NCBI GenBank assembly: GCA_025359845.1
Contig: JANYDT010000023.1
Location: 1-50,953 of the forward strand
Direction of reading: 5' to 3'
Origin: Acidimicrobiia bacterium
GTDB taxonomy: Bacteria; Actinomycetota; Acidimicrobiia; Acidimicrobiales; JANYDT01
Length of the DNA: 50,953 nt
This document shows positions 1 through 50,953 of the stretch, piece by piece; position 1 is the stretch's first letter; every line of letters begins with the position of its first letter. The notes under the pieces are model-generated. The model was not told the origin of the DNA, ran no database searches, and worked only from the letters and a program-made list of their open reading frames with translations. The position numbers and the translations under genes were made by a program.

Positions 1-585
1 CGCCGGTCGGACACACGGCCACGCAATTGCCGCAATAGACGCACGCGCTATCGGGCAAGTCGGCATCCCACTCGGCCGAAATGTGGGCATCGGCGCCGCG
101 CCCCACGACTGAGATCGCGAACGTGGACTGCCATTGCTCGCCACACGCATCGACGCACTTGTAACAAAGGATGCACTTGGCGTAATCGCGTACGTAGAGA
201 TCGTTGTCGCGCTTGACGGGTTGAGGCTCGGGGGTACCCCAGCGCTCCGGTTTGGCGCCATACCGGGCGTTCCAGCCATCGACGCCGGGGGTGGTCGATA
301 GATCGACGTCCGACCCGAGTAATTCGAGTACCAGCTTGCGGCTATAGCGCACTCGCTCGGAGTCGGTGGCGATCACCATGGCCGCTTCGGCTCGACGACT
401 GCACGCCGGCACGAGCGTGCGCGCCCCGGCGAGTTCGACCACGCAGACACGGCACGCGTTCACCGGCGTCAGCGTCTCGCCAAAACACAGCGTGGGGGTA
501 TCGACACCGGCTGCCCGGCACGCGTCGAGCACTGTTGAGCCTTCCTCGACGTGCACCGTGACCCCATCGATCGTCATTTCGATGG

Positions 586-589
<4 letters not shown>
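1..589 (-). CDS. Fe-S electron-transfer subunit of NAD-linked formate dehydrogenase (HoxU/NuoG N-terminal type), runs off the window
   Basis: Own translation of - strand from ATG at 589: MTIEMTIDGVTVHVEEGSTVLDACRAAGV...; 2Fe-2S domain, then CILCYKCVDAC and CVYCGNCVAVCPTG 4Fe-4S motifs; ATGA overlap with upstream CDS; no stop before base 1. Confidence 0.85.
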
Positions 590-2216
<1,627 letters not shown>

Positions 2217-2217
<1 letters not shown>

Positions 2218-4211
2218 TACGCCGCCTTCCCAGCCTTGTCGATCCGCACCGCGGAGGTCTGCTCCGGCTGCAGCGCGGCGGTCTTGTCGGCCCGCGCCGT
2301 GGCACCCAGCTCGACCCGCTCGACCCGCACGGCCGAGGCCTTGAACTCGGCGGTGCCCGATTTGGGATCGACGGCATCAATGGTGATCCGGTTGACGTCG
2401 ACTTCATCGGGAAAGTGGAACGTCATGAAAGCCAGCCCGGGCCGCAGACCGGTATCGATCCGTACCGGCGCCACGACGGCGCCCCGTCGACTCACGACCC
2501 GCACCGATTCGCCGTCGGCCACCTCCAAAGTCTGCGCGTCGGCGGGCGAAAGATCGATCGTTTCACCCAATCGCAGGGGGCTCGTGAGGGCGCCCGACTG
2601 CACGCCGGTGTTGTAGCTGTCGAGGCGCCGACCGGTCGTAAGGCGAATAGGAAACTCGGGTGTCAGTTCATCGACCGGCAATTCGTGAACGACGACGCTG
2701 AAGGGGGCGCGGGGACCACGAGTCGACGGTTCGGTCGACCACAGCCGTCCGTGAAGGTAGGGCGGCTCGAGCGTGTCTTCGGTGAAGCACGGCCATTGGA
2801 TACCACCCAAAGCCTCGAGGCGGGCGTACGGCATGCCGGCATGCATGGGCGAAAGCGCACGCAGTTCGTCCCATACCTCTTCACTCGACCGATGGGCCCA
2901 CTGCGATGGATCCCCGGTCAATCGGCGGGCGATTTCGGTGATGATCCAGCGGTCGGTTTGCGCTTGACCGGGGGGGTCGAGCGCTTTGCGAACGCGCTGT
3001 ACCCGTCGTTCGGAGTTGGTCACTGTACCGTCGTCCTCACACCAAGCCGCGGCCGCGGGTAACACCACGTGGGCCAGTTCGGCCGTCCTGGTCAGGAAGA
3101 GGTCCTGCACGACGAGATGATCGAGACGGCCCAGGAGCAGGCGGGCTTGGGTGACGTCGGCCTCGCTCTGGGCCGGGTTCTCGCCAGCCACGAACAACGC
3201 GGTCAGCTCGCCGCGACCCATCGCCTCGAACATGGACGTCAGATGCAGGCCCGGGGTGGGCTGGATGGCCCGTCCGTAACGCTTCTCGAACTTGGCGCGA
3301 TCGCCATCGTCAGCGAGATCTTGAAACCCCGGCAGCCGATTCGGGATGGCTCCCATGTCGCCGCCGCCTTGCACGTTGTTCTGGCCCCTCAGCGGTGACA
3401 GCCCCGATCCGAAGCGACCCACGTGACCGGCCAACAGCGCCAAGTTGATGAGCGAGAGCACATTGTCGACGCCGTTGTGGTGCTCGGTGATGCCCAGCGT
3501 CCAGCACAGTTGAGCCTTGTCGGCTTTGGCGTAGGCATGGGCCAACGCCCGGATGTCTTCAGCCGCCACACCGGTTTCGATCGCTCCTCGGTCCAACGTC
3601 CACGGTTCGACGGCGTCGCGAAATGCGTCGAAATCCGAAGTGGCCATGGCGATGAACTCTTCGTTGACCAGACCGGCGTGGATCATCTCGCGGGCAATCG
3701 TTTGCGCCAGCGCAATGTCGGTGCCCACGTCAAGCCCCAGCCACCGATCGGCCCACGCTGCGCTCGACGTGCGCCGCGGGTCAACCACGAACAGCTTGGC
3801 CCCCTTGTGAACCGCTTTCAAGACGTGATGGAAGAAGATCGGGTGAGCCTCACGGGCGTTGGACCCCCAGAGGATGATGACGTCGGCCGCTTCGGCCTCA
3901 GCGTACGAACTGGTGCCGCCTCCGGCCCCGAACACTGTCGCCAGACCGACGACGGAAGGAGCGTGTCAGGTACGGTTGCACGAGTCGATGTTGTTGGTGC
4001 CGATGACTTGGCGCATGAACTTCTGCGCGATGTAGTTCATCTCGTTGGTCGACTTCGAGCAGCTGAACATGCCGACGGTGTTCGACCCGCGCGTCGCGAT
4101 CGCTCGCCGGAACCCGTAGGCCGCTTTGTCAAGCGCTTCGGGCCAGCTCGCTTGGCGCAGGTCGCCGGTCGAGGCATCCCGCACCAACGGATGGGTAAGG
4201 CGCTCGTACAC
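2217..4211 (-). CDS. fdhA: Formate dehydrogenase catalytic (molybdopterin) subunit, predicted selenoprotein with in-frame UGA at 3966-3968
   Basis: ORFs 3966..4211 and 2217..3935 are one reading frame: ...NNIDSCNRT-[UGA]-HAPSVVGLATVFGAGGGTSSYAEAEAADVIILWGSN...; UGA aligns with Sec of E. coli FdhF (ARV-U-HGPSVAGL). Probable GTG start at 4211. Confidence 0.9.
3937..3968 (-). promoter_or_regulatory. Candidate bacterial SECIS: UGA plus downstream 17-nt hairpin GUCGUCGGUCUGGCGAC
   Basis: Hairpin 3937-3953 read on - strand: GUCGU/GCGAC stem (one G-U pair), loop CGGUCUG; GGU CUG are codons 7-8 after UGA, same place as in E. coli fdhF (GGUUGCAGGUCUGCACC). Confidence 0.75.
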
Positions 4212-4285
4212 GGGTGGTGAGGCTACCCGCGCGAGACTCGCCCGGTGAACGCCAATCCAACCCCTCCAACCCGACTCGTACGCCG

Positions 4286-5860
4286 ATGAACGGCGCCGAA
4301 GCCCTCCTGCGGACGGCGGCCAATTGCGGCGTCGACGCCTGCTTCGCCAACCCCGGCACGACCGAGCTGCACCTGGTCGAGGCGCTCGATCGGGTGCCGT
4401 CGATTCGCCCGGTGCTGGCCTTGTTCGAGGGCGTCTGCACCGGCGCAGCCGACGGCTATGCCCGCATGACCGGTCGCCCTGCGCTAACGGTCACGCATCT
4501 CGGACCGGGGTTCGCCAACGGTTTGGCCAACGTGCACAACGCCCGCCGGGCCCGCACCCCCATGATCAACCTCATCGGCGATCACGCCACTTGGCACCTG
4601 GCCGCGGACGCACCGTTGGCGAGCGACATTGAAACGTTGGCCCGGCCCATGTCGGGATGGGTTCGGCGCACGGCGGGCGCCGCGTCGCTGAGCCAGGACA
4701 TGCTCGACGCCATCGACGCGGCCTACGGAGCAACCAGCGGAGGTGGCGCGGCCACCCTCATCATCGCCCAGGACCACTGCTGGGACGAGAGCACAATGGC
4801 CACGACCGCGACCGCGACCCCTGCCCGTCAGCAACCCACGCCCGCCGGGGATCAGGTGGCGACGGCGACCAGCGCCATCCGCAAGGCGCAGCTCGAGGGC
4901 CGGAAAGTCTTCATGGTGCTCGGCGGATCGGGCCTGGGCGCGGCGTCCAAACGGGTGGCCGCCCGCCTCGGCTCGAAGGCCGGCATGACGGTGTTGACCG
5001 GCGCTCCGAACGGCCGCGCCGATCGGGGTGGGCACGTGCCCGCCATCGCCGCCATCCCCTACTTTCCCGAGCAGGCCCAACCTTTGTTGGCTGACGCCGG
5101 ACTGGTTGTGCTCGCCGGTGCGATCGATCCCGTGCAGTTCTTCGGCTATCCCGGCGGCCGCAGCCGGGTGGCGCCGGATGGCGTGCCCGTGGTCGTCCTC
5201 GCCCAGCCCGGGGAGGATGTGCTGGCCGGGCTCGGCGCGCTCGCCCATGAGCTAGGCGTCACGATGGAGGCGATCGGCGCGACCGACCGAGGTCAGGGCT
5301 TCGACCGACCAGTCGTGGCCGACGGTCCGTTGACGCTGGCGGGCATCGGATCGATGCTGTGGTCGCGGTTGCCGGAAGGGGCGGTCGTGGTGTCGGAAGC
5401 CATCTCGAGCAGCGGTCAGATCGAACACGAGGAGTGGAAGGCGGCGCCCCACACGTCGTTGGCCGGGACGACCGGTGGCGCCATCGGCGGCGGGCTGCCC
5501 CTCACGGTCGGTGCCGCCGTCGCCTGTCCCGATCGCAAAGTCATTGACCTTCAGGCTGACGGCTCGGCCGCCTATACGGTGCAGTCGCTGTGGACCATGG
5601 CCCGCGAGAGCCTCGACGTGGTGGTGGTGCTCTTGGCCAACCGCCGTTACAACATCCTCGACATCGAACTGAAGCGGTCGGGTATGGGGGCGGGACTGAC
5701 CGGCCTCACCGACCTTGGCCGACCCGACATCGGATGGGCCAAGATCGCCGAAGGCTTCGGCGTCGCGGGGATCGTGGCCGAAGATTCGGCGACCTTCGCC
5801 AAGGCCTTGGAGCGGGGCCTGCGCGAAAGCGGGCCGCTCCTGATCGAAGCGATGATTTGA
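4286..5860 (+). CDS. Thiamine-pyrophosphate enzyme, acetolactate synthase / benzoylformate decarboxylase-like
   Basis: MNGAEALLRTAANCGVDACFANPGTTELHLVEAL...; TPP domain ADGSAAYTVQSLWTMARESLDVVVVLLANRRYNIL. Confidence 0.85.
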   Translation: MNGAEALLRTAANCGVDACFANPGTTELHLVEALDRVPSIRPVLALFEGVCTGAADGYARMTGRPALTVTHLGPGFANGLANVHNARRARTPMINLIGDHATWHLAADAPLASDIETLARPMSGWVRRTAGAASLSQDMLDAIDAAYGATSGGGAATLIIAQDHCWDESTMATTATATPARQQPTPAGDQVATATSAIRKAQLEGRKVFMVLGGSGLGAASKRVAARLGSKAGMTVLTGAPNGRADRGGHVPAIAAIPYFPEQAQPLLADAGLVVLAGAIDPVQFFGYPGGRSRVAPDGVPVVVLAQPGEDVLAGLGALAHELGVTMEAIGATDRGQGFDRPVVADGPLTLAGIGSMLWSRLPEGAVVVSEAISSSGQIEHEEWKAAPHTSLAGTTGGAIGGGLPLTVGAAVACPDRKVIDLQADGSAAYTVQSLWTMARESLDVVVVLLANRRYNILDIELKRSGMGAGLTGLTDLGRPDIGWAKIAEGFGVAGIVAEDSATFAKALERGLRESGPLLIEAMI

Positions 5861-5877
5861 CTAGTAGCGGCCGCCTC

Positions 5878-5904
5878 TTCGCTACGCTACCGTAGCGTAG
5901 CGAA
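5878..5904. promoter_or_regulatory. Perfect palindrome TTCGCTACGCTAC-C-GTAGCGTAGCGAA, likely TetR operator
   Basis: 13-bp perfect inverted arms with a 1-nt centre, 22 bp upstream of the MFS start; TetR gene is downstream in the same unit. Confidence 0.85.
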
Positions 5905-5926
5905 AGACGCGAACCGAGGAGGGCTG

Positions 5927-7513
5927 ATGACTCACATCCAAACACCGACCCCAGCCATCGATCCGATGCACTACGGGATCGATCCCCAGACCTACGCCCG
6001 ACGCTGGACCATTCTGGGCGTCCTGTGCCTCAGCCTCGTGCTCATTGTGTCGGCCGTGAGTGCCGTCAACGTGGCCCTGCCGGCCATCAGCCGCGAGCTG
6101 CGACCGAGCTCGACACAATTGCTCTGGATCGTCGACGCATACGCAGTCGTCTTCGCCGGGCTGCTCTTGCCCTTCGGAGCCCTGGGTGATCGGTTCGGCC
6201 GGAAGGGCGCGCTGCAACTCGGATTGGGGCTGTTCTCGGGCGCTTCCATCCTCGCCGCCTTCTCGAACGGACCGGCGCACCTGATCGCCCTGCGGTGTCT
6301 GATGGGAGTGGGCGCGGCGTTGGTCATGCCATCGACGTTGTCGTTGCTCGCCAATATCTTTCCGCCCATGGAACGGGCCAAAGCGATCGCCGTCTGGACC
6401 GGTTTCGCCGGCGCCGGAGGAGCGCTCGGACCGGTCATAGGCGGAGCCGTACTCGGGCACTTTTGGTGGGGATCGGTCTTCTTCGTGAGCGTCCCGATCG
6501 CCTTGATCGCGCTCGTGGGCGTGACGCTCCTGGCCCCGAAGTCGAAGGAGTCCAAGGCGGTTCCGCTCGACCCGATCGGAGCCTCACTCTCGATCCTGGG
6601 TTTCGGATCGCTGCTCTACGGCATCATCGAAGGACCCGACAAAGGGTGGACCTCTCCGACTGCGATCACGGCTTTCGTCGTTGCCCTGGTTGCGCTCACC
6701 AGCTTCGTACTTTGGGAACGTCGGTCAGCCCATCCCATGCTCGACCCGAAGTTCTTCAAGATTCCCCGGTTTGCGACCGGAGCTTTCGCGGTGACATTCA
6801 CCTTCATGGCCGCCTTCAGCCAGTTCTTCGTCCTGACCCAATATCTTCAATACATCAAGGGCTACTCTGCGCTCGGAGCGGCCGTGCGGGGCCTGCCGTT
6901 TGCTTTGACCCTGATAGTGATCTCGCCCCGGGCCGTCGAATTGTCTCGGAGGTTCGGGACGAAACGACTCGTGGTATTCGGCATGGCGTTGGTACCCATT
7001 GGCTTGATCTTGCTCTCACTGGTCGGGCCGAAGACGCCGTACTGGGCCATCATTCCCATCTTGGTGACCTCCGGTAGCGGCATGGCTCTGGCCATTCCGT
7101 CGTTGTCATCAGGCATCGTGATGGCCCTCCCGCTCGACAAAGCCGGGGTCGGCTCGGCGATGAACGACACCACCCGAGAGGTCGGCGGTGCCATCGGTAT
7201 TGCGGTATTAGGAACCGTTATCAATTCCCGGTTTCGATCCGGCATGCATGGTTCCCTCGTCACCTTGCCCAAAGCGGCGGCTGATGTAGCCAAACAAGGT
7301 CTCGGACAGACTGTGGCCGTTATTCAGCACGGGTCCTTCGCTCAGCCGTTTTCGGCCCACTTACTGCAGACGGCCCGGCATTCATTTTTGGATGGAATGC
7401 ATCTTGGATTGCGCATCATTGCTGTAATCGGAATCGTGGCAATGCTGTATGTCGCCCGCGCCTTCCCGCCGGTCAATGCCGAGACCCCGCAACATGGCCC
7501 TGCCCGACACTGA
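5927..7513 (+). CDS. MFS transporter, DHA2/EmrB-QacA type
   Basis: Hydrophobic 528-aa protein; LLWIVDAYAVVFAGLLLPFGALGDRFGRKGAL motif. Confidence 0.9.
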   Translation: MTHIQTPTPAIDPMHYGIDPQTYARRWTILGVLCLSLVLIVSAVSAVNVALPAISRELRPSSTQLLWIVDAYAVVFAGLLLPFGALGDRFGRKGALQLGLGLFSGASILAAFSNGPAHLIALRCLMGVGAALVMPSTLSLLANIFPPMERAKAIAVWTGFAGAGGALGPVIGGAVLGHFWWGSVFFVSVPIALIALVGVTLLAPKSKESKAVPLDPIGASLSILGFGSLLYGIIEGPDKGWTSPTAITAFVVALVALTSFVLWERRSAHPMLDPKFFKIPRFATGAFAVTFTFMAAFSQFFVLTQYLQYIKGYSALGAAVRGLPFALTLIVISPRAVELSRRFGTKRLVVFGMALVPIGLILLSLVGPKTPYWAIIPILVTSGSGMALAIPSLSSGIVMALPLDKAGVGSAMNDTTREVGGAIGIAVLGTVINSRFRSGMHGSLVTLPKAAADVAKQGLGQTVAVIQHGSFAQPFSAHLLQTARHSFLDGMHLGLRIIAVIGIVAMLYVARAFPPVNAETPQHGPARH

Positions 7514-8087
7514 GGGGGCCGAGACCCGCCTCGATCCGCGCGTCGAGCGATCGCGAGCGGCCATCATCGAGGCGGCCCAAGCGGCCGTTCTCGAGAATGG
7601 CTATCGCGGCCTCACCATCGAAGACGTGAGCGTCCGTTCGGGGGTCGCCAAGACCACGATCTATCGACACTGGCCCGACCGAGCGGCGCTGCTCGTCGAC
7701 GTGTTCGAGTCGCTATCGACTTCGCAAATGGTGCCCGATACCGGCGACGTCGATGCTGATCTGCGAACGGCACTCCTCGGGTTGGCGGAGGGCCTTCGGA
7801 ATGCGGCCTGGGCTGGCGCGATGCCGTCGCTCATCGAGGCCGGCGAACGCGACGACGAACTCCGGCCCCTGGTCGTTTCCTTCGTGGAACGTCGCCGCAA
7901 GCCCATGCGCGACCGGATTGCCGCGGCCGTACGCACCGGCGAACTTCCGTTTGACGTCGAGCCCGACTTGGCCGTGGCCATGCTCAGCGGGCCCCTCTTC
8001 TACCGCCGGTTCATAACCCGCCAACCCGTCTCGCCCAGGGTCGTCGAAGCGATTGTGAGCACGGTATTGGCCGGGCTTCGTGCGTGA
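7494..8087 (+). CDS. TetR family transcriptional regulator
   Basis: ERSRAAIIEAAQAAVLENGYRGLTIEDVSVRSGVAKTTIYRHWPDRAALL; overlaps MFS end. Confidence 0.93.
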   Translation: MALPDTEGAETRLDPRVERSRAAIIEAAQAAVLENGYRGLTIEDVSVRSGVAKTTIYRHWPDRAALLVDVFESLSTSQMVPDTGDVDADLRTALLGLAEGLRNAAWAGAMPSLIEAGERDDELRPLVVSFVERRRKPMRDRIAAAVRTGELPFDVEPDLAVAMLSGPLFYRRFITRQPVSPRVVEAIVSTVLAGLRA

Positions 8088-8700
8088 ACTCCGTCCACCC
8101 ATAGGCCCCGAACGATGGTGGGCCGAGGCGTGGACCTTCGAGTGGAGGGGACCGCCGACCGGTGGGGTCCGAATCGCGGTGTTGCCGCAGCAGCGCAAGG
8201 CGTGGTTCTGGGCGGCCGTTGTGCGCAACGATCATCCTTACGTGCTGTGCCGAGACCTCGAACTCGACCCGCCGTCGACGCTCGAGGCCATCGAGTTGCG
8301 CGGCCAGGCGTTGTGGGCCCACGCCATCTGCGAGACGCGGTTCGAGCATTGGACCGTAGCGATGGAGGCCTTCGCCGTCGCCCTCGACGACCCGCTCGAC
8401 GCCTGGTACGGCGAACGCGGCGAGCGGGTCGGTCTCGCCTTCGACCTCGAGTGGGAGTGTGCCCGGCCGATCATCGAACCGACCGAGCCTTACGCGCTCG
8501 GCTGTACGGTCAACGGGACGCTCCAGATCGGAGACGACCGATGGGACCTTTCGTGTGGGGGCCGGCGGTCTCACACCTGGGGAGTCCAGGACGCGGCGTG
8601 GTGGGACGCCGCGTTTGGTGACCCGGCCGCGCTGGTCATGGCACCAATCCTCGTCGAAGCCGAAAAGGAATTCCGTCTGCTTTGGCCTCTCGGAGCGTAG
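8080..8700 (+). CDS. Conserved hypothetical protein
   Basis: GTG start overlapping tetR end; 206 aa, no recognised catalytic motif. Confidence 0.6.
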   Translation: MRELRPPIGPERWWAEAWTFEWRGPPTGGVRIAVLPQQRKAWFWAAVVRNDHPYVLCRDLELDPPSTLEAIELRGQALWAHAICETRFEHWTVAMEAFAVALDDPLDAWYGERGERVGLAFDLEWECARPIIEPTEPYALGCTVNGTLQIGDDRWDLSCGGRRSHTWGVQDAAWWDAAFGDPAALVMAPILVEAEKEFRLLWPLGA

Positions 8701-8708
8701 GTGTTCTG

Positions 8709-9614
8709 TCAGAAACCCGCACTCGAATCCGTCCTACCGCGGCGGGCCAGGCCCTGACAGGCGTACACCAGTGTCGGGACGAACTTCTCGGGATGAGCCA
8801 CGCAAACGCGGTGGTCACCGTCGATTTCGAACGTGACCGCTCCGGTAATCGACTCGGCGAGGCTGCGTTGACGGGCCGGCGGAACGAGGTTGTCGTGCAT
8901 CGTCACCAGGACCGCCGTGGGCACGTCGACCTCGCCGATCCACGATCGGGAATCAAACCCCCCGAGTGACCGGCCCGCTTGGGCCAGAAGCGCGGGATCG
9001 GACTTGCGAAGCTGGTCGGTCATCCATTCGGGGACGGCCCCGGTTTGAGGACGACGGTCGATGAACTCGCCGAGGAGACGCCGCCGCAAAGGCATCGGAG
9101 CCAGCGAGAGGAGCGCGGCGGCGCTCCCGACCATCCCTTGGAAATAGGCGCTTTCATTGGCCCGCCCCGCGAAGGTCCGACTGGTGGCGCACAGTGCGAG
9201 ACCCTGAACTCGGGCCGGGTGCTGTCGCCAGGTCAACTGTGCGATCGGCCCGCCCATCGAGTACCCGACAATGACGGCGCGTTCGACTCCGACCACGTCG
9301 AGCAATGCGGCCACATCATCGGCGCAGTCTTCAAGCCGGAATCGTCGGCTGCGAATGCCCTGGCCATGCCCGCGGTGATCCAAGGCCAGTACCCGAAAAT
9401 ATTGGCCGAGGGCCGCGTAGGACGTGAACCAGTTCAGGTCGGCGGTGGCCATCCACCCGTGTAAAAGCACAACGGTCGCCGCTCCCGCCGGACCCGCGAA
9501 ATCACGCACGAACGTTGTGCCCCGACTGGGGAGTTCGACACGACGACCAGGGGGCAAAATCATTCCCCGGAATTCTTGTTCACAATGGCAAGGAGTGCGC
9601 CACGACGTAATCAC
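8709..9614 (-). CDS. Alpha/beta hydrolase
   Basis: VVLLHGWMATADLNW, LDHRGHGQG, VIVGYSMGGPIAQ; start may be the internal Met of MILPPGRRVEL. Confidence 0.88.
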   Translation of the reverse strand: MITSWRTPCHCEQEFRGMILPPGRRVELPSRGTTFVRDFAGPAGAATVVLLHGWMATADLNWFTSYAALGQYFRVLALDHRGHGQGIRSRRFRLEDCADDVAALLDVVGVERAVIVGYSMGGPIAQLTWRQHPARVQGLALCATSRTFAGRANESAYFQGMVGSAAALLSLAPMPLRRRLLGEFIDRRPQTGAVPEWMTDQLRKSDPALLAQAGRSLGGFDSRSWIGEVDVPTAVLVTMHDNLVPPARQRSLAESITGAVTFEIDGDHRVCVAHPEKFVPTLVYACQGLARRGRTDSSAGF

Positions 9615-9649
9615 CCCCCGGCCGGCGCGATCACCCCCCGGGCGGCGCG
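9610..9649. repeat. Two tandem 20-bp units ATCACCCCCCGG(C/G)CGGCGCG
   Basis: Units 9610-9629 and 9630-9649 differ at one base. Confidence 0.8.
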
Positions 9650-9676
9650 ATCGGCGCGTGCCCCGACCAACGTGCC

Positions 9677-11404
9677 TTAGTGCGGGCCGGCGCGCAGGTC
9701 GAGGGCGGCGCCGATCAGCGCGATGGCCGCGGAACTGGACCCGAGGTTGCCTCGCAGATCTCCGCTAGGAACGTCAGCATGGGTTGACAACGTACCGAGC
9801 GGACCGATCCAGCTCACCAAGGCCTCCATGCGGTCGTGGGCGTCTTCCCACCGGTCGGCGGCCGCCAACGCCGACACCATCCAGAACGAAGCCGTGAGGT
9901 CGGGCCCTTGGCCAGGTGGAAACCCATCGTCGACATGGGGCAGATGGCGATTCAAGAAAGGGCCCTCGCCCAGTTGTGCAAGCGTCTGATCGATGGTGGC
10001 CCGCAACCGCGCGATGTCGTCACGCGGTTGGTCCACCTTCAGCGCAGGAAGGGTGGCCGCCCAGGGAAGGGCCGCGGCATCCGACGAGTCATCGGTGGGC
10101 GTGCGTCGCCACCCCGCTTTCGGGGCGACTCCGAAGCGGGCCTCGGTGGCCAGCCATTGCTCGTTGGCGGCGGCGCCATCGGTCCATCCCCGCAAGTCGG
10201 CGTCGAGCGGATGACGAGACCGCGACGTCGTGATGAGCGCGCCCAGCGCGGCCTGGACCGCCAGTCGGCTGGCCACCCACGACGCCGGGCGCGCCCGGCT
10301 GTCCCAGCGCCCGTGATCGGGGCGAGCGCCGTGTTCTGACAGCCAATCGCCCACCCTCTCGAGCACCGGCCACGACCGTCGCGCGTCCAGCACCATGCTG
10401 CCCATCGCCATCCCGGTGAGATCGAGGCCGTCGGCCGCCAAATTTCCGGTCCTCACCGGCGCCGAGTTTCGCCACCCGGCTAGCGTCAACTCCGCCTCCG
10501 ACCCGAGTCGCTCCCCGTCGACCCGGGTGCACGGGGGCAGCGGAAGTTCTTCAGCCATACGTTCCGTCAGCCAGGCTCGGGTCTCGTCGGCCCAGTCCGG
10601 ACGGGCCAATCGCTCCCACAACCAGACCGCCCCGGCGTTGTCACGAAGCCACGGGTAGCGTAAGTCGACGTTGCGTTCGTTGCCGAGTTGGGCCGGCAGC
10701 GACGTGGTCACCGCACAGACGAGCGCGCCGGTGCCCGCGTGGGTGCACAGTCGCAGGCTGCGTACGGCGGACCGGACAGCCGGCGCGAACGGGCCGTCGT
10801 AATGCACTTCGTCGAGGTCGCTCTTCCAGCTCCGGTCGAGATCTTCGATGATCCGTCGGAGTTGATTAGGGGTCGGAAGGGCCATGGCCGGACCGGCGCG
10901 TACGACGCCGCGCTCGTCGAGTGGATCGATGCTCACTACCAGCGCCTCGCCACTCTCGAGCGTGACCGGCTCGGTGCGTCCGCGCACGATCAACGAACCG
11001 AACGAGACGCCCTCGCTCCAGCGCTGGACCTTACGGGGAGGCCCGAACCGGTCGCCAGGCACGACGTCAAGCTGGATATCGATGGGCCCGCGCAACGCCG
11101 TGACAAGCCGAAGAATACGGCCGCCGGCCATGATGTCGGCTACCTCGACGAGGCTTTCGGGGGCCCCCAAGTGGGTCCGTAAGACCGGCGCCCCCGACTC
11201 GCAGTAGGACTGACCGATCGCGGCTCCCTGCGGCGGCCCAACCCGTACGTAGCCGCCCGCGGTGGCGTCAACAAGGGAGAAGAGCGCCGCCGGTTCGTCG
11301 AATCTTTTCGGGCAGAACCAGTCGATGGTGGCGTCAGCCGCGACCAGCGCGGCAGTCGAGCGGTCGCCGATGAGTCCGTGGGCGCGCAGGTTGCCCTGCA
11401 TCAA
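9677..11404 (-). CDS. GH15-type glucoamylase/trehalase-like glycoside hydrolase
   Basis: NLRAHGLIGDRSTAALVAADATIDWFCPKRFDEPAALFSLVD; GPFLNRHLPHVDDGFPPGQGPDLTASFWMVSALA. Confidence 0.87.
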   Translation of the reverse strand: MMQGNLRAHGLIGDRSTAALVAADATIDWFCPKRFDEPAALFSLVDATAGGYVRVGPPQGAAIGQSYCESGAPVLRTHLGAPESLVEVADIMAGGRILRLVTALRGPIDIQLDVVPGDRFGPPRKVQRWSEGVSFGSLIVRGRTEPVTLESGEALVVSIDPLDERGVVRAGPAMALPTPNQLRRIIEDLDRSWKSDLDEVHYDGPFAPAVRSAVRSLRLCTHAGTGALVCAVTTSLPAQLGNERNVDLRYPWLRDNAGAVWLWERLARPDWADETRAWLTERMAEELPLPPCTRVDGERLGSEAELTLAGWRNSAPVRTGNLAADGLDLTGMAMGSMVLDARRSWPVLERVGDWLSEHGARPDHGRWDSRARPASWVASRLAVQAALGALITTSRSRHPLDADLRGWTDGAAANEQWLATEARFGVAPKAGWRRTPTDDSSDAAALPWAATLPALKVDQPRDDIARLRATIDQTLAQLGEGPFLNRHLPHVDDGFPPGQGPDLTASFWMVSALAAADRWEDAHDRMEALVSWIGPLGTLSTHADVPSGDLRGNLGSSSAAIALIGAALDLRAGPH

Positions 11405-11410
11405 GTCGTC

Positions 11411-11875
11411 CTACGCGGAAATCTCGACAATTTCGATCTTCAGCTTGCCGCCCGGCGCTTGGTATTCGACCGCGTCGCCGACCTTGTGGCCGGTGAGTGC
11501 CAGGCCGAGCGGAGACTTGGGTGACGTCACCTCGATGCCGGGGCGGCGCTCCTCGATCGACCCGAGCAGGAAGAACTCCACATCGGTGTCGCCTTCATAG
11601 AGAATCCCGACCACCGAACCGGTCCCGACAACGCTCGTGTCGACCGCATCGACGATCTGAGCGTCTTCGATAACGGCCAGTATTTGGCGCATTCGGCCGT
11701 CCATTCGGCCTTGTTCCTCCTTCGCTGCGTGATAGTCGCCGTTTTCGGACAGGTCGCCGAGTTCGCGCGCCGACTCGATTCGACGAGCGATGTCGATCTT
11801 GCCGCGGGTCGAGAGGTCGTCGAATTCGGCCTTCAGTCGATCGTAGGCCTCACGGGAGATCTGGGTGACAGCCAT
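11411..11875 (-). CDS. greA: Transcription elongation factor GreA
   Basis: MAVTQISREAYDRLKAEFDDLSTRGKIDIARRIESARELGDLSENGDYHAAKEEQGRMDGR. Confidence 0.95.
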   Translation of the reverse strand: MAVTQISREAYDRLKAEFDDLSTRGKIDIARRIESARELGDLSENGDYHAAKEEQGRMDGRMRQILAVIEDAQIVDAVDTSVVGTGSVVGILYEGDTDVEFFLLGSIEERRPGIEVTSPKSPLGLALTGHKVGDAVEYQAPGGKLKIEIVEISA

Positions 11876-11973
11876 AGAACGCTCACGCTACCGTGCGTCC
11901 ATGACCCTCACTGACGAGGCCGTTCCCGCCGAGGATCGCGCTGCGCGCAGCCGGCGCGCGAGACTCGTCGGCT

Positions 11974-12972
11974 ATGTCTGCACACAAGATCGCTGTATTG
12001 GGCGGGGACGGGATCGGCCCCGAAGTCACCAGCGTCGCCCTTCAGGTCATGCGCGCCGCCGGCGCCTCCCTGGATACGACCGAGTATGACCTCGGGGGCC
12101 GCCGCTACCTGAAGACCGGCGAGGTGTTGTCCGACTCGGTGTTGGAAGAACTGCGGGGCTACGACGCCATCATGCTGGGGGCGATCGGCACGCCGGAAGT
12201 GGCGCCGGGCATCCTCGAGCGAGGGCTGCTCCTGAAGTTGCGATTCGAACTCGACCTCTATATCAACCAGCGGCCGTTCGTGTGGCCGGCGAAGAATATC
12301 GACATGATCGTCATTCGCGAGAATACCGAAGGCACATACGCCGGTGAAGGCGGCTTCTTGCGCAAAGGGACGCCTCACGAGGTCGCCACCCAAGGCTCGG
12401 TGAATACCCGTATGGGCGTGGAGCGATGCATCCGGTATGCGTTCGATCTGGCCCGCGGCCGGCTGCGCCAACACCTCACCTTGGTGCACAAGACCAACGT
12501 GCTCACCTTCTCCGGTGATCTGTGGCAGCGTACGTTCAACGAGGTGCACGGCGATTATCCCGATGTAGCCACCGCCTACAACCACATAGATGCCGCATGC
12601 ATTTACTTCGTCGATTCGCCTACCCGTTACGACATCATCGTCACCGACAACCTCTTCGGCGACATTCTGACCGATCTCGGTGGCGCGGTTTCGGGCGGTG
12701 TGGGTCTGGCGTCTTCGGGCAATCTCAACCCCGCCCGCACCGGTCCGTCATTGTTTGAACCGGTCCACGGCTCGGCCCCCGACATCGTCGGCACCGGCAA
12801 GGCCGATCCTCGCGCCGCTATTATCTCGGGCGCGCTATTGCTGGACTGGATCGGCGAATCTGCCGCGGCCGCAAGAGTACAAGCCGCCGTTGACGCCACC
12901 CTCGATCCGGCCAACGGCGCCCCCACCGGTCCCACCACCGCCATCGGCGACTGGATCGCGGCCCGGGTGTAG
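11974..12972 (+). CDS. leuB: 3-isopropylmalate dehydrogenase
   Basis: HKIAVLGGDGIGPEV; YDIIVTDNLFGDILTDLGG; FEPVHGSAPDIVGTGKADPRA. Confidence 0.9.
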   Translation: MSAHKIAVLGGDGIGPEVTSVALQVMRAAGASLDTTEYDLGGRRYLKTGEVLSDSVLEELRGYDAIMLGAIGTPEVAPGILERGLLLKLRFELDLYINQRPFVWPAKNIDMIVIRENTEGTYAGEGGFLRKGTPHEVATQGSVNTRMGVERCIRYAFDLARGRLRQHLTLVHKTNVLTFSGDLWQRTFNEVHGDYPDVATAYNHIDAACIYFVDSPTRYDIIVTDNLFGDILTDLGGAVSGGVGLASSGNLNPARTGPSLFEPVHGSAPDIVGTGKADPRAAIISGALLLDWIGESAAAARVQAAVDATLDPANGAPTGPTTAIGDWIAARV

Positions 12973-13523
12973 AGCCGCGCGGGCGGGCCAAAGCCAAATG
13001 GCGAAGCCGGCAAAGACAATGAGCCTCGACGCGAAGATGCTCACGAGTGACGGGAGTTCGACGCCTGAGATATCGACGTGGTTCTTCCCGATCGTCTTGT
13101 CGACGACCAGCCATCCAATGGACACCAAGATCCACCCCGCAAAGATTGCGGCGAAAGCGCAGTGAACACCGCGAGTACCGGTGCCACGGCTTTTCGCCGT
13201 CGTTGTCCCATCAACAGCCAGACTGCGAGACCAAGGAGGACAGGATGGATGAATAAACCCGCGTTCAGAGCCATCGAAATGAAACCCGTTCCCCAAAGTC
13301 TTAGTAGGTCAGCGGCACAATATAGAAATGCGGCTACTAAGGATACGATCCCTACAAGTTCGATTGGCGATCCAAAGCGTTTACGCTCGACCGTCAACGC
13401 CCATTGCCGTTTGAGACCATCGGCGAGGCGTTGATAGGGGGCTCGATCCAACCTGGCCCACTCCTCCGCTGACTAGATCCGTTCTTCGCCCTGGGTTTCC
13501 TCGAAGTCGAGCGGTTCAGACAT
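12835..13523 (-). pseudogene. Decayed membrane protein gene (in-frame TAG plus frameshift)
   Basis: Reconstruction: MSEPLDFEETQGEERI-[TAG 13473-13475]-SAEEWARLDRAPYQRLADGLKRQWALTVERKRFGSPIELVGIVSLVAAFLYCAADLL...VLAVFT, then frame change near 13140-13175 to ...FAAIFAGWILVSIGWLVVDKTIGKNHVDISG...; 3' end runs antisense into leuB. Confidence 0.65.
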
Positions 13524-13994
13524 CTTGAGGGGACACGACCTTCGAGTCGTCCCAACGAAACCCGCGTCGAATCTGTCCTTGTGAAACCGCTACAACAGCC
13601 AGGGCAACTATGGCGGTGGCGAGATCTCGAACCAGATCCGCAACCAAAAAGTACCAAGGACCATGGGTCCGTAGATTGATCGAAAGGGGAACGCCCACGA
13701 GCAATACCGTCAAACCGCCGAGCAACACCAGCATTCGGAGTCGCGTCGGTACGGTCAACGCAAGGAGCGCAGCCGCGACGACCAGCCACGCGACGATAGG
13801 GGGCTCGCGAATTGTACGAGTTGATACTTCACGCGCTCCCAATGAGCCTGCGACGCAGGTATTGCTATCCAACTTGCGACCATTCCGACAACTATCGAAA
13901 CGACCATGATCCACCACGAGATCAGCAGAACACCGCCAACCAGTTCGTTGGCCGGGAGTGCCCGGATGCGCCGAACAGTCCGCCCTGGTCTCAT
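13516..13994 (-). pseudogene. Frameshifted membrane protein gene
   Basis: N-terminal frame (13755..13994) NELVGGVLLISWWIMVVSIVVGMVASW...HWERVKYQ continues in another frame (13516..) as TIREPPIVAWLVVAAALLALTVPTRLRMLVLLGG... Confidence 0.6.
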
Positions 13995-14092
13995 GGTCGG
14001 GACGCTACCGCATCGGCTCGCGAGCCGCCGGGGACCTCCACCACCAGGCTTGGGCCTTGACCTGGACCTCCTCCAGCGACGACCATAGGGCC

Positions 14093-15010
14093 ATGCCCGT
14101 TACCCCTACCCCGAAGATCTGGATGAATGGCACGTTGGTCGACTGGGCCGACGCCAAGGTCCACGTGCTCACCCACTCGCTTCACTATGGGATGGGCGTA
14201 TTCGAAGGCATGCGGGCCTACGAGACGAGCGGGGGTCCGGCCATCTTCCGCCTTACCGACCACATGAAGCGGCTGCACAACTCGGCCAAGATCCTCGGTA
14301 TGCCGATGCCGTACACCGTCGATGAACTCATCGCCGCGGCCAAGGCGACCGTCATGACCACTGAGCTGCCCGGCTGTTACGTCCGTCCGATCGCTTATCT
14401 GGGGTATGGCGAAATGGGGCTCAACACCCTGCCGTGCAAAACTGACGTGTCGATCGCCTGCTGGCCATGGGGAGCCTATCTCGGCGAGGACGCCCTCGAG
14501 AAGGGCGTCCGTATGAAGATCAGCTCCTGGGTCAGGCACGGTCACAACACGATGCCGCCGGCGGCCAAGATGACCGGTAGTTATGTAAACTCGTCGCTCG
14601 CCAAGGTCGAAGCCCTCAACGCCGGCTACGACGAAGCGATCATGTTGAACGCGCAGGGCCTCATAGCCGAGTGCTCAGGGGAGAACCTGTTCGTGGTGCG
14701 CAACGGCGTGATCGTCACACCGCCGCTTTCGTCGGGCGCCCTCGAAGGCATCACCCAAGATTCCGTCATGACCATCGCCCGCGACCTCGGTTTCGATGTG
14801 CGGCTCAGCGAACTCGCCCGCTCCGACCTGTACATCGCCGAAGAGATCTTCGTGTGCGGCACCGCCGCCGAAGTCGGATCGGTCAACTCGGTGGACGACC
14901 GTCCCGTGCCCTGCCCCGGTCCGATCACCTTGGCCATCGCCGCGGAGTACGCCAAAGCCGTGCGGGGCCAGGTCGACAAGTACAAGGATTGGGTCGAGCA
15001 CTGCTCCTGA
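14093..15010 (+). CDS. ilvE: Branched-chain amino acid aminotransferase
   Basis: PKIWMNGTLVDWADAKVHVLTHSLHYGMGVFEGMRAYET...; start chosen at ATG 14093. Confidence 0.93.
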   Translation: MPVTPTPKIWMNGTLVDWADAKVHVLTHSLHYGMGVFEGMRAYETSGGPAIFRLTDHMKRLHNSAKILGMPMPYTVDELIAAAKATVMTTELPGCYVRPIAYLGYGEMGLNTLPCKTDVSIACWPWGAYLGEDALEKGVRMKISSWVRHGHNTMPPAAKMTGSYVNSSLAKVEALNAGYDEAIMLNAQGLIAECSGENLFVVRNGVIVTPPLSSGALEGITQDSVMTIARDLGFDVRLSELARSDLYIAEEIFVCGTAAEVGSVNSVDDRPVPCPGPITLAIAAEYAKAVRGQVDKYKDWVEHCS

Positions 15011-15056
15011 GCAAACCCGGGCGGGGGCCCTTGACAACGCGCCTAGACTGGCGTTC

Positions 15057-15104
15057 GTGAAGACGCCCGCGACCGCTATCGCCAGCATCATCATTATTTC
15101 GTAG
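15057..15104 (+). CDS. Attenuation leader peptide VKTPATAIASIIIIS (5 Ile of 15 residues)
   Basis: GTG AAG ACG CCC GCG ACC GCT ATC GCC AGC ATC ATC ATT ATT TCG TAG directly upstream of hairpins and cimA. Confidence 0.75.
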   Translation: MKTPATAIASIIIIS

Positions 15105-15105
15105 C

Positions 15106-15128
15106 GCGCACCGCCCACCGGTGTGCGC
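15106..15128 (+). promoter_or_regulatory. Upstream hairpin of the attenuator
   Basis: GCGCAC...GTGCGC inverted repeat immediately after the leader stop codon. Confidence 0.6.
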
Positions 15129-15131
15129 CCC

Positions 15132-15160
15132 AACGACCGCCTTCGGGCGGTCGTTTTCTT
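15132..15160 (+). terminator. Intrinsic terminator/attenuator before cimA
   Basis: AACGACCGCC-TTCG-GGCGGTCGTT perfect 10-bp stem followed by TTCTTTT. Confidence 0.88.
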
Positions 15161-15222
15161 TTCCTTCACGACCCACCGCACCCCGCGACCCACCGCAAAC
15201 CCCGCGACACTAAGGAACGACC

Positions 15223-16842
15223 ATGACTGTGCATCACGAAGAAGTCGGCCAAGTGCTGGCCGCCCTGCCGCCCAAGTCGGTCGACATCTACGACACGACG
15301 CTTCGCGACGGCTCCCAGCAGGAAGGCATCTCGCTGACTGTTGAAGATAAGCTTCGGGTCGCGCGCCAACTCGATCATCTGGGCGTGAAGTTCATCGAGG
15401 GCGGCTGGCCGGGCGCCAACCACAAGGACTCGGAGTTCTTCCAGCGGGCCGCGGCGGGCGAGCTGAAGCTGTCCACCGCAACCTTGGTGGCGTTCGGCAT
15501 GACCCGCAAGGCCCACGGTCGGGCCGAGGACGACAAGGTGCTCGCCGAGCTATTGGCGGCCCAGACGCCGGCCGTCTGCATGGTTGCGAAGTCTTGGGAC
15601 TATCACGTGCTCAATGCCCTTCAGGTCGACTTGGAAGAAGGGGTGAACATGGTGCGCGACTCCGTCCGGTTCCTGCGCAGCGAGGGCCGCCGGGTCTTTC
15701 TCGACGCCGAGCACTTCTTCGATGGCTACCGCAAGAACCCCGACTACGCGCTGCGTATCCTCGACGCGGCCGAAGCGGCCGGAGCGGAGGCACTAGTGCT
15801 GTGCGACACCAACGGCGGCTTCCTCCCATCCGAGGTCGAAGAAATCGTGCAGGCCGTGCGGGCCCACACCAGCGCTACGCTGGGCGCCCACTTTCACAAC
15901 GACTCGGGGTGCGCCGTGGCCAATACCCTCGCCGCCGTTCGCTGGGGGGCGACGCAAGTCCAGGGCTGCCTGAACGGCTATGGGGAGAGGACGGGAAACG
16001 CCGACTTGTCAGCCGTGGTGCCGAACCTCAGCGTGAAGATGGGCATCGAGACCCTGCCCGAGGGTCGCCTCGACCGCATCACCGCCGTCAGCCATCACTT
16101 GGCCGAGATCGTCAACCTTGCGCTCCCGTCCCAACGCCCCTACGTCGGGACCAGCGCGTTCGCCCACAAGGCCGGTCTCCACACCAGCGCCATCGCCCGG
16201 GCCCGTGACGCCTACGAGCACATAACACCCGAACTGGTCGGCAACGGGACCCGATTCGTGGTCAGCGAAATGGCCGGTCGATCGACCATCGAGCTGAAAG
16301 CGGCTGAGCTCGGCCTCGACCTCACCGGCGCCTCCATGGGGGCCATCCTCGACCTCCTAAAGCGCCGCGAGTACGAGGGGTACCACTACGAGGTGGCCGA
16401 CGGCTCGCTCGAGTTGCTGCTGCGGGAGGCGACCGGCTGGACGCAATCGTTCTTTCGTCTGGAGACCTACCGAGTCATCACCGAGGAGCGCGCCGACAGG
16501 TCCACGTCCACCGAAGCCACGATCAAGGTGTGGGTGGGCGACGACCGCATCGTGAGCACGGCCGAAGGCAACGGCCCGGTAGATGCGCTGAACGGAGCGT
16601 TTCGGGCCGCCGTCGGTGATCGTTATCCGGCGCTCGCGGCCGTGCATCTCACCGACTACAAAGTGCGAGTCCTCGATTCGAAAGCGGCGACCGCGGCGGT
16701 CACCCGCGTGTTGATCGACTCGTCGAATGGCGAACGGGAGTGGTCGACCATCGGGGTGTCGGAGAACGTCATCGAGGCCAGTTGGCAGGCCCTCAGCGAC
16801 TCGATCGTTTACGCGATGCTGCACCCGCCGGTGGCCGAGTAG
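15223..16842 (+). CDS. cimA: (R)-citramalate synthase
   Basis: KSVDIYDTTLRDGSQQEGISLTVEDKLRVARQLDHLGVKFIEGGWPGANHKD...; overall CimA-like layout with C-terminal regulatory domain; Ile leader upstream agrees. Confidence 0.88.
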   Translation: MTVHHEEVGQVLAALPPKSVDIYDTTLRDGSQQEGISLTVEDKLRVARQLDHLGVKFIEGGWPGANHKDSEFFQRAAAGELKLSTATLVAFGMTRKAHGRAEDDKVLAELLAAQTPAVCMVAKSWDYHVLNALQVDLEEGVNMVRDSVRFLRSEGRRVFLDAEHFFDGYRKNPDYALRILDAAEAAGAEALVLCDTNGGFLPSEVEEIVQAVRAHTSATLGAHFHNDSGCAVANTLAAVRWGATQVQGCLNGYGERTGNADLSAVVPNLSVKMGIETLPEGRLDRITAVSHHLAEIVNLALPSQRPYVGTSAFAHKAGLHTSAIARARDAYEHITPELVGNGTRFVVSEMAGRSTIELKAAELGLDLTGASMGAILDLLKRREYEGYHYEVADGSLELLLREATGWTQSFFRLETYRVITEERADRSTSTEATIKVWVGDDRIVSTAEGNGPVDALNGAFRAAVGDRYPALAAVHLTDYKVRVLDSKAATAAVTRVLIDSSNGEREWSTIGVSENVIEASWQALSDSIVYAMLHPPVAE

Positions 16843-16886
16843 CGCGTCGGCGGAGGCGCCGGGCCCCGACAAGACCGCAACTTTCC

Positions 16887-16915
16887 TTGACAAATCCGAG
16901 CGACAGACGTATCAT
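16887..16915 (+). promoter_or_regulatory. Near-consensus housekeeping promoter TTGACA-N17-TATCAT
   Basis: TTGACA 16887-16892, TATCAT 16910-16915, 17-nt spacer, ATG at 16928. Confidence 0.7.
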
Positions 16916-16927
16916 TGGCGTCCCCAA

Positions 16928-17059
16928 ATGCAAGCAGGCTACTTGCCACCAAAGCGGACTGCCTTGAGCGGTCTGGCGGTATTTAGTTTAGCTCTATCCG
17001 GGATACTTGTGGCGCCACTTCGAGGACACGCCGAACCGAATTGCGGCTCACCCCCTTGA
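16928..17059 (+). CDS. Small predicted secreted peptide (43 aa)
   Basis: MQAGYLPPKRTALSGLAVFSLALSGILVAPLRGHAEPNCGSPP: basic N-region, hydrophobic core, AxA-like end; promoter just upstream. Confidence 0.45.
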   Translation: MQAGYLPPKRTALSGLAVFSLALSGILVAPLRGHAEPNCGSPP

Positions 17060-17148
17060 ACGACACGCACATCTGGTCTGTGCCTCAACGGCTACTCATT
17101 TTCGGGCGGCAGCTGGGATTGGAACAAGCCATGAAAGGAAACTCAATA

Positions 17149-17736
17149 ATGCGAAGGTCTCTTTCTCCTGGCATAGCGACGACCGTCGTGATTCTCCTCG
17201 GTCAGGTGTTCGTCACGGCACCGTGGTCGCTCGCGAAGCAACCGCCACCAGGAATGGGTATTGCCGATGCCCGCATCCTGAATCAAGACGCGCTGACGGC
17301 TTGTCCGAACACGAGCAAGCGATGCGACGAGCTCCCTGCGGGCATGGCGATCCCGCCAAAACCGGGAAGCGCCCCAGCAGCTCCACACATCATCAGCGAT
17401 CAAGATCTGTTAGCGGGCAGACCGCTTCCTGCCGTGCCTATGTCGTCCGCCGAAGCGATCGCCGAGGCAAGGGCCCTCAGCCCTGATCAAAGCGCAATCA
17501 AGTCTGCCACGGTCTCCGCCTCAAAGCTCGCGGCCGAACAGCTGCGACAGGCCGAGCGTGCAGCCGGCTTGGACGAATCGTCCCAGTTCGCCGCTGATAG
17601 GCAACTGTGGGTAGTAAGAGTAGACGCGCCCTTTCGGGTCCCTCGTGGACTTCCGGGCAAAACTCGCGCCACATTGCAAGGCAATGTCGTGCTCTCCTCG
17701 GCTGCGATCAGAGCCGCAGCTGCGCCTAGATCTTGA
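17149..17736 (+). CDS. Predicted secreted hypothetical protein
   Basis: MRRSLSPGIATTVVILLGQVFVTAPWSLAKQPPPG signal-like N-terminus; AAAGGA upstream; ATG 17131 is an alternative start. Confidence 0.6.
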   Translation: MRRSLSPGIATTVVILLGQVFVTAPWSLAKQPPPGMGIADARILNQDALTACPNTSKRCDELPAGMAIPPKPGSAPAAPHIISDQDLLAGRPLPAVPMSSAEAIAEARALSPDQSAIKSATVSASKLAAEQLRQAERAAGLDESSQFAADRQLWVVRVDAPFRVPRGLPGKTRATLQGNVVLSSAAIRAAAAPRS

Positions 17737-17738
17737 AA

Positions 17739-18311
17739 ATGAGACTCATGCGCGCCTTTGGGATCAGCGCCACTCTTGCCCTCGCGACCCTAATTATTCC
17801 CTTTGGCCGGCCGAGTCAGGCCAAAGGGCCTCGCAGTCACCCGGCTCGCCGGTTCGATGGTTGTGTCATCGGCGCATGGAGAATGGTGAGCGTTCGACGA
17901 GGAACGCCCCTGGGCGAATTCGGAAACATATCGTGGCCCTTCTTCGAAGGCGCGACCATCACCTTCGCGCAGTCACCTGCGCCGACCGTGACGTGGAATG
18001 TCACCGCTGATTTGTCAAATACCGGCTTTGTCCCGCCCGACGCTTCCGCTAAGCTCACGGCGACGTCCGTTGGAACGTGGAGCATGGCGTGGGGTGGAAA
18101 TGCCTTATATCTCACTACCACGACAGCTGGGAATGTGACAGTTCGCACCTCGTCCGGCGAGTCTGTGGTGTTACCGTTGCCGGCCCTTCATCTGGACGGC
18201 TACAACCTCTCCTGGATGACCAGCGCCGCCGGGCCCTATATGTGCAACTCATCGGACTTCGTGTTCCACTCGTTGCACAACGAAGTCGTAACCCTACGAC
18301 GGGTCACTTGA
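17739..18311 (+). CDS. Predicted secreted hypothetical protein
   Basis: [30 protein letters not shown] signal-like N-terminus; follows previous gene directly. Confidence 0.65.
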
Positions 18312-18424
18312 CTGAAACCATTCCCCCGGCCGTCACTTGCGGAGGAGCACGCCCCAGTTCCCCCGGCCGTCACCCGCGGCGCGATGAGCGGAGCCGGCGC
18401 GGGTCCCTGACAAACTGGCAACCT

Positions 18425-19450
18425 ATGTCGACCCCCGCCGCGATTTACCTCCAGGACGCCCACACGATCCGAGAGGGCATGGCGCTCACGCAGTACGCCG
18501 AGGCGAAAGGGTTCGAAGCCGTGTGGCAGGCCGACAGCCGGCTGGTGCGCGACTGCCTCATTCCCATGAGCGCGTTTGCGGCCACGACCGAACGCATCAA
18601 GATCGGCTCGGGCGTCGTCGACTGCTGGACGCGCAACCCCGCCCGCCTTGCGGCCAGCTTCTCGACTCTCGACGATCTCGCCCCAGGCCGGATCGTGCTC
18701 GGAATCGGCGCCTGGTGGGATCCATTGGCCGCCAAGGTGGGCATCCGCCGGGAACGGCCGTTGACGGTCATGCGCGAGATCGTTGAGGCGGTCCGGGAAT
18801 TGTTGGCTTGTGACGGTCCGGTCACCTACAACGGCATCTACGTGCAGCTCGATGGGGTCGAACTCGACTACGTCCACCAGGAACGCCGGGCCAAGGAGGT
18901 GCCGATCTACATCGGCGCGACCGGCATGCAGATGATGGAGCTCACCGGGCAGATCGCCGACGGCGCAGTGCTCAACTATCTCGTGAGTCCGACGTACAAC
19001 GCGCAGGCCATGGACGCCCTTGAACGGGGCGCCGTCAAGGCCGGGCGCAGCGCCACTGATCTCGATCGTCCCCAGCTCGTGGTGTGTTCATTGTCGCCCA
19101 CCGATGACGAGGCCGATCGACGGCGGGCCCTCGACAACGCCCGCCTTCTCGTCACTCAGTATCTGGGCCAGCAGCCCCACATCATGAAGGCCAGCGGGGT
19201 GCCCGACGAGGTGCTCAACGACATAGCCCAAGTGCTTACTTGGCCGGCCACCCACGATCAGATCGCGGCGGCCAGCAAGCTGGTGCCCGACAGCATTGTG
19301 CAAATGATCACGGCGTCAGGAACTGTCGACGAGTGCCGCGAACAGGTTTCGGCCTACGTGCGCAATGGCGCCACTTGTCCGATCTTGTATCCCTTGGGCG
19401 ATGATGTGCCGGCCATGATCGATGCCTTCAGCAATTGGACCGCCCAGTGA
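18425..19450 (+). CDS. LLM-class (probably F420-dependent) oxidoreductase
   Basis: [38 protein letters not shown]...[21 protein letters not shown]. Confidence 0.88.
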
Positions 19451-20181
19451 CCACCGCCGGGCCAGTGACCGCCGCTTCCACGACAGCCGAGGTGACCGCC
19501 GAAGCCGTAGTCGTCGCCGCCGCCACCGTGCTGCCTTTGCGCGATGGTCCGAACGGTCTGGAAGTGCTGATGCTCAAACGTTCGAGCAAGGTCGCATTTG
19601 GTGGCATGTGGGTGTTTCCGGGCGGCAAGGTCGACCCCGAAGACATGCCCGAAGGCGACGAGCTGGCCGGCGCCCGACGGGCTGCGGTGCGCGAGGCGAT
19701 GGAGGAGGCGACGATGACGATCGACGAGAGCGAACTCATCACGTGGTCACATTGGATGCCGCCGGCGACTCCTGGCTATGTCCAGAAGCGTTTCTCGACC
19801 TGGTTCTTCCTGGTCGGATCACCGCTCGACGCGGCTGAGGTCATCGTCGACGGGGGAGAGATCCATGACCACGCGTGGCTTCGCCCCGGCGACGCGCTGA
19901 TCATGCGCGAGGCCTCCGAGATCGAATTGGCGCCACCGACCTTCACCAGCCTCTCCCAACTCACCGCGTACACAACCGTTGACGAGGCGCTCGCCGCGGG
20001 ACGGGCCTTGGCCGAGCCGCCGCGGTTTCACACGCGAGTAACGAGTCACGAGGGCGTGCGTATCCTGTTGTGGCAGGGCGACGCCGGGTACGAGGCGGGC
20101 GACCCGACGATGCCTGGCCCGCGCAACCGCGTCGTCTGGGACCCTGACAACGCCATGGTTTGGGAACAAACTTCGGAGTAG
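19447..20181 (+). CDS. NUDIX hydrolase
   Basis: [13 protein letters not shown]...[16 protein letters not shown] Nudix box; GTGA overlap with previous CDS. Confidence 0.9.
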
Positions 20182-20185
20182 GGCC

Positions 20186-21352
20186 GTGGTCAAACCATTG
20201 CTGACCGTCGTCATGATGGTCAAGGACGAGGCCGACTGCATCGAAGCGACGTTGGCCACGGCCAAGCCATTCGTTGACCGTTGGCTGGTCTATGACACTG
20301 GATCGACGGATGGCACGCAACGCCTCGCTCAGGGGTTTATGGCCGACCTGCCGGGGCGACTGGTCGAAGAACCATTCGTATCGATGTCGCATTCACGAAA
20401 TCGGTCGGTCGATCTGGCCGGTACCGAGACCGAGTTTCTGCTAATGCTCGACGCCGACGACAAGCTGGTCGGAGGCGACGCCCTTCGCTCTCATCTGGAA
20501 ATGCGCCGGTTCGACTTCGACTACAGCGCCTTCTTCATGCGCACGAATTTTGGCGTCGTTTTCGACATGTGCAAGGTTATACGAACGGGAATGGGCTGGC
20601 ACTTCGAAGGCGTCGCGCACGAGCAATTGGTCCATCCTACTCAACAAGTTCGTGAGCGCGTGCCCGACGTTCAGGTCGATCAAATTCGTACGGATTTGAT
20701 GGATGCCAAGTCAAAGGCTCGATGGGAGCGCGAGGAGGGGCTACTACGGGCTCGCCTTGATGAAGTGCCCGACGATACGCGCTCGGCCTTCTACCTGGCC
20801 CAGACGCTCACGTGTCTCGGTCGCCACGAAGAAGCGCTGGAAGCGCACTACGTGCGCATCGCCATGGGGGGATGGTGGGAGGAGGTCTATCAATCCTGGA
20901 TGCGCGCCGCGTGGGCGCTTCGAAGCATGGGCAACCCGTGGCCCGACCAGATGGAGGCATATTTGGAGGCTTTCAAGGTGGCCCCCCACCGCGCCGAGCC
21001 GCTATTCGCGATCGGCGACTATTACCGCCTTCAGAACGAACATCACCTCGGGTACGTCTTCGCCCGGCGCGCCGTCGAGCTGCCCTATCCAGGCGCCGAA
21101 ATCCACGTGGTCGATCACGAGATCTACGAATGGAAGGCGCAAGACCTTCTCTCGGTCACGGCGTACTATGTGGGCGACAACGAGCGCGGCGAAGCCGCGG
21201 CACGGGCGGCGTTGGCCGCTCGTCCCGATGACGATCGGTTGGCGTTGAACGTCGGCTACTACGTCGAGCGCCACGATGGGAGTGTTGGTTCAGAGGGCGC
21301 GTCCGGCATCCCCGTCCCCCCTCCGAACGTTGCTCACGAGGTCAATCCGTAG
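20186..21352 (+). CDS. Family 2-like glycosyltransferase with C-terminal TPR-like part
   Basis: LLTVVMMVKDEADCIEATL...YDTGSTDGTQ...LMLDADDKLV. Confidence 0.85.
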   Translation: MVKPLLTVVMMVKDEADCIEATLATAKPFVDRWLVYDTGSTDGTQRLAQGFMADLPGRLVEEPFVSMSHSRNRSVDLAGTETEFLLMLDADDKLVGGDALRSHLEMRRFDFDYSAFFMRTNFGVVFDMCKVIRTGMGWHFEGVAHEQLVHPTQQVRERVPDVQVDQIRTDLMDAKSKARWEREEGLLRARLDEVPDDTRSAFYLAQTLTCLGRHEEALEAHYVRIAMGGWWEEVYQSWMRAAWALRSMGNPWPDQMEAYLEAFKVAPHRAEPLFAIGDYYRLQNEHHLGYVFARRAVELPYPGAEIHVVDHEIYEWKAQDLLSVTAYYVGDNERGEAAARAALAARPDDDRLALNVGYYVERHDGSVGSEGASGIPVPPPNVAHEVNP

Positions 21353-22863
21353 CGGCCGGGCTCGGTGCGGAGCCACTCGCCGATCCGCTCCCCCACGGCA
21401 ATCGAGCAGAGGTTGGTGTTGGCCCGCGGGACCGTCGGAAATATCGAAGCATCGGCCACGACCAATCCGTCGACGGCCAGACAGCGTCCTCGGCTGTCGA
21501 CGACTTCACCCATCCGGAGAGTCCCACACGGGTGATACCCCGACGCGGCGCTACGGCGCACGCGCTCGACCCGTTCGCTGATCGTCATCTGCGACCAGCG
21601 CTGCGGATCAGGATGACGAACGGTGCGGATCAGGTCTCGCAGCGGCGGGGCCGAGGTGAACGCGAAGGCGTCGTCGATGATCCGGACCAGCCGGCGAGCG
21701 TCGCGCTCGTCCGCGCAGAATCGCGACGTGATCTGCGGGCGAGCGTCAACATCGGCTGACGTGTGGATGAGTTCACCCTCGGAGTAACACTGCTCGAGCA
21801 CCGCAGCCAGCGCGAACATCAGTGGATCCTGATTGGTCCGCATGAAGAACGACAGCAACTCCACTTGGGCGTCCATCCGTTGATCGCTACCCTCGGTCGT
21901 GTGGCGCAAGATGGTCTGGATGATCGGTCCGTCGAAGTCGACCAGCGCCTCGTCGGTCGGCTCGCACAACACGGCAAACGCTGGATGGTCGCTAAGGTGG
22001 GCCCCAACCCCCTCCATGGTTGCGACCGCGTCCAGGCCGAGGCGATCCAGCTCGGCGCGACGGCCGATCCCGGAACGCAACAGGACGCCGGGGGACAGGA
22101 TCGCGCCGCAACTCACGACGACAACTCCGGCTTCAATGGTTTCGACTTCACCGGTGGCGCTCAACACCTCGACGCCTCGGGCCCGGCGCCCATCGAACAT
22201 GATGCGTCGCACCGAGGTGTCGCCCCGTATGACCAGGTTCGAACGCGACCGAGCCGGGGCGAGGTACCCCATGGCCGTCGACACCCGTAGTTGTCCCAAC
22301 TTGTTCATAGGCTGCGGCCCCGCGCCCCAATCACTCGGATGATTCGCATCCGGGCACGTCGGCCACCCGAGGTGGGCCGCCGCGTCGAGAAACGCTGCGT
22401 GGGTGGCGGTCAGCTCGGGGCGGGGGTAGCGCCGAATCAGGATGGGGCCGGCATCACCATGATGGGGCTGATCGCCGAAGTCGAGATCGCGCTCCAGGCG
22501 TCGGTAGACGGTCTCCATGGCCGCCCACGACCACTCGGGATACCCCCATCCGTCGTGATCTTCGGGCACCGGTCGCAACGCGATGGCGGTATTTACTGCG
22601 CTCGACCCGCCGGTGACTCGACCGCGCGGCAAGGTCTGCGGCCGGCCGCTGCTGTTGGGCTGATAGTCGAGGCCCCAATCGTGATCGACGACGCTGTTGT
22701 GGTGACCGTTGCGGAGATCCTCCGGCACGGCGGAGCCGAGCGCGTAGTCGGGCCCGGCCTCGATCAGCAGCACCGACAGGGCAGGGTTCTCGCTGGCTCG
22801 CGCGGCAACGACCGATCCGGCCGAACCGGCACCCACCACGACAATGTCAAAGCGCTCTCGCAT
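21334..22863 (-). CDS. GMC family oxidoreductase
   Basis: FDIVVVGAGSAGSVVAARASENPALSVLLIEAGPD; GRVTGGSSAVN; C-terminal VVADASIFPTVPRANTNLCSIAVGERIGEWL. Confidence 0.92.
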   Translation of the reverse strand: MRERFDIVVVGAGSAGSVVAARASENPALSVLLIEAGPDYALGSAVPEDLRNGHHNSVVDHDWGLDYQPNSSGRPQTLPRGRVTGGSSAVNTAIALRPVPEDHDGWGYPEWSWAAMETVYRRLERDLDFGDQPHHGDAGPILIRRYPRPELTATHAAFLDAAAHLGWPTCPDANHPSDWGAGPQPMNKLGQLRVSTAMGYLAPARSRSNLVIRGDTSVRRIMFDGRRARGVEVLSATGEVETIEAGVVVVSCGAILSPGVLLRSGIGRRAELDRLGLDAVATMEGVGAHLSDHPAFAVLCEPTDEALVDFDGPIIQTILRHTTEGSDQRMDAQVELLSFFMRTNQDPLMFALAAVLEQCYSEGELIHTSADVDARPQITSRFCADERDARRLVRIIDDAFAFTSAPPLRDLIRTVRHPDPQRWSQMTISERVERVRRSAASGYHPCGTLRMGEVVDSRGRCLAVDGLVVADASIFPTVPRANTNLCSIAVGERIGEWLRTEPGRYGLTS

Positions 22864-22880
22864 CCATCTACCATGCCGCG

Positions 22881-24338
22881 ATGGGCATCAATCTCGCCAT
22901 ACGCAACGCCGTGATCTTCGACGGAACTGGCGCGCCGTCCTTCACCGGCGACATCGCCGTCGAAGGCGATCGCATAGTCGGCGTCGGGGCCATCGGTGCA
23001 GTCCCGTCGTCGGCCCTTGAGATCGACGCCGGTGGCCAGGCGCTGAGTCCCGGCTTCGTGGACGTGCACACTCATGATGACACCGCTCTGCTGGTCCATC
23101 CCGGCCTCGAGTTCAAGCTCGCGCAAGGGTGTACCTCACTGGTGATCGGCAACTGCGGATTCTCGGCCTTTCCGACGGGAGCGGCGCTGATGCTCGGCGG
23201 CCGAGGCGACTGGGGCGATCTTGACGGCTTCGTGGCCCACGTGGCCGATAACCCCGTAGCGTGCAACTGGGTGACGCTCGTCGGGCACAACACCGTGCGG
23301 GCGGTGGTGCGGGGCGAGCAGAAGGGCGCACCAACCGACGCCGAGTTGACGACGATGCGAGCCCAGGTGCGGGTGGCCATGGAGCAGGGCGCGTGCGGCC
23401 TGTCGACCGGGCTCATCTACACGCCCGGTCGCTATTCGCAGACCGCCGAGATCATCGAGTTGGCCCGCGAGGTCACGCCGTTCGGCGGCATTTACGCCAC
23501 CCACATGCGCAACGAAGGCGACCGGCTGCTCGAGTCGGTCGACGAAGCGCTCACCATCGCCGGGGCGGCAGGCATCGCGCTCCAGATCAGTCACCACAAG
23601 GCGGCGGGACGGGTCAACTGGGGCAAGGTAGGCGAGTCACTGGCCAAGGTCGACGCCGCGATCGCGGCAGGCCAGGAGGTCACCCTCGACGTGTATCCCT
23701 ATGTGGCCGGGAGCGGCCCGATGATCCAGTATTTCGACCTGGACCGCGTCGACCTCGATCTGGCTTCGAACATCCGCATTGCCTCGTGCCCGGCTTTTCG
23801 TGCATACGAGGGCAAAATGCTCGTCGACATAGCCGCCGCAGCAGGGCTCGATCTCGCTGACGCCGTGCGTCACGTGCTGACGGCTCCGGGCGGTGAGCAG
23901 ACGATATGCATCCAGTTCATCATTGACGAAGCCGACATCGAAACGAACTTGCGGCACCCCCAAATGATGGTCGGCTCCGACGGCATTCCCGACTTGAAAG
24001 GCGTACCCCACCCACGACTCTTCGGGACGTTCCCACGGATATTGGCCCGGTACGTTCGCGAACGTAACGTGCTTGACCTGTCGGAGGCCATACGGCGCAT
24101 GACCAGCCTTGCTTGTGACCGGTTCGGACTCAACGGGCGGGGTCGGATTGCGGTTGGGGGGTACGCCGATCTCGTGCTCTTTGATCCTGACCAGGTGCAT
24201 GACGTCGCCACTTTCGACGACCCCAAGCAAGAGCCGAAAGGGATCTCGCTCGTCACCGTCAACGGACAGATCGCGCTCGAAAATGGCCGTCACACCGGGG
24301 TGGGCGCCGGCCGATTTGTGCCTTACCGGGCCGAGTGA
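22881..24338 (+). CDS. N-acyl-D-amino-acid deacylase (amidohydrolase)
   Basis: ALSPGFVDVHTHDDTALLVHPGLEFKLAQGCTSLVIGNCGFSAFP; YATHMRNEGDRLLESVDEAL. Confidence 0.9.
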   Translation: MGINLAIRNAVIFDGTGAPSFTGDIAVEGDRIVGVGAIGAVPSSALEIDAGGQALSPGFVDVHTHDDTALLVHPGLEFKLAQGCTSLVIGNCGFSAFPTGAALMLGGRGDWGDLDGFVAHVADNPVACNWVTLVGHNTVRAVVRGEQKGAPTDAELTTMRAQVRVAMEQGACGLSTGLIYTPGRYSQTAEIIELAREVTPFGGIYATHMRNEGDRLLESVDEALTIAGAAGIALQISHHKAAGRVNWGKVGESLAKVDAAIAAGQEVTLDVYPYVAGSGPMIQYFDLDRVDLDLASNIRIASCPAFRAYEGKMLVDIAAAAGLDLADAVRHVLTAPGGEQTICIQFIIDEADIETNLRHPQMMVGSDGIPDLKGVPHPRLFGTFPRILARYVRERNVLDLSEAIRRMTSLACDRFGLNGRGRIAVGGYADLVLFDPDQVHDVATFDDPKQEPKGISLVTVNGQIALENGRHTGVGAGRFVPYRAE

Positions 24339-24398
24339 GGGGGCCATGTCCGGTGCGAACGTTTCGGCGTGTTTGTGTTGGAGGCTGAACGGGACCGA

Positions 24399-25775
24399 CT
24401 ATTGCGACGATGCCGCCCGCAACGCGGCGAACGCAAGGCGCACGTGGTTACTCACGTCGTGGGCGGAAGGGACTTTCGCTGCATCGGTCATGACCCCGAG
24501 GTCGAGCGAGTCGCCGTAACGGCGCAGGGTGATGTTCAACAGCATGGCGGTACCGAGGATGGGCGCGGGATGGTTGGAGATCTGGCGGAACCCGGCCAGC
24601 CACTGCGTGTCGGCCGGTCCGGGAACATTCGAAAGCACGACGTTGGCGCCTAGTCGTTGATCGCCGCGCTCGCCCCGATTGGCCGATCGCTCACGGCGAT
24701 CCCTTGACTTGAATGGCCCGTCAGGCACTCGCATGAGTGGCTCCTGGAGTTCGCTTCGCCGCCGTTCGATCGCCGCCGATGCCTTAACCACCGCCAATCG
24801 CTCCCGCGGGTCGCCCAGATGGGTGCCGAGGGCGGGGCGTATGCCGATGATGTAGTTACCGAGATCGCCGTGTTCGGGCTGGCGGTAACTGCGCGAGCCG
24901 AGTGCAATCATGGGCTCGTCGGGTGGGTCGATGCCACGGCCCAAGAGATAGCTCCGCAACGCACCGCCGGCGACCGTGAGGAACACGTCGTTGACAGTGC
25001 CGCCCAGCGCTCTTCCGATATCGCGAACTTCGCTCAACGAAAGGGTCAGCGTGTCGTAAGAACGATCGAGCGAAGTGGGTCCGGCGAGCGCGTCGATGCG
25101 GGGCGCTCGCAGGGCGGCGTGGTCGGGGTCGTCGTTGAACTCGGCCAGAGCGGCCTTGGCCGCGGCCCGCCCTTCGAGTGCCGGCCTCGCCGCCTCGACC
25201 TCTCGGGCGAATCGCCTGTCGGACTGCGCGATCCAGCTCGCATCGTCGGGCACGGCCTCGTCGACCTTGAACAATGGTGGGCGATCAGTCGATACGGGGG
25301 TTGGATCGGAGAGGGCGGTAACGATCGACTGAAACCCGACGCCGTCGCAGAGTGTGTGATGAACTTGGAGAAGCATCGCCGATCCCCCGTCGGCCAAGGA
25401 CTCCACGAGCAGGACGCGAAAAGGGCCTCCGTTGAGATCGAGTTCTCGCTTCGCTTCCGAGGCGACCAGCTCGTGCAATTCGTCGGTGGTCATCGGGTGC
25501 GATTGCGGCGCGACCCGCACCAGTCGGTCGATGTCGAGTGCCGCGAGACCGAACCAGGCGTCGGTATCGTAATGCCCGGGGGAGGGCACCAATCGTTGCG
25601 CCAGTGCGGTGGCGAGCAAGCGTTGCGAGAGATGGGCATGGGCCCGCTCGACGAAGGAACCCGGCGTAGTGGGGGCTTCAGGGGCGCCGTATCGAAGCAA
25701 GGCCCCGATCTGCATGGGCGTGCGCGCCGAGTGGGCCAGCAGCAAGAACTCGTCTTCCGGTCGCAAATGCAACAT
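24399..25775 (-). CDS. Wax ester synthase/diacylglycerol acyltransferase (WS/DGAT)
   Basis: MLHLRPEDEFLLLAHSARTPMQIGALL; LLQVHHTLCDGVGF (HHxxxDG); NVVLSNVPGPADTQWLAG. Confidence 0.9.
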   Translation of the reverse strand: MLHLRPEDEFLLLAHSARTPMQIGALLRYGAPEAPTTPGSFVERAHAHLSQRLLATALAQRLVPSPGHYDTDAWFGLAALDIDRLVRVAPQSHPMTTDELHELVASEAKRELDLNGGPFRVLLVESLADGGSAMLLQVHHTLCDGVGFQSIVTALSDPTPVSTDRPPLFKVDEAVPDDASWIAQSDRRFAREVEAARPALEGRAAAKAALAEFNDDPDHAALRAPRIDALAGPTSLDRSYDTLTLSLSEVRDIGRALGGTVNDVFLTVAGGALRSYLLGRGIDPPDEPMIALGSRSYRQPEHGDLGNYIIGIRPALGTHLGDPRERLAVVKASAAIERRRSELQEPLMRVPDGPFKSRDRRERSANRGERGDQRLGANVVLSNVPGPADTQWLAGFRQISNHPAPILGTAMLLNITLRRYGDSLDLGVMTDAAKVPSAHDVSNHVRLAFAALRAASSQ

Positions 25776-25880
25776 CGCAACGACGCTAGTGCCGTGACCG
25801 GTGAGGGTTGCGGCGCGCCGGTCAACTAGGTTCACTCGCCAACAGGGGCCCTGGTCCGAGACGACGTGAAGGAGCAACAA

Positions 25881-26470
25881 ATGGGGGGATCGCTGAACCG
25901 CAACGAGCTGATGTCGGTGGCGACCACTCAAACGGGACTCGACGATTTCGGCGACATTCCGTTCCACGAACCGCTCGACGTGCTGATTGATACGTATTGC
26001 GCACCGGTGTATTCGGCATGCTGTGGACGTCGAAATACGCCATCCCCCATTTGAAGGCGGCCGGCGGTGGGACGATCATCAACATCTCGGCGGCTTCGAG
26101 CATTCGGGCCATCGACGGCCGTCCCGCGTATCAAGCCTCAAAAGGAGCGGTCAACGCGCTGACCCGTCAAATGGCGGTCGACTACGGCCTCGATGGCATC
26201 AGGTCAAATGCCATCATCGTCGGCTTCACACCTACGGGCGGCGAGATCATGACGAAGAGGGTGCAGAACGAGGCCTTCATCACCGCGGTGCGCAAGGCCA
26301 TCCCGTCACCACGCCTCGGCCACCCCCGCGACATAGCCAACGGTGTGGTCTTCCTCGCGTCCGACGAAGCCGAGTACATCAACGGCGTGCTTTTGCCTAT
26401 AGACGGGGGCCTCACGTGCAAGTTAGGCATACCCGACACTTCCGCCCTGAGTGCCATTGCCGAGGGCTGA
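25881..26470 (+). pseudogene. Chimeric remnant: sulfotransferase-like N-terminus joined out of frame to SDR C-terminal two-thirds
   Basis: 25881-~25990: MGGSLNRNELMSVATTQTGLDDFGDIPFHEPLDVLIDT; from ~25991, other frame: (V)LRTGVFGMLWTSKYAIPHLKAAGGGTIINISAASSIRAIDGRPAYQASKGAVNALTRQ...; SDR lacks TGxxxGIG nucleotide-binding N-terminus. Confidence 0.75.
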
Positions 26471-27031
26471 CACGACCGCCCAACATTCGGTAATCGTGCG
26501 CGATGGTACGATGAACGCGATATTGCGCATGGTGTAGCGCATGGCGGTTTCTGCGTATTCGGGAGGATCGCTGGCCACGCAATCGTCAGGCACTATCACG
26601 GTGTACCCGCGGTTCATGGCTTCGATAGCGGTGCCGATGACGGCGATATTGAGTGAGACACCGGTGATGATCACGGTTGTGACGCCCGTGTTGCGCAGGT
26701 ACGCGTCGAGCCCCGTGGCGTAGTAGCCGGTGAGACCTTGTTCGCGACGAAAGACCACATCTTCGGGCTGCGGCGCGATCTCGGCCATGACTGGCCCGTG
26801 CCCACCCGAACCGTCGGTGTCGCCGACCATTCGCATCGCCACCATCGTGTTGCGGGCGAACCCGAAACCGTCCGGACGGCGCTCGTCGGTGCAGTAGTAG
26901 ATGCGCACCCCGACCCGACGAGCCGCCGTGAACAGTTTCGCCAAGTTGGGGATCAGTCCGACGGTTGCCGCCGCCCGAGCCAGGCCAGGAAGGATTGAGT
27001 GGGCGCCCAAGAGGTTCTCTTGGCACTCCAT
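26423..27031 (-). CDS. Isochorismatase-family cysteine hydrolase (true start uncertain)
   Basis: GVTTVIITGVSLNIAVIGTAIEAMNRGYTVIVPDDCVAS; family-typical LDPAHTAIVN lies upstream of the first in-frame ATG. Confidence 0.8.
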   Translation of the reverse strand: MECQENLLGAHSILPGLARAAATVGLIPNLAKLFTAARRVGVRIYYCTDERRPDGFGFARNTMVAMRMVGDTDGSGGHGPVMAEIAPQPEDVVFRREQGLTGYYATGLDAYLRNTGVTTVIITGVSLNIAVIGTAIEAMNRGYTVIVPDDCVASDPPEYAETAMRYTMRNIAFIVPSRTITECWAVVSALGNGTQGGSVGYA

Positions 27032-27060
27032 GTTGACGATCGCGGTGTGGGCCGGGTCGA

Positions 27061-27075
27061 GGTGAGGTGAGGTGA
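27061..27075. repeat. Pentanucleotide repeat (GGTGA)3
   Basis: GGTGAGGTGAGGTGA between candidate ATG (27080, - strand) and isochorismatase-family coding region. Confidence 0.85.
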
Positions 27076-27102
27076 GACATCAAGAGGCACTGTTTGCAGC
27101 TC

Positions 27103-29400
27103 TCAGAAGGCCACGGCGATACCGGAACTCAGAAGCTCTTCGATCTGTTGGGCCCCGATCCCCAGTTCGCGAAGGATCTCGACAGTGTGTTCGCCGAGGA
27201 CGGGCGGAGCGAGCGGTAACCGCACCTCGAGGTCGCCGAGACACCAGAGCGCGCCGGGTTGCTCGAGGGCTCCCCACGTTCGATGGTGGTACCGAGCAAC
27301 CAGCCCCGAAGCCTGATTGGCAAGGTCGTCGAAGAACGCCTCCTTTTGTTCCAATCGGACGTAACCGCACGGCACGCCCGCCGCGGTCAGTCGAGCAATC
27401 ACGTCGTCTCTGCCGCGGCCCCTCAAGGCGGGTTCCAAATGGGAGAGGTCCGTCAGATCAAGCGCTTCGGCGAGAGCACTAAGCTGAGCGGGCTGATCGG
27501 CCGCGATGGCGATCCATCCGTCGCTCGTCCCTACTATGCGGCGCCCTTCCGATACCCCTGTCTGGTCGTGATTCAATCGCGCGTAGGGAGCGAGGGTCCC
27601 ATCGTCGCGGACGTAGGTTTCGCTGTTGGTGAGCACCCCGGCGCCGAGCAGGGACGCTCTGACATCCTGGGCCTGGCCGGTCCGGAGTTGGTGATACCTC
27701 GCGAGAAGGGTCGCCAGGGCCGACGACAAGGCACACAGATGATCCATGAACCCGAAGCGATGCCACATCGGCGAGTTACCCTCGCCGGCCCCCAATGTTT
27801 CCCATCCACACTGGGCCTGGAACAGCTGGTCATATCCGGGCCAGTCGGCGCGCTCACCGAGCGGTCCGTAACTGCTGACGTGACAGAAAATGGCGTTGGG
27901 GTTCAAGGCGCGTACATTCTCGCCGTCGAGTCCGAGTTTACGGGCCGCGGGAAGGCGCAGATTGTGATGCACGACGTCGGCCCAGCGAATCAGCGCGTCG
28001 CGCACCGGCGCCGCGGCCGAGGCCTTGAGGTTGAGGGCGATGTCGCGCTTGCCCCTCTGACAGCCGGCGAAGGGCCAGTCGGCGAAGCGCATCGGATCAC
28101 CGGTCGCGGCTTCGAGCTTGATCACGGTGGCGCCGAGGTCGGCCAGCACTTGTGCGCCATAGGGACCGGCGAGAAAATTGCCGGCGTCGAGCACGCGTAG
28201 CCCCTCCAGCGGTGTCGCGGTCGGCTTGATCGCCGCTGCCGGCGGCCGCGTGACAGCCGCGTCAACCGGGGTTGACCACTCTGCGAGCACCTCGGCTGTG
28301 TGGTCGCCGAGACCAGGTGCCGGTCGTCGCACCCGCAACGGAGGGTCGATCAAAAAGGGAAAGCCGGCCACGGTGATTCGGCCGACTTCGGGGTCGTCGA
28401 GATCGATCACGTAGTCGTTCGCCCGGGCTTGTTGGTCGAGAAGTACATCGCCGTAGTCGCCCGCCAACTGCGCGGGCACATCGTGCTCCCACAGTTCCTT
28501 CAGCCATTGCGCACTCGACAGTTCGCGCATCGCCAGCCGATTGGCCCCCAGGTTCTCGTAGCCGTTCATGCTCAACGGCACCGCCGCGTTCGCCGCATCG
28601 CGGGAGGCCGGATCCATCGCCGCCAGTAGTTCTTGCATCAGAGGCGTGCGGTCGGGCCCGGGCGGCATGGTGTGGACCCACAGCCCGTCACTGCATTCGA
28701 AGAGTGTCCATTGTGAGCCGCGAGTTACCTTCGGCATGCCGACGGCGAGACCCTCTGACGGATGTTCGGCCCGCGACCAGTGCATGCCCATCGGTACGAG
28801 CGCGCCTTGGACGAGGCTCGTGTGGGCAGGACCGCCCCGACCGTGCTGGTGGCGGTGGAGCAACCGGGCCGTGATGGCGATGGCGGCGAGGTATGCCGCG
28901 GCCCAACTGGCAAACGTGGCGCGTATGTAGATTGGGCCTTCGCGGTTGAGGGGCATCTGTTCGTCGCAGATGCCGAGCGCCGCCAAGGTGAGCAGATCGT
29001 CAACTGGGTGGTTGGCTCGGGCGTGATTGATGGGCCAGCCAAGCACCGACGACACGATGAGGCGCGGGTAGAGCCTCGCGAGCGTGGCGTCGTCGAGTCC
29101 GAGCGCGGCCGAGCGTTCGGGTACGAGGTCGTGCACGAAAACGTCGGCATGGGCGAGCAGTCGGTGCACGACAGCCAGTCCGGCGTCGGTATCGACATCG
29201 GCCACGACGCTGCGTTTGCTCCGGTTCCAGGTGCGGAAGCCCGGCAGCGCGCGATCGGGACTCCCCGACGGCGGCTCGACCTTCACCACATCGGCGCCGG
29301 CCTCAGCGAGAAGCATTGTCGCCACGGGACCGGAAATGGCGTTGGCCAAGTCGACGATGCGGATGCCCTCGAGGATGGCGCCGCGCCCGGCCTCAGTCAT
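27103..29400 (-). CDS. Two-domain CaiB/BaiF family CoA-transferase
   Basis: Two family III repeats: LEGIRIVDLANAISGPVATMLLAEAGADVVKVEPPSGSPDR and LEGLRVLDAGNFLAGPYGAQVLADLGATVIKLEAATGDPMR. Confidence 0.9.
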   Translation of the reverse strand: MTEAGRGAILEGIRIVDLANAISGPVATMLLAEAGADVVKVEPPSGSPDRALPGFRTWNRSKRSVVADVDTDAGLAVVHRLLAHADVFVHDLVPERSAALGLDDATLARLYPRLIVSSVLGWPINHARANHPVDDLLTLAALGICDEQMPLNREGPIYIRATFASWAAAYLAAIAITARLLHRHQHGRGGPAHTSLVQGALVPMGMHWSRAEHPSEGLAVGMPKVTRGSQWTLFECSDGLWVHTMPPGPDRTPLMQELLAAMDPASRDAANAAVPLSMNGYENLGANRLAMRELSSAQWLKELWEHDVPAQLAGDYGDVLLDQQARANDYVIDLDDPEVGRITVAGFPFLIDPPLRVRRPAPGLGDHTAEVLAEWSTPVDAAVTRPPAAAIKPTATPLEGLRVLDAGNFLAGPYGAQVLADLGATVIKLEAATGDPMRFADWPFAGCQRGKRDIALNLKASAAAPVRDALIRWADVVHHNLRLPAARKLGLDGENVRALNPNAIFCHVSSYGPLGERADWPGYDQLFQAQCGWETLGAGEGNSPMWHRFGFMDHLCALSSALATLLARYHQLRTGQAQDVRASLLGAGVLTNSETYVRDDGTLAPYARLNHDQTGVSEGRRIVGTSDGWIAIAADQPAQLSALAEALDLTDLSHLEPALRGRGRDDVIARLTAAGVPCGYVRLEQKEAFFDDLANQASGLVARYHHRTWGALEQPGALWCLGDLEVRLPLAPPVLGEHTVEILRELGIGAQQIEELLSSGIAVAF

Positions 29401-29507
29401 CGTGGGTGCGAGCGGTCGCAAGAGTTCATAGCGTTACCCTATTTGGTCGACGCGCAACGTCGAGTCCGACCCGCTCCGATCGGTCGCCGCCCCGTGACAG
29501 TGGGGAT

Positions 29508-30815
29508 TCAGCCGGCCAAGGCCACGGGCAGGTGGCTCATGGCGCCGACGTGCAAGTCGGTCATCCACTCGGGTGGCCCGGTCACCTGGAGCCGGGCCAG
29601 CAGCCCGGCCCGGGCCAGTTCGGTGAATAGGGCTCGCAGTTCCCACCGCGCGAGGCTGGCTCCGAGACAGAAATGGGGACCGTGGCCGAACGCCAGGTGG
29701 TGGTTGGGTTCTCGGGTGATGTCGAAGCGATAAGGGTCGGCAAACACCGAGTCATCGCGATTAGCGGATGGGTACCAGAGTCCCACGGTGTCGCCGGCGG
29801 CGATGGCCTGGCCGTGGACCACGACGTCGCGTGTCGCCGTCCGGGCGAACTGGATGACAGGCGACGTCCAGCGCAGAATCTCCTCGACTGCGGACTCGAT
29901 CCACCGGCCGGGCTCAGCTTGTAGCCGAGCACACTCGGCCGGTGCTTCCAACAGCGCCACTATCCCTCGGGTGGTGGCGTTGCGCGTTGTCTCGTTGCCG
30001 GCGCTCACGAGCAGGACTATGTAGCCGTGAAGCTGTTGTTGGGTCAACGGTATTCCGTTGACCTCCGCCTGCACCAGAATGCTCGTCAGATCGTCGCCCG
30101 GCGCGGCCCGCTTTCTGGCCAGGAGGTCTTCGAGATAGGCGAAGAACTCGATACGGAGGCGCTTGCGCATGTCGCGCCGGGTCTCACCGGGCTGAGCCCA
30201 AGCCATGGAATCGGTGTCGAACAATGAGTCGGTCCAGCGGTGAATATCCGTCCAGTCGTCCACCGGGATTCCCATCATTTCGCAGATGGTTCTTAAGGGC
30301 AGTTTCACGGCGAAGTCCTCGACGAGGTCGACGGGTTCGCCCTCGGCCAAAGCGGCGCTGAACTCCTGCACCAACTGTTCGGACTGCTTGGCCAAGGCAC
30401 TGGCCATCCGCCGACAGCGGGCCGGAGTGAAGTGCCGTGCCACGAGTTTACGGAACTCGACGTGGCGCGGGTCGTCCATGAACACCATGTCTTGGGGCTC
30501 GTTCAGGTCCCATTCCAAGCGGGCGTCGCGGTTGGCCTTGACCTCCCACATGCGGGTGTCGTGCTTGGTCGAGGCGAGCCGCAATCGAGGCCCACCGTTG
30601 ATGAACGTGGTGCCGTCGCGGCCGATGGCGTGCACGTCGTCGTAACTGGTGACGGCCCAGAACGGCTCGACGCCAGGCCGATCATACCAATGGACTGGCG
30701 ATTCGCGCCGCAATAGATCCCACTCCGCCCACGGATATCCACCCGCGAGATACTTCTCGATCGAGTGGATGTCGATCGAGGCCAGGTCGGTCGGGATCAA
30801 CTGTTCGTCGTGCAT
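29508..30815 (-). CDS. Cytochrome P450
   Basis: LLVSAGNETTRNATTRG I-helix; LAFGHGPHFCLGASLARWELRALF heme loop. Confidence 0.95.
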   Translation of the reverse strand: MHDEQLIPTDLASIDIHSIEKYLAGGYPWAEWDLLRRESPVHWYDRPGVEPFWAVTSYDDVHAIGRDGTTFINGGPRLRLASTKHDTRMWEVKANRDARLEWDLNEPQDMVFMDDPRHVEFRKLVARHFTPARCRRMASALAKQSEQLVQEFSAALAEGEPVDLVEDFAVKLPLRTICEMMGIPVDDWTDIHRWTDSLFDTDSMAWAQPGETRRDMRKRLRIEFFAYLEDLLARKRAAPGDDLTSILVQAEVNGIPLTQQQLHGYIVLLVSAGNETTRNATTRGIVALLEAPAECARLQAEPGRWIESAVEEILRWTSPVIQFARTATRDVVVHGQAIAAGDTVGLWYPSANRDDSVFADPYRFDITREPNHHLAFGHGPHFCLGASLARWELRALFTELARAGLLARLQVTGPPEWMTDLHVGAMSHLPVALAG

Positions 30816-31006
30816 CGCTCCTCCAGAAATCTCAACCACCCAGATACTAGCTGGCCATAGTGGCGACCGGTCGACTTGCCCGTCCGGGTAACGGTGCGGT
30901 AGCTGCGTCGACCTTCTCGTGTCGGTCCATTCGCCGGACGTGCATCCGGCACGCGATAACTTATCCGTCAGCAGAATCGGAACGGCGATAGGAGCAGAGG
31001 TTGACC

Positions 31007-32713
31007 ATGACGAAGCCACAGGAGTACTACGACGCCATCAAGATGAAGTTCGCCGAGGAGCGCGACTTGCGTTTGGCCTACCGACCAGAAGGTACTTCCC
31101 AGTACCTGACCGAGTTGTCGGGTGACCTGGCCCGCTACGAGACCGACCCGTACGGCGGCGAGGTCGTCGTCCGAGAGCCGATCGCCGACACCGTAGAGGT
31201 CTTGTTCATCGGCGGCGGGTTCTCGGCGTTGCTCACCTCGGCTCGGCTGCGTGAGGTCGGCGTCGAGTCGATCCGCATCGTTGAGCGCGGGGCCGATGTG
31301 GGCGGTACCTGGTATTGGAACCGTTACCCCGGTGTGGCCTGCGATGTGGTGGCCTACGACTACCTTCCCTTGCTCGACGAGATGAGTTACGTCCCGACTC
31401 GCCACTATGCCGGAGGCGAGGAGATCTACGCCCACTGCCAAGCCATCGCCCGCAAGTACGACCTCTACGGACTGGCGGTCTTCCAGACCACGGTCACATC
31501 GACGGTGTGGAACGAACACGAACAGATGTGGAATATCACCACCGATCGTGGCGACGCCATGAAGGCCCGTTTCGTGATCTGCGCCAACGGCACCCTTTCA
31601 AAACCCAAATTGGCCAAGATCGCGGGGATGGAAACGTTCAAGGGGCACTCCTTCCACACCTCACGTTGGGACTACGACTACACCGGCGCCGATCTCTCCA
31701 AGTTGTCCGACAAGGTCGTAGGCATCATCGGGACGGGGGCAACGGCGGTGCAAGCCGTCCCGAACCTGGGGGCGGCGGCCAAGGAGCTTTACGTATTCCA
31801 GCGCACGCCGTCGTCGATCGACATCCGCGAGGACTGGCTAACTGACCCGGAATGGGCGGCTTCGCTCGAGCCCGGTTGGCAGGCCAAGCGGCGAGCGGCC
31901 ATGCTGGCCAATCCGCCGGTACGCCTGCAAATCGACAAGTCGGTTCCGATGACCGACGAGGAAAAGATCCGCCGGCAAGAAAACGTCAACATTGACTATA
32001 TGATGCGAATTCATAAACGCATTGATGAGATCGTCGAAGACAACGTGACGGCCGATGCGCTGAAGCCGTGGTACATGTTCATGTGCAAACGACCGTGCTT
32101 TCACAACGATTATTTGCCTACTTATAACCGGCCGACGGTGCGGTTGGTAGACACACATGGCAAAGGCATCAACGAGATCGGCGAAAATGGTCCGATCTTC
32201 GACGGTACAGAGTATAAGCTTGATTTACTGATATACGCCACAGGATTTGAAATCCAGAAGACGGGTACGTATAATCGGATTGTCGGTGTCGGTGGTCTCG
32301 ATCTTATGGATAAGTATCAAGATGGTATACGAACGGTGCTGGGAATCCATACCCATGGGTACCCGAACATGTTCATCATGGGCGGTTACCAGGCCTCATT
32401 CAATTTCAATCTCACTGCGGTACTTCAGGCCCAAGGTGATCATATTGCGGCGTGCATCGCCTACGTCCGCAAGAGTGGGTACCAGACAATGGATGTTTCA
32501 CCAGAGTCCGAAGAGTGGTGGGTACAGGAGGTCATCGCCCACCGTGGCAAAACGTCTAGAAACTCAGAATGCACGCCGGGCTATTACAACTTCGAGGGTG
32601 AGTCGAACCGCCGCCAAGACGGAAATTACAATGGTGGCTTCCCAAAGTATGGCGCCCATATGGTCAGCGTCCGAGAGCGGATGGAAGAACACTTCCGGTT
32701 CACGGCTGGATAA
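31007..32713 (+). CDS. Flavin-containing (Baeyer-Villiger-type) monooxygenase
   Basis: VLFIGGGFSALLTSARLREVGVESIRIVERGADVGGTWYWNRYPGVACD; FKGHSFHTSRWDYDYTG; GIIGTGATAVQAVP. Confidence 0.9.
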   Translation: MTKPQEYYDAIKMKFAEERDLRLAYRPEGTSQYLTELSGDLARYETDPYGGEVVVREPIADTVEVLFIGGGFSALLTSARLREVGVESIRIVERGADVGGTWYWNRYPGVACDVVAYDYLPLLDEMSYVPTRHYAGGEEIYAHCQAIARKYDLYGLAVFQTTVTSTVWNEHEQMWNITTDRGDAMKARFVICANGTLSKPKLAKIAGMETFKGHSFHTSRWDYDYTGADLSKLSDKVVGIIGTGATAVQAVPNLGAAAKELYVFQRTPSSIDIREDWLTDPEWAASLEPGWQAKRRAAMLANPPVRLQIDKSVPMTDEEKIRRQENVNIDYMMRIHKRIDEIVEDNVTADALKPWYMFMCKRPCFHNDYLPTYNRPTVRLVDTHGKGINEIGENGPIFDGTEYKLDLLIYATGFEIQKTGTYNRIVGVGGLDLMDKYQDGIRTVLGIHTHGYPNMFIMGGYQASFNFNLTAVLQAQGDHIAACIAYVRKSGYQTMDVSPESEEWWVQEVIAHRGKTSRNSECTPGYYNFEGESNRRQDGNYNGGFPKYGAHMVSVRERMEEHFRFTAG

Positions 32714-33723
32714 TGGTTCAACCTATTCGCTTCGGCGTGATGTACGACTGCCGCGTCCGCCCGGGTAGCGGCGAGTCGATGCGCGCGGTGTACGGCGCCA
32801 CCCTCGAACAAGTGAAGCTGGCCGACCAACTGGGCATTGATCTGGTGTGGTTCACCGAACACCATTTCTTGGAAGACGGATACCTGCCCGCCTTCCAACC
32901 GCTGGCCGGGGCCGTCGCGGCGGTGACCGACCGCATCCGAATCTCGACTGACATCACGCTCCTGCCGCTCTATCACCCCCTGCGCCTAGCCGAGGAAATG
33001 GCCGTCCTCGATCAGATCAGCGGGGGGCGCATGGAGCTGGGGATCGGGATGGGATATGTGCCCGACGAGTTCCGGGCCTTCGGTCGGTCTCTCAACCAGC
33101 GGGTGTCACTCACCGAGGAAGGCATCGAGATCCTGCGTCAGGCTTGGAGCGACGAGCCCGTGAACTTTCACGGTAAGCGCTACGACATCGACGCCATCAA
33201 CGTGTATCCGAAGCCGCTCCAAGAGGGTGGACCCCCGCTCTGGATTGCCGCCATGAAGACGGCTGGTGCGCTGCGAGCGGCGCGGTTCGACACGCATCTC
33301 CTCCCGCAGGGGCCGCGGGTGGAGGTACTCGATCCATGGCGCGACGCGCTCACGGCGTCGGGTCGCGATCCCGGTTCTTATCGGGTCGGCATCGCCCGGT
33401 CGATCCTCGTAACCGAAGATCCGGAGCGGGACTGGCCAGCCGTGCGGGAAGCCGAGAGATACCGAATGAGCGTGTATCAGCGCTACTTCGCCGAGACGCC
33501 CGACGTCTATGCGTGGGGCAACAAGGATGCCCATCCCATCCCGCAGACATGGATCGTCGGCGATCCCGATCACTGCGTCGCCGAACTCCAACGGTTCATC
33601 GCCGAGTACGGCGTGACCGATATCTCGATGCTCGGTCTCCCGCCGGGGCTCGACTCCGAGGTGACGGGCCGCAACCTGGAAAGAGTGGCCAACGAAGTCC
33701 TGCCCCGCGTTCGCGCCGCGTGA
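32713..33723 (+). CDS. LLM-class flavin-dependent oxidoreductase
   Basis: LADQLGIDLVWFTEHHFLEDGYLPAFQPLAGAVAAVTDRIRISTDITLLPLYHPLRLAEEMAVLDQISGGRMELGIGMGY. Confidence 0.92.
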   Translation: MVQPIRFGVMYDCRVRPGSGESMRAVYGATLEQVKLADQLGIDLVWFTEHHFLEDGYLPAFQPLAGAVAAVTDRIRISTDITLLPLYHPLRLAEEMAVLDQISGGRMELGIGMGYVPDEFRAFGRSLNQRVSLTEEGIEILRQAWSDEPVNFHGKRYDIDAINVYPKPLQEGGPPLWIAAMKTAGALRAARFDTHLLPQGPRVEVLDPWRDALTASGRDPGSYRVGIARSILVTEDPERDWPAVREAERYRMSVYQRYFAETPDVYAWGNKDAHPIPQTWIVGDPDHCVAELQRFIAEYGVTDISMLGLPPGLDSEVTGRNLERVANEVLPRVRAA

Positions 33724-33763
33724 CACCCTCGTACCCCGCTTCGGGTGGGATGCGCGGTTTGCC

Positions 33764-35671
33764 TTATGGGTTTGCCACCCGCCGCCGGACCCGCAAAGCT
33801 TCAGCCACCGACCACGCTTGGAACGGGCAGCCAGTAGCATCGTGAGGGGCGTCGCCGTCAGCTGTTTCTGACACCGATCCCAATCCCCAATCCCCAAGGT
33901 GCGCGGCGAGGCCATCAATCACGCCGGCGCTCGATGCTCCCACTGCCGTGCAGGCATCCACGTACGCGCCGAGTAGCCACGCCCAGACGGTGCCTTGGTG
34001 GTACGCCGCGTCACGGGCGTGAACGTCGCCGCGGTGGTGGCCGACATACTGGGGGTCCGAAGGGGCGAGAGATCGCAGCCCGAGCGATGTGAGCAACTCG
34101 GCGCGGCAAATGTCGACGATCGAGGACGGGCCCCCCGGGCCATGCGGCAGTGAGAGGGCGAAGAGCTGGTTGGGACGGACCGCCGCCTCCGGTCCCGACG
34201 GCCCGTCCACCACGTCGTACAACCCGAGTCCATCGGCTCGGGTGAATCGGGACGCGAACGAGGAGCGCGCCCGCGCGTGCAACGCGGCCCACCGATAGGG
34301 ACGCCCAGTGCGCGCGTTCAACGCCGCGATCGTGCCCAACGCGTTGATCCACAGGGCGTTTACCTCGACCGCTTTGCCGATACGGGGCGTGATCGCGCGG
34401 CCATCGACGCGGGCATCCATCCACGTAAGGGCCCAACCCTCGGCCCCTTGGCGCAAAAGACCGTCTTCGGGGTCGACGCCGATATTGAAGCGGGTGCCGG
34501 CCACATGGTGCTCGACGATGTCGTCGAAGGCGCCGCCCAGTTCGCGGGCCAAGTCGTCATCGCCGGTGCGAGCCACGTGGCGTCCCACTGCATGGATGAA
34601 CCACATCGTGGCGTCGGCCGTGTTGTACTCGGGCTCGTCCCCGTCAGCGGTGTTCGCCAACATCCCTTCCGAAAGGGTGGCCGCACTACGCAACAGGAGG
34701 GCTCGCCCCTCGAAGGCGCGGTTGGTGTCAAGAAACAATCCCTCGTACGCCGTCATGGCGTCGCGTGACCATTCGCCGAACCAAGGGTATCCGGCCACGA
34801 CCGACGGTCCGGTGGACGTACTCACGACGAACTGATCCGCAGCCACGACGAAAGCGGCGTCAACCGATGTTGACACACCCGATTTCACGACGAGGCTTTG
34901 CGCTCGAGCGCGCGCGGCCGTTACAACTGTCTCCGCGCTCGGCCCCGACTCCGAGAAGCGCATGGCCGACGCGACAACGTCGAGCGACTCCCCTGTTCGC
35001 AACTCCGCGGAGAAGTGACCGGCAGCCCAGAGGTCTTCGGTCGAACCGAGGCCGCGGGCCGCTTCCTCCCGCAAATACGCGCCGCGATACCAGGAGCCGT
35101 CCGGTTTCCACCCCCGGCCCATTACTCGGTAGGCGTCCTCGAATACGAACCCTTCCTGGTGCGAGGAGACGTCAGGGGCACCCCATGCAAAGCGGTCGTG
35201 ATGGGCGTCACGCCAGGTGCACAGCGGCGTCACCTCTACTCGCACCTCGCCCGGAGCCGAAACGATCCGGTGGGTAATGGCCACCCGGGCACAGCCGTGT
35301 TGCATGGCTACTTCCCGCTCGATCACGACACCGTCGACCGACCACCGCCAACGTGGTACCCCGTCGTCGAGGTCGAACGAGGCAAGATCGACGTGGCCCG
35401 CCGGATCGACGGTGGCGCCGGACCATTCGTCGGTGCCCAGGCGGATGCGGCGATCGCCGATCACGACCACCGGGTCGAGCGCCACCAGACCGACCCGGCG
35501 CGCCCCTGGATGGTCTCCGGCCACGACGAGCAGCGCGTGGTAGCGCCGGGTACGCAGACCCGCGACCGTGCCCATGGCGTACCCGCCAAGTCCGTCGGTC
35601 ACGAGCCACTCCCGCGATGCGGCGGCGGTCAGGTTGCCGCAGACCTGGCGGCCGAAGCGGATAGATGACAT
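33764..35671 (-). CDS. Glycogen debranching enzyme (amylo-alpha-1,6-glucosidase type)
   Basis: EWLVTDGLGGYAMGTVAGLRTRRYHALL; VVAGYPWFGEWSRDAMTAYEGLFL. Confidence 0.92.
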   Translation of the reverse strand: MSSIRFGRQVCGNLTAAASREWLVTDGLGGYAMGTVAGLRTRRYHALLVVAGDHPGARRVGLVALDPVVVIGDRRIRLGTDEWSGATVDPAGHVDLASFDLDDGVPRWRWSVDGVVIEREVAMQHGCARVAITHRIVSAPGEVRVEVTPLCTWRDAHHDRFAWGAPDVSSHQEGFVFEDAYRVMGRGWKPDGSWYRGAYLREEAARGLGSTEDLWAAGHFSAELRTGESLDVVASAMRFSESGPSAETVVTAARARAQSLVVKSGVSTSVDAAFVVAADQFVVSTSTGPSVVAGYPWFGEWSRDAMTAYEGLFLDTNRAFEGRALLLRSAATLSEGMLANTADGDEPEYNTADATMWFIHAVGRHVARTGDDDLARELGGAFDDIVEHHVAGTRFNIGVDPEDGLLRQGAEGWALTWMDARVDGRAITPRIGKAVEVNALWINALGTIAALNARTGRPYRWAALHARARSSFASRFTRADGLGLYDVVDGPSGPEAAVRPNQLFALSLPHGPGGPSSIVDICRAELLTSLGLRSLAPSDPQYVGHHRGDVHARDAAYHQGTVWAWLLGAYVDACTAVGASSAGVIDGLAAHLGDWGLGSVSETADGDAPHDATGCPFQAWSVAEALRVRRRVANP

Positions 35672-35860
35672 CGTCGCATCCTTCTACACAAGATCGGAGG
35701 GCAACGCCGGATCAACCGAGAGGTGGTAGCTCCCTTTTGGTAAGGCATCGCGCTGGCGAGTGCTTACGGGACGGGCGTGCGCTTCAGATCGCTGCTGGTC
35801 GCCTCCCTCCGGGTCTACGCTGGCAGAATTCTGACATTGGGATCGTGAGTGGGGTTGTTG

Positions 35861-37042
35861 ATGGGGTTGGCGTTGGCCAGCGAGAATGACCCGACCATGC
35901 AAAGTGGCGCAAGGTCCGACATCACGAGGGTTCTTCGCGAGCGGGTTGCCGTTGAGGTGGCGGCCAGTCGAGCGCGTGTTGGCGATCATCGGCGAGCAGC
36001 AGTCGCGGCGCTGGCCAACGTCGCAGTGTTGTGGGGCTCCACGATCTGGTTGATCTTCGGTGCCCGCAATTGGATCGCCGAAGGTGCGGGGTTAGTCGTC
36101 TGCGGCTTGGCCGTAGCCCACAGCATCATGCGCGTGCACGGCTACCTTCATCGCCGGGAATGGAGCCGCGTGTGGCTTTGGGATGCCATGGTGCGAACGC
36201 TGCATCCCTTCCTGCTGCGCGACTGGTGGCGGGCCAAGCACCACGACTCCCATCACGGCGCCACCAACGTCGAGGGCCTGGACGACGATCTCGCTACCTC
36301 TCGCCTCGTAAGGGTGGCTCCTTCCGCTCGCTGGCGCCGCTGGCACCGTTTTCAACACCGGTACGTGTTCCTCTTGGCCCCCTTCCTTCTTCCGGCGATG
36401 GCGGCGAAGAGTTCGTGGTACGCCCTCACCGGTCGAGTAGGCGATCTGGCGCGGACCGAGCGGCCCACCCACCGGGCCACGATGGTCATGCTCATCGATC
36501 AATGGTGGCATGTCGGTCTGGTAGCCGTCATGGCTCTCCTTCGACACTCCGTGATTGATGTCGCCGGCGCGTTCGTCGTCGTCATGGCCATCGCCGGAAC
36601 AGTGCTGCTCGTCGTGTTCTCGGTCCAACACACGACCCAGATCACGACATTTCCGCCGGCGTGGGGGCAAATCTCATCTCGCGAGGAACAAATTATTTGG
36701 GCCTTGCGGGGCACGGCCAACGTCGCTACGGGATCCCGTGTCCTTTCGGCGTTCACGGCCCACTTAAACCATCACGTCGAGCATCACCTCTTCCCAAGCA
36801 TCGAGAGTCGACACCTTCCCGCAGTCCGGCGCGCCGTACGCTCCGTATGTTCCGACTTCGACCTTGTGTATCTCGAGTTTCCGACGTACCGTGCCGCGAT
36901 CCGTTCTTGGCTCAAGTACCTGAGAGCCATGGGTCGTGCGCCCGAGGCGGTACCGGTCGCCGGAAAATGGCCGCCGAGGCCATTTCACCGTTCCTCGTCA
37001 GCACCTGAACGCCAAGTCATCGAAGAAAAAGGTCCTCGTTGA
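35861..37042 (+). CDS. Membrane fatty acid desaturase-like protein
   Basis: Histidine boxes KHHDSHH and HLNHHVEHHLFP plus transmembrane segments. Confidence 0.85.
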   Translation: MGLALASENDPTMQSGARSDITRVLRERVAVEVAASRARVGDHRRAAVAALANVAVLWGSTIWLIFGARNWIAEGAGLVVCGLAVAHSIMRVHGYLHRREWSRVWLWDAMVRTLHPFLLRDWWRAKHHDSHHGATNVEGLDDDLATSRLVRVAPSARWRRWHRFQHRYVFLLAPFLLPAMAAKSSWYALTGRVGDLARTERPTHRATMVMLIDQWWHVGLVAVMALLRHSVIDVAGAFVVVMAIAGTVLLVVFSVQHTTQITTFPPAWGQISSREEQIIWALRGTANVATGSRVLSAFTAHLNHHVEHHLFPSIESRHLPAVRRAVRSVCSDFDLVYLEFPTYRAAIRSWLKYLRAMGRAPEAVPVAGKWPPRPFHRSSSAPERQVIEEKGPR

Positions 37043-37076
37043 CTTGGCGTTGACGAGGGGGCACAGGCACTTCGAA

Positions 37077-37120
37077 CACCGTTCGCTGCGCCCGCCGCTA
37101 CGCTTTGGTGCTCGCTCATG
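37077..37120. repeat. 44-bp direct repeat, copy 1
   Basis: CACCGTTCGCTGCGCCCGCCGCTACGCTTTGGTGCTCGCTCATG. Confidence 0.95.
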
Positions 37121-37182
37121 TCATCCTCGCTTCGCCACCCCGCAAGCGGGGACCCCGTCGACGCTGCGAGTGCCATGTTGCC

Positions 37183-37226
37183 CACCGTTCGCTGCGCCCG
37201 CCGCTACGCTTTGGTGCTCGCTCATG
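37183..37226. repeat. 44-bp direct repeat, copy 2 (identical)
   Basis: Same 44 bp, 106 bp after copy 1; overlaps stop codon of the neighbouring pseudogene. Confidence 0.95.
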
Positions 37227-37591
37227 CTCGATGAAGATCGTCGGGTGCAAGAAGACCCCTCGCCGCCGAAAGGCCGCGGGAGAGTGAGCGAGCGCCCAGA
37301 CTCGGGCCGATGGCAAAGGATCGAGGAACCAAATTCGACCGATCCAGACGCGGCCGCCTGACAGGCTGCACGGCGGCACCTGTCGGTTGTCGGTTGTGGC
37401 GAGGTGCTCGGCCAGTGCGCCAAGAAGAAGGTCCCAGCGGGCGTCGCCGTCGACGGCGGATCATCGACCAGTAAGGTGACTCGTCCCTCGCCTTCGTGAG
37501 AGTATTCCTCGAGAAATTCCAGCACGAGCCGCCAACGTCGTTCATCTTCGTCGGCGCGCCCAAGGTGCCCGGTCAAGTCGACCAGCGTCAT
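37222..37591 (-). pseudogene. Small actinobacterial-type gene with two single-base frameshifts
   Basis: Reconstruction MTLVDLTGHLGRADEDERRWRLVLEFLEEYSHEGEGRVTLLVDDPPST / GDARWDLLLGALAEHLATTDNRQVPPCSLSGGRVWIGRIWFLDPLPSARVWALAHSPAAFRRRGVFLHP / DDLHRA*; each break is fixed by adding one C. Confidence 0.65.
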
Positions 37592-37689
37592 GGGGATAGG
37601 CGAGCACAGGCATGGCGAGAGCATACGAGGCGTCCGGGGCGTCACTCCAATAGACATGGAGGGCTGAGTCGCCGTATGACAACGCGAAA

Positions 37690-37716
37690 CGGCCCGCCCA
37701 TTTCAGGGACGGGCCG
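37690..37716 (-). terminator. Possible terminator hairpin after livK
   Basis: CGGCCCG...CGGGCCG inverted repeat 20 bp past the stop; weak U-tract. Confidence 0.5.
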
Positions 37717-37736
37717 AGCCGTGCGCAAGAAGGTGC

Positions 37737-39188
37737 CTACTTCTTATAGCCCTTTGCGAGGTCCGAGGCGTACGCGCCCTTCACGAGAACGAGGCCGGCC
37801 AGCACAGAGGCATCGGGACGGTAGACATTGACGAAAGGCGTCACTTGGCGCTTCGTCGGATCGCCGTAGTCGTACTCTGGGAACGCGCCGCCGAGATCGA
37901 CGCGACCGAGTGTGGCCACAGCCTTCTTGATGCCGGCTCTGCTCAGGTCGTTGTTGGAGATCCCCTTCTTGATCAACGCCTCCACGAGCCGGGCCTGGGC
38001 ATAACCCCACACCGCAGCGACGTTGGGGTTGCCGATGTAGTACGGATTGTATTTGGCCAGGTCATCGAGCATGTCCTTCATGCCCGGGTTACTCGTATCG
38101 CCCCACGGCGCGGGATCGCCGAAATAGAGCAACTGCTTGCTGTACAACGGCGAATTCTGGGGCGTCATGGCGTTCAAGTCAAAGCACGGCGACACGCACA
38201 AGAGGGTGGGATTGTAGCCGTTCTGATCACCGGTCACCAGGGCCGAGGTGGTCTGAGCGGGGAGCGTCGTCATTACGATGGCGTCACAACCGGCGGCCTT
38301 GAATTGCGACATAGGAGCAGTCATATTTGTGTCTGAAGCAGCCACGACAAGGTCGGGGCCGGCGCTCAACTTCTTTGTGGCCACGGCATAGCGGAAACCC
38401 TCTTGTCCGGTCAAGCCGAACGAGGTTTGCACTGTCAGCCCGCAGACCTTCTTGTTGGCACCGGCGGTCGTCAGGTAGTACTCGACCCCATTCATCGCCT
38501 GCGCTTGATAACTGCCCCCGTTGGCAAGAAAGTTGGGCTTGTTGACCCACTCGGCGTCGAGCGAGGTCGGGACGCCGACCAGGTCGTCTTTCACGAGTTG
38601 GGGCAGGAGAGCAGTGACGATCGGGGTACCGAACACATTGCTGAAGAACACCACCGAATCTTTGGCCTCGTTATATTTCGCGACCGCCTGGTTGGGGTCG
38701 TACGCGGTTTCGAGGAAGATGTTGTTGATTTTGTACTTGCCGTTGACGCCACCGGCGGCGTTGACTCGCTGGATGTAACTATCGAAACCGGCGAACAGGG
38801 CCTTGCCGCCCGGGGCGAATGGGCCGCCGGCGACATTACCGAGATAGCCGAGTGATATCGTGTTGGTGGCCGGATCAAAGCCGGGGCTCTTTGGTAGACT
38901 GGCGGCTGCCGTCGTCGTCGCGGTGGTGGCCGTCGTGACTGCACCGCCGGTGGACGGCGTCTTCGTGGTCGCAGGTACCGTCGAAGCGGCTGGCGCTACG
39001 GCCCATGCCCGCTTGCGACCCTTAAGTTGGCAGATGAGACTTTGGGTGCCGGATGCAGCCGTCGCTCCAACTTTGGCGCACGTGGCTCCTACCTTGGGAG
39101 CGGCCGCGGCTCCTGCCAATGTGATGGGCGCTACGACGAGAGCGGCAGCGGTGCTGACGACGACGAGACGACCGAGTGAGGTCTTCAT
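37737..39188 (-). CDS. Branched-chain amino acid-type ABC transporter substrate-binding protein
   Basis: Signal peptide MKTSLGRLVVVSTAAALVVAPITLAGAAA, Thr/Ala linker, periplasmic-binding fold ISLGYLGNVAGGPFAPGG; adjacent permeases. Confidence 0.88.
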   Translation of the reverse strand: MKTSLGRLVVVSTAAALVVAPITLAGAAAAPKVGATCAKVGATAASGTQSLICQLKGRKRAWAVAPAASTVPATTKTPSTGGAVTTATTATTTAAASLPKSPGFDPATNTISLGYLGNVAGGPFAPGGKALFAGFDSYIQRVNAAGGVNGKYKINNIFLETAYDPNQAVAKYNEAKDSVVFFSNVFGTPIVTALLPQLVKDDLVGVPTSLDAEWVNKPNFLANGGSYQAQAMNGVEYYLTTAGANKKVCGLTVQTSFGLTGQEGFRYAVATKKLSAGPDLVVAASDTNMTAPMSQFKAAGCDAIVMTTLPAQTTSALVTGDQNGYNPTLLCVSPCFDLNAMTPQNSPLYSKQLLYFGDPAPWGDTSNPGMKDMLDDLAKYNPYYIGNPNVAAVWGYAQARLVEALIKKGISNNDLSRAGIKKAVATLGRVDLGGAFPEYDYGDPTKRQVTPFVNVYRPDASVLAGLVLVKGAYASDLAKGYKK

Positions 39189-39290
39189 GGATATCCCCCT
39201 TGGATATAGCGGCTCCCGCCACCCTGGCCGGAGTGTGACTATTGTCGCACAGGCCCCGGACGGCTCTGGTCGAACCACCTAAGACTTGAG

Positions 39291-40592
39291 TTAACTGGAG
39301 AACGGCCAGGTCTGTAAGTACCGCTTGATGTGTTGCCATACGCCGGCGATCCCGAACGGGAAGAACATCAAGAACAAGATGATGAACAATCCGTACACGA
39401 CTCGGACGAGGTTCTCGATGTTCATCCCTTTCTCGCCGAGTCCGGTCTTCAAGAACGGCAGCCAGTTGAACAGCCACTTGTAATGATTGAAAAGCTCAAT
39501 GAGCGAACTCACCGCTACTGCCCCGATAACTGAACCAAAGATCGTGCCCACTCCCCCCACGATGATAATGGCTACGAACTGGATGGAGAGGTTCAAGTTG
39601 AAAGAATCCGGCGTGACGGCTTGAATGTAACTTCCATATAGTGCCCCGGCCAGTGAGGCCATCGCCCCGCTTACGGCGAAGACCCAGATTTTAGTCGGGG
39701 CCAGTTCGACACCGATGACTTCGGCCGAGATGTCACGATCCCTTACCGCCATCATCGCCCGTCCTTGCCGAGTGCGAACGAGGTTCTTCGCGATGATCAT
39801 TACGACAATGACGCAGCCCCAGATCAGCCAGAAGTAGCCCTGATTGCGTCGATAAAGAAATCCGAAAAAGTCAGTGTCGCCACTTGCTCGAGTGGAAAAG
39901 TCGAGCATCTTTCCTGGCCAAATCGTCACGCTTGCGCCGGGGAGTTGATTTCGACCGACAGGACCATTCGTCCAGGATTGGAAGTTCCTAAACACGTGAT
40001 CAGCCAAGAAGAGTATTCCGATCGAGACAACGGCCAAATACTGCCCGCGTAGGCGTAAGGCCAACGGGCCGATGGCCGCCGAGATCAACGCACCAATCAA
40101 AAGAGCGATCAGCAGCCAAAGCCAGGGCGGTGGATACCAGCCTCCCAGATGGAAGTACGCCAAAGTCGGGTTGTCGGGGTTGCGTCGGCTGCCGAAGTAG
40201 CCCGCCACATACGCTCCTACTCCCATGAACGCCGCTTGACCTAGCGAAACTTGGCCGGTATACCCAATCAGGAGGTTCAACGAAATGGCAGCGATCGCGT
40301 AAATGCCGGCAATGCACAGAATCGCCAACGGAAAATCGCCCATCGGCAAGCCCGGGATGAGATTCGATGGAAGATGGGCGCCTTTGAAACCAATCCAACT
40401 GAAGCCGACGGGAGCGCTGACGAACCCAAGAACGGCGATTATCAGTCCAATCTTCACCCAGCCCGAACGAAACATGGAGATGTCTCGCCCGTATGAGGTG
40501 ATCAGATGTCGCTGAGCATCGCGTCGAGTCCAGAACGCCATTCCGGCTGCTGCGACCGCCAAAACCGCCAACGTCACTATTGCACCGCTCAT
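39291..40592 (-). CDS. livM: Liv-type ABC transporter permease (LivM-like)
   Basis: LNLLIGYTGQVSLGQAAFMGVGAYVAGY; FAVSGAMASLAGALYGSYIQAVTPDSF. Confidence 0.9.
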   Translation of the reverse strand: MSGAIVTLAVLAVAAAGMAFWTRRDAQRHLITSYGRDISMFRSGWVKIGLIIAVLGFVSAPVGFSWIGFKGAHLPSNLIPGLPMGDFPLAILCIAGIYAIAAISLNLLIGYTGQVSLGQAAFMGVGAYVAGYFGSRRNPDNPTLAYFHLGGWYPPPWLWLLIALLIGALISAAIGPLALRLRGQYLAVVSIGILFLADHVFRNFQSWTNGPVGRNQLPGASVTIWPGKMLDFSTRASGDTDFFGFLYRRNQGYFWLIWGCVIVVMIIAKNLVRTRQGRAMMAVRDRDISAEVIGVELAPTKIWVFAVSGAMASLAGALYGSYIQAVTPDSFNLNLSIQFVAIIIVGGVGTIFGSVIGAVAVSSLIELFNHYKWLFNWLPFLKTGLGEKGMNIENLVRVVYGLFIILFLMFFPFGIAGVWQHIKRYLQTWPFSS

Positions 40593-40593
40593 A

Positions 40594-41661
40594 TCAGACC
40601 CGCCTCACTTCTTTGGTTCCGAAAAATCCGTATGGTCGTACGAGCAATATGACCACCATCACGATATATGGCAAGACAACGTGAAAATTCTGACCGACGT
40701 AGTCGGACGGCACAAACCCGAAGACACTCTGATTTTCGTAGCCGACGCACAGCTGTTCGGCGATTCCGAGCACCATGCCGCCGACGATGGCGCCGGTAGT
40801 CGAATCGATTCCCCCTAGGATAATGGCGGGGAACGCGGCGAGGGCGAAGAACCCGACCGTCGAATCGAGCGTCCGACCACCGCCCGAGACAAGGAGAATG
40901 CCGGCGAGAGCGGCGAGCGCAGCAGATATGAACCACGAAACCCCGAAAACCATCTTGGCGCTTATGCCTTGGGCGATGGCTGCCTCCTGGTCATAAGCCG
41001 TGGCTCGCATAGCCGTGCCCATCCGGGAGCGCTTGAAGAACTGTAAGAACGCCACGGTGACGCCCATGGCCACGAGGAAGGTGACGACGTCGATGAGGGT
41101 GACCGGAACGCCCAGAATGCGGGTTGACTTGATGCCGATGGGGTCGTTGATGTTCACCGCTTCGCTGCCCCAGCGCGACGGAACGTACTGGTCGGCGATG
41201 ATCGCAATCCCGAAAGTCACCATGATGATCGAGAACACCGGTCGGCCCCGCATGCGCCTTAGAAGCACGATGTCGATGATCAGTCCAAGCCCTCCGGTCA
41301 CGATCATGGCCAAAAGAATGCTGATGACATAGGGCAGCTTCCACTTGTAGTCAAGGTGAATGCCGAGCATGACGTAAAGGCCGGCGGCCAGCATCGCGGC
41401 TCCGGGAACGACAAATTTGGGGCGCGATCGGTCGAGAGCGGCGAACGCGCCGACGAGCACGAGAATCAGTCCAAGCCACGTATTCCATTTCCAGCCGTTA
41501 TGGAACTCGTAGCAAAGGTACGCACCGATCGTCATGAGTGCACCGTGGGCAAAATTCAAGAGATGGGTGGCCTTGAAGACGATTACCAACCCAAGGCCCA
41601 CGATTGCGAATACCGACCCTCGGGCCAAACCGGTCACCAAGAATTGGAAGAACTGCGTCAC
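40594..41661 (-). CDS. livH: Liv-type ABC transporter permease (LivH-like)
   Basis: FFQFLVTGLARGSVFAIVGLGLVIVFKATHLLNFAHGALMTIGAYLCYEF; GTG start overlaps previous stop. Confidence 0.9.
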   Translation of the reverse strand: MTQFFQFLVTGLARGSVFAIVGLGLVIVFKATHLLNFAHGALMTIGAYLCYEFHNGWKWNTWLGLILVLVGAFAALDRSRPKFVVPGAAMLAAGLYVMLGIHLDYKWKLPYVISILLAMIVTGGLGLIIDIVLLRRMRGRPVFSIIMVTFGIAIIADQYVPSRWGSEAVNINDPIGIKSTRILGVPVTLIDVVTFLVAMGVTVAFLQFFKRSRMGTAMRATAYDQEAAIAQGISAKMVFGVSWFISAALAALAGILLVSGGGRTLDSTVGFFALAAFPAIILGGIDSTTGAIVGGMVLGIAEQLCVGYENQSVFGFVPSDYVGQNFHVVLPYIVMVVILLVRPYGFFGTKEVRRV

Positions 41662-43160
41662 TTCGAACCTCCGCCGACGACCATCGGGTGCACGCCCTCG
41701 AGACCGATCAGAAAGCCGTTCGCGTCGAGCGTGCCAGTCGACAAAGAGACTCCGATGGTTGAGAAGAAGGACTGGACATCGAACGCTACCGGCTGTTCCC
41801 CGGTGACAACGCTGCGAATGCGGCCGAGTCCGTAGCGGCGACGAATGAAGGGGTGAACAGCGAGTCCGCTGAAGATTCCGAAGAGTATCCAACCCCCGAG
41901 CAAAGCAACAACAATCAGGATGCGGAGCCAGGCCGGCGTGCTGGTACGCACAATGGCGCAGATCACAATCGAGGCGGCCGACGCGATAACCAATCCGGCT
42001 CGGAACACCCTCAGATCAGCGATGCCCCTGCCCGCCGGTCGGGCGCGGCGCTTCATCGCTTTCGTGAACGCGAAACGCTTGAGTCCGGGCACTGTGCCAG
42101 GCAACGCATCGGGGCGGTGGTAGAGAAACAGCCAAACGGCGGAGCCGAGAATCAGGCCGATGTTGGCCAATCGGCCCGATAGGGCCTTACTGCCGCCAAA
42201 GCCCTTCACCAGAAAGCCGGGAAGGAGAAGAAGCAGCACCGCCAAAGTCGTAGCGATGCCCCTTCGTTTGACGGCTGGCGTCGATTCGGCTCGGCTCCGG
42301 GCATCGTGGGCGATCAGAGCCAAGAAAGCCGGAGAGGCATGCATAAATGTTGGCTGCACGTCGGCGAGTCCACGCATGAGCAGCTGCCCGCTCTGAGGAA
42401 AATGGACCCGATACCCGGCGACCAAGCTGCCGACCCCACTTATCGCTCGTTCTGCTGAGTCGGCCAGCGACATTACGGCCACGACCTCGTCGTGAGGCCC
42501 CGCGCCGACGGCGCGCACAGCGCTTTCTCCCCCGGCCACAAGCTCGCCTTGGCGGAGGCGGTGCTCCTCGACGTTACCGTCGGCGCGAACGTGCGCGGCG
42601 ATGGCACCGACGCTCGAGGGTTCGAGGGCGGCGGCGTATCCGGCCCATTCCGTCGCCTTTGTGGCCCCGGCTTCAAGGAGCCTTGCGTAGGTGATGACAG
42701 TTACGGAGTCTGCGCCGGACGCGTCGTCAAGATGGCGAATTCCTCGGGTATTGACGACCACGACAGTGCGCACGGCCGCAAGCCGGCTGCGGCTTTCGGT
42801 CACCTTGTCGAATTGTTCTTCGTCTCCGACGATCACCGTGGTGACCCCGAAGTGCTTGAGAAGGGTAGCGACGTGATCAGAAGAAGTATCCGGATCGATA
42901 CCCAAAACCGCCGCCCCGATACCCTGGGCCCCGACGTCGGCCACGAGCCACGAGGGGTGATTTTCGCTGAGGATGGCGACCCGGTCGCCGGACTTCACTC
43001 CGAGCCCAATGAGCCCCATGCCGACACACGCCGCCTCGTCGAGATAGGCGGCCCACGTTGTCTCCTTCCACAAGCCGGCCGTCCGTTCTCGCATCGCCAC
43101 CGCGTTAGTCCTCGATGCCGCCGCGGCCACGAGAAGTGCGGGAACGGTATTGGCGTTCAT
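41658..43160 (-). CDS. Degenerate ANL (acyl-CoA-ligase-like) N-terminal domain fused to membrane helices
   Basis: ANL N-part TTWAAYLDEAACVGMGLIGLGVKSGDRVAILSENHPSWLVADVGAQGIGAAVLGIDPDTSS; no YTSGTTGxPKG motif (reads AIAAHVRADGNVEEHRLRQGEL); then TM segments IATTLAVLLLLLPGFLV, NIGLILGSAVWLFLY, AGLVIASAASIVICAIV, LRILIVVALLGGWILFGIFSGLA. Confidence 0.75.
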   Translation of the reverse strand: MNANTVPALLVAAAASRTNAVAMRERTAGLWKETTWAAYLDEAACVGMGLIGLGVKSGDRVAILSENHPSWLVADVGAQGIGAAVLGIDPDTSSDHVATLLKHFGVTTVIVGDEEQFDKVTESRSRLAAVRTVVVVNTRGIRHLDDASGADSVTVITYARLLEAGATKATEWAGYAAALEPSSVGAIAAHVRADGNVEEHRLRQGELVAGGESAVRAVGAGPHDEVVAVMSLADSAERAISGVGSLVAGYRVHFPQSGQLLMRGLADVQPTFMHASPAFLALIAHDARSRAESTPAVKRRGIATTLAVLLLLLPGFLVKGFGGSKALSGRLANIGLILGSAVWLFLYHRPDALPGTVPGLKRFAFTKAMKRRARPAGRGIADLRVFRAGLVIASAASIVICAIVRTSTPAWLRILIVVALLGGWILFGIFSGLAVHPFIRRRYGLGRIRSVVTGEQPVAFDVQSFFSTIGVSLSTGTLDANGFLIGLEGVHPMVVGGGSK

Positions 43161-43170
43161 AGGATCAATG

Positions 43171-43938
43171 TCATGGCTGGCCCAGATAGGCGTCAATGAC
43201 CCGTTGATTGCTACGGACTTCGGCCGGCAGCCCCTCGGCGATCTTCTGGCCGAAGTCGAGGACCATCATGCGATCGGCCACATCCATGACCATATGCATA
43301 TCGTGTTCGACCAAAATCATTGAGATAGCTAGTTCACGCTTTATTTCCAGAATATAGCGGGCCATGTCCTCGGTTTCGCTGGAGTTCATACCGGCCACAG
43401 GTTCATCGAGCAAAAGCAACTTCGGTTCCATGCAAAGGGCCCGAGCAAGTTCCATTCGTTTTTGGATACCGTACGGCAACAGTCCAACGGGGCTCCCACG
43501 AAACTGATGCAGATCGAGGAGTTCCATTACCTCTTCGACCCGTCGTCTGTGCAAGATTTCCTGGGAGCGCGCCTTCCCAAAAAACGCCATTCCTGAAAGG
43601 AAGCCGCCATGCATAAGGTGATGGCGACCGAGCATGAGATTGGCCACCACATCGAGGTTCAAGAACAGACCAATGTTCTGAAAGGTCCTGGCGATACCCT
43701 GGGCGACAGTGAAAGGCGGTTTGCGACCGATGATGTCGACGCCGTCGATTCGAATAATACCGCGCTGCGGTTGGTAGACCGCATTGAGACAGTTGAAGAT
43801 CGAGGTTTTGCCGGCGCCGTTCGGACCGATGATGGCGAACAATTCTCGCCGGCGAACCTCGAAGGTCACGTCGCTCAGCGCAGTAACTCCGCCGAACCGC
43901 AAAGTAATCTCTCGGCACTCCAAGAGCGCGTCGCTCAC
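43171..43938 (-). CDS. livG: Liv-type ABC transporter ATP-binding protein (LivG-like)
   Basis: GPNGAGKTSIFNCLNAVYQPQRG; LLLLDEPVAGMNSSET. Confidence 0.93.
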   Translation of the reverse strand: MSDALLECREITLRFGGVTALSDVTFEVRRRELFAIIGPNGAGKTSIFNCLNAVYQPQRGIIRIDGVDIIGRKPPFTVAQGIARTFQNIGLFLNLDVVANLMLGRHHLMHGGFLSGMAFFGKARSQEILHRRRVEEVMELLDLHQFRGSPVGLLPYGIQKRMELARALCMEPKLLLLDEPVAGMNSSETEDMARYILEIKRELAISMILVEHDMHMVMDVADRMMVLDFGQKIAEGLPAEVRSNQRVIDAYLGQP

Positions 43939-44735
43939 TTGTAGGCCTCGCGTTTGCGTCGATAGCTCTTCAAGTCGCGAAAACTTGACTCCCCGGTATC
44001 GCCGCCCAAGTAGAAATGTTGGATGTCGTGGTCGGCCAAGAGGTCTACTCCGCTGCCTTCTTTTACCACCCGGCCCGTTTCGATGACGTAACCGCGATCC
44101 GCGATCGAAAGTGCCATCGTGGCGTTTTGCTCGACAATCAACACGCTTGTACCTTGCTTATTGATTTCTATGACGATGTCACGAATCTGCTGCACGATCA
44201 ACGGCGCAAGCCCCAGGGAGGGCTCATCGAGCAGAAGCAGACGAGGGTTGGCCATGAGCGCTCTACCGATGGCCAGCATTTGCTGTTCTCCTCCCGAAAG
44301 ATAACCGGCCACTTGGGTCGATCGTTCCGCCAATCGGGGAAATAGCGTCATGACACGGTCGTGGCTAACCCGTAGGCCGGCTTTATCTTTCCGCGTATAT
44401 CCACCCGCCCTGAGGTTTTCGTCGACAGTAAGTTCGGCAAATATTCGCCGTCCCTCCATCACCTGGGCCATACCTGAACGAACAAGCGTCGACGGATCGA
44501 CGCCGACGATGCTCCGACCGTCCATTTCCACGACGCCGGCGGTAACGCGACCGTTGTGGTAAGGCAACAAGCCCGAGATCGTGCGCAGCAGGGTAGTTTT
44601 GCCGGCCCCGTTGGCCCCGAGGATGGCGACAATCTTACCGGCCGGCAACTCGACGCTGACCCCGCGCAGCACTTGGATGGCGCCGCCGTATACGACTTCC
44701 ACCTGGTGGACACTCAGTAGAGGTTCGCCCGCCAT
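43935..44735 (-). CDS. livF: Liv-type ABC transporter ATP-binding protein (LivF-like)
   Basis: GANGAGKTTLLRTISGLLPYH; YLSGGEQQMLAIGRALMANPRLLLLDEPSLGLAP; ATGA overlap with livG. Confidence 0.93.
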   Translation of the reverse strand: MAGEPLLSVHQVEVVYGGAIQVLRGVSVELPAGKIVAILGANGAGKTTLLRTISGLLPYHNGRVTAGVVEMDGRSIVGVDPSTLVRSGMAQVMEGRRIFAELTVDENLRAGGYTRKDKAGLRVSHDRVMTLFPRLAERSTQVAGYLSGGEQQMLAIGRALMANPRLLLLDEPSLGLAPLIVQQIRDIVIEINKQGTSVLIVEQNATMALSIADRGYVIETGRVVKEGSGVDLLADHDIQHFYLGGDTGESSFRDLKSYRRKREAYK

Positions 44736-44882
44736 GTTCACCTTGTTGATTCCTTCGGATGTGACGGCGGGCACAGTTTTTCTAGTCTGCCATCGAAGGG
44801 GCGACCGCGCCAGTACCGCTCCGAGAAATACCCACTGCCGATCGCGACCCTTCAATGCAGGTGTCGCAATACGCTGACGCGC

Positions 44883-45158
44883 ATGTGTCGCAATATCACC
44901 GAGTTGCGTGGCCTCGACCCGCCGGCCACGTCGATCGAAATCGAGGCTGCCGCCATGCAGTTCGTACGAAAAGTTACGGGGATGAGCCGTCCCACCGGCG
45001 CCAATCTCACCGAATTACAAGGGGCCGCGAAAGCAATAGCGGCCGTCACCGAAGGGTTGCTCACTCGGCTCCCGCCCCGCCGCCAACCGCCCCGGACGGT
45101 GCCGCCGCTGAGGCTGCCCCACGTCCGGGATCGGCTACTACAAAAGGAAAAAGGTTAG
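44883..45158 (+). CDS. DUF2277 family protein
   Basis: MCRNITELRGLDPPATSIEIEAAAMQFVRKVTGMSRPT. Confidence 0.8.
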   Translation: MCRNITELRGLDPPATSIEIEAAAMQFVRKVTGMSRPTGANLTELQGAAKAIAAVTEGLLTRLPPRRQPPRTVPPLRLPHVRDRLLQKEKG

Positions 45159-45167
45159 GGCCTGCCC

Positions 45168-46373
45168 TTAGGCTGCGGACTTCTCGAGGATGTGGATGCC
45201 GCAGGCCGAGCCGAGTCCGATCACATGGGCGAGACCGACTTTGGCCCCTTCGATCTGACGGGGCCCGGCCTCGCCGCGGAGATGGTGGCACACTTCCCAG
45301 ACGTTGGCGATACCGGTCGCGGCGATCGGATGGCCCTTGGACTGCAGGCCCCCCGAAACATTCACAGGTCGGGCGCCGTCACGGAAAGGCGCGCCGGAGT
45401 TGAAGAAATCGACGGCGCCGCCCTCTTCGCACAGCATGAGGTTGTCGTAATGGACCAGTTCGGCCGTGGCGAAGCAATCGTGCAACTCGACGAGATTGAG
45501 GTCGCTGGGGCCCACTCCGGCCTGCTCGTAGGCCTGCTTGGCGGCCCGTCGGGTGAGCGTATTGACGTTCGGCAGGATCTGGCACGCCTCTTCGTAGGGA
45601 TCGCTCGTGAGAACCGAAGCCGAGACCTTGACGGCCCGGCGCTGCTGCTCAAGCGAGAGCGTCTTGAGCTTGGCTCCGGTGACGAGAACGGCTGCGGCCG
45701 CTCCGTCACAGTTGGCCGAACACATCGGACGGGTGTTGGGGTACGCGATCATCATGTCGCCCATGATCTGCTCGAGGCTCATCGCTTTGGAGTACGCAGC
45801 CAGCGGGTTGAGCGTCGAGTGCATATGGTTCTTCTCGGAGATCTTAGCGAAAAGTTCGAAGGTCGCCCCGCCATACTTGTGGCCGTATTCCATGCCCACT
45901 TGGGCGAACACGCCAGGCATGTTGTCGGTACCGATACGGCCGTCGGTGGGCACGACGGCGCCGTAACGACCGCTCGGCTCATAGACGTTCTTGTCGGATT
46001 TGGGCTTGCCACCCGCTCCGAGGAGCCCGGCGCCGGCCAACTTTTCGACCCCGACAGCCAGACCCATGTCGCACTCGCCGGCCTTGAGGGCCATGATCAC
46101 GGTCCGCAGCGCGGTCGCTCCGGTGGCGCAAGCATTCGACACGTTGTAGACCGGGATGCCGGTCTGGCCGATCTGCTTCTGCAGCTGCTGGCCTAGGCCT
46201 CCGCCGCCCATGAGGCAGCCTGCCGCGAGGACGCCCATGTCGGCCATGGTCACCCCACCGTCGGCCATTGCCGCCATGGCCGCTTCGGCGGCGAGGTCGA
46301 CCGTGTCTTTGTCGGCGTGCTTGCCGAACTTGGTCATCTTGATGCCGAGAATCCAGATGTCATCGCTGGCCAT
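45168..46373 (-). CDS. Thiolase-family protein (SCP2/lipid-transfer thiolase type)
   Basis: NVSNACATGATALRTVIMALKAGECDMGLAVGVEKL; NLVELHDCFATAELVHYDNLMLCEEGG; GHPIAATGIANVWEVCHHLRG. Confidence 0.9.
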   Translation of the reverse strand: MASDDIWILGIKMTKFGKHADKDTVDLAAEAAMAAMADGGVTMADMGVLAAGCLMGGGGLGQQLQKQIGQTGIPVYNVSNACATGATALRTVIMALKAGECDMGLAVGVEKLAGAGLLGAGGKPKSDKNVYEPSGRYGAVVPTDGRIGTDNMPGVFAQVGMEYGHKYGGATFELFAKISEKNHMHSTLNPLAAYSKAMSLEQIMGDMMIAYPNTRPMCSANCDGAAAAVLVTGAKLKTLSLEQQRRAVKVSASVLTSDPYEEACQILPNVNTLTRRAAKQAYEQAGVGPSDLNLVELHDCFATAELVHYDNLMLCEEGGAVDFFNSGAPFRDGARPVNVSGGLQSKGHPIAATGIANVWEVCHHLRGEAGPRQIEGAKVGLAHVIGLGSACGIHILEKSAA

Positions 46374-46422
46374 GGTGCTGCCTCTTTTTCTTACAGGTAA
46401 AGGGTTCGGGGGGAATGCGGAT

Positions 46423-46818
46423 TCAGCTGATCGGTTCGAAGCCGAAGCCAATGGCTTCGGTGCCGTCGTCATCGGTGCCGATCGACGTGGTGACGAGCCG
46501 GACTTTCATACTGAGCTTGACGTGATCGGGGTCGGGCTCGGTGTTGATGATGTTGCCTCTCACGCTGGTGCCTCCGCAGTCGACGACCGCCGACACGAAG
46601 GGTACGGCCACGCCCGGAGCGGCGAACGCCACGATGGTGAACGCTCGGACTTCGCCGTCAGTGGCGATCGACACGGGTTTGAACGTGGTGCCAAAGCAAC
46701 CGGCGCAAGCGTTGCGACGGTCGAAGAAGCGAGCCCCGCAGGAGGTGCACTCGTGGGCAACGAGATGCGGCGAGTCGCCCAGTACGAGATAGTCGACGAC
46801 AGGGATCTGTTTGGACAT
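46423..46818 (-). CDS. DUF35 Zn-ribbon/OB-fold protein, thiolase partner
   Basis: CTSCGARFFDRRNACAGC rubredoxin-like Zn ribbon followed by OB-fold; adjacent to thiolase. Confidence 0.88.
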   Translation of the reverse strand: MSKQIPVVDYLVLGDSPHLVAHECTSCGARFFDRRNACAGCFGTTFKPVSIATDGEVRAFTIVAFAAPGVAVPFVSAVVDCGGTSVRGNIINTEPDPDHVKLSMKVRLVTTSIGTDDDGTEAIGFGFEPIS

Positions 46819-46952
46819 GAGGCTTCCTTGCGGCAGGGGGCAACGGCTCCCCAATCATCGCAGTATCTTAACCAAGGGTGCGAAACGGGCAGAATCCCGA
46901 AGACGGCAAGGGCTCCGGAATGCGCGGCGCCGACGAGATGTTGCTTCCGATT

Positions 46953-46969
46953 ACAAGATTACATCTTGT
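46953..46969. promoter_or_regulatory. Inverted repeat ACAAGAT-TAC-ATCTTGT upstream of lon
   Basis: Perfect 7-bp arms, 16 bp before ATG 46986. Confidence 0.55.
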
Positions 46970-46985
46970 CAGCCAAGGAGCCATC

Positions 46986-49418
<2,433 letters not shown>

Positions 49419-49512
49419 ACGAAATCGGCGCGGCGCGTTCAGCCTGACGGCCCGCCCCGTCATTTGCGTCGTTGCACGCGCCCAACCGGCGATGCGCGCT
49501 CGACCAATGTGG

Positions 49513-50322
49513 TTAAGCGACTGCCTCGCCGGCGGCTCGGGCCGTTGCGACAATTGGTCCAATGATTTCTGCGAAACCTTCGGCGTCGCCGATCGGCCAA
49601 GAGTGCGATCCTCGTACGACGCTGCCCCGTGCCCCCAGGACCGCGCAGAGGGAATCAAAGCTTGACTTGGGCACGAAGGCGTCCGCGTTGGCGTGCACGA
49701 CCGTGACGGGCGTGCCGCGGCGCCGCACGGTTCGTAGCTCGGTGTCGAGATCAGCACGGCGGGCCAGCGTTGCGACGCGGTAAACGCCGCGCGGATTGCG
49801 CACAATGTTCAAGACGGCGTCTTCGAGCAAGGCGGGCACGGCTTTCGATAACCCCGCCCCTAACACGTCGGAAGGCAGGGCCAGTCCCCAACGCCAGAGG
49901 GGGCGTTCAGCCATAAGATGGCCTTGATCCCATTTGCCTCCGATGGAATTGAGCAGCACTAGCGACCCAACCCGACTCGGCACGCTGGCGGCCAGTTGAA
50001 TGCCTACTCCACCCCCAAAACTGTGACCTATCACTATGGCGGGTTCGGTCATCGCCACAGCGGCGCAAAACTCGTCGGTCCAAGCCCCGTAACCCGGCAA
50101 GCCGAACTGGCGATGCGGGAGATCCTGGGTACCTCCGAAACCGGGTAACGCCGGCGCGAAAACCTGGCAGCCGAGGTCGGCCAGAGGACGCAACGTATCG
50201 CGGTAGGCATGATGGGCGAGCGCCCATCCGTGCAGAAAGAGCACCGGATGGCCGTGACCAATGGTGCCGTACTGAGCCGTGCGACCGGCCACCAGCGTGC
50301 GTTTCCAGGAAAAGAGGGACAT
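49513..50322 (-). CDS. Alpha/beta hydrolase
   Basis: HPVLFLHGWALAHHAYRDTL; AIVIGHSFGGGVGIQLA. Confidence 0.92.
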   Translation of the reverse strand: MSLFSWKRTLVAGRTAQYGTIGHGHPVLFLHGWALAHHAYRDTLRPLADLGCQVFAPALPGFGGTQDLPHRQFGLPGYGAWTDEFCAAVAMTEPAIVIGHSFGGGVGIQLAASVPSRVGSLVLLNSIGGKWDQGHLMAERPLWRWGLALPSDVLGAGLSKAVPALLEDAVLNIVRNPRGVYRVATLARRADLDTELRTVRRRGTPVTVVHANADAFVPKSSFDSLCAVLGARGSVVRGSHSWPIGDAEGFAEIIGPIVATARAAGEAVA

Positions 50323-50410
50323 GTTTATCGAATGTGGCTCCAGTTTTCTGGAGCACCTGAAATCTACACGTTACGGCTTCGTAAGTAGTCGCGCCAAGTA
50401 CTCCGTTCGC

Positions 50411-50671
50411 TCAGCTGGCTTGGCGAGCAAGGAGAACTCGGCGTTCGAGTTCGGTTGTTCCTCCCCAAATGCCATGCGGCTCGCGAATTCGGATGGCGTA
50501 GTCGAGGCAGTCGCGCCGCACGGCGCAACCTCGACAAATCGCCTTCGCCTTGTCTTCTCGGTCTTCCTTGTCTTCTTTGCGCTCAAAGGTTGACGGCGGA
50601 AAGTACAGGCCGGAATGCGGTCCCCGACATTCGGCCCTGAGCTGCCAAGTCTCTGCTTTAAGTAATGCCAC
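50411..50671 (-). CDS. WhiB family transcriptional regulator
   Basis: Four Cys (AEC...AICRGCAVRRDCLDYAI) and GIWGGTTELERR signature. Confidence 0.92.
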   Translation of the reverse strand: MALLKAETWQLRAECRGPHSGLYFPPSTFERKEDKEDREDKAKAICRGCAVRRDCLDYAIRIREPHGIWGGTTELERRVLLARQAS

Positions 50672-50856
50672 GATTCTCCCCCACAGGTATGTCCAGCGAG
50701 AACCTACTCATGCCTCCACCCAAATTCAAGCCCTCTTGTGACGAACGTCACCGACTTGGCATGTCGCCGTCACATACTCGTCACACTGAGCCGACGAGCT
50801 CCCGCACAGGGCACTAGTGCACGCTCGCGGAAGTTGCGAGTGTGTAGTTTGGGGGT

Positions 50857-50953
50857 GTGTGGGTTGCGTTGCCGGTCGAGTTGGGTGTTGATGAGTTGGA
50901 GGAGTTGGGGCGTCGGGTGAGGGCGCATTCGACTTCGGTGCGAATGTTGCGTC
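50857..50953 (+). CDS. Partial unidentified ORF at window end
   Basis: Open frame VWVALPVELGVDELEELGRRVRAHSTSVRMLR to window edge; rich in TTG/GTG codons. Confidence 0.35.
   Translation, partial: MWVALPVELGVDELEELGRRVRAHSTSVRMLR

Follow-up and report, generated by a model that had tools for sequence, protein, structure and literature searches.

A candidate isoleucine-responsive transcription attenuator ahead of cimA in an Acidimicrobiia bacterium

The interval between ilvE and cimA in the DNA of an Acidimicrobiia bacterium carries a short leader reading frame with a run of isoleucine codons near its end, a hairpin that begins at the leader stop codon, and an intrinsic terminator. We propose that these parts make up a ribosome-mediated attenuator of cimA transcription, by which charged isoleucine tRNA would be sensed, and give this reading a probability of about 0.8. 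The conservation of the leader and of the hairpins, together with regulatory codons that track the downstream gene, argues strongly for a real isoleucine-responsive, ribosome-mediated attenuator. A preliminary description had called the element a translational attenuator; this term is replaced here, since a terminator with a U-tract makes the attenuation transcriptional, and tests for masking of the cimA start gave no general effect. Positions are those of the window, that is, the whole stretch of 50,953 nucleotides that was analysed.

Layout of the ilvE-cimA interval

All the parts were read on the plus strand between the stop of ilvE at 15010 (ilvE, 14093-15010; NF005146 / TIGR01122) and the start of cimA at 15223. 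The leader reading frame (15057-15104) consists of 15 codons, VKTPATAIASIIIIS, and the stop codon TAG (15102-15104). Its codons, GTG AAG ACG CCC GCG ACC GCT ATC GCC AGC ATC ATC ATT ATT TCG TAG, are as written in the preliminary description, of which all the details readable from the sequence are correct. The putative regulatory run ATC ATC ATT ATT (15087-15098) places four isoleucines at codons -5 to -2 relative to the stop, so that the peptide ends ...SIIIIS. A 10-bp hairpin, HP1 (15104-15128), shares its first base with the end of the stop codon; it has the form GCGCGCACCG-CCCAC-CGGTGTGCGC with arms at 15104-15113 and 15119-15128, and corresponds to the hairpin noted earlier right after the stop. 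A gap of 3 nt, CCC (15129-15131; 0-5 nt in relatives), separates HP1 from the intrinsic terminator T (15132-15165), in which a 10-bp UUCG stem, AACGACCGCC-TTCG-GGCGGTCGTT (15132-15155), is followed by the U-rich tail TTCTTTTCC, again in line with what had been noted ahead of cimA. The cimA start lies 57 nt beyond this tail.

Folding of the segment 15050-15165 gave -50.7 kcal/mol with a z-score of -5.2, no shuffled sequence being as low, and the z-score for the HP1 and T hairpins alone was -6.25. The putative regulated gene (15223-16842) codes for a citramalate synthase: its product scored 658 bits with the equivalog model TIGR00977 (cut-off 450), and every leuA model scored under its own cut-off, in agreement with the former naming of the gene as cimA and not leuA.

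The probable -10 element TAGACT (15044-15049) ends 7 nt upstream of the leader GTG. A well-spaced -35 element was not found ahead of the leader, as the TTGACA at 15031 is separated from TAGACT by only 7 nt versus the usual 16-18. Among the relatives, a promoter pattern of TTGAC, about 17 nt, and TANNNT ending 6-9 nt ahead of the ATG or GTG recurs, and therefore the leaders are probably translated from leaderless mRNAs, as had been supposed for TAGACT. A near-consensus promoter, TTGACA-17-TATCAT, was observed at 16887-16915, 45 nt past the cimA stop, in contrast to the weak promoter ahead of the leader.

Conservation of the element and choice of codons

The comparison drew on cimA loci of 148 genomes belonging to this order and of 80 additional contigs. 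One same-family genome was examined and a cimA orthologue was not matched in it; the usable relatives are all from other families. Scanning for isoleucine-rich short reading frames upstream of cimA, with the peptide alone as criterion and no RNA model, gave 11 loci besides the window. In none of the 11 was ilvE found just upstream; in each, the peptide ends in III(I)X before the stop, a hairpin lies at the stop, and a terminator follows. As a MAFFT alignment of the 12 loci misregistered the hairpins, covariance models were built stepwise. In the structure alignment of 16 sequences, 97.4% of cells were paired and two-sided changes were observed in 16 of the 17 pairs (compensatory changes in 8/9 modelled pairs of HP1 and 8/8 of T); none of 500 shuffles was as good, and slid versions reached 30-57%.

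The covariance model R1 was built from five other species, the window sequence being left out. Because it finds the window site in the whole of its own genome (4.7 Mb) with an E-value of 8.8e-8, the element in the window is more than chance. The only other match of R1 in this genome at E-values up to 10 was a similarly built leader ahead of leuA (E 9e-4; L193:1484-1584, G000:C196), which reads ATG ACC GCT CTG GCC GGA CTC CTT CTT CTC ATG TAG (MTALAGLLLLM*) and is followed by a hairpin at the stop, a terminator, and leuA at L193:1692. R1 also detected the element ahead of leuB-cimA pairs beyond the reach of the peptide scan. A second model, R2, matched 280/397 genomes from the order and 230/296 from the class. 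Among genomes sampled across the phylum it matched 61/397, some of these outside the class. R2 is biased to isoleucine codons and to the spacing of the first loci, and the gap and the position of the hairpins were therefore re-measured without it (see below). The leaders and hairpins looked for upstream of cimA orthologues are thus conserved in hundreds of genomes. A pattern search for similarly arranged Trp leaders in the window's own genome stayed at chance level, with 47 matches versus 287 in the reversed control.

The tie of the element to cimA, as first described, holds only in part: an isoleucine-only leader does stand ahead of cimA, but most relatives have the element before leuB-ilvE-cimA, with valine and isoleucine codons. 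Synteny of 191 loci indicated that most genomes of the order have a cimA start overlapping the ilvE stop or lying close behind it, with the leader located further upstream. In the window this ilvE-cimA coupling is lost, and leuB is not adjacent either.

Codon identity was compared in 115 loci with an identified downstream gene, including 33 cimA and 79 leuB leaders. Within the last six residues, cimA leaders contain on average 3.6 Ile and 0.12 Val, and leuB leaders 2.5 Ile and 1.4 Val. The leuA leaders contain 3.7 Leu with LLLL runs, two of the three leuA assignments being made by hand from the Leu runs and from the query cimA being a LeuA paralogue. Valine is present in this segment of 3/33 cimA versus 66/79 leuB leaders (Fisher 8e-14, the sequences not being independent). 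Isoleucine occupies codon -2 in 110 of 112 leaders with both ATC and ATT in common use, and therefore it is the amino acid and not the base that is conserved at this position. The regulatory codons thus follow the target, being Ile-only for cimA alone, Val/Ile for leuB(-ilvE-cimA), and Leu for leuA. This match between codon and product agrees with the earlier proposal of an isoleucine-sensing leader peptide, and we consider it the strongest evidence for the predicted function short of experiment.

The same layout was observed in the phylum set ahead of ilvB (leaders ending VLVLIT, VLLIE, and IVLR), ahead of leuA (LLLLS, LLLT), and ahead of the start of a leuS-like gene (LLLT). The ilvB cases L322, L328, L329, L330, L331, and L332, mostly outside the class, carry mixed Leu/Val/Ile runs such as NVLVLIT* in front of the stop-HP1-T arrangement. 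At L325, the leader MKEISAPTATLLLT* with this arrangement precedes a reading frame resembling the start of leucyl-tRNA synthetase, which we take to be leuS-like from its N-terminus, its 28 residues giving no family match. At L326, a VLLIT* run with the same layout stands before a reading frame without a family name, and a simple scan found no start codon within 100 nt. The window's own genome also carries a threonine dehydratase gene (L341; G000:C192:57320-58432), the product of which scored 394 bits with ilvA_1Cterm, over the cut-off. Both routes to 2-oxobutyrate may therefore coexist in this genome, and cimA need not be the sole route to isoleucine.

Ribosome position, HP1 and the terminator

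Constrained folding was performed with ribosome masks placed at successive codons. With the A site on run codons 1 to 4 and on the stop, mean HP1 pairing was predicted to be 0.99, 0.99, 0.77, 0.31, and 0.00, respectively. For the window, the values under the same masks were 1.00, 1.00, 0.36, 0.31, and 0.00, and a ribosome at the third or fourth isoleucine of the run already partly opens HP1 (0.36, 0.31). With HP1 high on the early run codons and abolished at the stop, HP1 acts in this model as the read-out of ribosome position, in place of a trp-type antiterminator. T was predicted to pair at about 0.98 in every ribosome state, and therefore secondary structure alone fails to explain the switching.

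The spacing of these parts was determined by a model-free measure. HP1 starts -2 to +3 nt from the stop, with T 0-5 nt after HP1, in 44 of 50 leaders; the same layout was detected at 13 of 289 stops of control short reading frames. The start of T tracks the end of HP1 (r 0.87), even where HP1 is about 10 nt longer; the TGA-stop leaders L080, L081, L086, and L089, located upstream of leuB, have such a longer HP1, and their terminators are shifted equally. The spacing between T and the gene is variable, the shortest being 9 nt and the standard deviation 31.

Pairing that could compete with the terminator was searched for in three ways. Covariation in 118 distinct sequences gave no antiterminator outside HP1 and T, no stack combining high pairing with an excess over column composition; none had been seen by eye in the window before. 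Plausible segment pairs were then permuted across loci, and as the sequences are related, the resulting p-values are not strict probabilities. The HP1 arms, used as the positive control, gave a z-score of -20. The HP1 3' arm against the T 5' arm gave +2.6, that is, weaker than random; the HP1 5' arm against the T 3' arm, -1.2; the leader against T, -0.4; and the HP1 5' flank against the T 5' arm, +1.7. Extension of HP1 into the T 5' arm was tested and none was found. A protector (1:2) hairpin involving the leader codons was not found either, the leader against the HP1 5' arm giving -0.1, and pairing of the codons with HP1 was inconsistent between groups (+2.0, -2.5). A pseudoknot between the HP1 loop and T was unsupported by permutation, and the segment GGCGTTC just ahead of the GTG, which resembles the T 3' arm, was set aside because it lies 5' of the expected start of the leaderless transcript.

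Proposed mode of action and its alternatives

The mechanism that we propose is as follows. A leaderless mRNA with its 5' end at the GTG or close by would be translated as it emerges. When isoleucine tRNA is amply charged, the ribosome would reach the TAG and cover the 5' arm of HP1, keeping HP1 open; T would then close, and transcription would stop ahead of cimA. When charged isoleucine tRNA is scarce, the ribosome would wait at the first isoleucine codons, HP1 would form, and polymerase would read into cimA. From the logic of the pathway, isoleucine starvation is very probably the condition of read-through. HP1 and T share no bases, but as T starts 0-5 nt after HP1, we propose that HP1, when formed, keeps T from closing by juxtaposition: closing the lower stem of T would require drawing HP1 into the RNA exit channel, which HP1 would block. 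We hold this step, to which the probability given at the outset does not extend, tentatively and at somewhat less than even odds.

Among the other explanations, we rank first a stalled ribosome that itself prevents termination by docking on RNA polymerase, the folded HP1 and T lying in between; HP1 would serve only to shorten the RNA so that ribosome and polymerase meet at the U-tract. The compact stop-HP1-T spacing without free RNA between the parts would suit such docking, as would a T that can fold in all states; we nevertheless regard it as unlikely, because about 60 nt separate the isoleucine codons from the U-tract, and because docking predicts a selected total distance, whereas HP1 varies in length and T follows HP1. 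Ranked next, and somewhat less probable, is classical attenuation with a hidden antiterminator, in which an arm of T would pair with HP1 or with the leader in mutually exclusive folds, the scheme put forward for ilvB1 of M. tuberculosis and ilvBNC of C. glutamicum. The order of the parts and the ribosome positions are indeed as in the models for M. tuberculosis (PMC13236596) and C. glutamicum (PMC11857589), and about 79% of sequences could form a weak 4-bp stack between the HP1 3' arm and the T 5' arm. When the HP1 5' arm was masked and the T 3' arm not yet made, this pairing reached a mean of 0.42 and 0.68 in the window. It is possible only with the ribosome at the stop, and is of the wrong sign and not selected; against a hidden antiterminator stand also the 118 sequences without a qualifying stack and the permutation scores set beside the control of -20. 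A shared-strand antiterminator was tested and not found, and the element is not of the classical trp type; that scheme in its usual form is probably not applicable.

Translational control comes after these and is improbable. Here the ribosome at the stop would free the HP1 3' arm to pair with the cimA start and block translation. This arm can pair with the SD or AUG in several cimA loci (for example, GUGCUCGU:AUGAGCAC at L145), and the cimA subset gave a z-score of -2.6 (p 0.003 before correction), but the 79 leuB loci (z +0.9) and all loci together (z -0.7) show no such effect, the T-to-gene spacing is variable as given above, and in the window pairing was found only 5' of the SD. Least probable by far is an ordinary ilvE terminator of two adjacent hairpins with coincidental isoleucine codons. 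Although the hairpins come directly after ilvE, and a report on adjacent-hairpin clusters proposes them as general terminators (PMC8355165), the element also stands ahead of cimA, leuB, leuA, and ilvB where ilvE does not lie upstream, and there it has matching codons and its own -10 element.

As in E. coli trp-type attenuators, the regulatory codons are located just before the leader stop, and HP1 occupies the place of their antiterminator (2:3). Region 3 is common in trp to antiterminator and terminator, whereas nothing is common to the two hairpins of the cimA element. Leaders of the cimA type with mutated start codons are predicted to read through, whereas those of the trp type superattenuate.

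By its most likely mode of action, the element is akin to the known actinobacterial attenuators of branched-chain amino acid (BCAA) genes. M. tuberculosis ilvB1 likewise has a short upstream reading frame with LVVI codons near the stop, and whether the ribosome is at the stop or on these codons decides termination before BCAA genes; codon-dependent attenuation has been shown and the ribosome-at-stop logic proposed (PMC13236596). A mutually exclusive antiterminator is proposed in that case and none was found for the cimA element, the gene differs, and the codons are tuned per gene here. The ilvB-II motif of Corynebacterium and C. glutamicum ilvBNC (PMC10272879, PMC11857589) share a leaderless BCAA-rich leader, a hairpin P1, and a U-tract terminator P2. 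In Corynebacterium the reading frame covers most of P1 and the antiterminator overlaps the terminator; HP1 of the cimA element starts at the stop and does not overlap T. The leaderless leader peptides leuL2, leuL1, and ilvL of S. lividans before leuS, leuA, and ilvBHC, some with a hairpin and a U stretch, are also similar, but their regulatory codons lie farther from the stop and no cimA case is included (PMC8079986). Leader peptides with Ile/Val/Leu runs before actinobacterial BCAA genes (ilvB, leuS, and the LEU element of leuA) were described by Seliverstov et al. 2005 (PMC1262725), in whose set there is no Acidimicrobiia genome and no cimA or leuB-ilvE-cimA leader is reported, and who left the mode of ilvB regulation open. 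In the LEU element, a pseudoknot is described in which the Leu codon run pairs with the SD at the base, and no terminator is described (PMC1262725); the cimA element has a terminator, and the tests of the HP1 loop with T and of the start region were negative overall. Our search, limited to open-licence papers, brought up no description of a leader ahead of cimA or leuB-ilvE-cimA. Neither the window nor ten related loci matched an Rfam family at gathering score, the best permissive hit being Hrs13 (22.9 bits vs 52).

The leader and its hairpins offer a defined and searchable RNA element for the BCAA genes of a class that is large but little studied, and the codons used for sensing are retuned for each target. 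It is possible, though we hold this more doubtfully than the blocking step itself, that it represents a widespread class of actinobacterial attenuators that switch without mutually exclusive pairing, the ribosome opening or freeing a hairpin next to the terminator and this abutting hairpin alone deciding whether the terminator closes. If this non-overlapping design is true, the textbook need for competing hairpins in attenuators would not be general, and the mode of action of the actinobacterial BCAA leaders, open since 2005, would become testable.
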